Of a DNA stretch of 52,358 nucleotides, positions 1-52,358 are shown piece after piece. This DNA comes from Bacteroidia bacterium (GTDB lineage: Bacteria > Bacteroidota > Bacteroidia > Bacteroidales > VadinHA17). The notes beneath the pieces were generated by a model. That model did not search any database and had not been told where the DNA came from. It saw nothing but the letters and a program-made list of their open reading frames with translations. The stretch lies in the NCBI GenBank assembly GCA_026391475.1, contig JAPLED010000127.1, positions 1 to 52,358 on the forward strand. The letters run 5' to 3'. The position numbers and the translations under genes are program-made. The first letter of the stretch is position 1. Every line of letters begins with the position of its first letter.

Positions 1-1820
1 TTATTAGCAAAAGTGCCATAAGCGCCGACCATCTCCTCGAGCTTAATATCGGGAGTACCTAAACATATTGAGGGTACCGGATCAATAAAACCTCTGATCC
101 CCATCTTGTGCATAAGGTCAGTTACGGCCGTTGGCTTGAATTGCTGCATTAACCATGCTGATATATAGTTTTCCGATTGGGCCAGTCCCCAGGCTAATGT
201 GACCATTTTGCCATGGAATTCTTCTGGACCGGAACTTCTTGGTGTCCAGGGAATAGGATCGCCGGGGAGATCAAAAGATCTTGGAATATCCTCCACCTCA
301 TAGCAGGGAGAATATCCGTTTTGCATTGCAATCGTGTAAAGAAAAGGCTTTATTGTACTTCCAACCTGTTTTTTCTGCTGTGTTACGGCATCATATTTAA
401 AATATCTGAAATCCGGTCCTCCCACATAAGCCTTAACATAACCGTTGTGAGGATCTTCAACCATAAATGCTGACCTGATAAAATATTTATAATATCTTAT
501 AGAATCAAGAGGTGTCATTATGGTATCCTTGTCTCCTTTCCAGGAAAAGACTCTCATTTTTACAGGAGTATTAAATGCAAGTATTATTGAATCTTCAGGG
601 ACACGTCTTGTATCCAAAGTCTTGTACCTGTCACTCTGTTTTACAGATGTCATTATCAAATCATCAATCTCATCCTTTTTCAGATCATCAGAATAGGGAG
701 GATTCTTAAACCCTTTTGCTCTCTTATAAAAGTCCGGCTGAACTTCTTTTGAAAGATGTTCTACCAAAGCTTCTTCAGCATATTTCTGCATCCTGGAGTT
801 AATAGTAGTATATATTTTTAATCCATCCTTATAGATGTCATAACTTGATCCGTCGGGTTTTTTATTCTTATTGCACCAGCCATAAAGGGGATTGTTTTCC
901 CATTCCCATAATGCATCATCATAGTATGTTTGCCCGGAATATTTTTTCCTGTCAGGGAGAGGCTTTCTCATTATATTCCTGATATATTCACGAAGGTAAG
1001 TGGCCAGACCGCTATTATGATCTTCAACCTTAAAGTCTACTTCAATAGGTAATTTTTTAACTGAGTCTGCTACCGAAGATGTGAGGTATCCGTATTTCGC
1101 CATCTGGGAAATAACAACATTACGCCGCATAAGCATAAGATTATAATTCCTCACCGGGTTATACCTTGTAGAAGCTTTAAGCATTCCGATAAGAACTGCT
1201 GACTGCTGAAGGTTCAGCGAATCGGGAGTTGTATTGAAATAAACCCTTGCTGCTGACTTTATTCCTATTGCATTATAGCTAAAGTTAAATTTATTAAGGT
1301 ACATAGTTATGATCTCCTCCTTGGTGTAGCTTCGTTCAAGCTTAATGGCTGTCTGCCACTCCTTGAACTTGAAAACACCAAGTTTGACCTTCATCATAAG
1401 GGCAGACATTCTGGCGGTATCTCTCGGGTAAAGTTGCTTTGCCAGCTGCTGGGTAATAGTGCTTCCTCCTCCGGTGCTCTGACCCAGAAGAATTGTGCGG
1501 ACAACTGCCCTGCCAAGACCACGTATATCAATACCGGAATGTCTGTTATATCGTATATCTTCTGTGGCTATCAGAGCATCGGTGAGCCAGGGAGAAAAAT
1601 CTTTATACTCTGTCCATGTAAGATTCTCAAAGCTGATTTTTCCCAGAAGCACTCCATTTTCAGAATAGACCTCTGAAGCCAGATAATATTCCGGATTTTC
1701 AAGCTCATCGAATGAAGGCATTGGCCCCAGTTTTTCCATTGATATAAGAATGAACAATGTTATTGCAAAAGCAAACGGAAAAATGAATAATGCCCAGAAA
1801 ATCTTGTAATTGTTGAGTCG
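1..1820 (-). CDS. Class A penicillin-binding protein (PBP1A-like), partial at both ends
   Basis: Bifunctional peptidoglycan synthase: a glycosyltransferase that polymerises lipid II and a transpeptidase that cross-links it in the periplasm. Translating the minus strand gives an N-terminal membrane segment (ALFIFPFAFAITLFILIS), then EKLGPMPSFDELENP, the glycosyltransferase signature GGGSTITQQLAK near 1440-1475, and the transpeptidase SxxK motif STIK at about 348-359 followed by an SxN motif (SEN). The frame runs off the window at base 1 in VGAYGTFAN, so the KTG motif lies outside. The frame stays open to a stop at 1875-1877 but contains no ATG upstream of the membrane segment; the last convincing residues are NNYKIFW at about 1796-1814, which coincide with the topA start on the other strand. 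The family is certain, the 5' end is not. Confidence 0.9.
1790..1820. other. Head-to-head junction of two genes without start codons
   Basis: The bases from 1794 to 1814 read as TopA residues PENLVIV on the plus strand and as PBP residues NNYKIFW on the minus strand. There is no intergenic space, promoter or start codon for either gene. An ATG at 1790 is one base out of frame with topA (ATGCCC instead of ATGCC before AGAAAATC), and a TAA at 1788-1790 lies directly upstream in the topA frame. The simplest reading is a join through short shared sequence, either in the assembly or by a real deletion. Confidence 0.75.
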
Positions 1821-4094
1821 CCTGCAAAAGCGAAAACTATTGAGAAGTTCCTTGGAAAAGATTTCCGTGTTGTGTCAAGTTTCGGACATATCAGAGACCT
1901 CTCCAAAAAGAATCTGGGGATAGATGTTGAAAATAATTTCACTCCCGATTATGAAATCCCGAAGGAAAAGGCAAAAGTGGTAAGCGCGTTGCGCAAAGCA
2001 GCTGCTGATTCGAAGAATATCTGGATCGCTTCTGACGAGGACCGTGAAGGAGAGGCAATTGCATGGCATCTTGCAAGTGTTTTAAATCTTGATCTGTCAA
2101 CAACAAAGAGAATTGTATTTCATGAAATTACGAAAGAGGCCATCTCAAATGCTATTGAAAATCCCAGGCAGGTTGATATGAACCTCGTTAATTCCCAGCA
2201 GGCCCGTCGTATTCTCGACAGGCTGGTTGGTTTTGAGATTTCCCCGGTACTATGGAAAAAAGTTCAACCTTCACTCTCTGCAGGCAGGGTTCAGTCGGTA
2301 GCTGTAAGGCTGCTTGTTGAAAGAGAAAGGGAGATTATCTCATTTGAGACAGAATCCGCTTTCAGGGTGACTGCAATTTTCCAAATCGATTCAGCTAACG
2401 GAGAGAATGCTGTTCTCAAAGCAGAAGCCTCAAAGCGTTTCCCTGATGAGAAAGAAGCATTAAAATTTCTTGAGTTGTGCAATGATTCCAAATATACAAT
2501 TGCCAGTATCAGCATAAAACCAGGAATCAGATTTCCGGCTCCTCCGTTTACTACCTCTACCCTTCAGCAGGAGGCATACCGGAAGTTGGGATTTTCCGTT
2601 GCTCAAACCATGGCTGTTGCGCAGAAGCTGTATGAAGCAGGAAGAATAACATATATGAGAACCGACTCAACAAATCTTTCGAAACTGGCTCTTGTCAAGT
2701 CGCGGGAAATGATCATTTCAGAGTTTGGTGAAAAATATTCAAAAACCCGGCAGTTTAAAACAAAATCAAAGGGTGCCCAGGAGGCACATGAGGCTATCCG
2801 TCCTGCATATCTCGACAATCCAACCACTGCAGGTAGCCAGAATGAGAAAAAACTTTACGAACTTATCTGGAAAAGAACAGTTGCCTCTCAGATGGCAGAT
2901 GCTGAGGTGGAGAAGACCTCTATTTCAATTGATATGAATAACTCCCCGGTCACATTTCAGGCTAACGGGGAAGTTATTAAGTTTGATGGTTTCCTCAGAG
3001 TTTATGCCGAATCGACTGATCAGGAAAACAATGATGAGGACAGATATGTAATCCCCCCCGTAAAGGAGGGAATGCCGCTATCGTACGACAATATTACTGC
3101 CACACAAAAATTCACAACACCACCACCGCGATATACTGAAGCAAGCCTTGTGAAAAAGCTTGAGGAACTGGGAATCGGCCGGCCGTCAACCTATGCTCCG
3201 ACCATCTCAACAATTCAGAACCGGGGGTATGTTTCGCGTGAAGACAGACCGGGCGAAAAACGTCAATTAAAAATTATTACTCTCTTTAAAGGGAAGTTGG
3301 CAACGTCAACAAAAACAGAAGTTGTAGGAAAAGAAAAATCAAAGCTTTTTCCACAGGATATTGGAATAATTGTTAATGATTTCCTTATTGAAAATTTTTC
3401 GGAAATCGTTGATTATCATTTCACTGCTGAGGTAGAAGAGCAGTTTGATGAGATTGCTCTCGGTAATCTTAAATGGACCGGGATGATCGGGAAATTCTAC
3501 TCTCCGTTTCATAAGACAGTAACTAACACACTTGAGAAAAAAGAGAGAAAAACCGGGGTAAGGGTACTTGGAAATCATCCTGAAACAGGAGAACCTGTTA
3601 CTGTCAGGATGGGGAGGTATGGCCCTGTTGCACAGATCGGTGATTCAGCAAACGGGGAAAAGCCCAGGTTTGCCAGTCTTTCAAAGAACCAGCTCCTTGA
3701 AACAATAACCCTCGAGGAGGCACTGAACCTCTTCCGCCTTCCCCGTTCATTGGGTGAATATGATGGAGGAGAAATGGTAGTAGGGATAGGGAAATTCGGA
3801 CCGTATGTCAGGTTTCAAAATAAGTTCTTTTCTTTAAAAAAGGGGGTGGATGACCCTTACACCGTAACCATTGAAAGAGCTGTTGAGATTATTCTTGAAA
3901 AAAACGAGAGTGATAAAAAGAAGGTTCTTAAAGACTTTGGCGACATAATGCTGCTGAACGGAAGGTATGGACCATACCTTGTTAAGATGAAGCTAAACTA
4001 CAGGCTGCCGAAAGGTACAGATGCAGAAAAACTTACTAAAGAAGATTGCATTAAGATTATCGGAAACAGTGATAAAACCAAAAAGAGTTCTTAA
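1794..4094 (+). CDS. topA: DNA topoisomerase I (start codon missing or out of frame)
   Basis: Type IA topoisomerase that relaxes negative supercoils by single-strand passage. The conserved N-terminus is readable only upstream of the first in-frame ATG (1872): PENLVIVESPAKAKTIEKFL with the catalytic Glu of the Toprim domain, then the DxDxE metal motif in SDEDREGEAIAWHL, and the active-site tyrosine in GRITYMRTDST. The C-terminus carries the repeated basic modules seen in Bacteroidetes TopA (GRYGPVAQIG, GKFGPYVRF, GRYGPYLVKM) without zinc-finger cysteine pairs. About 766 codons, normal for the phylum. In this frame a TAA lies directly before the first codon; restoring ATG-CCA-GAA needs removal of one C at 1793-1795. 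Starting at 1872 would delete the Toprim glutamate and give a dead enzyme, so the sequence here is probably faulty or rearranged. Nine bases separate it from the next gene. Confidence 0.93.
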   Translation, partial: PENLVIVESPAKAKTIEKFLGKDFRVVSSFGHIRDLSKKNLGIDVENNFTPDYEIPKEKAKVVSALRKAAADSKNIWIASDEDREGEAIAWHLASVLNLDLSTTKRIVFHEITKEAISNAIENPRQVDMNLVNSQQARRILDRLVGFEISPVLWKKVQPSLSAGRVQSVAVRLLVEREREIISFETESAFRVTAIFQIDSANGENAVLKAEASKRFPDEKEALKFLELCNDSKYTIASISIKPGIRFPAPPFTTSTLQQEAYRKLGFSVAQTMAVAQKLYEAGRITYMRTDSTNLSKLALVKSREMIISEFGEKYSKTRQFKTKSKGAQEAHEAIRPAYLDNPTTAGSQNEKKLYELIWKRTVASQMADAEVEKTSISIDMNNSPVTFQANGEVIKFDGFLRVYAESTDQENNDEDRYVIPPVKEGMPLSYDNITATQKFTTPPPRYTEASLVKKLEELGIGRPSTYAPTISTIQNRGYVSREDRPGEKRQLKIITLFKGKLATSTKTEVVGKEKSKLFPQDIGIIVNDFLIENFSEIVDYHFTAEVEEQFDEIALGNLKWTGMIGKFYSPFHKTVTNTLEKKERKTGVRVLGNHPETGEPVTVRMGRYGPVAQIGDSANGEKPRFASLSKNQLLETITLEEALNLFRLPRSLGEYDGGEMVVGIGKFGPYVRFQNKFFSLKKGVDDPYTVTIERAVEIILEKNESDKKKVLKDFGDIMLLNGRYGPYLVKMKLNYRLPKGTDAEKLTKEDCIKIIGNSDKTKKSS

Positions 4095-4102
4095 AATATA
4101 CT

Positions 4103-5278
4103 ATGGTAGATCTGAATGACTATTTTAATCCTGTAAGCATCCAAGGACCTGATTTTGAGCATCTGACAGGGCAAGCTGTTTTTCCTCACAATATCACTAT
4201 TCATACTGATAATACCCCGGTGAAAGATATCAGTAAATACAAGATTGCAATATTAGGAGTACCTGAGGGCCGGAACTCACCAAATGCAGGTTCTTTTAAA
4301 GGCCCTGATGTGATCAGGGGGCAATTATACAGACTCGCAAAAATCCCCGGAAGATCTAAAATAATTGATCTGGGCAACATGAAACAGGGTGTTACATTCA
4401 ACGATACCATCGCAGGGCTTACTGATATTCTGACTTTGTTGATTCAGGAAAACCTGTTCCCGGTAATTATCGGAGGTAGCAGTGCACTCATTCCTGCTAT
4501 CGACAGAGCTCTCTCACAACAGAATACCAGATATACACTTACCGCAGTTGATCCGAGGATTGATTTCAGCAATGAAAGGAAAGAGCCCGATTCCTTTAAT
4601 TATCTTAATACAATCATCAACAATCACAAAAGTACTTTTCACCATTATATTAATATAGGTTACCAGACCTACCTTAATGATCAACAGGTAATAAACCGTT
4701 TTCTTAAACGCAGATCTGAACTTGTAAGGATCGGAGATGTACGACAGGCAATTTACCTTACAGAACCTCTTTTCAGAGACTCCGATGTGGCAATATTTGA
4801 TATTTCTGCAGTGAGGCAGTCAGATGCCCCGGGGACAATAAGTCCCTCTCCGAATGGTTTCTATGGAGAAGAGATATGCCTTCTTTCAAGATATGCCGGG
4901 ATTTCCGATAAGCTGAAAATTTTCGGACTATTTGATGTCAATCCTGAATTTGATATCCGGTTCCAGACATCGGGTCTTGCTGCCCAGATCCTTTGGTTTT
5001 TCCTTGAAGGCTTTTCGCAAAAACAATATGAAACACCTGTTTTAAGTAACAGCAATTCAGGGCGATTTATTAAGTATCACGTCAGAATTACTGATCTTGA
5101 CGACGATCTGATATTTGTTAAAAGTAATCTGACCGACAGGTGGTGGATGGAGCTGCCTGTTGAAAAAGATCAGTACCTTTATGTTGCCTGCTCACACGAA
5201 GATTACCTTAAGGCCAACCAAAACGAAGTCCCCGACAGATGGGTAAAAGCAAAAGGCTTGCCCTGTTCGTCAAAATAG
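4103..5278 (+). CDS. Ureohydrolase (arginase/formimidoylglutamase)-fold protein, predicted catalytically dead
   Basis: 391 residues with the layout of the arginase/agmatinase/formimidoylglutamase family: GVPEGRNSPNAGSFKGPDVIR (cut here as family N-terminal motif), IIGGSSALIP at about 122-131, a VDPRIDFS segment at 149-156 and FDISAVRQSDAPG at about 232-244. In active members these positions read GGxH, DAHxD and DxDxxDP and hold two manganese ions. Here the first His is Ser, the second motif has Arg for His, and the third has Ser for Asp, so most metal ligands are gone while the fold motifs remain. It stands between topA and porP, directly upstream of the T9SS genes on the same strand. Metal loss is seen in the sequence; a structural or regulatory role is inference. 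A classical hydrolase is unlikely. Confidence 0.8.
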   Translation: MVDLNDYFNPVSIQGPDFEHLTGQAVFPHNITIHTDNTPVKDISKYKIAILGVPEGRNSPNAGSFKGPDVIRGQLYRLAKIPGRSKIIDLGNMKQGVTFNDTIAGLTDILTLLIQENLFPVIIGGSSALIPAIDRALSQQNTRYTLTAVDPRIDFSNERKEPDSFNYLNTIINNHKSTFHHYINIGYQTYLNDQQVINRFLKRRSELVRIGDVRQAIYLTEPLFRDSDVAIFDISAVRQSDAPGTISPSPNGFYGEEICLLSRYAGISDKLKIFGLFDVNPEFDIRFQTSGLAAQILWFFLEGFSQKQYETPVLSNSNSGRFIKYHVRITDLDDDLIFVKSNLTDRWWMELPVEKDQYLYVACSHEDYLKANQNEVPDRWVKAKGLPCSSK

Positions 5279-5361
5279 ATGTCGGTAAATTTGTATACGA
5301 TTCAGATTTTTATTTATTTTGCTCGTTCAATTCAAGTGCATCGCGCCTACAAATTAAAGAA

Positions 5362-6306
5362 ATGAAAAAACTAAATATTGCATTTCTTTTTTTAGTTTTA
5401 ATATTACAGCCTGTTTTATCGCAGCAAGATCCTCTGTCGAGTCATTATATGTTTAATACAATGACCTATAACCCCGGTGTTGCCGGCATATCAGGAATGA
5501 TCTGTGCCACTGCTCTCAACCGGCAGCAATGGATAGGATTTGAAGGGGCTCCCTCGACTACAGTTTTTAATATAAGTGCTCCTGTTTCGCTTTTCGGGAT
5601 CAAAAGCGGAGTAGGTTTGTTAATTGAAAGTGATAACATAGGATTTGATAAAGACCTAAACCTGTCTGCCGCTTATTCATATCTTATGGATCTGGGACAG
5701 GGGAAACTCGGTATCGGATTAAATCTGGGTATGTTGGATAAAACACTTACCCCCACCTGGCAAATACCTTTGGGGGATGCACATACTCCGGCTTCAGGAG
5801 ATCCTCTGATACCTGAAAACAAAGAGAGTTACGTTGCTTTTGATGCAGGACTGGGCCTCTATTATAAAGCCGATAAATATTATGCAGCACTTTCGGTTAC
5901 TCACCTGAATCAACCTATAATTAAATTTACGAAAGGACTTCCCTATATCAGCAGACATTATTATCTGACTGTCGGCTATACCTTACAGTTGTCAAATCCG
6001 TCGCTCGAATTACTTCCTTCATTTTTTGTTTTCAGCGATGGGAAAGTGGCTCAGTTTACGGTAACTTCATTATTAAGATACAATAAAAAAGCATGGGGAG
6101 GCGTTTCTTACAGAGCCGGAGATGCGTTGATCGGGATTGTTGGTTTTGAATTATACAACGGAATCCGGTTGGGTTATGCTTATGATTTTACTATTTCAGA
6201 CATAAGAAAAACCAGCAGCGGGTCGCATGAATTCATGGTTAATTATTGTTTCGACCTTAATCTGGGCAAAAGCCCGATGAAATACAAAAGTGTCAGATTT
6301 TTATGA
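5362..6306 (+). CDS. porP: PorP/SprF family outer membrane protein (type IX secretion)
   Basis: About 314 residues with a cleavable signal peptide (MKKLNIAFLFLVLILQPVLS) followed by the diagnostic QQDPLSSHYMFNTMTYNPG block of the PorP/SprF family. The rest alternates short beta strands rich in Gly, Tyr and Phe, as in an outer membrane barrel, ending near the YDF/CFDLNLG strands. Family members anchor the type IX secretion machinery or adhesin display to the outer membrane and are normally encoded directly upstream of gldK, as here. The frame is open from 5239, overlapping the previous gene, but the first 41 residues are not signal-peptide-like; ATG 5362 starts a perfect signal peptide and is preferred. 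Confidence 0.9.
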   Translation: MKKLNIAFLFLVLILQPVLSQQDPLSSHYMFNTMTYNPGVAGISGMICATALNRQQWIGFEGAPSTTVFNISAPVSLFGIKSGVGLLIESDNIGFDKDLNLSAAYSYLMDLGQGKLGIGLNLGMLDKTLTPTWQIPLGDAHTPASGDPLIPENKESYVAFDAGLGLYYKADKYYAALSVTHLNQPIIKFTKGLPYISRHYYLTVGYTLQLSNPSLELLPSFFVFSDGKVAQFTVTSLLRYNKKAWGGVSYRAGDALIGIVGFELYNGIRLGYAYDFTISDIRKTSSGSHEFMVNYCFDLNLGKSPMKYKSVRFL

Positions 6307-6354
6307 TTATTATTAAAAAAATAACTTGCTTGCAATATAAAATTCTTAAGTAAT

Positions 6355-7698
6355 ATGAAAAAGGTATCCCTATCTGCTCTAATACTGATAATCTTGTTAA
6401 CTGGTTGTGGTTCTTCAAATAACGGAGAGCTGACAGGCGTTCTGGGGCGGAAAAAATTTTTTGAACCGGAACCCTTTGAGATGGCATTTATTCCTGCCGG
6501 GAATTTTATGATGGGACCGAGCGATCAGGATGCACCATTTGCATTTAACAATATGCCAAAATCTGTTACAGTGAATGCATTCTGGATGGATCAGACAGAA
6601 ATCACCAATAACAAATATCGTCAGTTTGTATATTATGTACGCGATTCTATCCTCAGAACAAAACTTGGCAACGCAGGCATTGCAAACAGGGAGTATTTTA
6701 TGGTTGACGCCGATGGAAATGTAATTGAACCTAATGTAATTAACTGGGAAGAAAAAATCGATACAAAAGATGAGACTACCAAGACTACCATTGAAGAGAT
6801 GTTCTATCCTCCTGAAGAGAGATTTAACGGCAAAAAACAGGTTGATGTCAGGAAACTTAACTATTCCTATTCCTGGGTTGATAACCAGCAGGCTGCAAAA
6901 TCAAAATATGTCTATGATTATGCAAATAATACCGGTAAGTATGAAGGACAGGTTACAAACCTTGACGGTACACGTACCGATGTAAAAGACCGTTCCTCTT
7001 TTATAAAACGCAATATTATAAATGTTTACCCCGACACCCTTTGCTGGATCAGGGATTTTACATATTCATTCAACGATCCACAGGCCTCACTCTATTTCTG
7101 GCATCCTTCATTTGATAACTATCCTGTTGTAGGTGTCTCCTGGGTTCAGGCAACTGCTTTCAGCATCTGGAGAACAAACTATATGAACACAGCGCTCAGA
7201 AAGAAAGGGATTGCCGATGTACAGGAATACAGGCTACCAACTGAAGCAGAATGGGAATATGCTGCAAGAGGTGGTCTCGATCTTTCACCGTATCCATGGG
7301 GCGGTCCATATACACGTAACTCCAAAGGTTGCTTCTATGCTAATTTCAAACCATTGCGCGGAAACTATATTGACGATGGTAACGTATATACAGGAAAAGT
7401 GGGGTCATACGAACCAAATGAGTATGGATTGTATGATATGTCAGGAAATGTTGCAGAATGGACACGTGGTGCATACCATCCTTCAGCTTACATCTTCCAG
7501 CACGACCTTGAGCCGAACTATGAATATAATGCGACTCCACAGGATCCACCGGTATTGAAACGGAAAGTAATCCGTGGCGGCTCCTGGAAAGATATTGCAT
7601 ATTTCCTTCAGACTGGTTCAAGAGACTATGAATATCAGGATTCTACTAAACCATTTGTCGGATTCCGTAATGTAAGATCTTTTATTGGTGGAAATTAA
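6355..7698 (+). CDS. gldK: T9SS/gliding lipoprotein GldK (PorK)
   Basis: Lipoprotein with a signal peptide and lipobox LLTGC (Cys18), then a formylglycine-generating-enzyme (FGE/sulfatase-modifying) fold: FIPAGNFMMGPSDQD, WMDQTEITNNKYRQFV, GVSWVQATAFSIWR, YRLPTEAEWEYAARGG, DMSGNVAEW and VIRGGSW, in the standard order. In the type IX secretion system GldK/PorK forms with GldN a large ring on the periplasmic face of the outer membrane. Compared with true FGE enzymes it carries an insertion of about 130 residues (roughly 100-230) between the second and third blocks, typical of GldK. 447 residues is the usual length. It lies 48 bases after porP and starts a tight collinear run with gldL, gldM and gldN. 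Confidence 0.95.
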   Translation: MKKVSLSALILIILLTGCGSSNNGELTGVLGRKKFFEPEPFEMAFIPAGNFMMGPSDQDAPFAFNNMPKSVTVNAFWMDQTEITNNKYRQFVYYVRDSILRTKLGNAGIANREYFMVDADGNVIEPNVINWEEKIDTKDETTKTTIEEMFYPPEERFNGKKQVDVRKLNYSYSWVDNQQAAKSKYVYDYANNTGKYEGQVTNLDGTRTDVKDRSSFIKRNIINVYPDTLCWIRDFTYSFNDPQASLYFWHPSFDNYPVVGVSWVQATAFSIWRTNYMNTALRKKGIADVQEYRLPTEAEWEYAARGGLDLSPYPWGGPYTRNSKGCFYANFKPLRGNYIDDGNVYTGKVGSYEPNEYGLYDMSGNVAEWTRGAYHPSAYIFQHDLEPNYEYNATPQDPPVLKRKVIRGGSWKDIAYFLQTGSRDYEYQDSTKPFVGFRNVRSFIGGN

Positions 7699-7729
7699 AT
7701 AATTAAAATAACCCTAAAATAATCAGGTT

Positions 7730-8590
7730 ATGAACTTAGCAAAAATTGTACAAAGCAAAGGATTTAAAAATTTATTGACTAAACTTTATGGTTTCGGCGC
7801 TTCCGTCGTAATTATTGGTACGCTTTTTAAAATACAGCACTGGAGATTTGCAGATTTTATGCTTGGTGTCGGTCTTATGACCGAGTCAGTAATCTTCTTC
7901 TTTTATGCATTCGAGCCGGAGGTTGACTGGTCACTGGCCTATCCTGAACTTGCAGAAACTCCTGAAGACAGAGCTAAAAGACTCTCATCATATGGTGGAA
8001 AACAACCTGGTGCCGTTAGTGGTGGCGGCGGTGGTTCTGTAGCCCTTGCAAAATTTGATGAGATGCTTGAAAAAGCTGAAATCACTCCTGACCTGTTACA
8101 GAAACTTGGTGTCGGAATGAAAAAACTTGGCGAAACTACCGCAAACATGAATGCCATGGGCGATGTTACTGCAGCTTCTTCAAAGTATATGTACACCATC
8201 AATAATGCCAATGAATCTCTTGGCAGGTTGTCAGAATCATACCAGGCTACAACCAAAGTAATAAATGAAACAGGTTCTACTTACAAGAATGTGGCTGACT
8301 CACTATCAGTTATTGAGGTAGGGGGTAAATCATATCAGCAACAACTGGAATCACTTAATAAAAATCTTTCTGCACTTAATTCGGTTTATGAACTGCAACG
8401 CAAGGGAGCAGATGATCATTTAAAAGATTCTGAAACGCTTTATAAAGGAATTCAGGGATTAATGAAAGACCTTTCAGAATCAGCCGGGGATACTAAAAAG
8501 TACCGCGAACAAATTACAAAACTCAACGACAACCTGACAGCGTTGAATAATGTTTATGGAAATATGCTTTCTGCCATGAATTTTAAATAA
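7730..8590 (+). CDS. gldL: T9SS/gliding inner-membrane motor protein GldL (PorL)
   Basis: 286 residues. Two transmembrane helices near the N-terminus (about residues 18-36, ASVVIIGTLFKIQHW, and 42-61, LGVGLMTESVIFFFYAFEPE) carry the conserved acidic residue (Glu in MTESV) needed in this family for proton coupling. A glycine-rich linker (SGGGGGS, near 96-103) leads to a cytoplasmic alpha-helical tail rich in heptad-like Leu/Asn. GldL and GldM form the rotary motor that energises type IX secretion and gliding. It follows gldK by 31 bases and precedes gldM by 35. Confidence 0.95.
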   Translation: MNLAKIVQSKGFKNLLTKLYGFGASVVIIGTLFKIQHWRFADFMLGVGLMTESVIFFFYAFEPEVDWSLAYPELAETPEDRAKRLSSYGGKQPGAVSGGGGGSVALAKFDEMLEKAEITPDLLQKLGVGMKKLGETTANMNAMGDVTAASSKYMYTINNANESLGRLSESYQATTKVINETGSTYKNVADSLSVIEVGGKSYQQQLESLNKNLSALNSVYELQRKGADDHLKDSETLYKGIQGLMKDLSESAGDTKKYREQITKLNDNLTALNNVYGNMLSAMNFK

Positions 8591-8625
8591 CGTGACATTC
8601 TTTATCTGACTAAACTACCTGCAAA

Positions 8626-10227
8626 ATGGCTCGCGAAAGACTATCTACACGGCAAAGGATGATCAATTTGATGTACCTGATAATGATTGCCATGCTTGCA
8701 CTTAACGTATCAAAAGACGCTGTTGAAGCATTTAAAAAAGTTGATAAGAGTCTTACTCAGACTATCGCAAATTATACCCTTAAAAATAACCTCATTTATA
8801 GCGAGTTCGACAAAGCTGCTGCTTTAAATCCCGCAAAAGCCGGGAAATATAAAACTGCAGCATATAAGGTTAAAGAACATGCAGATGAGGCATTCAATTT
8901 TTTGCAGGATCTTAAGATCGAAATAATCACAACCACTGAAGGTCCCGAAACTCCTGCTGTTAAAGGGAATGAGGTTATTATTGAAGAAGTTAGAAGGATT
9001 GATAATAATAGCGTTCCAACTCAAATTCTTATTGGAGATAACGAAAGAGGAAAAGCCACCGACCTGAAAGCAGTGCTTAATGAGTACCGCGATTCTCTTA
9101 TTGCTATTGCATCTCTCGATGGTAAAAACCCGTCCGTTGAAGATGCTTTGAGAAAAAGTCTGAACACTGATGATTCTAAAAATAAAGAAGGCAAAACCGA
9201 ACGCTGGCAGAACCTTACCTTCCAGACAGTACCTCTTGTTGCTGTTATTACCATCATGTCGAAAATGCAGATTGATATAAGAAACGCCGAGACTGAAGTT
9301 CTTAACTACCTCTACACTCAGATTGATGCTTCCTGGTTTAAATTTAATAAACTTAAGGCAATTGTTATGCCAAATTCAAATTACGTGACACAAGGCAGCG
9401 ATTACGAAGCTCAGGTATTTATTTCTGCTATAGATACTACACAGTCTCCGGTTATTACAGTTGGTAACACTGTTCTTCCTCTTGATGAAACAGGAAAAGG
9501 GATTTATAGAGTCCGGGCTTCCTCTACCGGCACTAAAAAATGGGGTGGGATAATCGCTATCAGAGCCCCCAGTGGCACAATTATAAACTACCCGTTCGAA
9601 TCTTCGTATGTTGTTGGCGAACCGAATGTTATTGTATCTCCCACAGCAATGAACGTTATGTATATGGGTATTTTTAACCCAATTGACGTATCCGTACCTG
9701 ATGTAAGTCCTGATAAAATAAAGATCAAGGTTGTGAATGGGACCTTAACAACAGATAAAGTAAAAAACTCCAAAGGGGATAATTTCAAGGGCAGCTGGGC
9801 TGTCAGACCAAATGCCGTAGGACAAAATGTTCAGATTATTGTAACGGCTGATATCAACGGTAAACCCGTGCAATATGATCCTTATGAATTCAGGGTAAAA
9901 TCTGTTCCCGATCCTGTTGCTGTATTTGCAGGAAAGAGTACAGGAAGTGTTACAAGGGCTATTGCTGCTGCACAACAGGGTGTTTTTGCCGTAATGCGTG
10001 ATTTCGACTTTGACCTCAATTACGTTGTCACCGGATTCTCAGTTCTTTATTCTGATAACAGAGGAGACTTTGATGAATCAAGTACAAACAGCAACTTAAC
10101 TCAAAAACAGAAAGATTTGATAGCCAGGCTGACAAGAGGTAAATATTTGACTATAAAAGATATAAAAGCGATTGGGCCTGAGGGCAAGACAAAAGAACTG
10201 CTGCCCATAATTTTAAAGATAGACTAA
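8626..10227 (+). CDS. gldM: T9SS/gliding motor protein GldM (PorM)
   Basis: 533 residues: a short cytoplasmic start, one transmembrane helix (MINLMYLIMIAMLALNVS, about 12-29), then a long periplasmic region that in GldM/PorM comprises a helical domain followed by three Ig-like beta domains. The N-terminal block MARERLSTRQRMINLMYL and the sequence VSKDAVEAFKKVDKSL are close to the family consensus. GldM spans the periplasm and connects the GldL motor to the GldK/GldN ring. Length is in the usual range of 510-540. Collinear with its neighbours in a presumed operon. Confidence 0.95.
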   Translation: MARERLSTRQRMINLMYLIMIAMLALNVSKDAVEAFKKVDKSLTQTIANYTLKNNLIYSEFDKAAALNPAKAGKYKTAAYKVKEHADEAFNFLQDLKIEIITTTEGPETPAVKGNEVIIEEVRRIDNNSVPTQILIGDNERGKATDLKAVLNEYRDSLIAIASLDGKNPSVEDALRKSLNTDDSKNKEGKTERWQNLTFQTVPLVAVITIMSKMQIDIRNAETEVLNYLYTQIDASWFKFNKLKAIVMPNSNYVTQGSDYEAQVFISAIDTTQSPVITVGNTVLPLDETGKGIYRVRASSTGTKKWGGIIAIRAPSGTIINYPFESSYVVGEPNVIVSPTAMNVMYMGIFNPIDVSVPDVSPDKIKIKVVNGTLTTDKVKNSKGDNFKGSWAVRPNAVGQNVQIIVTADINGKPVQYDPYEFRVKSVPDPVAVFAGKSTGSVTRAIAAAQQGVFAVMRDFDFDLNYVVTGFSVLYSDNRGDFDESSTNSNLTQKQKDLIARLTRGKYLTIKDIKAIGPEGKTKELLPIILKID

Positions 10228-10248
10228 TATCAAAATAAATATACCATC

Positions 10249-11073
10249 ATGAATAAGAAAATTCTTTTTGGAATTATCGTCCTTTCACTTTCTGGTATTG
10301 TTAATGCCCAGGGGTTCGGTGATATTTACCAGAAATCGATTCCGGATGCTAAGAAAATTGAGTTTCCATATCTTCGGGAAGCCGATGTTTTTTGGTCAAA
10401 AGGGATATACCGCCTGATCGATCTACGTGAAAAGATTAATCAGCCTTTATATTATCCAATATCGCCAACTCTCGATGGAAGAAAAAACTTTATAAACATC
10501 CTGCTGGAAGAGATCAAGGCCGGCAGACTCAATGCATACGACCCTCTCAATATTGATGTAAGCACTACATATTCAGATATTGAAGTAAAGATGGGAGCTG
10601 TAACTAAGCTTGTACCCGTACAGATCAATGCAGCAGGCGAAATCAGAGAGGATTCTGTAAAACAGGATGCCAAACCTGAGGAGGTAAAACAATTACTGAT
10701 TTATGAACTATGGTATTTTGATAAAAAACTGTCAAAACTCGATGTAAGAATAATTTCTATTGAACCGTACTATATAGGTTTTGATACCCAGCTTGGAAAA
10801 GTTCTTAGAAAACCTTTATTCTGGATTAAATACGACGAAGCCAGAGATGCTCTCGCAAAACAAGAGGTATTCATGAATAATAATGATGCTCATAGAATAT
10901 CGTTTGACGACCTCTTTATGCAACGAAGATTCGGAAGTGTTATTTTCGGAGAATCAAATGTCTATAACGACAGGCTGATTTCGGATTACCAGCTTGGAAA
11001 GTACATTCTTTTTGAAGCAGACCGCATCAAAACTGAACTTTTCAACTTTGAACACGATCTTTGGGAATATTAA
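10249..11073 (+). CDS. gldN: T9SS/gliding ring protein GldN (PorN)
   Basis: 274 residues with a Sec signal peptide ([20 protein letters not shown]). The mature part has the GldN/PorN pattern: [44 protein letters not shown] and the C-terminal [22 protein letters not shown]. The protein is periplasmic and binds the lipoprotein GldK to form the ring of the type IX translocon. It is the last gene of the run; two bases separate its stop from the stop of the convergent manC gene, so no room exists for a separate terminator. Confidence 0.95.
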
Positions 11074-11075
11074 TT

Positions 11076-12161
11076 TTATAAATATTTTTCTTTGGTCGAT
11101 TTTTTTATATCTTCAAGGTATTGCTTGATATTCTGCTCTTCCTCCTTCTTAACGATTAAAAGCACATTTTCAGAATCGACAACAATATAATCTTTGAGTC
11201 CTTGCAAGACAGCTATCTTACCAGGGGCAATATTAAAGATATTTCCCTTATTGTCATATGAAAAAACATCTCCCCTAACCAAAGCGTTGCCCTTTTTGTC
11301 AACTGATGAATGCTCATATAGCGAACTCCAGGTTCCGAGATCAGACCAGCCAATGTCAGTGCACATAACATATACATTGTTTGCCTTTTCCATAATCCCA
11401 TAATCAATTGAGATGCTTCTGCATTCTGCATACGTCTTCCCAATGAAACTTTTTTCCTGCTTCGTTCCAAAAATATTTCTGCCTTCATCGAATATGGTAT
11501 AGGTATCCGGCAGATGCTTTTCAAATGCTGAAAGTATCGATTTGATATTCCATATAAAAATTCCTGAGTTCCAGTAAAAGTCGCCGCTTTCCAAAAAAAC
11601 TTTTGCAAGGTCAATATCCGGCTTCTCAGTAAATGTCTTTACCTTAAGCAGATTTTCATAGCCTTTAACAGGTTTCTTCTGATCTGCTTGTATATAACCG
11701 TATCCTGTTTCAGGTCTGTCAGGCTTTATTCCCAGAGTAACCAGGGCATCGTTCCCTTCAGCAAAGTCAAAGCAACTCTGCAACACTTCACAAAGTTTAT
11801 CTTCTTTAACAATCAGGTGGTCAGCCGGTGTAACTGCAATTACTGCGTCAGGATTTTCCTTTAATATTCTGAACGTTCCATACGCCAGGCAAGGGGCTGT
11901 ATTGCGACGAAAAGGTTCTCCCAGTACACGTGATGGATCAATACCCAACTGCTCAATTACAAGGTCTTTATGATCAGCATTTGTAACAACAAAAATATTC
12001 TCCTCGGGACATATTTCTTTAAAACGCCTGAAGGTCTGTTGTATCAGAGTCTCTCCCTTCCCAAGAATATCAAGAAACTGCTTTGGTTTTTCGCGACGGC
12101 TGAGAGGCCAGAAACGGCTTCCTACTCCACCTGCCATTATAATGACATATCTATTGTTCAT
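11076..12161 (-). CDS. manC: Mannose-1-phosphate guanylyltransferase
   Basis: Makes GDP-mannose from GTP and mannose-1-phosphate for surface polysaccharide and glycan synthesis. The N-terminus has the nucleotidyltransferase signature IIMAGGVGSRFWPLSR followed by EKPKQFLDI; further blocks are VTPADHLI, GYGYIQ, FTEKPD, and NSGIFIW, all typical of the GMP family. At about 361 residues it lacks the C-terminal mannose-6-phosphate isomerase domain of the bifunctional enzymes. The frame is open 11 codons further upstream, but ATG 12161 gives the canonical start and a Bacteroidetes -7 box lies 31 bases before it. Confidence 0.92.
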   Translation of the reverse strand: MNNRYVIIMAGGVGSRFWPLSRREKPKQFLDILGKGETLIQQTFRRFKEICPEENIFVVTNADHKDLVIEQLGIDPSRVLGEPFRRNTAPCLAYGTFRILKENPDAVIAVTPADHLIVKEDKLCEVLQSCFDFAEGNDALVTLGIKPDRPETGYGYIQADQKKPVKGYENLLKVKTFTEKPDIDLAKVFLESGDFYWNSGIFIWNIKSILSAFEKHLPDTYTIFDEGRNIFGTKQEKSFIGKTYAECRSISIDYGIMEKANNVYVMCTDIGWSDLGTWSSLYEHSSVDKKGNALVRGDVFSYDNKGNIFNIAPGKIAVLQGLKDYIVVDSENVLLIVKKEEEQNIKQYLEDIKKSTKEKYL

Positions 12162-12191
12162 AAGAGAATAATTTTTTTGCAAAATCTTATG

Positions 12192-12199
12192 CAAATATA
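12192..12199 (-). promoter_or_regulatory. Candidate -7 promoter box for manC
   Basis: On the minus strand the bases read TATATTTG, an exact match to the Bacteroidetes -7 consensus TAnnTTTG, 31 bases upstream of the chosen manC start. A TTTG is present further upstream but at about 23 rather than 19 bases spacing, so only the -7 element is convincing. Confidence 0.4.
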
Positions 12200-12258
12200 T
12201 AATTAATTATGCATTCAGGTTTCAAAAACCAGGGTAACGGAATTACCTTAAATATTCG

Positions 12259-12266
12259 TAATTTTG
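12259..12266 (+). promoter_or_regulatory. Candidate -7 promoter box for the mlaE-mlaF pair
   Basis: TAATTTTG matches the Bacteroidetes -7 consensus TAnnTTTG and lies 20 bases before the ATG of the permease gene. No good -33 box is visible at the expected distance. Confidence 0.35.
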
Positions 12267-12286
12267 ATGTGCAATAATATAATATC

Positions 12287-13030
12287 ATGATTAAGTTTCT
12301 TACACAGATCGGGCTTTACTTCCTGCTTCTTAAGAAGGTCTTCTCCAAACCTGAGAAACCTTCTGTTTATTACAGGCAAACCATGAGGGAGTTTGTGTAT
12401 CTGGGCCTGTATTCGATTGGTATCATTGCCATTATTTCCTTCTTCATGGGGGCAGTTATTACCCTGCAAACAGCTTATAATACCGAAAACCCAATTTACC
12501 CAACGTATCTTATAGGCCTGGGTTGCCGCGATTCCATCATCCTTGAGTTCTCTTCCACAGTTGCTGCACTCATCCTTGCCGGAAAAGTCGGTTCTAATAT
12601 TGCATCTGAAATTGGAACGATGCGGGTTACAGAACAAATAGATGCCCTTGAGATCATGGGAGTCAATTCTGCTTCTTACCTAATACTCCCTAAAATAATT
12701 GCAACACTTCTCTTTAACCCTATACTGACACTTATCAGTATAACAGTCGGGATTTTAGGAGGATGGACTGCTGGCACCCTTTCAGGCGTTATAACTTCAG
12801 AGAATTTTATTTACGGAATTCAATATGCATTCATCCCTTATTATATTACATATTCAATGATAAAAACGGTATTCTTTGCATTTATAATAACCAGTGTTTC
12901 AGCCTTTCAGGGATATTATGTCGAAGGAGGGTCTCTTGAAGTAGGACGTGCCAGCACAAAAGCAGTTGTTTACAGCAGCATCCTTATATTGCTGTTTAAT
13001 GTAATACTCACTCAACTGTTATTGTCATGA
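12287..13030 (+). CDS. MlaE-family lipid ABC transporter permease
   Basis: 247-residue integral membrane protein of the MlaE/YrbE family, which works with an MlaF-type ATPase and MCE proteins to move phospholipids between the inner and outer membranes. Characteristic blocks are FFMGAVITLQTAYN, the family signature VAALILAGKVGSNIASEIGTMRVTEQIDALEIMG, here seen as its halves LAGKVGSNIASEIG and VTEQIDALEIMGV, and five to six hydrophobic helices. Its stop overlaps the start of the ATPase gene by four bases (ATGA), so the two are translationally coupled. No MCE/MlaD gene follows; the substrate-binding subunit must be encoded elsewhere. Confidence 0.88.
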   Translation: MIKFLTQIGLYFLLLKKVFSKPEKPSVYYRQTMREFVYLGLYSIGIIAIISFFMGAVITLQTAYNTENPIYPTYLIGLGCRDSIILEFSSTVAALILAGKVGSNIASEIGTMRVTEQIDALEIMGVNSASYLILPKIIATLLFNPILTLISITVGILGGWTAGTLSGVITSENFIYGIQYAFIPYYITYSMIKTVFFAFIITSVSAFQGYYVEGGSLEVGRASTKAVVYSSILILLFNVILTQLLLS

Positions 13031-13782
13031 TAAGTGTTAAAAATCTGAATAAATCATTCAATGGGAATAGTGTCCTGAGTGATATCTCTGTAACTTTCGA
13101 AACAGGAAAAACCAACCTGATAATCGGCAGAAGCGGATCGGGTAAAACAGTGCTGCTTAAATCAATTGTAGGGCTCCATGAAGTTGACAGCGGAGAGATA
13201 TGGTATGAGGATACCTTGTTTAATAAACTTGATTTTAAAGACAAAAAAAAGATCCGCAGTGAAATTGGAATGCTTTTCCAGGGAAGTGCACTTTTCGATT
13301 CCTTAACAGTTGAACAGAATGTACGCTTCCCTCTGGATATGTTCACAGATAAAAGTCCTGATGAAAAAAAAGAAAGGGTTGATTTTTGTCTCAACAGGGT
13401 CAACATTATAAATGCCAACAAATTATTCCCTTCAGAATTATCAGGAGGAATGAAGAAAAGGGTGGCAATCGCCAGAGCAATATCATTAAATCCTAAATAC
13501 CTCTTCTGTGATGAGCCTAATTCAGGTCTCGACCCTATAACCGCCATCCTTATTGACGAACTTATCAAAGAGCTTACAGAAGAGTATTCAATGACAACAA
13601 TCGTAAATACTCACGATATGAACTCTGTTATGGAGATCGGAGAAAAAATAATTTTTATCAGCGACGGTGTGAAATGCTGGGAAGGAAATAAAAATGAGAT
13701 CCTCAGTTCAGATTGTGAAACATTGAATGATTTTGTATTTGCGAATGCTCTTGCTAAAAAGTTGAGATCCAAAGAAAAGTAA
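13027..13782 (+). CDS. MlaF-family ABC transporter ATP-binding protein
   Basis: 251 residues with the complete ABC ATPase set: Walker A GRSGSGKT (about residues 36-43), Q-loop MLFQGSALFDSLTV, signature LSGGMKKRVAIARAI, Walker B YLFCDEPNSGLDP and the switch His in NTHDMNSV. The MLFQGSALFDSLTV block and the KKR after the signature are characteristic of MlaF/YrbF rather than of drug or nutrient exporters. Partner of the preceding permease, with overlapping stop and start. Presumed role: powering lipid transport for outer membrane upkeep. Confidence 0.88.
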   Translation: MISVKNLNKSFNGNSVLSDISVTFETGKTNLIIGRSGSGKTVLLKSIVGLHEVDSGEIWYEDTLFNKLDFKDKKKIRSEIGMLFQGSALFDSLTVEQNVRFPLDMFTDKSPDEKKERVDFCLNRVNIINANKLFPSELSGGMKKRVAIARAISLNPKYLFCDEPNSGLDPITAILIDELIKELTEEYSMTTIVNTHDMNSVMEIGEKIIFISDGVKCWEGNKNEILSSDCETLNDFVFANALAKKLRSKEK

Positions 13783-13793
13783 TACTTATGACA

Positions 13794-13982
13794 TTATTTG
13801 TTAACATCCTCGTAATCGATATATTCGCCTATCTCCTTTGAAATTTTTTTGCTGTTTATCTTACTCCTCTTATCCGGTTCGGGTCGGGGTACAGAAGTAT
13901 GCTCCTCTTCCCCATACCTCATAAAAGATTTTATTATCAGATAAACTATTAAACTGACTAATACAAAACGAATTAAAATCAT
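13794..13982 (-). CDS. Small membrane-anchored protein of unknown function
   Basis: 62 residues: an N-terminal hydrophobic helix (IRFVLVSLIVYLIIKSFM) followed by a short charged, lysine-rich tail that ends GEYIDYEDVNK. Small Bacteroidetes proteins with one helix and a similar acidic GEYVD(F/Y)E ending are common and of unknown function (DUF4834-like is a possible family). The stop is 11 bases from the convergent mlaF stop. Coding is plausible from the typical topology and clean start; function is not known. Confidence 0.55.
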   Translation of the reverse strand: MILIRFVLVSLIVYLIIKSFMRYGEEEHTSVPRPEPDKRSKINSKKISKEIGEYIDYEDVNK

Positions 13983-13996
13983 CCTTTACTAAATTA

Positions 13997-14161
13997 TTAT
14001 TCAACCAGTACCGTCTGTTTGTCGTCTTTTTTCTTGATCCTATTCCCAAAGGCAAGGTTTATCCCTAACCTTAAATTAATAGTATTCCAGCTTCTGGGAA
14101 GAGTAATGGTGCTTTTGCTATCAACTTTAATTTCATAATCTTTCTCATTTAATCTCTGTGT
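13997..14161 (-). pseudogene. Fossil C-terminus of an outer-membrane beta-barrel protein
   Basis: A minus-strand frame of about 54 codons has no start and is closed by a TAG just upstream, but reads as the end of an outer-membrane barrel: PRSWNTINLRLGINLAFGN, then a basic tail KKKDDKQTVLVE and stop. Alternating hydrophobic strands ending in LAFG-type aromatic residues are the classical last strand of Bacteroidetes barrels. It overlaps the 3' end of the DUF3352-like gene by 17 bases, as if a deletion had removed the body of the gene and left the last strands abutting its neighbour. The match is short, so confidence is moderate. Confidence 0.4.
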
Positions 14162-16823
14162 CTATTTTATAATTATAGAGGAACCTGTCAGTGCCGCCGA
14201 CAATAAGATGCCAGCCACTTTTGTCCGACAGTTTCCCGATTGAGAACATAGATGCCCCTCTGAGAGGGAATCCATTCATTGTTTCTCCATTTATACCTAT
14301 AAGATATATCTGCTTCTTATTAATGTCAAATACTCCGATTTTTCTGTCCGAACCTGAAAAAATAAAACTAATCGGTCCCCCAAGGTCAATTGAGCCAAAA
14401 TCCCTGGAGAACATCTCTGATCTGTTATGGTCATAAAGATACAACATACCTTTGTCAATAAATATATATTCACCAAACCCATCGCCATCTACGTCAAAAT
14501 TATCGAATGAATGGTTAACGGAGAACTTCTTAAGGCTGAATTTTTTGATACTGCCGTCGAAATAAATATGTTGTACAGTACCATCGGGCGATGTGCATAC
14601 CACCGAAGGTTCTGACCCCGGATTCAACCTCATTGCCGACCCGCTGGCTTTGGTAACTGATTCTTTCAGGTTAACTCTTTTATTGCCTGCACGGTCGAGA
14701 AAATAGACCGAGTTTTCATCAGAGGCTACAAGGTAATCTTTCCCTGAAACTTTAAAATAACTGATCTCGGCCTTCACATAACCTGTAGTCCGGAACAGAT
14801 TCCAACCCTTTACAACATTCCCGGTTTTATCGTATGAATAGATCATTTTATCTTCCCCGGCAATAAAAAGCCTGTAATTAAGGTTATTGTCATAGTCAAA
14901 CAGGGCCAGGGAGTTTGTGGCCGGCGATCTGAGTTTAACCGGATATCTCCCAACATAATTTCCATTTCTGTCGAGAAGATGAATATAATTCTTTCCTGAG
15001 AACATTAACTGATACTTCCCGTTCCGGAAATAGTCAATCATATATATAGTGCCAATAATCCTCTCATTCAGCGGTACTTTCCAGAGTACACGTCCTGCAG
15101 CATTTATCAGGTATGTATTGTTCTTCATATCCTGAATGAAAATCTCTTTTGCTCCTGTAGTATGATTGGTAAAAAAGAATGGTTTTATGCCTGCAATAGT
15201 ATCAAGCAAAGTCTCCCATTCAGTAGTTGATTCTTCCCTGACCACGTCCTTAAATTTGATCGATAAACTATTGTATATCATCCTGTTGCTCGAAGCGAAC
15301 TGGTATCCGACAGCCTGAATCTTACTAATTGAATTTTTATTCGATTTAAGGGCTTTAATAATATCTTCATTAAGGAACTCTGCAAGATAATCTGTAATAT
15401 GCGACGGAACACAATAGAAAAAGTACCCGGCACGGCTGGGCAGAGTACTTTCGAAATCGCGATATGTCAGATCATTTGCAAGTGTCTTGTTGAGAAGATT
15501 GTCATACAATAATTTTGAGATTGTGACATAGGAGTTTCCTGCTATCATGAAATTATCATAAAAAGCAAAATATGATTCATCAAATTCCGGGGCAAATCCC
15601 GGCAGCAGAACCTCGGTCAACCCTTTAAAAGGAGTCTTGTAAACCGGTATCCTGGTCTGGTCATCTGGTTCAAAATAGAAAATTTCATTCCCGGGACCAA
15701 GTTCTTCAAGAAAGAGTTGTTCAGCCTGAACACGGTTAGATAATTCATATATAATCAATGTGTTATCGCCAACTGGTCTCTCTTTAATATCAATGTATGC
15801 TCTCGTAATTTCCTCCCCGGTATATTCTTTTAATTTAACAGCAAGACCGACTGCTTCCTTTGAAACAGTACTGTCGGACTTGCTGACCGGACTTTCAGCA
15901 GAAAGAACAAGTGTTTCAAAAAGCACCGTTGATGACGGGAGAATTTTATATGTATGAAATTCCCGTGGCGGAATAAATTTATACCTGTAAAGAAATTCCG
16001 ATGAATCGGGACTTTCAGTATAACCGCTCAGAACAAGACCATCTTCATTGATATAAATATCCCCTCCTGCGGTACCTGCCAGTTTGGTAATCTTCGTTGC
16101 CACTCCCTGGACATCTTTTCCCAAAACTGATTTAAATAATCTTTGGAGATTAGCAAAAACCACAAATATTTTATCTTCGTTTTTTCCCGATGCCAGTAAT
16201 ACTCTTGAAAAACCCGGCAGATTTCTTACATCCTTTTCCCTGCCCATCTGAACACGGGCTTCTTCAAGAAGCTCCTTTGAACTGCTGCATAACATTAACC
16301 CTGATATAAGAGAGATATAAGCGGTGTCTTTCTGGCTGTTAACTGCAAAAGGGATCTTAAGAACCAAATTACCGTTTAATTTACTTTCAATCACCTCCTT
16401 AATTCCCGAGGAACGCAACACCTCTTTAATCTGCCGGTATCTGATTTCACCGGGAACAGTCGTCGAAAGAAGAGGTTGAAGTTTTCCTTCCTTAGTCGGA
16501 TGAAATGATATAATCGAAGAGCCGTTACCCAGTAACTTCTTAAACCCGGCTTTATTAAGCTGATCGGTAAGATATTTCAACTTCCGGTTAAAATTATCAA
16601 ACTCTTTGATCTTGCCAGCCTCCCCAAATAATCCCTTCCCGGTTGTGAGAGAATTCATGAAGCTTTGCAGGTCAACGGTCTCAATAACAATACACGCACC
16701 AGGAGATATTGCCTTGTAAGGATCTGTAAATAAGTTTTTTCTGCCCTGCTGGAAAAAATATCCCATTATGGCAAGACCTGAAATCAGAAGTACCAGCAAA
16801 ATGATTATGACTCGTTTTCCCAC
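14145..16823 (-). CDS. Large membrane-anchored protein, DUF3352-like, with C-terminal propeller-like repeats
   Basis: 892 residues. One N-terminal transmembrane helix (VIIILLVLLISGLAIMGYFF) is followed by a periplasmic region of about 530 residues resembling the DUF3352 family of Bacteroidetes, and then by roughly 330 residues of repeats of the type GNGKYQLMFSG, NLNYRLFIAGEDKMIYSYD, KDYLVASDENSVYFLDRAGN and DVDGDGFGEYIFIDKGMLYL. These look like blades of a beta-propeller (FG-GAP/PQQ-like), with two calcium-loop-like DxDGDG motifs. No enzymatic residue pattern was recognised. Function unknown; cell-envelope location is supported by the anchor. It is flanked on both sides by remnants of outer membrane protein genes. 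Confidence 0.75.
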   Translation of the reverse strand: MGKRVIIILLVLLISGLAIMGYFFQQGRKNLFTDPYKAISPGACIVIETVDLQSFMNSLTTGKGLFGEAGKIKEFDNFNRKLKYLTDQLNKAGFKKLLGNGSSIISFHPTKEGKLQPLLSTTVPGEIRYRQIKEVLRSSGIKEVIESKLNGNLVLKIPFAVNSQKDTAYISLISGLMLCSSSKELLEEARVQMGREKDVRNLPGFSRVLLASGKNEDKIFVVFANLQRLFKSVLGKDVQGVATKITKLAGTAGGDIYINEDGLVLSGYTESPDSSEFLYRYKFIPPREFHTYKILPSSTVLFETLVLSAESPVSKSDSTVSKEAVGLAVKLKEYTGEEITRAYIDIKERPVGDNTLIIYELSNRVQAEQLFLEELGPGNEIFYFEPDDQTRIPVYKTPFKGLTEVLLPGFAPEFDESYFAFYDNFMIAGNSYVTISKLLYDNLLNKTLANDLTYRDFESTLPSRAGYFFYCVPSHITDYLAEFLNEDIIKALKSNKNSISKIQAVGYQFASSNRMIYNSLSIKFKDVVREESTTEWETLLDTIAGIKPFFFTNHTTGAKEIFIQDMKNNTYLINAAGRVLWKVPLNERIIGTIYMIDYFRNGKYQLMFSGKNYIHLLDRNGNYVGRYPVKLRSPATNSLALFDYDNNLNYRLFIAGEDKMIYSYDKTGNVVKGWNLFRTTGYVKAEISYFKVSGKDYLVASDENSVYFLDRAGNKRVNLKESVTKASGSAMRLNPGSEPSVVCTSPDGTVQHIYFDGSIKKFSLKKFSVNHSFDNFDVDGDGFGEYIFIDKGMLYLYDHNRSEMFSRDFGSIDLGGPISFIFSGSDRKIGVFDINKKQIYLIGINGETMNGFPLRGASMFSIGKLSDKSGWHLIVGGTDRFLYNYKIDTEIK

Positions 16824-16888
16824 TGTCAGATTATTAATAATTGTTGCATTCCAAAATTAACAAATAAAAGATTATACCAGTAATTCAA

Positions 16889-17014
16889 ATGATTAATGAG
16901 AAGTTCATGAATGCCGGGGTTGAAAATATTCTCGACTATAGGTACAGGCCCTATTCATCAGGGATAGTGGCACCGGGGAGGAGTTACATTATATCGCTGA
17001 GAGTCACAATCTGA
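16889..17014 (+). pseudogene. Fossil C-terminus of a TonB-dependent receptor
   Basis: A 41-codon plus-strand frame reads NAGVENILDYRYRPYSSG, then IVAPGRSYIISLRVTI and stop. This is the standard last two strands of a TonB-dependent outer membrane receptor of the haem/transferrin type, where NxGVENxxDxxYRPYxSGxxAPGR precedes the final aromatic or hydrophobic strand. Nothing upstream encodes the other 600 or more residues: the frame is closed by TAA about 20 codons before the match and the large minus-strand gene starts at 16823. The remnant lies 92 bases before an intact intrinsic terminator on the same strand, which presumably served the lost gene. Confidence 0.7.
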
Positions 17015-17106
17015 TAAATTGCCTTAACAATAATCACTTTTGGCACACAATTTGATTCAATGTTATTACACAGGCAATCTCAATCATATCCCTGATCACT
17101 CAGGGC

Positions 17107-17135
17107 AGCCAGGCCAAAAGCCTGGCTTTTTTTTT
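17107..17135 (+). terminator. Intrinsic terminator, orphaned
   Basis: A perfect 8-bp stem AGCCAGGC/GCCTGGCT with a five-base loop (CAAAA) is followed by nine T on the plus strand. The only plus-strand sequence it could serve is the receptor fragment ending at 17014. For trpS, which converges from the minus strand and stops at 17139, the hairpin has its T run on the wrong side. Confidence 0.8.
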
Positions 17136-17138
17136 ATA

Positions 17139-18128
17139 TTAAAATGATCTGTAACCGATTATTTCCCTTACTTCCCGTATAGTTTTTGAAGCACTTGCCC
17201 TGGCCTTTTCAGCGCCCGATGAAACAACTCTTGAGAGATATCTATTATCAGAGAGTATATCATTGATCCTCCTTCGAATAGGGTCTGTAACCCTGATAAT
17301 ATCCTCTGCAAGTTGCTTTTTCATGTCTCCATAACGGATTTCACAGGAAGCATATTTCTCTGTGAAAAATTTAACAGTATCCGGATCCGAAACAACATTC
17401 ATAATGGTAAAAAGGTTCTTCACCGGCTCAGATGGTTCCTGCCCCGGGGCTGCCGGTCCGGTATCGGTGACCGCTCTCATCACCTTTTTCCTTATTTCCT
17501 GCGGTGTATCGGAAAGAAAGACCCCGTTGCCTTCACTTTTACCCATTTTACCTGTTCCATCAAGTCCGGGTATTTTTACCAGCTGTTTACCAAAATTATA
17601 TGCGTCAGGTTCCGGAAAGTAATTAACATCATATATCATATTGAATCTCCTGGCAAACCTCCTTGTCATCTCAACGTGTTGCTCCTGATCTTTCCCGACG
17701 GGTACCTTGTTCGCTTTATGAATTATTATGTCGGCTGCCATCAGTACCGGATAGGTTAATAGTCCTGCATTGACATTATCGGGTTGTTTTCTTATTTCCT
17801 CCTTGAAAGAAGCAGTCCTTTCCAGTTCACCTACATAGGCATTCATATTCAGCAGCAGATATAACTCAGAGACTTCCGGAACATCACTCTGAATAAAAAC
17901 TGTTGCAATTTCCGGATCGATACCACATGCAAGATATTCTGCCAGAACCTGCTTAATATTACCATGAAGGTCTTCGGGTTTAGGATGAGTTGTAAGAGCA
18001 TGATAATCAGCAATAAAAAAATAGCAATTATTCTCCGTCTGCATTTTCAGAAAGTTCTTTATTGCACCAAAATAATTTCCAAGGTGCAGGTTTCCCGTTG
18101 ATCTGATGCCGCTCACTACTGTGTCCAT
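17139..18128 (-). CDS. trpS: Tryptophanyl-tRNA synthetase
   Basis: Charges tRNA(Trp). 329 residues, standard for bacterial TrpRS. The class I signature appears as GNLHLGNYFGAIKNF near residue 14, the tryptophan-pocket region as NMNAYVGELERTASFKE, and the second signature as KMGKSEGNGVFLSD (KMSKS variant with Gly) near residue 195. VGKDQEQHVEMTRR is also diagnostic. The start ATG at 18128 has the usual short MDTVVSGIRSTG lead. Monocistronic on the minus strand; its upstream region holds the small inverted-repeat element at 18160-18260, so its promoter may lie in or beside that element. Confidence 0.96.
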   Translation of the reverse strand: MDTVVSGIRSTGNLHLGNYFGAIKNFLKMQTENNCYFFIADYHALTTHPKPEDLHGNIKQVLAEYLACGIDPEIATVFIQSDVPEVSELYLLLNMNAYVGELERTASFKEEIRKQPDNVNAGLLTYPVLMAADIIIHKANKVPVGKDQEQHVEMTRRFARRFNMIYDVNYFPEPDAYNFGKQLVKIPGLDGTGKMGKSEGNGVFLSDTPQEIRKKVMRAVTDTGPAAPGQEPSEPVKNLFTIMNVVSDPDTVKFFTEKYASCEIRYGDMKKQLAEDIIRVTDPIRRRINDILSDNRYLSRVVSSGAEKARASASKTIREVREIIGYRSF

Positions 18129-18159
18129 TGTGCTATAAAATAAAAATACACCGCAAAGC

Positions 18160-18260
18160 TAATAAAAAAGGCGTTATGGCACAACGGCTCAATGGTACAA
18201 AGGCAAATCTATAAAACCATTAAGCCCTTACACCATTACATCGTTACTCCTTTTTTATTA
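18160..18260. repeat. 101-bp element with perfect 12-bp terminal inverted repeats
   Basis: The bases TAATAAAAAAGG at 18160-18171 recur as the exact reverse complement CCTTTTTTATTA at 18249-18260. The inner sequence is also weakly self-complementary (short repeats of the type CAATGGT, CCATTAAGCC, CACCATTACA). The whole interval is non-coding and sits between the divergent trpS and rbfA genes. It has the size and form of a miniature inverted-repeat element, but no target duplication is obvious. Confidence 0.5.
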
Positions 18261-18287
18261 CCTTTACCAGATTAAATAAAATTGGCC

Positions 18288-18626
18288 ATGGAATCGACAA
18301 GACAGAAAAAAGTATCGCGCTTAATCCTGAAAGAACTGGCCGATATCTTTCTCAAAAAAGGAAATGAATTCGCGCGCGGGAAATTGGTTTCAATCACAAG
18401 AGTAAGAGCCAGCCCCGATCTCTCTTTTGCAAAAGTCTATATAAGTATCTTCCCTCCAACAAACCAGGAAGATATTCTAAAAGCTATCCAGGAGCACAGC
18501 TCAAAGATCAGATTTGACCTGGGGCAAAAAGTCAGATCTCAGCTTCGGATTGTTCCTGATATTGCATTCCATATTGATGATAGCCTTGACTATATTGACA
18601 AAATAGACAAGTTGCTGAAATCATAG
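18288..18626 (+). CDS. rbfA: 30S ribosome-binding factor A
   Basis: About 112 residues of the RbfA family, which binds the 30S subunit and helps late 16S rRNA maturation, notably in the cold. Recognisable blocks are TRQKKVSRLILKELADIF, VSITRVRASPDLSFAKVYIS and a C-terminal VPDIAFHIDDSLDYIDKIDK. The frame can also begin at a TTG at 18282, but ATG 18288 (MESTRQ) is preferred. It leads a plus-strand run with a methyltransferase (5 bases apart) and a LolE-like permease (5 bases further), an order common in Bacteroidetes. Confidence 0.93.
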   Translation: MESTRQKKVSRLILKELADIFLKKGNEFARGKLVSITRVRASPDLSFAKVYISIFPPTNQEDILKAIQEHSSKIRFDLGQKVRSQLRIVPDIAFHIDDSLDYIDKIDKLLKS

Positions 18627-18631
18627 TATAT

Positions 18632-19441
18632 ATGCAGTACGAACCTATAAAAAGATCGCTTGGCAAATTCTTCGCAGGATCTTTGTTTATGAGAAAAACT
18701 CTCTATTTTCTACTTGACCTCCTGCTCCTCCGCACCTGGCATGTAAAAAAAGCATTACGAAAAATCGTCCGGCAATTTCCAGGAGACGCATCGGTTCTTG
18801 ATGCGGGTTCAGGATTTGGCCAGTACACTTGGCGCATGAGCAAAATGAATACCAGATGGAATATAAAAGCCATTGATATCAACAGTGAACAGATAGCAGA
18901 TTGCAACAGGTTTTTCGGAAAAACAGGTTTTTCGGACCGAGTAAAATTCCACACCGTGGATCTCACTGCTCTGGATGACCTCAACTGCTATAATATCATT
19001 TTGTCGGTTGATGTAATGGAACACATCGAAGAAGATGTTTTAGTCTTTAAAAACTTCTACAAGTCACTGAAAAAAAATGGCATCTTATTAATATCAACTC
19101 CTTCAGATAAAGGGGGATCAGATGTTCACAACGACAAAGAAGAATCTTTCATTGATGAACATGTAAGAGACGGATACAGCATTAATGATATAACCGAGAA
19201 ACTATCTCTGGCAGGCTTCAGGAATATTGAGGCAGGCTATACATACGGAAAACCAGGGAATATCTCATGGCGGTTGTCGATGAAATACCCGATAAAGATG
19301 CTCAATGCCTCTTATCTCTTTTTCATTATTCTCCCTTTTTATTATTTGATTTTTTTCCCCGTTTCAATAATACTTAACATTTTTGATCTCCGTTTAACCC
19401 ATAAAACCGGTACCGGATTACTTATTATCGCCAGAAAATAA
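18632..19441 (+). CDS. Class I SAM-dependent methyltransferase with C-terminal membrane helix
   Basis: 269 residues. The SAM-binding glycine motif is VLDAGSGFGQYTW at about residues 55-67, followed by the acidic ribose-binding residue in IKAIDINSEQI and the post-I motif IILSVDVMEHIEED. The order is that of the Methyltransf_11/25 families. The C-terminus adds a strongly hydrophobic helix (YLFFIILPFYYLIFFPVSI) that would tether the enzyme to the inner membrane, suggesting a lipid or quinone-like substrate. The substrate cannot be named from sequence. It is tightly packed between rbfA and the permease gene. Confidence 0.85.
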   Translation: MQYEPIKRSLGKFFAGSLFMRKTLYFLLDLLLLRTWHVKKALRKIVRQFPGDASVLDAGSGFGQYTWRMSKMNTRWNIKAIDINSEQIADCNRFFGKTGFSDRVKFHTVDLTALDDLNCYNIILSVDVMEHIEEDVLVFKNFYKSLKKNGILLISTPSDKGGSDVHNDKEESFIDEHVRDGYSINDITEKLSLAGFRNIEAGYTYGKPGNISWRLSMKYPIKMLNASYLFFIILPFYYLIFFPVSIILNIFDLRLTHKTGTGLLIIARK

Positions 19442-19446
19442 GAATA

Positions 19447-20670
19447 GTGAAACTCTCATTATACATAGCAAAAAGGTATCTGTTCGCAAAAAAATCGCGA
19501 AATGCAATAAACATAATATCGGCAGTCTCAGTTGCCGGTGTTGCTGTTGGTACTATGGCTCTGATAATTGTTCTTTCCGTTTTTAACGGACTTGAAACAA
19601 TGGTAAATGCTATTTTCAACACGTTTGACCCTGACATTAAGATAACTGCCGCAGAGGGTAAAACCTTTATTGCCGACACATCGCGTCTGAAACTGCTGGC
19701 AAATGTTGACGGGCTATCCTGTTATTCGCTTACTATTGAGGAAAATGCACTTCTGAAATATGGCGACAGACAATTTATTGCAACAATAAAAGGTGTTGAC
19801 GATAACTATGCAATGGTTACAAATATCGACAGTTCGATGTGGGAGGGTGATTTCACTCTGAGAAACGATAAAGGTCGATCGTATGCTATTCCCGGAATCG
19901 GAGTTGCTCAATACCTGGGGATCAGGGTTAATTTCATCACTCCATTAAATATAATCGTCATAAGAAATACAGGAAGTACCAATATCAATTCCGAAAATGC
20001 ATTAAAAGAGAGGTTTATTTTCCCATCCGGAATCTTTGAGGTTGAAAAAGAGTACGATTCAAAATATGTTTACATCCCGATTGAATTTGCCCGTGAACTA
20101 ACTGAAATTGAGAATGGTGTAACTTCTATTGAGATCAGATTCACAGACCAGGCCGATCCCAGGATTGCACAAAAAAATATCGTGAAAATTTTTGGTAAGG
20201 GTTTCGTCGTTCAGAACAGGTATGAACAACAAGAGATATTTTATAAGGTGATGCGGTCCGAAAGACTGGCCATCTTCTTCATCCTTACACTGATTCTTAT
20301 TGTTGCTTCTTTCAATATAATAGGTTCACTTACCATGCTGATAATTGAAAAAGAGCGTGACATAGAAATACTTAAGAGCCTTGGCGCTGATAACGATCTT
20401 ATCAGAAAGATTTTTATTTTTGAAGGATGGCTGATCTCTATAATCGGGGCAGTTGCCGGTATTATCCTGGGTTTTGCTATTTGCTGGCTTCAGCAAACAT
20501 TCGGACTTATAAAACTTCAGAGTGAATCTCTCATCATGGATTCTTACCCGGTAGTAATGAAGGTTAAAGATTTTATTATTGTTCCCGGAACAGTCCTGCT
20601 GATAGGCTATTGGGCTGCGTGGTACCCTGTAAGATTTCTTACAAAAAAATTCCTGAATAAGGACGTATAA
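19447..20670 (+). CDS. LolC/LolE-like ABC transporter permease (FtsX/MacB fold)
   Basis: 407 residues with the topology of lipoprotein-releasing permeases: a first helix (AINIISAVSVAGVAVGTMALIIVLSV split around the VAVGTMALIIVLS core), a large periplasmic MacB-like domain of about 220 residues, and three C-terminal helices containing the FtsX signature (KERDIEILKSLGADNDLIRKIF). LolCE pull lipoproteins from the inner membrane for delivery to the outer membrane, a heavily used route in Bacteroidetes. Start is GTG at 19447, giving KLSLYIAKRYLFAKKSRNA, the family's usual N-terminus. The ATPase subunit is not adjacent. Confidence 0.88.
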   Translation: MKLSLYIAKRYLFAKKSRNAINIISAVSVAGVAVGTMALIIVLSVFNGLETMVNAIFNTFDPDIKITAAEGKTFIADTSRLKLLANVDGLSCYSLTIEENALLKYGDRQFIATIKGVDDNYAMVTNIDSSMWEGDFTLRNDKGRSYAIPGIGVAQYLGIRVNFITPLNIIVIRNTGSTNINSENALKERFIFPSGIFEVEKEYDSKYVYIPIEFARELTEIENGVTSIEIRFTDQADPRIAQKNIVKIFGKGFVVQNRYEQQEIFYKVMRSERLAIFFILTLILIVASFNIIGSLTMLIIEKERDIEILKSLGADNDLIRKIFIFEGWLISIIGAVAGIILGFAICWLQQTFGLIKLQSESLIMDSYPVVMKVKDFIIVPGTVLLIGYWAAWYPVRFLTKKFLNKDV

Positions 20671-20755
20671 TAATCAATTACTATATTTACACATAAAGTC
20701 CGGATAAACATGTTACATACCAAAAAATGAGAATAAACCCTAATAATGAAGTACT

Positions 20756-21529
20756 ATGATCCGGTTTACGCTTCTCATAATGATACTGTTTTCATTAACA
20801 GCCGGCTCTTGTTCCAGCAGAAAGAATAAACTGGATCACAATGACCTGATACCTGAAAAGGAGCTGGTTTCTATTTTAACTGAAGTCCATATTGCCGACG
20901 GACTTCTTTCTCTTCAAAACATTCGTCACTGGTTTTCTTCCCTTGACTCTCTTAAAGCATATAACAACATCTTTGAAAAACATGGTTACTCAAAAGAAAC
21001 CATGGACAAAACAATGAAATATTATTTCATCAAAAAGCCCAAGCGACTAATTGTGATTTATGACCAGGTTCTTGGAAAATTAAGCGAGATGGAATCACTT
21101 CTTGAAAGAGAAGTTATACTGGCAGAAGGACGTATTAAAAACTTCTGGACAGGGAAGGAGTATTATTGCATCCCCGATCCGGCAGGAAACGATTCGACCC
21201 GGTTCGATATAACACTTAATAATCCGGGCATTTATACCCTGACATTTTCTGCCACTCTTTTCCCCGATGACCAGTCGGTGAACCCTCGAATAACCGCATA
21301 TTCGTGCCACCCCGACAGTATTGAAACAGGAGAGAGGGATTATGTAAAAACGATGAAATATATAAAAGATGGCCAGCCACATACCTATACCTTTATTTTT
21401 CGTGTCCCCGAAAAAAGAACTCTTCATCTGAGAGGCTGGCTCTATGATTTTGATAATAATCCTGATGAGTGGGGAAAACATGTGATAATAGAAAATATCT
21501 CAATTACCTATACCTCTGCGGCGGTATGA
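20756..21529 (+). CDS. DUF4296-like lipoprotein
   Basis: 257 residues. An N-terminal hydrophobic stretch ends in a lipobox-like TAGSC (Cys19). The next 90 residues (LIPEKELVSILTEVHIADGLL through MKYYFIKKPKRLIVIYDQVL) follow the pattern of the Bacteroidetes DUF4296 family: short helices with a conserved IP-x-(E/D)-x-(L/M)-x-x-IL-x-(D/E)-x-H-x-A-D. The C-terminal half looks like a beta-sandwich and is not family-typical. Function unknown; the protein is probably anchored in a membrane. Its stop overlaps the start of the next gene (ATGA), so they are co-translated. Confidence 0.65.
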   Translation: MIRFTLLIMILFSLTAGSCSSRKNKLDHNDLIPEKELVSILTEVHIADGLLSLQNIRHWFSSLDSLKAYNNIFEKHGYSKETMDKTMKYYFIKKPKRLIVIYDQVLGKLSEMESLLEREVILAEGRIKNFWTGKEYYCIPDPAGNDSTRFDITLNNPGIYTLTFSATLFPDDQSVNPRITAYSCHPDSIETGERDYVKTMKYIKDGQPHTYTFIFRVPEKRTLHLRGWLYDFDNNPDEWGKHVIIENISITYTSAAV

Positions 21530-22701
21530 AGCGCTTTTCTGCCCAGTACATTATTACAAATTCCGGTCCTCCGCTTAAAAGAGCAGTGATAACGACTGAG
21601 AATGATGGTACTATTTTAAGTATTGAGGATACGGGCGGAAATCTTGAAGAAAAGCAATCAGTAGAATTTTATAATGGTATTATCATTCCCGGTTTTGTGA
21701 ATTGCCATTGTCATCTTGAGCTGTCACATATGAAAGGCTCTATCGCCCAGGGCAGTTGTTTAGGAGGTTTTGTTGAACAGGTCAGAAACACCAGAGATAA
21801 TAATAGTGAAAGCATCATTGCCTCTGCATGCTCTGCAGATAATGAAATGTATAGCGAAGGAATAGTTCTGTGCGCAGATATTTGTAATACTTCCCTCTCC
21901 TTCAACATAAAAAGAGAAAGCAGGATCAGTTACATTAACCTTCTTGAAGTTTTTGGAATTGACGCGGAAAAGGCCAGCCGGCGTATGGATGAAATAATCA
22001 AAGTCGCAGAAACAGCTGAGGATATGAACCTTCCTTTCTCGATTGTCCCCCACTCTGCTTATTCAATGTCGCTGTCTCTATTACGGCTTCTCAGGGGAAA
22101 AAGTGATAACAACAAGGTTACCTCTATTCATTTTATGGAGACATCCGGAGAAAAGGCTTTCCTTGAAAATCATTCCGGCCCTTTAATGGCTTCATACAAA
22201 CTATCCGGATTAATTCCCTCCAGGCTGGAAACAGTTAAAAGCCATATTGATGCTGTTTTGAATGAAATATCCCTTTCCGGCAACCTGATCCTTGTCCATA
22301 ATACCTTTGCCGACAGAGAGACCATTAGAAAGATTAAGAAGAGAAAGAATTTATTCTGGTGCCTTTGTCCAAATTCAAATATTTACATCGAGAATGAAAT
22401 ACCGCCTCTTGATTTGCTTATTGAGGAGGATTGTGAAATCGTTATCGGGACCGACAGCCTGGCTTCGAATAATAAACTTAGCATCCTCGAAGAACTTAAA
22501 ACCCTTCAGTTTAATTTCCCTGCTGTATCAATTGAAGAATTAGTCCGCTGGGCGACTGTAAACGGTGCTAAAGCGCTGCGAGAGGAGGGCCGGTTTGGAA
22601 AGATTAAATCCGGTAAAAAGCCAGGGCTGCTTCTTCTTCAGAATGTTGACCTTAATAATATGAAACTCCTCCCCGGAAGTTTTGTCACCCGGCTAATTTA
22701 G
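21526..22701 (+). CDS. Metal-dependent amidohydrolase (SAH/aminodeoxyfutalosine deaminase-like)
   Basis: About 391 residues of the amidohydrolase superfamily. Metal ligands are visible in order: HCHLELSH at about residues 58-65, a histidine in SIHFMETSGE, a histidine in LVHNTFADRE, and the aspartate in IGTDSLASN. The NCHCHLELSHMKG form and the CPNSNIYIENEIPPLDLL block match the branch annotated as S-adenosylhomocysteine or aminodeoxyfutalosine deaminases in Bacteroidetes; the exact substrate is not determined. The frame is open 19 codons upstream, but those overlap the previous gene; ATG 21526 overlaps its stop by four bases and is the likely start. Confidence 0.8.
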   Translation: MKRFSAQYIITNSGPPLKRAVITTENDGTILSIEDTGGNLEEKQSVEFYNGIIIPGFVNCHCHLELSHMKGSIAQGSCLGGFVEQVRNTRDNNSESIIASACSADNEMYSEGIVLCADICNTSLSFNIKRESRISYINLLEVFGIDAEKASRRMDEIIKVAETAEDMNLPFSIVPHSAYSMSLSLLRLLRGKSDNNKVTSIHFMETSGEKAFLENHSGPLMASYKLSGLIPSRLETVKSHIDAVLNEISLSGNLILVHNTFADRETIRKIKKRKNLFWCLCPNSNIYIENEIPPLDLLIEEDCEIVIGTDSLASNNKLSILEELKTLQFNFPAVSIEELVRWATVNGAKALREEGRFGKIKSGKKPGLLLLQNVDLNNMKLLPGSFVTRLI

Positions 22702-22754
22702 ATAGAGTATTCTGCAATTTATGTTAATTTTGAATCCGGTAAAAGGGAGCGAAA

Positions 22755-23537
22755 ATGGCTACATTTCTTTTTGATGAGATAATATTCGGCCCGGTGAAAA
22801 GCAGAAGACTGGGTGTATCGCTTGGAATAAATCTGTTACCCACCAAAAGAAAGATCTGTAATTTCAATTGCATCTACTGCGAATGTGGCTGGACCCGGGA
22901 TATTGAAAAAGCGGTCAGCCATCTTCCCCGCCGCGAAGAGGTATATGAGGCACTCGATATTAAACTCTCCGGGATGAAAGCAAAGAGCGAGTCGCCCGAT
23001 GTAATTACATATGCAGGAAACGGAGAGCCCACTCTTCACCCCGAATTCCCAGGAATAATTGATGACAGTATAATTTTAAGAGACAAGTACTTCCCAAAAG
23101 CTAAAATCTCAGTACTGTCAAACTCCACTACAATAACAAATCCTCATGTAAAAGCAGCTTTGTTAAAAGTCGATATGAACATTCTTAAACTCGACTCTGC
23201 TATTGATTCAACCATGAAGATACATAACCAGCCACGTGTTAATATTAATGTGAAAGAACTTATTAATAACCTGGCCGGATTTAATGGGAAGCTTATCATA
23301 CAGACACTTTTTATCCGCGGGATATACAACAACAAAGTTATCGACAATACAACTCCTGCAGAAATTAATGCATGGCTTCAGGCAATTGAAAAAATAAAGC
23401 CTTCGGAAGTGATGATCTATACGATATCGAGGGATACACCGGAAGACGGGCAACTAAATAAAGTACCTGTTAAAGAACTCAGGGGAATAGCTGCATTGGT
23501 TGAAAAACTGGGTATTAAAACACAGGTTTCGGGTTAA
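22755..23537 (+). CDS. Radical SAM protein (COG0731-like)
   Basis: 260 residues. The 4Fe-4S cluster motif is CNFNCIYC (Cys35, Cys39, Cys42), followed by TYAGNGEPTLHPEFP, the glycine-rich SAM-binding segment of this branch, and ISVLSNSTTI. The N-terminal block FGPVKSRRLGVSLGINLLP is diagnostic of a widespread family related to wyosine-synthesis radical SAM enzymes but lacking their extra domains. The reaction is unknown. It ends in a four-base tail-to-tail overlap with rpoN. A GGGAGC before the ATG may be a weak ribosome binding site. Confidence 0.88.
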   Translation: MATFLFDEIIFGPVKSRRLGVSLGINLLPTKRKICNFNCIYCECGWTRDIEKAVSHLPRREEVYEALDIKLSGMKAKSESPDVITYAGNGEPTLHPEFPGIIDDSIILRDKYFPKAKISVLSNSTTITNPHVKAALLKVDMNILKLDSAIDSTMKIHNQPRVNINVKELINNLAGFNGKLIIQTLFIRGIYNNKVIDNTTPAEINAWLQAIEKIKPSEVMIYTISRDTPEDGQLNKVPVKELRGIAALVEKLGIKTQVSG

Positions 23538-24991
23538 ATCTCCCTCCTCAGCCTGGCAACCGGAATATTAAGTTGTTCACGGTATTTTGCGACAGTCCTT
23601 CGTGCTATCTGGTATCCCTTTTCCTGGAGGATTTCAGTAAGTCTCTCATCGGTTAATGGTTTGCGTTTTTGTTCGTTTTCGATACAGTCCTGCAAAATCC
23701 TTTTGATCTCCCTTGTTGAAACTTCTTCTCCGCTATCTGTCTGAAGCCCTTCTGAAAAGAAAAACTTCAGAGGAAATATTCCAAAGTGTGTTTGTATATA
23801 TTTGCTGTTGGCAACCCTTGAGACTGTTGAAATGTCGAGTCCGGTCATTTCAGCAACATCTTTCAGGATCATCGGTTTTAGTTTTGTTTCATCCCCGTCA
23901 ATGAAATATTCCTGCTGGTATTCCAGGATTGCATTCATGGTCAGAAGAAGAGTGTTCTGCCGCTGCCTTATTGCATCGATAAACCATTTAGCTGAATCAA
24001 TTTTCTGCTTTACAAACAGGACAGCATCTTTCATCTCTTTTTTCTGGCTTTTATCTCTACTGTAAGTATGAAGCATTTCGTTATATGCGGCGCTTAACCT
24101 GAGCTCTGGAAGGTTTCGTGAATTAAGATGCAGGTCGAAACCCTCCTCAGAAAGCTCCAGAATAAAATCCGGAATTATTGGTTGCGATGTTTTATTAAAA
24201 GGATCGCTGTAAACGCCACCGGGCTTGGGGTTGAGTTTCAGCACCTCATCAATTGCTGCTTTAAGATCATTTTCGGTGATTTCCAGTCTTGCAATAATTT
24301 TATCGTAATGCCTTTTGGTAAATTCTTCGAAATGTGAGTCGAGAATTGTATACGCAAGATTCATGGAAGGTTGCGATTTGTCTTTCTTTTCAATCTGAAG
24401 CAGAAGGCATTCCCTGAGGGTTCTTGCCCCTACTCCTGCCGGTTCAAGATCCTGAATTATTTTAAGTACCTCTTCCAGTTCGCTCTCTGTTGTTTCAACA
24501 TTCTGAAGGAAAGCAAGATCATCAACAATATTAATAAGTTCTCTTCTCAGATATCCATCATCATCGATATTGCCGAGAATGTATTCTCCAAGAATTTTCT
24601 GTTTATCGGAAAGGTCTCTGAGACCGAGTTGCGACTCGAGATGCTCATGAAATGAAAATCCTACCGAAAAGGGGATCTCTGTTCTTTTATCTTCATCTTT
24701 GCTGTAGTTTTTTGCCTGCAGACGATAATCAGGAATATCGTCCTCTTCAATATAATCATCCAGAGTGAATTCCTCCTGATCTTTGTCTGTCTTCTCGAAT
24801 TGTTCTTCCTCTTCAGCTTCTGAAGGGATATCTTCTTCCTCCTGACCCTCTTCAAGGGCAGGGTTTTCCTCCAGTTCTTTTTTTATCCGCTGCTCAATCT
24901 GCAAAGTAGGAACCTCCAGCAGTTTGATCATCTGGATCTGCTGCGGGGAAAGCTTCTGAAGCAACTTCTGCTGTAACCTTTGATTTAACAT
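23534..24991 (-). CDS. rpoN: RNA polymerase sigma-54 factor
   Basis: 485 residues, normal for RpoN. The glutamine/leucine-rich region I is at the N-terminus (LQQKLLQKLSPQQIQMIKLL), an acidic region II follows (EEGQEEEDIPSEAEEEE), then the core-binding domain and the C-terminal DNA-binding part ending with the RpoN box (ARRTVAKYREQLNI). The helix-turn-helix is around MTGLDISTVSRVANSKYIQT. Sigma-54 recognises -24/-12 promoters and needs an enhancer-binding ATPase. It lies 39 bases after asnS on the same strand; a minus-strand TACTTTTG (25006-25013) matches the Bacteroidetes -7 box and could give it its own promoter. Confidence 0.96.
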   Translation of the reverse strand: MLNQRLQQKLLQKLSPQQIQMIKLLEVPTLQIEQRIKKELEENPALEEGQEEEDIPSEAEEEEQFEKTDKDQEEFTLDDYIEEDDIPDYRLQAKNYSKDEDKRTEIPFSVGFSFHEHLESQLGLRDLSDKQKILGEYILGNIDDDGYLRRELINIVDDLAFLQNVETTESELEEVLKIIQDLEPAGVGARTLRECLLLQIEKKDKSQPSMNLAYTILDSHFEEFTKRHYDKIIARLEITENDLKAAIDEVLKLNPKPGGVYSDPFNKTSQPIIPDFILELSEEGFDLHLNSRNLPELRLSAAYNEMLHTYSRDKSQKKEMKDAVLFVKQKIDSAKWFIDAIRQRQNTLLLTMNAILEYQQEYFIDGDETKLKPMILKDVAEMTGLDISTVSRVANSKYIQTHFGIFPLKFFFSEGLQTDSGEEVSTREIKRILQDCIENEQKRKPLTDERLTEILQEKGYQIARRTVAKYREQLNIPVARLRREI

Positions 24992-25030
24992 CCGCTTCTT
25001 TTCAACAAAAGTATTCCGGAATGAGTTTTT

Positions 25031-26419
25031 CTAAAATTCAGCATTCTTTGGTGTTCTTGGAAAGGGTATCACATCCCTGATATTTGACATCCCGGTAACA
25101 AACAATATCAACCTTTCAAATCCCAGTCCGAATCCGCTGTGAGGTGCTGTCCCGAACTTTCTTGCATCCAGGTACCACCCAAGATCCTTCTCAGGCAATT
25201 TCATCTCCTTTATTCTGTCAAGCAACCTGTCATATTGCTCTTCTCTTTGCGATCCGCCGATTATTTCACCAATTCCCGGGAACAGAACATCCATGGCTCT
25301 TACCGTCTTGCCATCATCGTTCTGCTTCATATAAAAAGCCTTTATCTCTTTTGGATAATCGGTAAGTATCACAGGCCGTTTGAAGTGCTCTTCAACAAGA
25401 TACCTTTCATGTTCAGCCTGCAGATCGCGGCCCCAGCCAACCTGGTATTCCCACTTTTTCCCTGAAGCAGAGAGAATTGACACAGCTTCAGTATAAGTTA
25501 TTCTTACGAATTCATTTTCAAGAACAAATTTAAGCCTTTCAATAAGTGCTTTATCAATCATATTATTGAGGAACTCAAGATCTTCGTGGCAGTTATCAAG
25601 CGCATATTTAATGAGATATTTTACAAACTCTTCTGCAAGATCCATATTGTCGTTAAGGTCATAGAATGACATCTCCGGCTCTATCATCCAGAACTCTGCA
25701 AGGTGACGTGGAGTATTTGAGTTTTCTGCCCTGAAAGTTGGTCCGAAGGTGTAGATATCACCTAATGCAAGAGCACCAAGTTCTCCTTCGAGCTGACCGG
25801 AAACTGTAAGGTTAGTCTCCTTTCCGAAGAAATCGTTTCTGAAATCTACAGATCCGTCCTCATTACGAGGCATATTTTTCAGATCCATAGTTGTAACATG
25901 GAACATTTCACCTGCACCTTCGGCATCGCTTCCTGTAATTATCGGGGTATGAAGATAAAAGAATCCCTTGCCATTGAAATATTTGTGAATTGCAAATGCC
26001 ATTGCGTGTCTTATTCTGAAAACTGCACCGAAGGTATTTGTTCTGAAACGGAGGTGAGCAATTTCCCTGAGGAACTCCATTGAATGACCCTTCTTCTGAA
26101 GTGGATATGTTTCAGGATCGCTTTTGCCATATATCTCAATAGATTTTGCATTTATCTCAAAGCTTTGTCCCTGACCCTGTGATTCGACCAGTTTTCCTGT
26201 TACTGCCAGGCAAGCGCCGGTTGTGATATCCTTTAACATATCTTCTTTAAATGATGCAGTATCAACAACTATCTGGATGTTTTTGATAGTCGATCCGTCA
26301 TTCAGAGCAATGAATATAATGTTTTTATTCTCCCTTTTTGTTCTTACCCAACCTTTAACAAGCACATTTGATCCTAACCTGGGGGAGGATAACAATTTTT
26401 TTACTTTTTTCCGTTTCAT
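25031..26419 (-). CDS. asnS: Asparaginyl-tRNA synthetase
   Basis: About 462 residues of a class II aminoacyl-tRNA synthetase. An N-terminal OB-fold anticodon-binding domain ([25 protein letters not shown]) is followed by the catalytic core: motif 2 in [19 protein letters not shown], and motif 3 in [16 protein letters not shown]. Asn rather than Asp specificity is indicated by overall similarity of blocks such as GEMFHVTT and [18 protein letters not shown]. The frame opens three codons earlier (26428); MKRKKV is preferred. A minus-strand TAATTTTG at 26453-26460 is a plausible -7 box. Confidence 0.95.
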
Positions 26420-26525
26420 AATGATCAATAATTTTCACTAAAAATAACTCGGCAAAATTAATAAATAATATTTACCCAATATTACAGTTATTATCAGTAA
26501 GGTAAAGCACCCAATTATTAATCGG

Positions 26526-26556
26526 TTTGAAAATTGGTAAAATCTGAATAAATTTG
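26526..26556 (+). promoter_or_regulatory. Bacteroidetes-type promoter for gldA
   Basis: TTTG at 26526-26529 and TAAATTTG at 26549-26556 are separated by exactly 19 bases, an ideal match to the Bacteroidetes housekeeping promoter. The start codon of the ATPase gene is about 50 bases downstream. Confidence 0.65.
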
Positions 26557-26607
26557 GATATTAAATTGAAAATTGTTAAGAACAATGGCTGAAACAATAA
26601 CCGGCTT

Positions 26608-27522
26608 ATGTCAATTGTAGTTCAGGGCGTTACAAAACTTTATGGCGAACAGAAAGCACTGGATAATGTATCCTTCCAGGTAAAGACAGGAGAGATCGTA
26701 GGGTTTCTGGGCCCCAATGGTGCCGGTAAATCGACTATGATGAAGATCATTACCGGTTTCATCCCTGCATCTTCGGGACAAGTGCTTGTAAATGGCCTGG
26801 AGGTGGGAACTGACAATCCGGAAGTTAAAAAGCAAATAGGCTATCTTCCCGAAAACAACCCTCTATATCCTGAAATGTATGTGAGGGAATATCTTGGATT
26901 TGTAGCATCAATATATAATACAGGCACCCCAAAGAAAAAACTGATTGATAATATAATCGAGGTAACAGGATTGATCCCTGAACAGAAAAAAAAGATTGGT
27001 TCGCTCTCTAAAGGATACAGACAAAGGGTCGGACTTGCCCAGGCACTCATACATAATCCCAGTGTGCTGATACTCGATGAGGCAACCACAGGCCTCGACC
27101 CAAACCAGATCGTTGAGATACGGAAACTCATCAAAGAGGCCGGAAAGGAAAAGACCATAATGCTTTCGACACATATTATGCAGGAGGTTGAAGCAATCTG
27201 CGACAGGGTAATAATTATTGATAAAGGTGTCATTGTAGCAAATGAAGAAAAAAGTAACATCTATTCAATAATCAGGCGTCCGAAACAAATTGTTCAGGTG
27301 GAGTTCGATAAAGATATAAAGGAGTCATTGCTGGCGGCGATTGCCAATGTCACTACTGTAAAACAAATTAAGAACAATCTATGGCTCCTGGAGGCTGAAG
27401 GTGATGAGGATATCCGACCCGCGCTTTTCTCTTTTGCTGTAAACAATAATCTTACGGTTTTTTCTCTCCAGAAGCAGGAGAGTAATCTTGAAGATGTTTT
27501 CAGACATTTAACTAACGGATAA
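26608..27522 (+). CDS. gldA: Gliding motility-associated ABC transporter ATP-binding protein GldA
   Basis: 304 residues. ABC ATPase motifs: Walker A GPNGAGKST at about residues 38-46, Q-loop IGYLPENNPLYPEM, signature LSKGYRQRVGLAQAL, Walker B VLILDEATTGLDP, switch STHIMQEVEAICDRV. The YLPENNPLYPEMYVREYL block and the C-terminal extension (about 230-304, ending NLEDVFRHLTNG) are typical of GldA. In flavobacteria GldA works with the permeases GldF and GldG; neither is next to it here. It stands alone between asnS and metK with its own promoter. Similar ATPases exist outside gliding, so the specific name is slightly less sure than the family. Confidence 0.85.
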   Translation: MSIVVQGVTKLYGEQKALDNVSFQVKTGEIVGFLGPNGAGKSTMMKIITGFIPASSGQVLVNGLEVGTDNPEVKKQIGYLPENNPLYPEMYVREYLGFVASIYNTGTPKKKLIDNIIEVTGLIPEQKKKIGSLSKGYRQRVGLAQALIHNPSVLILDEATTGLDPNQIVEIRKLIKEAGKEKTIMLSTHIMQEVEAICDRVIIIDKGVIVANEEKSNIYSIIRRPKQIVQVEFDKDIKESLLAAIANVTTVKQIKNNLWLLEAEGDEDIRPALFSFAVNNNLTVFSLQKQESNLEDVFRHLTNG

Positions 27523-27582
27523 TAATTTTGCTTTTCCTGAATATTTTTATTTGCTTTGTGTCATTATATTTTGGTGGAAAAA

Positions 27583-27625
27583 TTTGTGCTGATTGCAACC
27601 ACAGGAAAAAAATGCTAAACCGCGG
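27583..27625 (+). promoter_or_regulatory. Candidate compact SAM-II-type riboswitch in the metK leader
   Basis: Between a promoter-like TTTG/TATATTTTG region (27551-27573) and metK the leader reads TTGTGCTGATTGCAACCACA, then a run of A and TGCTAAACCGCGG. A short stem TGTG/CACA encloses CTGATT and GCAAC, and GCTAAA follows after an A-rich linker; GCA in the loop can pair with TGC downstream to form a pseudoknot. CTGATT, GCA-CCAC and GCTAAA in this order are the conserved core of the SAM-II class, and metK makes SAM. The loop is shorter than in described SAM-II RNAs, so this is a candidate only. No terminator follows; control would have to be at translation. Confidence 0.45.
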
Positions 27626-27692
27626 ATAATTCCTTTTCCCAAATCAACCAAACTTCCACTCTGTTGTTTAATAATAAATTAATAATAGTGTT

Positions 27693-29036
27693 ATGGGATA
27701 TTTATTTACTTCCGAATCAGTTTCCGAAGGCCACCCCGATAAGGTAGCCGATCAGATATCAGACGCCTTACTTGATGAATTCCTTCGCTGGGATCCGGAA
27801 TCAAAGGTTGCCTGCGAGACATTTGTAACAACAGGACTCGTTGTTTGCGGTGGTGAAGTCCGTACAACAGGATGGGTGGATGTACAGGAGACTGCCCGAA
27901 AAGTAATTCGCAACATTGGCTATACAAAAGCGGAATACCGTTTTGATTGCGATTCGTGTGGTGTTATCTCTACCATTCATGAGCAATCGAGCGATATTAA
28001 CCAGGGTGTTGTTCGGGAAAAGCCTGAAGAACAGGGTGCAGGCGACCAGGGAATGATGTTCGGCTATGCATGCCGCGAAATGGATAATTATATGCCCCTG
28101 ACTATTGACCTGTCACACTTGCTGCTCCAGGAACTTGCAGCAATAAGGCACGAAGGGAAACAGATGAAATACCTAAGACCTGACAGCAAATCTCAGGTTA
28201 CTGTTGAATATGATGACAATAATAAACCTGTCAGGATTGATACAATTGTTATTAGTACACAGCATGATGAATTTATTCTTTCTAAAAATAAATCCTACGC
28301 TTCTGAAAAAGCTGCAGAAAAAGCTATGCAGGACAAGATTGGTGAAGACATTAAGAAAATTCTCATACCTAAGGTAAAGAAACTTTTACCGGCAAGGGTT
28401 CAAAGGCTGTTCAACAGTAATTTCAGACTTCTTGTCAATCCCACCGGGAAATTTGTTATCGGCGGCCCTCATGGCGACACTGGGCTGACAGGCCGCAAGA
28501 TTATTGTTGATACTTATGGCGGTCATGGTGCCCATGGCGGTGGTGCGTTCTCAGGAAAGGACTCATCAAAGGTTGACAGATCGGCAGCATATGCAGCACG
28601 GCATATTGCAAAAAATATGGTGGCAGCCGGCGTTTGCGATCAGGCACTGATACAGGTAGCTTATGCCATTGGAGTTGCCCAACCCGTTGGTTTATACATT
28701 AATACGTACGGAACAGCTAAAATAAAAGACAGTAAAGGCAAATTGCTCTCCGACGGAGAGATTGCATTAAAGATCAATAAACTGTTCGATATGCGTCCTT
28801 ACTCCATCGTTCAGCGTTTCGGACTGAAAAATCCGGTGTTCCTTTCAACTGCCTCATACGGGCATTTTGGTCGCGATTCTGCAGTTAAAAATGTTGAGGT
28901 ATATTATGAAGTACCCGGTAGCAAACCAAAAGTTGTGAGTGGTAATGGCAAAAAAGTTTATCTCAAAAAAGTTGAATTCTTTGCATGGGAAAAACTGGAT
29001 TATGTTGATAAAATTAAGAAGGCGTTTAAGTTATAG
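27693..29036 (+). CDS. metK: S-adenosylmethionine synthetase
   Basis: Makes S-adenosylmethionine from methionine and ATP. 447 residues, longer than the about 385 of E. coli MetK, as is usual in Bacteroidetes, with the extra length in the middle (around [10 protein letters not shown] to [14 protein letters not shown]) and near the C-terminus. Signatures: [20 protein letters not shown] at the start, [12 protein letters not shown] near residue 115, and [20 protein letters not shown] followed by [18 protein letters not shown]. It is preceded by a 170-base leader with a candidate SAM-sensing RNA and converges on the methionine operon, separated by a palindromic element. Confidence 0.97.
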
Positions 29037-29049
29037 CAAGACTAAATTG

Positions 29050-29174
29050 AACCACCCCGTCACGCCTACAGCGTGACACCCCTCCTTTGAAAAAGAGGGG
29101 AAACTATTGAAAGACAGTATTTTAATTTTCTCCTCCTTTTTAAAGGAGGAGTACCCCGAAGGGGGGAGGTGGTT
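29050..29174. repeat. Multi-hairpin GC-rich repeat between metK and metF (copy 1)
   Basis: A 125-base element bounded by AACCACC and GGTGGTT. Inside, in order: a hairpin GTCACGC/GCGTGAC, a hairpin CCCCTCCTTT/AAGAGGGG, an A/T-rich spacer, a hairpin CTCCTCCTTTTTAAAGGAGGAG, and CCCCGAAGGGG. A related element lies at 41728-41862 in inverted orientation, also between two convergent genes. Here it separates the 3' ends of metK and metF and may serve as a bidirectional terminator. Confidence 0.8.
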
Positions 29175-29189
29175 GACTAAAGTAATTTC

Positions 29190-30143
29190 CTAAAACGAAG
29201 CCTTTACGATCCTTGCTACATTATCGGAACGGCCCAGTGTGTAATAGTGAATACCCGGAACACCCTCTTTTATAAGCTCTTTCGATTGCATGGTTGCCCA
29301 TTCAATTCCTACTTCACGGGCTTCTTTGTCAGTTTTACATTTTTGTACTGCTGCCACAAGGTCGTTTGGCAGATCAATATGAAAAGCCTGGGGCAATAAT
29401 TTGATATCGTTCATGGCAGATATGGGTTTTATCCCGGCAATAATCGGGACAGCGATCCCTACCTTCCTGCACTCATCCCTGAACCTGCAAAACTTCCGGT
29501 TATCAAAAAACATCTGGGTAACGATGTAGCTTGCTCCCGATTCAACCTTCTGCTTAAGATTTTCAATATCCATCTGTCTGTTCGGCGCCTCAAAATGCTT
29601 TTCCGGATAACCGGCAACTCCTATACAAAAATTTGTCGGGGAGGTATCTTCAAGCGATTCTTCAAGGTACTTTCCATTATTCATATTGGTTATCTGTCTG
29701 ACCAGCTCATCAGCATTCGTATGACCATCCTTCTCCGCAATAAACCGGCGGTTCCCCTTTTGAGGGTCGCCCCGAAGGGCCAGGACATCATCAATACCAA
29801 GAAAATTCATTTCAATAAGCACATTCTCAGTCTCTTCTTTCGAAAAACCGCCGCAGAGGATATGCGGAACCACAGTTATATTGTATTTGTATTTTACTGC
29901 AGCAGCCAATGCAATTGTTCCCGGCCTGATACGGACTACCCTTTTCTCAATGAGACCGTCGGGTCTTTCATAATATGTTGTCTCATTACGATGCGAAGTA
30001 AAATTTATATATGCCGGATTAAATTCAATCAGCCTGTCAATGGTTGTATAAATTCTTTCAATGCTATGCCCTTTAAGCGGTGGAAGTAATTCAAAAGTGA
30101 ACAATGACCCACCGGCATTTTTAATCTTATCTATAACACTCAT
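29190..30143 (-). CDS. metF: Methylenetetrahydrofolate reductase
   Basis: About 317 residues of the MetF family, a flavin-dependent TIM barrel that makes 5-methyl-tetrahydrofolate, the methyl donor of methionine synthase. Recognisable blocks are FTFELLPPLKG near the N-terminus, the NITVVPHILCGG strand, LALRGDPQKG (folate/FAD region) and GIKPISAMND. Last gene of the methionine operon: its start lies 10 bases after the metH stop. The frame is open nine codons further upstream into metH, but ATG 30143 (MSVIDKIKNAGG) is the natural start. Confidence 0.95.
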   Translation of the reverse strand: MSVIDKIKNAGGSLFTFELLPPLKGHSIERIYTTIDRLIEFNPAYINFTSHRNETTYYERPDGLIEKRVVRIRPGTIALAAAVKYKYNITVVPHILCGGFSKEETENVLIEMNFLGIDDVLALRGDPQKGNRRFIAEKDGHTNADELVRQITNMNNGKYLEESLEDTSPTNFCIGVAGYPEKHFEAPNRQMDIENLKQKVESGASYIVTQMFFDNRKFCRFRDECRKVGIAVPIIAGIKPISAMNDIKLLPQAFHIDLPNDLVAAVQKCKTDKEAREVGIEWATMQSKELIKEGVPGIHYYTLGRSDNVARIVKASF

Positions 30144-30153
30144 TATTTTAAAA

Positions 30154-33100
30154 TCATAAGTTAGGAGCAAGCCATCTGGCCGCTTCGTTAATAGTCATAT
30201 TTTTACGTAAAGCATAATCTTTCAACTGGTCAGGGCCTATCTTCCCAATATTAAAATAGGTTGAACCGGGATGTGCAAAAAAGTAGCCGCTTACTGATGC
30301 AGGTGGTACCATTGCAAAGTTTTCTGTGAGTTCGGCTCCAATTGCTTTTTCTGCTCCGAGAAGGTTAAAGAGAACCCGTTTTTCAGTATGATCCGGACAT
30401 GCGGGATAGCCCGGTGCCGGTCTTATCCCCTTATACTTCAGCTTCAGAAGCTCTTCAATCGGAAAATTCTCTTGAACTGCATAACCCCAGTATTCCCTTC
30501 GTATCTTCTCATGAAGCCATTCAGCTATCGCTTCAGCCAGGCGGTCGCTCAGAATCCTGATCATTATTGTTGCATAATCATCATCTTTGTATCTGCCCAG
30601 AGCCACATTATCAAGAGCTGCAGTCACAACAAAGGCTCCGATGTTATCAGTTAATCCGGTAGTTTCAGGGGCAATATAATCGGAAAGTGAGAGATTGGGG
30701 ACACCCTTCTCTTTTGTCTCCTGGTTCCTTAAAAACCTGAAGACTGATTTTATTTCCTTTTTACTTTTATCCGAAAAGACCTTTACATCATCACCCTCCG
30801 AAACCGCAGGGAATAATCCAAACACTGCCCTTGCTTCCAGAAGCTTTTCGTCAATAATCTTTTTCAGATACATCTGAGCATCATCAAACAACTTCTTTGC
30901 CTCAACTCCTTTCACAGGATCACTGAAGATTGCCGGGTATTTGCCCGATAACTTCCATGCAAAGAAAAAGAAGGTCCAGTCTATGTAACCCACAAGCTCA
31001 TTAATATCTATTCCATGCAAAACATGAAGGCCGGGTTTTTCCGGTTCAAAAAGCTTAATAGTCTGCCAGTCGGTAACATATTTATTCTTTCTTGCTTCTC
31101 TTATTGAAAGAAGTTTCTTTTCAGTCTGTCGGGAACTATGGTCTTCCCTCATCTTTTTATACTTATCTCTTATTGCAGATACATACCCGCTGTTATCTTT
31201 CTGAAGAAGGCCGGAAAGAACTCCTGCTGCTTTTGATGCATCCTTGACATGAATAACGGAATTTGAATATGCAGGTGCAACTTTAACTGCGGCATGTATC
31301 TCCGAGGTTGTTGCTCCTCCGATAAGCAAGGGAAGTGTGATTTTTCTCCGCTCCATCTCCGCAGCAACATGAACCATCTCTTCAAGCGAAGGTGTAATTA
31401 ATCCGCTTAAACCGATAAAATCAACATTTTCCTTTATTGCGGTGTCAATGATCTTTTCAGCAGGTACCATAACTCCGAGATCGATTATCTCATAGTTATT
31501 ACACGATAATACCACCCCGACAATATTCTTTCCGATATCATGAACATCACCCTTTACGGTTGCGAGAAGGACCCTTCCGGCTGTTTTTTTCTCCTGCCCT
31601 TCGCTCTCTTTTTCTATATATGGTGCCAGCTTCGACACAGCTTTTTTCATCACCCTTGCACTCTTAACCACTTGTGGAAGGAACATCTTTCCTGATCCAA
31701 AAAGATCTCCCACCTCGTTCATCCCTCCCATGAGCGGACCTTCAATCAATTCAATTGACCGCCTGAAAAGAGACCGTGCCTCTTCAACATCATTCTCAAT
31801 AAATTCATCGAGGCCCCTGATAAGAGAATGCTTAATACGATCCACAACCGGAAGCAGACGCCATGCATCTTCCTTCTCCTCCTTCTTCCCCTCATTCTTT
31901 ATACCCTCGGCAAATTTCACAAGCCGTTCTGTAGAATCCTTTCTGCGGTTAAGTATCACATCTTCTGTAAGCTGAAGAAGGTCCGGCTGTATTTCAGTGT
32001 AAACCTGCAACATGCCAGGATTAACAATGCCCATATCAAGTCCGGCTTTAATAGCATGGAACAGGAATACCGAGTGCATTGCTTCACGAACCTTGTCAGT
32101 ACCACGGAATGAAAATGAAAGGTTGCTGATTCCTCCACTCACCCTGGAATACGGAAGATTCTGCTTAATCCATTCTGTTGCCCGGATGAAATTAACAGCA
32201 TAGTTGTTGTGTTCTTCTATACCGGTGGCAACTGCCAGGACATTCGGATCGAATATTATATCTTCCGGAGGAAATCCCAGCTTATCCACAAGGAGGCGAT
32301 AGGATCTTTCAGCTACATTGATTTTTCTGTCAAATGTGTCGGCCTGACCTTTGTCATCAAATAACATAACGACAGCAGCAGCCCCGTATTTCCTGATTTT
32401 ACGGGCATGTGCCAGAAACACCTCTTCTCCTTCCTTCAGACTAATGGAATTTACAACCGACTTCCCCTGGATACATTTAAGTGCCGACTCAATAACGTTC
32501 CAGCGCGAAGAATCGATCATCAACGGTAGCTTCGAGATATCGGGTTCGGCCATGATAAGATTCACAAACCTTATCATTGCTTTTTCCGAATCAAGCATAG
32601 CCTCATCCATGCAGATATCAATTACCTGTGCCCCTCCCTCAACCTGGTTTCTTGCGATGGCAAGAGCCTCATCATATTTTTCTTCCCTTATCAGCCTTGC
32701 AAACTTAATTGATCCTGATACGTTGGTACGCTCACCGACATTTACGAAGTTTGTTTCAGGTGTTATTGTCAGAACCTCCAGTCCGCTTAATCTTGTATAT
32801 TTCTTAATGGCAGGTTTAACCCTCGGTTTGTATTGTTTTGAAACCTCAGCGATTTTTTGGATGTGAAGAGGTGTTGTACCGCAGCAACCTCCTATTATGT
32901 TTACCCATCCCTCTTTCATAAAATCTTCTGCAATTGAAGCCATAAATGTTGCAGACTGATCATATTCGCCAAACTGGTTTGGCAGACCGGCATTAGGATG
33001 AACCGAAACATAAAATCCCGATTTCGAAGATAATTCCTCAACAAATGGCCGCAGCTGTTCTGCTCCAAGAGCACAGTTAAGACCTATGCTGAATAGAGGA

Positions 33101-33807
33101 AAATGCGAAACAGAAACCATGAATGCTTCGAGTGTCTGACCGGTTAAAGTCCTTCCGCTGGCATCAGTAATTGTACCTGAAACCATTACCGGCAACCGGA
33201 TCCCTTTTTCTTCAAAGACAGTATCAATCGCAAATAGAGCAGCCTTGCAATTAAGAACATCAAATATTGTTTCTACCAGCAAAATATGGACTCCTCCGTC
33301 AATCAAACCCCTTGTCTGCTCGGAATATGCTTCAACAAGTGCATCAAAAGTGATCGCCCTGGCTCCGGGGTCATTAACATCCGACGACATTGAAGCCGTA
33401 CGATTGGTTGGTCCGAGAGTACCGGCGATAAAATGCTCTGCCGGTTCCGGAGAATTTTCATATCCGGTAATTGCTTCCGCAGCCAGTCGTGCTGACCGAA
33501 GATTCATATTATAAACCTGGCTCTCCATACCATAATCGGACATGGATATTCTGTTGGAATTAAACGTGTTTGTGGTAATAATATCTGCTCCTGCTTCGAG
33601 ATACTCCCTGTGAATACCTTTTATTATCTCCGGCTTTGTAAGGGATAACAGATCATTATTCCCCTTTTGGAGCATTGGATGATCTTTAAACTCATCTCCA
33701 CGGTAATCGTTTTCCTGAAGCTTATGTTTCTGGATCATTGTCCCCATTGCGCCATCGAGGATCAATATCTTTTCGCGGATTACAACTTCAAGTGAATTTT
33801 TCATCAT
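30154..33807 (-). CDS. metH: Cobalamin-dependent methionine synthase
   Basis: Transfers the methyl group from 5-methyl-tetrahydrofolate via cobalamin to homocysteine. 1217 residues with all four modules: homocysteine-binding barrel ([10 protein letters not shown] at the start; zinc cysteines in GLNCALG and GGCCGTTP), pterin-binding barrel ([18 protein letters not shown]), cobalamin cap and B12-binding domain ([14 protein letters not shown] with the axial histidine, [13 protein letters not shown]), and the SAM-dependent reactivation domain ([15 protein letters not shown]). The start overlaps the hom stop by four bases. Its SAM-requiring reactivation fits the SAM-sensing leader of the operon. 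Needs B12 supply from elsewhere. Confidence 0.97.
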
Positions 33808-35006
33808 TTTATTCCTTTTCTTCCGGTGTTCACTATAAAAACATCCAGATTACGAAGTTGTTCCCGCAAAGCGTAAAGTCTTTCAAGATTTACAACTCCG
33901 ATCACATATTTATAAAATCTCCCGCTAAAGTATTCCGACACTTCCTCAAATCCAAATAATTCCCTGTCCTTTTCATCTTTGTACCTTAAGTATACCTCCA
34001 GTTTGTAGTCGCGGGTGTAGTTTGAGACCGTTCCCTGCTGAAACTTTTTATATTCATATCTGTAACCATATGAGTTTGCTGAGATGTCTGAAAGTACGGC
34101 GCTTCCGGTTGCATGTCCTCCTGCTCCCTTCCCGCTGAAAAATTGTTTGTCTGCAAATGCAGCCTCTGCAATTACTCCATTATACTCATTATCCACGTTA
34201 TAGAGAAATTTGTCGGAAGAGATAAACCTTGGAAGAACAAAGCTTGTTATTGTATTCTCATTTGTCTTGCCGACATAAGGTACCAGTTTGATCTTATATC
34301 CCTTTTCTTTAGCATACTGGATATCAAATTTTGAAATTGTATTGATGCCATAATGAAAGACTTCCTCCGGTTCAAGAAAGAGGCCGTAAGCATGACCTGT
34401 AATTATACACAGCTTGTACTTTGCATCCCAGCCTTCAACATCAAGGGTCGGATCTGATTCTGCAAAACCCTTTTCCTGAGCTTCTTTCAAAGCTTCTGAA
34501 TAAGGAATCCCGTCGTTATGCATTTTTGTCAGAATATAATTTGTGGTTCCGTTCAGGATACCACGCAAAGAGTAGAGCAGTTCATTATCATAATATTCCT
34601 CAAGATTTCTGATTATGGGAATGCTTGCTCCGGCTGAGGCTTCATAGAGCAGGGATACCTTATACTTTCCCTGCATCTCAACAAGCTCCTTAAAATGTTT
34701 TGCCACCATCATCTTGTTGGCAGTCACAACGTTTTTCCCGCTTTTCATCGCTGTGGTCACAATACTGAATGCCTCGTCTGCATCATTAATAAGCTCAACA
34801 ACCAGGTTGATAGAGGGATCATTCAGGATATCATTCTTGTCAAAGGTGAAATTCGACATCGGGATCCTTCTCGTTTTTGTGCGATCCTTAACGCATATCT
34901 TTACAATATCGGCCTTAAAACCTTTGCTGCTGTTCAGTACGTCATGAAGTCCCTGTCCAACGCATCCATAGCCGAATAATCCTATTTGTAATTTTTCTTG
35001 TGTCAT
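33804..35006 (-). CDS. hom: Homoserine dehydrogenase
   Basis: Reduces aspartate semialdehyde to homoserine, the branch-point substrate for methionine and threonine. 400 residues. NAD(P)-binding motif [12 protein letters not shown] at the N-terminus; catalytic-domain blocks [48 protein letters not shown] (seen as [17 protein letters not shown]) and [13 protein letters not shown]. The C-terminal part after residue about 330 is not a clear ACT domain, so threonine feedback is doubtful. Placement inside a metY-metX-metH-metF operon suggests a copy dedicated to methionine. It overlaps metH by four bases; 108 bases, including a GC-rich repeat, separate it from metX. Confidence 0.92.
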
Positions 35007-35075
35007 TTCAATTTGAAATATTAATGTTTTATAATTTCCCCTGGTCTCCCCATCAACGCTTATGTGCCCTTTATA

Positions 35076-35107
35076 AACCCACCCCTACCCCCTCCAGGGA
35101 GGGGAAC
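35076..35107. repeat. Solo copy of the CCCCTCC repeat, between metX and hom
   Basis: AACCCACCCCTACCCCCTCC followed by AGGGAGGGGAAC. The same unit, with one or two changes, ends the DUF559 gene at 39795-39826 and occurs inverted twice before that gene. CCCCTCC and GGAGGGG form a short hairpin. It interrupts the otherwise tightly packed methionine operon. Confidence 0.8.
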
Positions 35108-35114
35108 TATTTTG

Positions 35115-36127
35115 TTAATCTCTATCCCAGAATTTTCTGATGGCTTCTGTTACCAATTCTGATTCTATCAGGAATCCGTCGTGTCCATAAAATGAGTCTA
35201 TTTCAACATATTGTGCATCCGGGATATTTGCCGCAACATACTTCTGTTCCTCAACCGGAAAAAGAATATCCGAGGTAATGCCAATGCAGAGAGTTTTTGC
35301 CTTTACACTGCTGAGAGCTTTGGCTGTTCCCCCTCTTCCTCTGCCAATGTTGTGTGTGTCAGAGAGGCAAACCAGGCTGTAATAAGAGTATGGGTTGAAT
35401 CTGTTAACAAGCTTATCTCCCTGGTAAGCCTGATAAGAAGAAGCTTTAAAAGAGGAAATTTTCTCATCATCCTGCTCAACCTGTGTCCGGTTATAGGCAG
35501 CAGGATTCCGGTAACTAAGCAGAGCAATAGCTCTGGCGGCTTTCAATCCTTTTTTACCACCCTCCGGATCATTCGCTGTAAATGATTGGTCTGCTTCCAT
35601 AGCAAGACGCTGCGACTCACTGAATGCAATTGCCCATGGTGACTGCCTGGCACTTGATGCGACAAATGCCAGCCTGTTTACAATTTCGGGATACATAATA
35701 CTATACTCCAGCGATTGAAATCCGCCAATTGAGGCTCCTATTATAGTATGTATATGTTTAATATTCAAATGTTTCCTGAGTATTTCATGAACATTTACCA
35801 GATCTCTGATAGTAATCAATGGAAAATCCTTCAGCCATGGACTACCAGTGCCCGGATTTACCGAAGCCGGACCAGTAGTCCCATAACAAGACCCCAGCAC
35901 ATTTGCACATACAATAAAGTATTTCTCCGGATCAAAAAGAAGACCATTCCCTACCATGCCCGGCCACCACGATTCCACATCAGAGTTGGCGGTGAGGGCA
36001 TGACAAACCCAAATGACATTATCTGCCTCACTGTTCAACTTTCCCCATGTGCTATACACTATTTCCAGAGCCGGTAAAACCGTTCCTGTCTCTGTTATAA
36101 AAGGTTGATTATATTTTAGTGTATCCA

Positions 36128-36128
<1 letters not shown>
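35115..36128 (-). CDS. metX: Homoserine O-acetyltransferase
   Basis: Activates homoserine as O-acetylhomoserine for direct sulfhydrylation. 337 residues, alpha/beta-hydrolase fold. Landmarks: ETGTVLPALEIVYSTWG and NVIWVCHALTANSD at the N-terminus, the nucleophile elbow GASIGGFQSLEYS (Ser), ITSDILFPVEEQ with the catalytic Asp, and YGHDGFLIE with the catalytic His. Acetyl versus succinyl specificity cannot be proven by eye, but the pairing with an O-acetylhomoserine sulfhydrylase gene supports acetyl. Its ATG shares one base with the metY stop. Confidence 0.93.
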
Positions 36129-37498
<1,370 letters not shown>

Positions 37499-37537
37499 CG
37501 TTTAACTTGGAAAATGTCTGATTGCAAATCAAAGCTT

Positions 37538-37606
37538 TTACCGGCACATGCACATAGGCATGAGCGGCATGATAAAGTTGTTGTGTGTCAGATGAATTGA
37601 ATTCAT
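37538..37606 (-). CDS. 22-codon Met/Cys-rich leader peptide of the methionine operon
   Basis: An ATG-initiated minus-strand frame starts 15 bases after the 3' end of the riboswitch aptamer and ends with TAA 105 bases before metY. The encoded peptide begins MNSIHLTHNN and ends MPLMPMCMCR: four Met and two Cys among its last ten residues, plus the start Met. That composition, immediately before an operon making homocysteine and methionine, is what a translation-sensing leader peptide looks like (as known for trp and his leaders). The peptide is too short to judge by homology; expression is inferred. Confidence 0.55.
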   Translation of the reverse strand: MNSIHLTHNNFIMPLMPMCMCR

Positions 37607-37621
37607 TTTTTTTGTGTTAAA

Positions 37622-37734
37622 TTTTTATCATCTCCCGGCTTTCCGGGATTAGGTTTTGGCACCGTTCTCCTAAACTGCAGGATTGGTTGCCAGGGTTTCG
37701 CAGAGCCTAATCTCTTCACCCTTCTTAATAAAAA
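37622..37734 (-). promoter_or_regulatory. SAM-I (S-box) riboswitch
   Basis: Read on the minus strand, the leader has the S-box order of conserved elements: a P1 strand TTTTTATTA, GAAGAGATTAGGC, GCGAAACCCTGGCAACC (the P3/SAM-core signature GAAACC-x-GGCAACC), a variable stem CCTGCAGTTTAGG, GGTGCCAAAACCTAATCC, the P4 hairpin CCCGGAAAGCCGGG, then GAGATGATAAAAA closing P1. S-box RNAs bind S-adenosylmethionine and switch off methionine genes. There is no visible intrinsic terminator after it, so the expression platform is unclear; the short open frame begins 15 bases beyond P1. Confidence 0.9.
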
Positions 37735-37776
37735 CCAAACACCCTTTTAAAGGAAGGAATATTTGATTTGTGGGGT

Positions 37777-37807
37777 CAAAGATAAAAATGATTTTGAAAA
37801 ATGCAAA
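37777..37807 (-). promoter_or_regulatory. Promoter of the methionine operon
   Basis: On the minus strand TTTG (37804-37807), exactly 19 bases, then TATCTTTG (37777-37784): a perfect Bacteroidetes promoter. Transcription would begin about 37770 and run straight into the SAM-I riboswitch, with a leader of roughly 340 bases before metY. Confidence 0.7.
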
Positions 37808-37832
37808 AAAATGGAAAAATAAATATTTACCT

Positions 37833-37840
37833 TACTTTTG
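37833..37840 (+). promoter_or_regulatory. Candidate -7 box for cysS
   Basis: TACTTTTG matches TAnnTTTG, 20 bases before ATG 37861. It lies inside the longer open frame beginning at 37801 and therefore argues for the downstream start of cysS. Confidence 0.45.
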
Positions 37841-37860
37841 TCGTATTAAACAAAATTATA

Positions 37861-39330
37861 ATGCAAAACAACTTATTCATCTATAACAGCCTTTCTAAAA
37901 AGAAGGAACTCTTTAAACCGCTTCATTCATCATTTGTCGGCTTGTATGTCTGCGGCCCGACCGTTTACAGCGATGCCCATCTCGGTCATGCCAGGCCGTC
38001 AATAACCTTCGATCTGTTGTTCCGATATCTGACACATCTTGAATATAAGGTGCGGTATGTCCGCAATATAACTGATGTCGGCCATCTTGAAAATGATGCT
38101 GACGAGGGTGAAGATAAGATTGAAAAGAAAGCACGTTTCGAACATCTCGAGCCAATGGAGGTGGTACAGAAATATATGAACTCCTTCAATAAAAATATGG
38201 AGCAGCTTAACACACTTCATCCTTCAATTGAGCCAAGAGCATCGGGACATGTCATTGAACAGCAGGAGCTAATAAAAATACTTATTGAAAAAGGTTATGC
38301 CTACGAAATCAATGGATCAGTCTATTTTGATCTGTTGAAGTATAATAAGGAATATCATTATGGAAAACTTTCAGGTCGTGTTCTCGAAGAGCTCCAAAGC
38401 AATACCCGGGCTCTTGACGGACAGGATGAAAAACGGAACTCATTCGATTTTGCTCTCTGGAAGAAAGCCACTCCGGAACACATTATGAGATGGCCCTCGC
38501 CATGGAGTGACGGATTTCCGGGCTGGCATCTCGAATGCTCTGCCATGAGCACAAAATATCTTGGTGATGAGTTCGATATCCATGGTGGTGGCATGGACCT
38601 TCAGTTCCCTCACCACGAATGCGAGATTGCACAATCAACTGCAGCTCTGGGGAAAGAGCCGGTAAAATACTGGATGCATAATAATATGATCACCATCAAT
38701 GGGCAGAAGATGGCCCGTTCGCTTGATAATTTTATTACGCTCGACCAGCTTTTCAGCGGTAATCATCCTGTATTACAGCAAGCTTACAGTCCAATGACTA
38801 TAAGATTCTTCATCCTGCGGGCTCATTATCGCAGTACCATTGATTTCTCCAATGAAGCTCTTCAGGCTGCTGAAAAAGGACTTCAGAAGCTGATGAAAGC
38901 AATTGAAACTCTCAATAAACTCAAACCATCAGCCAGTTCAACAATTGATGTTACCACTCTGGAGAAAAAATGTTATGAGGCACTGGATGATGATCTGAAT
39001 AGTCCCATCTTACTGTCGCATCTGTTCGAAGGGGTGAAGTTTATCAATTCTGTTGTTGACGGCAGCGAAAAAATTGACGATCCCGGACTTGAAGCATTAA
39101 AGGATCTTTTTAACACTTTTGTGTTTGAAATACTTGGGTTAAAGGATGAAACAACGGGAAAAGGCGATGAAAAGCTGACCGGGGAGTTGATGAAGATCAT
39201 TGTTGATTTAAGGCAGGATTCAAAGAATAATAAAGACTGGGCCACTTCTGATAAAATCCGCACTAATCTTAAAAATGCGGGAATTGAATTAAAAGATTTA
39301 AAAGACGGAGTGGATTGGGAAAGAGAGTGA
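37861..39330 (+). CDS. cysS: Cysteinyl-tRNA synthetase
   Basis: Charges tRNA(Cys). About 489 residues. The zinc/active-site start is [20 protein letters not shown] with the HIGH motif as HLGH; the core has [10 protein letters not shown] and [11 protein letters not shown] (zinc ligands), and the second signature as [15 protein letters not shown] (KMSKS variant). The anticodon-binding helical domain follows. The frame is open 20 codons further upstream, but ATG 37861 matches the family start and follows a -7 box. Divergent from the methionine operon, so cysteine charging and sulfur amino acid synthesis share one intergenic control region. Confidence 0.96.
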
Positions 39331-39340
39331 TCTTAATAAT

Positions 39341-39414
39341 CCCCTCCTGGGAGGGGCAAGGGGTGGGTTCTTCTTCAAAGACCCCCTCCCTGGAGGGGCA
39401 AGGGGTGGGTTCTT
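39341..39414. repeat. Two tandem CCCCTCC repeats upstream of the DUF559 gene
   Basis: Two copies of CCCCTCC(T/C)(G/T)GGAGGGG followed by CAAGGGGTGGGTTCTT, starting at 39341 and 39383, lie between cysS and the DUF559 gene. They are in inverted orientation relative to the unit at the end of that gene (39795-39826) and to the solo copy at 35076-35107. Confidence 0.85.
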
Positions 39415-39427
39415 AAATAAAAAGCAA

Positions 39428-39835
39428 ATGCCAGTTAAAAGAAAAATAATCCCATATAATCCTGAACTTAAAGATCTTGCAAGAGAATTAAGAAGAAACA
39501 TGACCCTTTCTGAAGTTCTGTTGTGGAATGAACTGAAACAAAAACAAATACTTGGGTGTGATTTTGACAGACAACGACCTATTGGTAATTTCATAGTTGA
39601 TTTTTATTGTAAGGAATTATCTCTGGCAATTGAAATTGATGGAGATACTCATATTTATAGATATGATTATGATGATGAAAGACAGAGTGTTCTTGAAGGA
39701 CTGGGAATACACTTTTTAAGATTTGAAGATATTGAGGTTAAAAAGAACATGACTAATGTTTTGAGGGTGATTGAGGATTGGATACAAAAGAAAAAACCCA
39801 CCCCTGACCCCTCCGAGGAGGGGAACCTAACTTAG
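39428..39835 (+). CDS. DUF559 (Vsr-like) endonuclease-domain protein
   Basis: 135 residues of the DUF559 family, related in fold to very-short-patch-repair and PD-(D/E)xK nucleases. Family landmarks: YNPELKDLARELRRNMTLSE, LLWNELKQKQILGCDFDRQRPI, IVDFYCKELSLAIEIDGDTH (D and E-x-D at the presumed active site) and LGIHFLRFEDIEV. Cellular role unknown. The gene is framed by inverted GC-rich repeats, and its last dozen codons (KKKPTPDPSEEGN) are themselves encoded by the right-hand repeat. That arrangement suggests gene and repeats move as one unit. It separates cysS from ispG and has no functional link to either. Confidence 0.85.
   Translation: MPVKRKIIPYNPELKDLARELRRNMTLSEVLLWNELKQKQILGCDFDRQRPIGNFIVDFYCKELSLAIEIDGDTHIYRYDYDDERQSVLEGLGIHFLRFEDIEVKKNMTNVLRVIEDWIQKKKPTPDPSEEGNLT
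39795..39826. repeat. CCCCTCC repeat forming the 3' end of the DUF559 gene
   Basis: AACCCACCCCTGACCCCTCC followed by GAGGAGGGGAAC. It is the inverted counterpart of the two units upstream of the gene and nearly identical to the solo copy at 35076-35107. It is translated in the DUF559 frame as PTPDPSEEGN. Confidence 0.85.
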
Positions 39836-39857
39836 AAAATCTCCTTTACAGCGAACT

Positions 39858-41726
39858 ATGATTCCTACTACTTATATAACACCCTACAAATCCACTGCTG
39901 TCCTCATCGGCTCCACCCCCCTTGGTGGCGACTACCCTATCCGCATTCAGTCGATGACGAACACAGATACTCTCGACACCAAAGCTTCTGTTGCACAATG
40001 CATCAGGATCATTGAGGCAGGTGCCGATTATGTGAGGCTTACAGCCCAGGGTGTCAGGGAAGCAGAGAACCTGGCGGTCATAAAAAAAGAGTTGCGAAAA
40101 GCAGGCTTCTCCACTCCTCTTATTGCCGATATACATTTTAATCCCATTGCAGCCGAGACAGCCGCACGGCTGGTCGAAAAGGTGAGGATCAATCCGGGTA
40201 ACTATGCTGATAAAAGAGCCTCCTTTGAAAAACAGGAACTTACGGAAAAGGAGTACAATGAAGAACTTGAGAGGACCCACACAAAACTGCTTCCTCTGAT
40301 AAATATCTGCTGCGGGAATAAAACAGTTATCCGTCTCGGCATTAACCATGGCTCTCTCTCCGACCGTATTATGACCCGCTTCGGGAACACCCCGGCAGGA
40401 ATGGTGTTTTCTGCCATGGAGTTTATAAAGATCTTCCGGGCAGAGAACTTCAATGATCTTGTTCTCTCAATGAAATCATCTGACACTGCGATAATGATCG
40501 AAGCTACCCGGATGCTTGTCAGAATGATGCAGAATGAAGGCGTATCATATCCACTTCATCTTGGTGTTACTGAAGCCGGCGAAGGTGAAGACGGAAGAAT
40601 CAGATCAGCTGCCGGAATCGGAGCCCTCCTTTCCGAAGGGATCGGCGATACAATAAGAGTCTCATTATCTGAAGATCCTGAAAAAGAAATACCTGTGGCA
40701 AAAAAACTTGCCGGTTACTATCCGAGAGGAATTTCCAATTCAAAACCAGAGAACCCAATCAGTATTAAAACTCCATCATCCAAACCGGAAATCCTCAGGA
40801 GAATAAACGGTCCTCTTGTAATTTCTAATATGACATCATATCCTGAAATCGATACAAAGGGTTACAAAGAAGCCGGGTACAGTGTTAATGCAGAAACAGG
40901 AGAGGTAAAAAGAACCGATAGTGCTGCTGATCTGATAATTGCTAAGAGTTGTCCTGAAAACCTACCTGTGGATATTTCACTGATACTCCCGTATAAGATC
41001 TGGTTTGATCACAGGGATAATGAAAGATTGTTCCCGTTGTTCTCTCCCGAGACATTTCATCAAAATACTTTCAGATCAGATAAACTCAATGTTTTGCTTA
41101 CCGGTTCTCATTTCAATATTGAATATCTTAAAAAACCCGATCCTGCTACCACTCTTGTCATTTTCACTTTTCATCCTGAAAAGGAGAAGTATGCTCCCGA
41201 TCATTTTCTGAATGCTCTTGAAAAAAACAACCTTAACCAGAATATAGTGCTCAATCCGGTCTTTCGTGAAAACAATATTGAAGACCTTCAGATTAAAGCC
41301 GCTTCACTGCTTGGCCGCTTTGTTATTGATAAAAGAGTTTCAGGAATTTCTGTTACCAACATCGGGGAAGTTGATTTCAGAGAGGTAACGGCTACTGCCT
41401 TTTCAATACTGCAATGCACCGAGACACGTATTACACGGACATTGTATCTCTCGTGCCCTACATGCGGACGCACAAAATTCAACCTTCAGGAATCAGTAAG
41501 AAAAGTCAAGGAAGCCACCGGTCATCTGAAAGGACTAAAAATAGCTGTCATGGGGTGCATTGTAAATGGTCCGGGTGAGATGGCCGGGGCCGACTACGGA
41601 TATGTTGGAGCTGCCAATGGTAAGGTACATATTTACAGGGGGACAATTCCGGCGTTGAAAAATGTACCGGAGGAAAATGCAGTAGAAGAATTGCTTAAAC
41701 TTATTAAGAAAGATATTGCTACCTAA
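39858..41726 (+). CDS. ispG: 4-hydroxy-3-methylbut-2-enyl diphosphate synthase, long form
   Basis: Penultimate step of the MEP isoprenoid pathway, an iron-sulfur enzyme. 622 residues: the long form with an extra domain inserted between the TIM barrel and the cluster domain, as in plants and Bacteroidetes (E. coli has about 370). The barrel has IRIQSMTNTDTLD, TAQGVREAENL, LIADIHFNP and RINPGNYAD; the insert covers roughly residues 290-510; the cluster domain has SCPTCGRTKFNLQE and MGCIVNGPGEMAGADYGYVG with three cysteines for the 4Fe-4S cluster. ATG 39858 is 22 bases after the DUF559 stop. Confidence 0.95.
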   Translation: MIPTTYITPYKSTAVLIGSTPLGGDYPIRIQSMTNTDTLDTKASVAQCIRIIEAGADYVRLTAQGVREAENLAVIKKELRKAGFSTPLIADIHFNPIAAETAARLVEKVRINPGNYADKRASFEKQELTEKEYNEELERTHTKLLPLINICCGNKTVIRLGINHGSLSDRIMTRFGNTPAGMVFSAMEFIKIFRAENFNDLVLSMKSSDTAIMIEATRMLVRMMQNEGVSYPLHLGVTEAGEGEDGRIRSAAGIGALLSEGIGDTIRVSLSEDPEKEIPVAKKLAGYYPRGISNSKPENPISIKTPSSKPEILRRINGPLVISNMTSYPEIDTKGYKEAGYSVNAETGEVKRTDSAADLIIAKSCPENLPVDISLILPYKIWFDHRDNERLFPLFSPETFHQNTFRSDKLNVLLTGSHFNIEYLKKPDPATTLVIFTFHPEKEKYAPDHFLNALEKNNLNQNIVLNPVFRENNIEDLQIKAASLLGRFVIDKRVSGISVTNIGEVDFREVTATAFSILQCTETRITRTLYLSCPTCGRTKFNLQESVRKVKEATGHLKGLKIAVMGCIVNGPGEMAGADYGYVGAANGKVHIYRGTIPALKNVPEENAVEELLKLIKKDIAT

Positions 41727-41727
41727 A

Positions 41728-41862
41728 TTAATCAACCTCCTCCCCCCGGCGGGGTACTCCTCCTTTAAAAAGGAGGAGAGAATAACAATTTAATAATCTG
41801 CTATTTTCCCCTCCTTTTGAAGGAGGGGTGGCCCAACCGATAGGTTGGGACGGGGTGGTTAA
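41728..41862. repeat. Multi-hairpin GC-rich repeat between ispG and rnr (copy 2)
   Basis: Related, in inverted orientation, to the element at 29050-29174. Shared parts are CTCCTCCTTTTTAAAGGAGG, CCCCTCCTT with its partner and the outer CCACCCCGTC. The variable hairpin differs in sequence (CCAACC/GGTTGG here, CACGC/GCGTG there) but is a hairpin in both. It again lies exactly between two convergent genes. Confidence 0.8.
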
Positions 41863-41883
41863 TTCTGATTCCAAAATCCCCAA

Positions 41884-44013
41884 CTAGACCAACCTGTAAT
41901 CGAGCTGCTTCTTCTGAAGATCAGCTTTCACAACCTCAATATTAACACGGTCGCCAAGGGTGTAATTTTTACCCGTTGAACGGCCTTTTATGCAATAGTT
42001 CTCCTCATCATATTCATAAAAATCATCTGCAAGTTCCCTTATATGTATCATCCCCTCACACTGATTCTCAACGATCTCCACATAAATTCCCCATTCGGTA
42101 ACACCCGATATAACACCTTCAAACACTTTCCCGGTCTTATCGCTCATATACTCGACCTGTTTGTATTTAACAGATGCTCTTTCAGCCTCGGCTGCAAGTC
42201 TTTCCATCTTTGATGAGTGGTTGCACAGTTTTTCGTACTTCTCCTGGGTGCCAGGATTTTCTTCCGCAAGGTAAGCAGACAAGAGTCTATGCACCATCAT
42301 GTCGGGATAACGACGAATTGGTGAGGTAAAATGGGTATAATATTTAAACGATAGTCCGTAATGGCCAATATTGTCTGTTGAATAGATTGCCTTGGCCATC
42401 GATCGCAGGGCAAGTGTTTCAATGATATTCTGTTCCTTCTTACCGGCTACGGAGTGCAATAACTTATTCATTGCTTTTGGAAGGGATGTATGATCATCTT
42501 CAATCAGCTTATAACCGAAACGGGTAATAAAATGGCTGAAGTTGCTTATCTTTTCCGGATCAGGTTTATCGTGAATGCGATAAACAAAAGTCTTTCCTCT
42601 TAGCTTTTTCCCGACATATTCTGCAACACGTTTATTAGCCAGAAGCATGAACTCCTCAATAAGCTGATTAGCGGTACCCATCTCGCGGAATTTTATACCT
42701 AAAGGCTTTCCGGCTTCATCAAGGTCAAACTTCACTTCAATCTTTTCAAAAGCAAAAGCACCGGCAGCAAATCTTTTTGCCCGTAGTTGCTGAGCCAGTT
42801 TATGAAGGACAAGAACCTGCTCTTTCATATCGCCCTCTTCAGTATCAATTACCTGCTGCGTTTCATTATACGAGAATCTTTTATCGGAATTGATAATTGT
42901 CCTTCCAAACCATTCACTGATCACTTCCGATTTATCATTCAATTCAAAAACAGCCGAGTAGGTAAGCTTATCTTCAGCAGGACTGAGTGAGCAGATATTA
43001 TTCGAAAGTCTTTCAGGAAGCATGGCAACTACCCTGTCAACCAGATAAATAGATGTCGCCCTCTGTTTTGCCTCCTCTTCCACCAATGAGCCAATTTTCA
43101 CATAGTGAGTTACATCGGCAATATGGACCCCTATTTCCCAGTTGCCATTTTCGAGCTGCTTCAGCGATAGGGCATCATCAAAGTCCTTAGCGTCGACAGG
43201 ATCGACAGTAAATGTTGGAATCTGCCGGAAGTCGCGACGAGCCTTAATATCGTTTTCTGTTATCTCCCCGGGAATTTTCGCGGCATCGGTCTCAACCTCT
43301 TCCGTAAAATGGTACGGCAGCTCAAATTCGGCAAGGATGGCATGCATCTCTGTCTCGTGCAGACCGGGATAACCAAGGACATTAATGATCTCCCCGACAG
43401 GATTCTTTGATTTCGGATCCCAGTCAACCACTTTGGCAACAGCCTTCTGACCCTGTAATGCCCCGTTAAGTTTTGAGGTTGGAATGAACAGGTCGAAGGG
43501 CATATTTTTATTATCGGGGATAAGAAAAGCAAAATTTGGCATAATCTCTACTGTCCCTACAAATGAGGTCCTCCATCTTTCAATGATCTCCACAACTTCA
43601 CCTTCGGGCCGCGCTCCTTTTCTCCTGGCATAAAGCCATACCTTCACCTTATCGCCGTGAAGGGCAGTTTTCAGGTTTTTAGCAGAGACAAATACGTCAT
43701 CCTCAATATCATCGGTTGAGATGAAACCATAGCCACTACGGGTCATATCAACAGTACCGGTTATATAACCCCGGGTTACCTTCACCCTATATTTACCATG
43801 ATAAATCTCCTGTACCCCACCCTGTTTGGTGAGATCCCTTAATATATCTGATACCATCTGTTTCCCGGGAGTATCGGTAACATTAACACGTTTTGCTATC
43901 TGCTTATAGTTGAAACCCTGTTCGGGGCTCTTGGTCAATGTTTCAAGTATCTGTCCGGTAAGTATTTCCCTTGAAATGCCGGAACTTTGTTTATCCTTTC
44001 CTTTCTTACTCAT
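41884..44013 (-). CDS. rnr: Ribonuclease R
   Basis: 3'-5' exoribonuclease of the RNase II/R family, degrading structured RNA. 709 residues: an N-terminal helix-turn-helix (GFNYKQIAKRVNVTDT), cold-shock OB domains (KVTRGYITGTVDMTRSGYGF), the RNB catalytic domain with its aspartate-rich site (TVDPVDAKDFDDALSL), SIYLVDRVVAMLPERLSNNICS, RGKTFVYRIHDKP, SPIRRYPDMMVHRLL, and a C-terminal S1 domain (GKVFEGVISGVTEWGIYVEI). The C-terminus lacks the long basic tail of the E. coli enzyme. Standard length for Bacteroidetes. Confidence 0.96.
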   Translation of the reverse strand: MSKKGKDKQSSGISREILTGQILETLTKSPEQGFNYKQIAKRVNVTDTPGKQMVSDILRDLTKQGGVQEIYHGKYRVKVTRGYITGTVDMTRSGYGFISTDDIEDDVFVSAKNLKTALHGDKVKVWLYARRKGARPEGEVVEIIERWRTSFVGTVEIMPNFAFLIPDNKNMPFDLFIPTSKLNGALQGQKAVAKVVDWDPKSKNPVGEIINVLGYPGLHETEMHAILAEFELPYHFTEEVETDAAKIPGEITENDIKARRDFRQIPTFTVDPVDAKDFDDALSLKQLENGNWEIGVHIADVTHYVKIGSLVEEEAKQRATSIYLVDRVVAMLPERLSNNICSLSPAEDKLTYSAVFELNDKSEVISEWFGRTIINSDKRFSYNETQQVIDTEEGDMKEQVLVLHKLAQQLRAKRFAAGAFAFEKIEVKFDLDEAGKPLGIKFREMGTANQLIEEFMLLANKRVAEYVGKKLRGKTFVYRIHDKPDPEKISNFSHFITRFGYKLIEDDHTSLPKAMNKLLHSVAGKKEQNIIETLALRSMAKAIYSTDNIGHYGLSFKYYTHFTSPIRRYPDMMVHRLLSAYLAEENPGTQEKYEKLCNHSSKMERLAAEAERASVKYKQVEYMSDKTGKVFEGVISGVTEWGIYVEIVENQCEGMIHIRELADDFYEYDEENYCIKGRSTGKNYTLGDRVNIEVVKADLQKKQLDYRLV

Positions 44014-44152
44014 AATTCAGTTTTTGCGAAGTTAAGAAAAGTTCCGGTTTGCCTGCGCACCGCCACCTGTGAAATTCAGTAACATTATACATGGCAGTGC
44101 CCCATTTAAATCAAAACTGATTTATCAACGATAAACCCGAAAAATTGAATTA

Positions 44153-44190
44153 TTTTCAAATTAATTTGAAAAAAAAGCGAAATATATTTG
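44153..44190 (+). promoter_or_regulatory. Perfect 20-bp palindrome followed by a -7 box
   Basis: TTTTCAAATTAATTTGAAAA (44153-44172) is its own reverse complement. Eleven bases later TATATTTG (44183-44190) matches the Bacteroidetes -7 consensus for plus-strand transcription into the HTH gene. The palindrome therefore covers the -33 region and could be an operator, possibly for the HTH protein itself. No ideal -33 box at 19 bases is visible. Confidence 0.45.
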
Positions 44191-44261
44191 GTGATTCCCG
44201 ATTTTATCTTTAATTTTATTATTGAAGTCAAGTGGAACACAATATAATTCTGGCAATAATG

Positions 44262-44468
44262 AACAAGTTTCAAAAAGAGACTCTGAAAGTGCGGTTACTA
44301 AAACTCGCAACTTTAAAAAGTACAGGGGCGCCTGCGGATCTGGCTTTAAGGTTTGAGATAAGTGAGCGGAGTGTGAAGAGGATTGTTAAGGAAATCCGGG
44401 ATGAGGGGACCGAGATCAGGTACTGCCCGACAAGAAGGTCGTATGTGACAGAAGAAGATTATCAATAA
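44262..44468 (+). CDS. Small HTH DNA-binding protein
   Basis: 68 residues from ATG 44262 (MNKFQKETLKVR); a GTG at 44232 would add ten. A winged-helix start (LLKLATLKSTGAPADLALRFEISERSVKRIVKEIRDEG) has the spacing of an HTH_11/DeoR-type domain: helix, turn, recognition helix (ERSVKRIVKEIR), then a beta hairpin IRYCPTRRSYV. Such stand-alone HTH proteins are frequent in Bacteroidetes and often unlinked to targets. It is preceded by a perfect palindrome and followed by another inverted repeat, so autoregulation is plausible. Confidence 0.65.
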   Translation, partial: NKFQKETLKVRLLKLATLKSTGAPADLALRFEISERSVKRIVKEIRDEGTEIRYCPTRRSYVTEEDYQ

Positions 44469-44486
44469 TATGTTGTATAACATATT
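44467..44486. repeat. Inverted repeat after the HTH gene
   Basis: AATATGTT and AACATATT (8-bp perfect arms, four-base GTAT spacer) start at the stop codon of the HTH gene. Could be an operator or a weak terminator; AT-rich and without a T run. Confidence 0.35.
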
Positions 44487-44715
44487 GGTTATTCGTTTTT
44501 CTGTCCCCGGTGTTTTTTAAAATTGTATTATAAAGTCATTGTCATCGGATTGAGCATGGGTTTTAATTTAACTAATATCAGCATCAGGGTGCGTTCTGGT
44601 TGTCGGGGTTTGTGGAATTACGGCAATTCAGAGCCATCCTGTTTTTCAGTATTTCCTCGCTGCGTTTTGTGCTTTTAGTCTCGTTCTTCATGAACATGGT
44701 CATTCTGACCAGAGA

Positions 44716-44760
44716 CCCCCACCCCGGGAGATTGCTGGTTATCTTCCGGGGATTTTTTTT
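44716..44760 (+). terminator. Terminator-like hairpin
   Basis: CACCCCGGGAGA and TCTTCCGGGGA pair around an about 10-base loop and are followed by eight T. No plus-strand gene ends nearby apart from the HTH gene 250 bases earlier, so it may belong to a decayed element. Confidence 0.4.
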
Positions 44761-44789
44761 GGTAGTTGACTCTGTGGATGGGTGGTTGG

Positions 44790-44925
44790 GATTGCTTCTC
44801 CCGACTGCGTCGGGGTCGCAATGACGGGGCAAGCAAGGTTCTTTGGTTATTGGGGTTGCAGCGCAGATAGTAAAGTACACGGTCATTGCGAGGAGCTCAG
44901 CGACGAAGCAATCCATCACCCAGCA
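44790..44925. repeat. Inverted GATTGCTTC...GCAATGAC repeats
   Basis: GGGATTGCTTCTCCCGACTG...GTCGCAATGACGG (44790-44833) and its rough reverse complement GGTCATTGCGAGGAGCTCAGCGACGAAGCAATCC (44881-44914, here described by its ends GTCATTGCGAG and GAAGCAATCC) face each other. This is the widespread bacterial intergenic repeat with the ATTGCGAG...GAAGCAAT form. Apart from this, the terminator-like hairpin and GC-rich palindromic runs around 44960-45025, the 993 bases from 44469 to 45461 hold no gene that I can support. Confidence 0.65.
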
Positions 44926-45461
44926 AGTTTCTAGTTATCACTAACCCCGGGCTTTCCGCGTGCCGCTGAAGCTTCAGCGCTGCGCCGTCGGCTAGCCTTT
45001 GGCGGCCGATGGGAGGCGCAAGCCCTTAATTGTTCATTATTAATCATTCCCGATACTCATTTTTTAAAACAAAAAAGTCTGTAACTCCTTTATTTTTATT
45101 ACCTTCATATTTTGTAAGCATGGATATTTCAGTGATGTTGCACAAATTTAAATCAAAATAAATATTCACAATTGGTTGAAAAGTATGAACAAATCATTAA
45201 TTTTCTGTTTATCAGAACTTTTACATCTTGCTCGGGTTTCGTCTAAGGTGGAAATAAACACAACTGGTTACGATTATTGAGTTTATGCACAAGGCGAAAG
45301 TCCGGTAGATAGTTAACAGGAAATATTGTATTGAAAAAAATAATTTATAACTGAATTAGTTCTTTGAATTAATTTTTTATTTTATTTCATAATTATCAGA
45401 ATATCTTACACTTTTTGCTAGCTAATATTTTAAGTTTACTATAATTTAAAAGGAAGTTACT

Positions 45462-46133
45462 ATGAAACATGTCATCGAATCATTTTTCAGGATTGTCCTT
45501 TTAGCGTTTATCCTTACTATCTGGTGGTTGGTGTTGAACGCACCACTTTCAAATGTTATGAATCTATCTATCATTGTGGGAGGGGTATTGTTGACATTCC
45601 CCCTTGTTTGGCTTGGCAGGAAGATACTAGACCGACACCAAACAATAGGCGGCGCCGTCTGGACAACGACGTTTGTGCATTTTGGTTTGGGTTTTACATT
45701 TGGTGTTCCTATCATTCGAGCAATAACTACTCATCAAGATTGGTCTGGCTGGGTACTCCCAGTACCATCTGTAATCGGCTTGATTCTGGTCATTATTACT
45801 GGTACAGCTTTTTTGCTAACAGTGGTAAACCTTGCCTTAAAAGGATTCGGTGCACCCTTTTTCATTGTGCTCAGTCGGAAATTGGCGGCAGATTGGATGT
45901 ATGCCTGGACGCGCAATCCCATGGTGCTAGCAGGTCTATCTTTTTTCTTATCATTGGGAATCTGGTTTCAGTCAGCACTGTTTGTGCTCTGGGTACTCAT
46001 TCTGTTTGCACCGGCATTGCTTTTTTTCGTGAAAGTGTTTGAAGAACGTGAACTTGAGTTTCGCTTTGGGGCATCCTATCAAGAATACAAATCTAAGACG
46101 CCAATGTTGTTCCCAAGAAAACCGAGAAAATGA
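45462..46133 (+). CDS. Isoprenylcysteine carboxyl methyltransferase-like membrane protein
   Basis: 223 residues with five or more hydrophobic helices. The C-terminal half has the pattern of the ICMT/NnrU/phospholipid-methyltransferase fold: MYAWTRNPMVLAGLSFFLSLG, then a last helix, EERELEFRFGASYQEYKSKTP and a short basic tail. In this superfamily the R-x-P-M/Y and the EE-x-x-L-x-x-x-F/Y-G-x-x-Y-x-x-Y segments bind SAM and substrate. The substrate is unknown. Start ATG 45462 follows a purine-rich AAAGGAAGTTACT. It is the first of several unrelated plus-strand genes spaced by repeats, and its stop lies about 55 bases before repeat A. Confidence 0.72.
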   Translation: MKHVIESFFRIVLLAFILTIWWLVLNAPLSNVMNLSIIVGGVLLTFPLVWLGRKILDRHQTIGGAVWTTTFVHFGLGFTFGVPIIRAITTHQDWSGWVLPVPSVIGLILVIITGTAFLLTVVNLALKGFGAPFFIVLSRKLAADWMYAWTRNPMVLAGLSFFLSLGIWFQSALFVLWVLILFAPALLFFVKVFEERELEFRFGASYQEYKSKTPMLFPRKPRK

Positions 46134-46189
46134 AATGAAAGAGTTAAAACATAAGTTTGACAAACGATTGATTAAGAGTGCCCTGTGCA

Positions 46190-46400
46190 TAATAAATAAG
46201 GCTTCTTGTGGTCGCTTTCGCGACCTAACATGAAGCTGTGTTGTACAACCTGCCCCTTTGGAAGCGAGAAAATCCGCCTCCGACATGCATAAGAGATCCG
46301 TTTGATATGAGGATTCAATAAATCAGGTGTATTTCAGAAGAGATGTCAAGATGAGCCACTTTTAAAATCTTTTCCGACCTGACATTTTGGAAGTGTAGTT
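46190..46400. repeat. Structured dispersed repeat, copy A
   Basis: Begins AATAAATAAGGCTTCTTGTG, then the hairpin GGTCGC-TTTC-GCGACC, CTAACATGAAGCTGTGTTG, CCTGCCCCTTTGGAAGCG, AAATCCGCCTCCGACATGCA, GGATTCAATAAATCAGGTGT and ATTTCAG, ending in a segment GAGCCACTTTTAAAATCTTT. Copies B (48373-48633) and C (50204-50400) share the same order. The remainder of the 46134-46576 gap shows a small hairpin GTGTAG/CTACAC (46393-46411) and otherwise nothing recognisable. Confidence 0.8.
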
Positions 46401-46576
46401 TTTGCCTACACTCTTTACGCTCTTATACAGTTGCACAATTATTCCTTTTTGCCATTTGTTTAAAATTCAATTAAACAATTAAATTATTTATTTCTGGATT
46501 AATCGTAAATTAGTGCTGATAAAAGGAACCTTTATTTTATTTCAGCTTAAAATTATATTATATAGGAGGAATAACA

Positions 46577-47680
46577 ATGAATTTCACAGTCTTAAATTGG
46601 AATATTGGAGGTGCAAAATTCTTAGAAGAAAAAACTCGAAAGGAAAGAGAAGAAACACGTACCAAGATTAACAAGGCACTAATAAAGATTCTAACCGATC
46701 GTTCAATGGGACCACAACCAGATGTAGTAACTCTACAGGAGATTGTACGCTACCAGGAACCTATAAAAGATGATCAAGTGAAAGATATACTTGATAAAGT
46801 ACCCGGATATTGTTATTTTCCTTTCACACTCATTGATAGCAATAGTTTATCTTCCAAGGCAAAATGGAACAAGATAAAGAAAGATAGTGATTGGGATAAT
46901 GATACATATTTCGCCCAAGGAAATGCATTTTTAATAAAGAATGATTCACCTCATTTTCCCGTATGGGATTTATCAGATACTAAGCAATCAAGGCCAGGAA
47001 AATGTTCTGACCACTTTATTGAAAAAGTTCATCTAGATTCGGGACTTTATTTTGGTGACCGAAATACAGAACCACGAGCTGCTCTCGTTTCGCATTTCAT
47101 ATTTGATCCTGGTGATATACAAGAATCAGGTATGAACAATAAACATATACCCCTCGATATCTTTGTAGTTAACGTGCATCTTACAACACTAATGATGGAA
47201 CGAGAAGGTGTACCAGAAATTGATATGTTGGCAACTGAAATCAGAAAGGATCAATTAAATACAATTTTTAATGGAATAGTATCACGTTATAATTCATGGA
47301 GACAGAAAAAATATCCTGAACGTGGTGAGAAAATAACAAGAAATCCGCCAGAAACAACCGAACGACATTCACCAATATGGATTATTGCAGGTGATTTTAA
47401 TTTTACAGAAGAATCGGCAGAGTATGCTTTTATAAAGAGGTTAAATTTCATTGATACTGTATCAGAACCAGGTAAAACTAGTAAATGGGGTTGTGGTACC
47501 AAAGCTAAAGGAGTTGGAGTTGACCCGACTTTGACGCTTGATTATATTTTTGCTGGTCCAAAATTTGTCTCGTTGGATCCTGCTATCAGTCTACATACTA
47601 ATCGAATTATTTACGATCATAACATTAGGGCATCTGATCATTACCCAGTATTATCGTCAATGACACTTTTTCCATTATAG
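46577..47680 (+). CDS. Endonuclease/exonuclease/phosphatase-family protein
   Basis: 367 residues of the EEP (DNase I-like) superfamily, magnesium-dependent phosphodiesterases acting on nucleic acids or lipid phosphates. Motifs in order: NWNIGG with the first Asn, VVTLQEIV with the metal-binding Glu, FVVNVHLTTLMMEREG, IIAGDFNFTEES with the Asp and Asn, LDYIFAGP, and ASDHYPVLSSM with the catalytic Asp-His. All catalytic residues are present. No signal peptide, so cytoplasmic. It has a strong Shine-Dalgarno (TAGGAGGAATAACAATG), unusual in this window and in Bacteroidetes generally, suggesting acquisition from another lineage. The substrate is unknown. Confidence 0.82.
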   Translation: MNFTVLNWNIGGAKFLEEKTRKEREETRTKINKALIKILTDRSMGPQPDVVTLQEIVRYQEPIKDDQVKDILDKVPGYCYFPFTLIDSNSLSSKAKWNKIKKDSDWDNDTYFAQGNAFLIKNDSPHFPVWDLSDTKQSRPGKCSDHFIEKVHLDSGLYFGDRNTEPRAALVSHFIFDPGDIQESGMNNKHIPLDIFVVNVHLTTLMMEREGVPEIDMLATEIRKDQLNTIFNGIVSRYNSWRQKKYPERGEKITRNPPETTERHSPIWIIAGDFNFTEESAEYAFIKRLNFIDTVSEPGKTSKWGCGTKAKGVGVDPTLTLDYIFAGPKFVSLDPAISLHTNRIIYDHNIRASDHYPVLSSMTLFPL

Positions 47681-47714
47681 TATACGTCAACTTGATATAA
47701 AACACTATTATGTT
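47681..47714. repeat. 34-base direct repeat R1, copy 1
   Basis: TATACGTCAACTTGATATAA followed by AACACTATTATGTT, beginning at the first base after the EEP stop codon. The second copy is at 48634-48667 and differs at two positions. The pair brackets the membrane protein gene and repeat B. Confidence 0.8.
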
Positions 47715-47773
47715 GGACGTCATTGATGGAAACACTTTATGAACTCGAAAATATTAATTTAAAAATATAAAAT

Positions 47774-48382
47774 ATGTTTGAAAAAGAATATGAAACTTTA
47801 CGACAAGAGTTGAATGAAAATAGAAAATATGTTTTTGAACGACCACTTCTGATAATCACTGCTGCACTTGTCTTCTTTGAATATATCGCTAAAACTCCAT
47901 TCATTATGTTATTCCCAAACATAATTATTTTTCTACTGTTGTTTAATTTGAAATTTACTAGTAATAGGCTAAATAGTTCTGCCAGAATTGTCTCTTATAT
48001 ACGATTATTTATTGAAAAAAAAGACCCTTCAAATTATAGATGGGAGTCTTTTCTTTCTAAATATAGAGAAGATAGAAATAAGAAGGGATTAAGATATTAT
48101 CCGACTATTTATTGGTTCCATATTCTGACAGTACTTATATTTGTTCTATTTGAGATTCTATTATACCTCGACCATCAGATTGATTCTACTTTTAAGGATG
48201 TGAAAAAGGAAATTATTACTATTTTTTCAATTGTATTTTGTTTTATAGGATTAGTTTACTTAGTTAAGATTGGAATAGAAACATCTCCTCAAAAAATAAA
48301 TGACTATTTCGAAAATGAAATTAATAATGTTAAAGAGACATTAAAGGATATAGATAAAGAATCAACGCCGCCCAATAAATAA
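47774..48382 (+). CDS. Four-helix membrane protein of unknown function
   Basis: 202 residues. A charged N-terminus (MFEKEYETLRQELNENRKYV) precedes two adjacent hydrophobic segments (LLIITAALVFFEYIA and FIMLFPNIIIFLLLFNL), a basic central loop of about 60 residues, and two further helices (FHILTVLIFVLFEILLYL and IITIFSIVFCFIGLVYLV), ending in a cytoplasmic helical tail (INDYFENEINNVKETLKDID). The two-hairpin layout with a cytoplasmic middle is reminiscent of SLATT-type membrane proteins linked to toxins or effectors, but no family was recognised with confidence. Lies 93 bases after the EEP gene on the same strand. Confidence 0.65.
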   Translation: MFEKEYETLRQELNENRKYVFERPLLIITAALVFFEYIAKTPFIMLFPNIIIFLLLFNLKFTSNRLNSSARIVSYIRLFIEKKDPSNYRWESFLSKYREDRNKKGLRYYPTIYWFHILTVLIFVLFEILLYLDHQIDSTFKDVKKEIITIFSIVFCFIGLVYLVKIGIETSPQKINDYFENEINNVKETLKDIDKESTPPNK

Positions 48383-48633
48383 AGCTTCGTGTGATCGCTT
48401 TCGCGACCTAACAAGAAGCTGTGTTGCACAGCCTGCCCCGCTGGAAGCGGGGAAATCCGCTTCCGACGTGCATTAGAGAGCATGGGTTTGTTATGGAGAT
48501 TCAATAAATCAGGTGCATTTCAGAAAAGAATTCAGCGTGTTATTTTCCGATTACACCGGCTCGGAACCACTTATTCTGAATCGAACTGAGCCACTTTTAA
48601 ATCTTTTCCGGTCTGGCATTCCATTAGTGCAGG
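48373..48633. repeat. Structured dispersed repeat, copy B
   Basis: Overlaps the last codons of the membrane protein gene (CCCAATAAATAA). It contains GATCGC-TTTC-GCGACC, a perfect stem GCTGTG/CACAGC, a perfect stem CCCCGC/GCGGGG around TGGAA, GACGTGCATTAGAGAGCATG, TTTGTTATGGAGATTCAATA, and a tail with GAGCCACTTTTAAATCTTTT. It is about 60 bases longer than copy A because of an insert with CGGCTCGGAACCACTTATTC. The 48383-48727 gap contains only this repeat and R1. Confidence 0.82.
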
Positions 48634-48667
48634 TATACGTCAACTTGATATAAAACACGATTACGTT
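48634..48667. repeat. 34-base direct repeat R1, copy 2
   Basis: TATACGTCAACTTGATATAA followed by AACACGATTACGTT. It directly follows repeat B and precedes the nucleotidyltransferase gene. The distance to copy 1 is 953 bases. Confidence 0.8.
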
Positions 48668-48727
48668 ATAGTGCATTTTAATCCAACATTAAGAGGACTT
48701 ATTCCCTTATGTCGTATATTTGCATTA

Positions 48728-49045
48728 ATGAATAAGAAAACTGAACATATATCACATCTTATTAAGCTTAATATCTCTGAGATTGATCCTCATGCTCAAG
48801 TAATACTTTATGGCTCCAGAGCTCGTGGTGATGCCAAAAAAGATTCGGACTGGGATATTCTTGTATTAACTAATTATCCTGTAACATATCAGATAGAGAA
48901 ATCATTCCGTGATCACCTTTATGACCTGGAACTTGAAGCCGGGGAATCCTTATCACTTTTTGTATATTCCAAAAATGACTGGAATACCAGACACCATATA
49001 ACTCCATACTATCACAATGTTACTTCTCAAGGTATTCAATTATGA
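48728..49045 (+). CDS. MNT-type nucleotidyltransferase (antitoxin-like)
   Basis: About 105 residues of a minimal nucleotidyltransferase. The catalytic GSx10DxD motif is seen as YGSRARGDAKKDSDWDILVL. Such MNT proteins neutralise HEPN RNases by AMPylation in MNT/HEPN toxin-antitoxin modules. The frame opens 19 codons earlier, but ATG 48728 (MNKKTEHISHLIK) is the usual beginning. The stop overlaps the ATG of the HEPN-like remnant (ATGA), the usual coupled arrangement, but that partner is broken here, leaving the nucleotidyltransferase alone. Confidence 0.8.
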   Translation: MNKKTEHISHLIKLNISEIDPHAQVILYGSRARGDAKKDSDWDILVLTNYPVTYQIEKSFRDHLYDLELEAGESLSLFVYSKNDWNTRHHITPYYHNVTSQGIQL

Positions 49046-49282
49046 CACCAGAAGAACGGCTTGAATACTCAAAGTTAAGAATAGAAACAGCTTATAGAAC
49101 TTTCCAGGCGGCTAACGTACTAGCATAAAACGGATTCTGGGATGAGAAATCAATTTTCAAGATATTTCATAAAAACCGGAAAGCTGGATAAGAAATACGG
49201 CAAACTTCTCGTACAGTTATATGACAACACCTACACCCAATGCGGGGTGATGTGGTTTACTAATGTAAGTTTTCCAAATTAA
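49042..49282 (+). pseudogene. Broken HEPN-domain gene
   Basis: Starts MTPEERLEYSKLRIETAYRT (typical HEPN N-terminus), reaches NVLA and hits an in-frame TAA; NGFW, which normally continues the same helix, follows directly after that stop. The central part with the expected RxxxxH RNase motif is absent. In another frame the C-terminus is readable as QFSRYFIKTGKLDKKYGKLL and VQLYDN, which is the usual end of HEPN proteins. So a nonsense change plus a deletion/frameshift have removed the toxin. The remaining bases to 49343 hold nothing recognisable. Confidence 0.7.
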
Positions 49283-49361
49283 CTTCAATCCAATTTGACA
49301 ATAACTCGCTTCGAATTCCCGCACTAGGCGTAGCTGCGAACCGTTGTGCAAAATATGTGAA

Positions 49362-50195
49362 ATGAATCTAAAAGAGAAATATAAAGATGATATTGCTATG
49401 ATTATGACTAAAATTAATCATAATGGGGGCGAACTATGGGCGACAAAAGACAAGAAAATTTGTAAAGGAAGCCCCTTTGATACAAGAGATGTTGCACTAA
49501 TGCTTTCTGAATTAGGATTCACTAAAAAAGATATTATTATTCAAGATATTGCTGACCTTATTTTTAGTACCTGGAAATCAGATGGACGATTCAAGGTTTC
49601 CCCTTCCGGAGCAATCTATCCCTGTCATACAATTGGAGCAGCCAGAGTTCTTTGTTATTTGGGATATTCAGATGATAACAGAATTAAAAAAACATTTGAG
49701 CATTTATTGGAAACACAACAAGAGGATGGAGGTTGGATATGCAATAAATTCAGTTTTGGAAAAGGACCTGAAACAAAGTATTCAAATCCCGGACCAACAT
49801 TGGAAGCATTAGACGCTTTTAGATTTACAAGTTTAACAAATACAGATAAGCGATTGGATAAAGCTGTTGATTTTCTTTTATGGCATTGGGAAATAAAAAA
49901 ACCGACTGGACCTTGCCATTATGGAATCGGCTCACTGTTTATGAAAACAGAATTTCCATTTTTTAGATACAATCTGTTTTACTATTGTTATACCTTATCT
50001 TTTTTTAAGAAAGCTCAAAAAGACAAACGGTTCAAGGATGCATTAATTCTGCTTAAGAAAAAACTTATCAATGGAAAAATGATTATTGAAAATCCTAACA
50101 GGCAATTAGCAGAAATGGATTTTTGCCGAAAGGGACAACAAAGTGAATTAGCAACAATTAAATTTAAGGATTTGATGATAAATATAGGAGAGTAA
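49362..50195 (+). CDS. Prenyltransferase/squalene-cyclase-repeat-like protein
   Basis: About 277 residues with the alpha/alpha-barrel repeat pattern of the prenyltransferase and terpene cyclase superfamily: IADLIFSTWKSDGRFKVSPS, CHTIGAARVLCYLGY, HLLETQQEDGGWIC (QQxDGGW-type QW motif) and ALDAFRFT, followed by AVDFLLWHWEIKK. Stand-alone proteins of this kind are common in bacteria without being cyclases; no catalytic residues can be assigned. The frame can start at a TTG at 49344, but ATG 49362 is preferred. Its stop lies 8 bases before repeat C. Function unknown. Confidence 0.65.
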   Translation: MNLKEKYKDDIAMIMTKINHNGGELWATKDKKICKGSPFDTRDVALMLSELGFTKKDIIIQDIADLIFSTWKSDGRFKVSPSGAIYPCHTIGAARVLCYLGYSDDNRIKKTFEHLLETQQEDGGWICNKFSFGKGPETKYSNPGPTLEALDAFRFTSLTNTDKRLDKAVDFLLWHWEIKKPTGPCHYGIGSLFMKTEFPFFRYNLFYYCYTLSFFKKAQKDKRFKDALILLKKKLINGKMIIENPNRQLAEMDFCRKGQQSELATIKFKDLMINIGE

Positions 50196-50203
50196 CTACT
50201 TCG

Positions 50204-50400
50204 CACAATAAATAAGTCTTCGTATGGTCGCTTTCGCGACCTAACATGAAGCCATGTTGCACAGTCTGCCTCGCTGGAAGCGGGGAAATCCGCCTCAGAC
50301 GTGCATTAGAGAGCAGGGATTTGTTATGGGGATTCAATTAATCAGGTGTATTTCAGAAAACGAGTCAGCATATAATTTCCCGGCGATGGCCCGTTTGTTG
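50204..50400. repeat. Structured dispersed repeat, copy C
   Basis: CACAATAAATAAGTCTTCGT, GGTCGC-TTTC-GCGACC, CTAACATGAAGCCATGTTGC, TCGCTGGAAGCGGGG, GACGTGCATTAGAGAGCAGG, TTTGTTATGGGGATTCAATT and AATCAGGTGTATTTCAGAAA. It lacks the GAGCCAC tail of A and B. The following bases to 50519 contain no gene that I can support. Confidence 0.8.
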
Positions 50401-50519
50401 GGAACAATGATGTTATATAAGGCTTTGGGTGCTTACCTTATCATTATTTTGTGAATTATATGCAATAGTCTATCATGTCCTTCTCAGAACGGGTTTAATG
50501 ATTTTTTATGATTTTACTA

Positions 50520-50657
50520 ATGATATCGAATAAAACTATTCGCGAATTTGAGCGAATTGCTCTTTCAGATTTTGGGATAAATCCAGATGTTATTGATGCA
50601 AATAGAATTGCTGATGAATCAGAAGATTATTATGAATTGCAGAGAGAGGGGCTTTAG
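50520..50657 (+). CDS. Possible small acidic protein, 45 residues
   Basis: ATG-initiated frame reading MISNKTIREFERIALSDFG, then INPDVIDANRIADESEDYYE and a last LQREGL. Composition (acidic, few hydrophobic runs) and the amphipathic first helix are protein-like. The final codons and stop overlap a REP-like GGGGCTTTAGCCC and the 3' end of the opposing transposase gene, so its end may be derived from the mobile element. No family recognised. Confidence 0.35.
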   Translation: MISNKTIREFERIALSDFGINPDVIDANRIADESEDYYELQREGL

Positions 50658-51087
50658 CCCTGGAATTTGTTAAATCCATATTCGGTGAGAAATTCATTGA
50701 ATTCTTCATCCCAAGTCTTTATTCTATGATGTTCTACTTGATTCTTAATATACTCCCGAACCTTAGGCACTTGTGATTCACTCACTGAAACGGCAAAGTA
50801 CTCCACTGCCCATCCAAATTTATATTTTGTCAATCTGTTCCTGTTAATCCAGAATGAAGATTCCCCTTTAATTAATTGAATTACTTTCGATAATGACTGG
50901 TCCGGACTCAACGATATAAGACAATGCAGATGTTCGGAATGTCCGTTCAATGTGTCAATATAAATACTCTTTTCTTTTGCATTTTTTTTATATGATCAAG
51001 AATATCTTTTTTTGTTTCTCTTGCAAGAAATGGCATTCTGTTTTTTGTACCCCATACACAATGGAGCCAGTTTTTAACGTAAGGCAT
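50654..51087 (-). pseudogene. IS200-like (REP-associated, Y1) transposase with a frameshift
   Basis: HUH/Y1 transposase of the IS200/REP-associated type, about 143 residues. The first part, MPYVKNWLHCVWGTKNRMPF to DHIKK, is in one frame; the rest, from about INGHSEHLHCLISL through KGESSFWINRNRLTKYKF to the C-terminal VREYIKNQVEHHRIKTW, is in the -1 frame. The HUH motif is HLHC and the nucleophile tyrosine is in REYIKNQ. The break lies at a run of eight A (50982-50989 on the minus strand). REP-type palindromes flank both ends of the gene. Either a decayed copy, a homopolymer error, or slippage-dependent. Confidence 0.85.
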
Positions 51088-51102
51088 ATTTTATCATTTT
51101 GA

Positions 51103-51447
51103 GGGGCTAAAGCCCCGTATATTGCTGGTATTCAATAACCCCGGGCTTAAGCCCGGGGTTAGTAATCAATCTCTGATGCTGGGGCTTTAGCCCGGAACAT
51201 TTGAACCGCGGAGCAGTTACTTCAATGAAGTATTTCAAAGGACTACAATTATATTATGACTTTTATAATCACATTTTAGGGGCTAAAGCCCCGTATATTA
51301 CTGGTATTCAGTAACCCCGGGCTTAAGCCCGGGGTTACTAATCAATCTCTGAATCTGGGGCTTTAGCCCGGAACATTTGAACCGCGGAGCAGTTCCATCA
51401 ATTCAGTATTTCAAAGGACTATGATTTTATGGTTTTTATAATCACAC
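51103..51447. repeat. Tandem pair of about 176-base REP/BIME units
   Basis: Two direct copies begin with GGGGCTAAAGCCCC at 51103 and 51279. Each carries the perfect palindrome with arm AACCCCGGGCTT (51137-51160 and 51313-51336), then GGGGCTTTAGCCCGG and GAACCGCGGAGCAGTT. They begin 15 bases upstream of the transposase start and a related GGGGCTTTAGCCC overlaps its 3' end (50649-50661). No gene in this interval. Confidence 0.85.
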
Positions 51448-52011
51448 GGACATTGTCCGATATTTATTTCTAATTCTTTTTACTTTATACACCGCCAAGA
51501 CATATCCGATCATTATAGGTATAATATCAATATATAGAAGAAAAAATGGTTGATTGGAAATATACCGAGTGGATATATTGCTTAAGACGTTTTCTATTCG
51601 ATAGATATAGATATAACTCATATAGTTATTAATTACAATATGACCAAGATTGATAACATGTGAATAGAAACAACCCAGCATAATGAAACTTATAAGTAAT
51701 TTTTTATTATGAAAAACTTCAAAAATGAGAGAATGATTATATATAATGGTATTATCCTGATAATACTTCTGTATATAATCTAATGCAATTAATAACCCCA
51801 GAGTTACAAATAGGACGGTAAGAGAATAAAAAATAAAAAATTGACTCCAGTTTAAGTTAAATAAACGAACAATCCAATTGCCTTCATATCTCATATCTGG
51901 GGTAGCCAGATATGTTGTAAATAGATCTAGAGCAACAAATAAGTAATATAGAACAATTAAAAAAGCAGGTGCAACTCTGGCACCCGCTTTAATTCGATCA
52001 ATAATCTTCAT
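51442..52011 (-). CDS. Polytopic membrane protein paired with a GG-leader peptide
   Basis: 189 residues with four or five hydrophobic helices (FLIVLYYLFVALDLFTTYLA, FFIFYSLTVLFVTLGLLIAL, LLISFIMLGCFYSHVINL, LLYIDIIPIMIGYVLAVYKV) and short basic loops. The first helix has an LDLFTTYLA-type start seen in small DUF5658-like membrane proteins, but identity is uncertain. Its ATG shares one base with the stop of the upstream peptide gene (TGATG), so the two are translationally coupled. Possible roles are immunity, maturation or export partner of the peptide; none is proven. Confidence 0.6.
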   Translation of the reverse strand: MKIIDRIKAGARVAPAFLIVLYYLFVALDLFTTYLATPDMRYEGNWIVRLFNLNWSQFFIFYSLTVLFVTLGLLIALDYIQKYYQDNTIIYNHSLIFEVFHNKKLLISFIMLGCFYSHVINLGHIVINNYMSYIYIYRIENVLSNISTRYISNQPFFLLYIDIIPIMIGYVLAVYKVKRIRNKYRTMSV

Positions 52012-52268
52012 CAATATCCAATTGGCACATTAATTGGAATTTCAAGCTTGCTACTATCTGCACTAATCGTTCCCCCACCTGCTGGATTGCTACTATTGTG
52101 AGAACCACCGATCTGGACAGTTAAGTCACCATTAACACAAGATGACAAAAGCACAACAGCAGCGGCAATAAGGAACCAGATAAAACCACCATCGGTTTCT
52201 TTCATTTCCAAGGCATTCATTTCCTGAACACCCATTAACTTCAAATCTAAATTTTTCATGTTAGACAT
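52011..52268 (-). CDS. Double-glycine-leader peptide (bacteriocin-like), with internal lipobox
   Basis: 85 residues (82 if the second ATG, MKNLDLKL, is used). The first part, MKNLDLKLMGVQEMNALEM then KETDGG, is a classical double-glycine leader as recognised by C39-peptidase ABC exporters; Bacteroidetes have large families of such precursors. Directly after GG comes a hydrophobic stretch FIWFLIAAAVVLLSSC whose end LSSC is also a lipobox, and then a Gly/Ser/Asn-rich mature part ending IPINVPIGY. No exporter or modifying enzyme lies in the window; genes upstream are beyond the right edge. Confidence 0.72.
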   Translation of the reverse strand: MSNMKNLDLKLMGVQEMNALEMKETDGGFIWFLIAAAVVLLSSCVNGDLTVQIGGSHNSSNPAGGGTISADSSKLEIPINVPIGY

Positions 52269-52358
52269 AGTTTATGTTTGTAAAAATAATTAATCTGCTT
52301 GGAATAATTTGTCCGGATTTTTATTCTGTTGCAGATTAAAGTGTTTTAGTTTAATCCT

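Follow-up and report, generated by a model that had tools for sequence, protein, structure and literature searches.

Organisation of the met locus

The window, i.e. the whole stretch of 52,358 nucleotides that was analysed, encodes a methionine (met) operon on its minus strand. The first gene of this operon, metY (36128..37432, ATG at 37432), codes for an O-acetylhomoserine sulfhydrylase (PF01053, E 6.7e-126; TIGR01326 over its cut-off) and is followed by genes coding for a metX-like homoserine O-acyltransferase of the alpha/beta-hydrolase type (35115..36128; PF00561; best NCBIfam match TIGR01392, whose 352 bits fall below the cut-off of 500), a homoserine dehydrogenase (hom, 33804..35006; PF00742 and PF03447), the B12-dependent methionine synthase (metH, 30154..33807; PF02965, PF02574 and PF00809) and a metF-like methylenetetrahydrofolate reductase (MTHFR, 29190..30170; PF02219). 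These genes, as assigned by Pfam, are preceded by a SAM-I (S-box) riboswitch aptamer (37622..37734, minus strand), which is a full-length match to RF00162 in cmscan (72.6 bits, the gathering score being 44.4; E 3.7e-15; model positions 1-108) and the sole match to this model at E 0.001 or better in the 2.8-Mb genome. The divergent gene encodes a class I (C) tRNA synthetase by Pfam. The stretch that carries this SAM-I riboswitch before the met operon also carries a SAM-II riboswitch (27568-27628, plus strand, 52.8 bits), located ahead of an ORF (27693-29036) which we take from its motif to be metK.

Behind the SAM-I aptamer lies an A-rich spacer of 15 nt (37607..37621, minus strand), in which no Shine-Dalgarno-like sequence was seen by eye, and then a leader peptide ORF of 22 codons, MNSIHLTHNNFIMPLMPMCMCR* (37538..37606, minus strand), recognised by its sequence, its conservation in the family and its pN/pS. 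The leader core Met-Pro-Met-Cys-Met, AUGCCUAUGUGCAUG (37547..37561), conforms to the pattern MPMxM shared by 58 leaders of the window's family. Among 702 ATG frames of 10-40 amino acids in the window, a count in which the leader is scored twice through a nested start, it alone has at least six Met/Cys in its last ten residues, for which the chance per frame is 1.3e-7 at the codon usage of the window. The region from the end of the leader to the metY ATG is predicted to form two hairpins, namely hairpin A (37495..37544, minus strand), which includes the final codons of the leader and runs past its stop, and hairpin B (37456..37493, minus strand), which lies ahead of metY and has no U-tract behind it. 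No terminator-like sites are found on the minus strand between 37400 and 37900. An earlier note, made from the letters of this DNA, had described a clear S-box, a 22-codon frame 15 bases past it ending in MPLMPMCMCR, a hairpin followed by metY, a riboswitch without a terminator of its own and a divergent cysS, and these features are borne out here.

Conservation of the leader ORF in the family of the window

S-boxes are present in 71 of the 117 genomes of the window's family. A leader ORF containing MPMxM occurs in 58 of the 77 S-box loci read, a denominator in which two sub-threshold matches (L076 and L077) were kept, and in 57 of the 71 genomes. These ORFs range from 20 to 39 codons in length, yet all 58 start 8-16 nt past the aptamer, ATGs having been sought within the first 20 nt past it. 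Met16, Pro17, Met18 and Met20 are found in 58/58 leaders, MPMxM being the rule by which they were selected; the use of CCT for Pro17 (58/58) and of C as the third base of codon 19 (NNC in 58/58) was not selected for. Residue 19 is Cys in 41 leaders, Gly in six, Arg in six and Asp in five. When all pairs of the 41 distinct 22-codon ORFs are compared over codons 2-16, pN/pS in the leader frame is 0.39, falling to 0.19 and 0.11 for closer pairs, while the other two frames give 1.0-4.6. The leader is no chance frame, because 58 of the 77 family S-box loci carry one under protein-level selection, and by this evidence it is a translated, selected peptide gene.

The conservation in relatives which the earlier note had called for thus extends to the frame, its start position after the S-box, its Met codons and a coding signature. 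Of the Met and Cys codons that the note pointed to, the Met codons are fixed together with one Pro codon, and the two Cys codons vary among relatives. Since Met is conserved and Cys optional, tRNA(Met) is likelier than tRNA(Cys) to be the cue in this family.

Within the 22-codon group, ORFs that share the modal residue all use one and the same codon at positions 8 (CAC 23/23), 9 (AAC 27/27), 17 (CCT 43/43) and 19 (TGC 31/31), unlike positions such as 6, 7, 10-12 and 14, where synonymous codons occur. Judged from these alignments, the nucleotide-level freeze of Pro17 CCT and of codon 19 is more than a plain Met-codon attenuator would need.

The metY gene was located behind 45 of the 58 family leaders. 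The tie between leader and metY is not strict, as the other 13 leaders precede genes other than a located metY, including metH, aspartate-kinase-like and homocysteine-biosynthesis genes; in two of these 13 loci (L021 and L053) metY sequence is visible which the script did not locate. L053 has an intact S-box and leader, an apparent interruption of metY soon after its start, and hom following. Three of the 19 family loci without MPMxM contain other Met/Cys-rich ORFs (L003, L031 and L075 ending SMIMCCMCCCCMC), and the remainder, which include the two sub-threshold S-box matches, are without a Met/Cys-rich ORF. L038, an S-box-metY locus, retains an ORF and lacks the motif. MPMxM is likewise absent from L011 and L015, where metH itself starts 2 nt past the aptamer, making SAM control of an adjacent start codon plausible in this lineage. 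Seven further S-boxes (L033, L046, L048, L055, L061, L062 and L065) are situated about 95 nt before a homocysteine-biosynthesis gene, assigned by motif in all seven and checked against PF01837 for L046, and have no Met/Cys leader.

Met- and Cys-rich leaders in other lineages

A combined pattern of S-box end and MPMxM leader was found at 44 loci in 84,980 species genomes. Two of these (L127 and L139) were rejected as chance matches inside coding genes. The 42 in-frame leaders, many of them on the same contigs as the family loci, all occur in records titled Bacteroidales, Bacteroidia, Bacteroidetes or Bacteroidota MAGs. ATGCCTATGNNCATG alone is present in 76 of 395 genomes of the class, exceeding a reversed-pattern control.

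The other families of the class were represented by 110 S-box loci, read from about 150 among the matches listed, best-scoring ones among which metY loci may be under-represented. Eleven of the 110 have a Met/Cys-rich short ORF ahead of the gene, and these ORFs are concentrated at metY (8/13 metY loci, assigned by motif, against 3/97 others; Fisher p 4.5e-7, with the loci treated as independent although their kinship inflates the counts); five of the 13 metY loci are without a Met/Cys run. The start lies 2-19 nt past the S-box in eight of the 11 ORFs and 92-132 nt past it in L251, L107 and L241, while eight metY leaders of this draw (L212, L228, L229, L232, L242, L254, L257 and L261) start 7-10 nt past the S-box. 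The ORF of L256, 19 nt past its S-box, ends in PCCCCCCC* and stands ahead of a PAPS reductase gene of sulfate assimilation, so that poly-Cys leaders are not confined to metY. The ORFs of L107 and L241, 103 and 132 nt past the S-box with the ends RMCMPVNI* and RMCMELCCSS*, precede a gene which by eye resembles a SusC/TonB-type receptor, and could possibly represent a further class of Met/Cys leader.

A second family of the class was searched with a pattern of S-box end and ATG that itself requires the ATG 4-14 nt past the S-box. This requirement accounts in part for the short start distances of the sample, although 7-10 nt is also seen in the class draw, which was free of it. The pattern matched in 70 of 151 genomes, some by chance, and of 50 loci read 45 proved to be an S-box with an ORF, five being dropped for the absence of CAACC upstream of the pattern. 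At least three Cys occur in the last six residues of 28 of the 36 metY leaders, eight having fewer, and in none of the nine that precede metX, hom or unassigned genes (p 2.7e-5, again with loci taken as independent; the two samples overlap, L285, L290 and L291 being identical with L257, L242 and L261 of the class draw). Typical ends are CMCMCCCCC*, GCICMCCCCC* and RCCCMCMCCC*, and Cys dominates in this family. Codons for Cys are mixed in the last ten positions (TGT 87, TGC 81), so it is the amino acid that is preserved.

The concentration of these runs at metY bears on an improbable reading in which the ORF merely couples the riboswitch to metY, through Rho protection or by opening the metY start, and the Met/Cys codons have no sensing role. 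Such coupling would account for start codons being kept where the Met/Cys run is absent (L038, L040 and several metX and hom loci), but it leaves unexplained the tie of the runs to metY in two partly overlapping samples, and the return of the same two amino acids in varied sequences. It is very improbable that the leader instead encodes a small Met/Cys-rich peptide with a function of its own, such as metal binding. Protein-level selection would suit such a product, as would the ability of MxM and Cys runs to bind copper(I); its fixed place behind the S-box, mostly before metY, the lack of conservation of the end sequence between lineages and the nil result of an NCBIfam comparison with three leader peptides speak against it.

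Within the window's order, 28 metY loci of other families were collected, of which 18 were scanned against Rfam and seven have an S-box. An ATG follows 9-15 nt past the S-box in 7/7, and Met-x-Met (MSM, MGM, MDM or MRM) stands near the leader end in 5/7. At L329 the leader MNATTLHTPLSAPATMPMCMCCCGNHS (with MPMCMCCCG) stands alone at 175 to 91 nt before metY, no S-box reaching the gathering threshold there, and the S-box and peptide modules can thus part. Among 27 new loci from a phylum-wide draw of best-scoring S-boxes, in which metY loci may be under-represented, the 23 that were parsed all lacked a Met/Cys-rich leader. The comparison with other leaders proposed in the earlier note reveals that other lineages carry Met/Cys runs of their own, some of them poly-Cys, in the equivalent position.

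This diversity weighs on a further reading, in which the Met-Pro-Met-x-Met end is an arrest peptide whose nascent chain senses a small molecule or the state of the ribosome, and slow decoding of Met has no part. The window's family lends it some credit, as MPMxM with one single Pro codon in 58/58 goes beyond what a codon run needs, and the residues ahead of MPMxM are conserved too. The ends of other lineages, however, differ at the same place (poly-Cys, MDM, MSM, MRM), as codon sensing predicts, and one genome (G083) carries both MPMCM and poly-Cys leaders. An arrest peptide is accordingly unlikely, although we leave it a small but real chance.

RNA structure and terminators

The 116-nt stretch of the window from the last leader codons to the metY ATG, which includes hairpins A and B, folds with a z of -1.45, modest when taken alone. 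Across loci, the 80 nt proximal to the stop are more structured than their dinucleotide shuffles, the mean z being -1.10 for the window's family (n=58) and -2.03 for the second family (n=35; one of 36 dropped), each with a se of 0.19, while controls inside metY give +0.30 and -0.29, respectively; kinship of the loci, which these shuffles treat as independent, inflates the counts. The predicted hairpins diverge widely in sequence between lineages, and their mutually exclusive pairing was seen by eye alone. RNAalifold, applied to an alignment of 35 loci that spans codon 13 to metY, returned four pairs in the MPMxM core as its sole consensus stem, for which reason structure was assessed for each locus separately. 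No shared distant partner of at least seven pairs was found for the leader core across the 58 loci.

Terminator-like sites between the leader stop and metY are at chance level, with 1/45 loci in the window's family (shuffles 1.2) and 3/36 in the second family (shuffles 1.1), as are those between the S-box and the leader stop (2/58; shuffles 1.0). The metH S-boxes of other families, taken as 49 loci in which the gene motif lies more than 60 nt from the S-box, have such sites in 17/49 (shuffles 1.9). Intrinsic termination behind the leader was rejected on these counts and on the lack of any site in the window. The leader was not filed as an attenuator of the transcriptional type, because terminator-like sites are absent from this region of the window and at chance level in both families.

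A helix that would exclude P1 is predicted between AGAUGA in the P1 3' strand (37628..37633, minus strand; left arm) and UCAUCU in leader codons 4-6 (37590..37595, minus strand; right arm). Pairing of the P1 3' strand with leader codons 2-9, mostly 4-6, over at least six contiguous pairs occurs in 45/58 loci, against a mean of 17.3 and a maximum of 25 in 200 rounds of codon-shuffled leaders, in a test framed after the fold was seen; an earlier form of this test gave a mean z of 0.87 in the window's family and a weak 0.36 in the second family. Where the modal residue is present, codon 4 is always ATT (29/29) and codon 5 always CAT (37/37), as this anti-P1 helix would require. Covariation is scant, with 14 distinct combinations in the 22-codon group and a nearly invariant left arm, and kinship of the loci inflates these pairing counts and those of the terminator scan as well.

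The anti-P1 helix could also serve the opposite SAM logic, in which at low SAM it blocks the leader, translation of the leader turns metY off, and either low SAM or a stalled ribosome leaves metY on. This OR gate offers a simple logic for a shortage of Met or SAM, and a right arm in codons 4-6 could hinder initiation. We nevertheless regard it as rather unlikely, for the helix is short and, in the window fold, the AUG remains in a sparsely paired loop of roughly 30 nt, and both the metH starts 2 nt past the aptamer at two family loci and the eight class-draw metY leaders 7-10 nt past the S-box fit a block by SAM-bound P1.

The frozen GCCUA within the Met-Pro-Met core has a complement, UAGGC, in the P2 loop of the aptamer. 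This complement is present in 58/58 family leader loci and in both other-family loci with GCCUAUG, as well as in 14/19 family loci without the motif and 15/110 loci of other families. Through this complementarity the leader RNA may touch the aptamer in the window's family.

A putative mechanism with two sensors in series

The best explanation for the arrangement described above, and in our view a probable one, is that SAM gates translation of the leader and that the Met/Cys codons then set the expression of metY. The SAM-I aptamer would thus have as its output the translation of the leader ORF 15 nt behind it, and not the switching of a terminator. With SAM bound, P1 would be closed and would abut the leader initiation region, so that the leader would go untranslated and the operon would be low. 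At low SAM, leader codons 3-6 would hold the P1 3' strand, the AUG would lie in an open A-rich loop, and ribosomes would enter the leader. Bacteroidota mostly do without Shine-Dalgarno sequences, and for this reason the accessibility of the leader start should be decisive. Ribosomes would then meet Met codons 16, 18 and 20, or in other lineages a Cys run, just ahead of the stop, stalling when charged tRNA(Met) or tRNA(Cys) is short and terminating when it is ample. The position of the ribosome would select which hairpin forms around or after the stop and consequently whether metY and the downstream genes are expressed, with translation of metY or Rho-dependent termination as the candidates for this last link.

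The earlier note had advanced a SAM-gated leader with a ribosome reading its Met/Cys codons. Its two sensors are supported by the comparative evidence; the logic of the gate and the step to metY we infer. Taken across lineages, the comparative evidence speaks strongly for two sensors in series, and the met operon very likely has two inputs, SAM and the availability of charged tRNA. The wider proposition, to which we give an even chance, is that in Bacteroidota a leader ORF coding for the cue amino acids has taken the place of a terminator behind the SAM-I aptamer. The result would be a two-input gate for free SAM and charged tRNA, in which evolution would have exchanged Met and Cys as the second input through changes to the final codons.

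If this is true, one short RNA would gauge how much SAM the pathway has delivered as its end product and how well its protein-building branch is supplied with Met- or Cys-tRNA, and the riboswitch would decide whether the second, ribosome-based sensor is read at all. The swapped codons in separate families would imply that the input amino acid can be re-specified by a few codon changes, and the system would be a natural and testable case of sensors in series. It would also explain the lack of a terminator and the distance between S-box and metY, which is about 180-280 nt in most loci read.

Comparison with known regulatory systems

The leader shares with other SAM-I (S-box) riboswitches (RF00162) a full-length aptamer and its siting before methionine genes, and differs from them in that signs of a terminator are absent and the adjoining start codon is that of a leader peptide, not of the first gene. 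Classical attenuators of the trp and his type consist of a short conserved ORF with codons for the regulated amino acid by its stop, located before a biosynthetic operon. The met leader likewise has a short ORF under coding selection with its cue codons near the stop and a biosynthetic operon behind it; unlike them, it has no sign of an intrinsic terminator, and its ORF start adjoins an aptamer. The polycysteine short ORFs of mycobacteria are reportedly leaderless, and we know of no riboswitch at these ORFs; the AUG of the met leader, in contrast, lies behind a complete aptamer, which argues against a leaderless start. In the accessible part of one paper, these mycobacterial ORFs are described as cysteine-responsive attenuators (PMC9094748, citing Canestrari et al. 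2020).

No SAM-I riboswitch with a leader peptide was found in the open-access library searched, subscription papers being mostly outside its scope, and the lack of a described system combining the two, as put forward in the earlier note, holds for the literature searched. The available sections of PMC2965389 and PMC1273637 treat SAM-I riboswitch and leader peptide apart. A survey of RNA regulons reports S-boxes in many phyla, and the term 'leader peptide' is absent from its text. Closer to the present lineage, the portions consulted of a flavobacterial transcriptome study and of a Bacteroides study give, respectively, clues for leader-peptide attenuation before amino-acid operons and short ORFs in long 5' UTRs. 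An excerpt on the SAM-II riboswitch of Sinorhizobium describes action on translation at a distance (PMC9373788).

Joint sensing of SAM and tRNA is known from other architectures. Tandem T-box and SAM riboswitches precede one operon in Bacillota, according to the accessible text of PMC12452182; SAM and tRNA sensing is shared with the met leader, and the tRNA sensor is a T-box RNA there and would be a leader peptide here. The SAM-I riboswitch of Xanthomonas binds uncharged initiator tRNA, which on the expression platform frees the Shine-Dalgarno sequence (PMC7270179, in the section available). It likewise reads SAM and a Met-tRNA signal; as far as that section goes, its second sensor is tRNA binding to the RNA and its output a Shine-Dalgarno switch, whereas the second sensor proposed here is a ribosome translating a peptide ORF, and no Shine-Dalgarno-like sequence was seen by eye.

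The nearest precedent found for a riboswitch joined to a leader peptide is the Salmonella mgtA leader, in which a Mg2+ sensor of the riboswitch type is combined with the proline-coding mgtL, the cue codons set transcription, mgtL bases join the sensor pairing and stem-loop B is an attenuator (PMC6460261, in its accessible part). Both leaders place a sensor and a cue-codon ORF in one RNA. From what that part describes, mgtA responds to Mg2+ and uses proline codons, while a SAM-I aptamer and Met/Cys codons are employed here; and whereas mgtL bases take part in the pairing of the sensor, the met leader has a complete aptamer upstream, with the ORF starting just behind it. Set beside these systems, a SAM-I riboswitch and a leader peptide in series would constitute a new combination of known parts.
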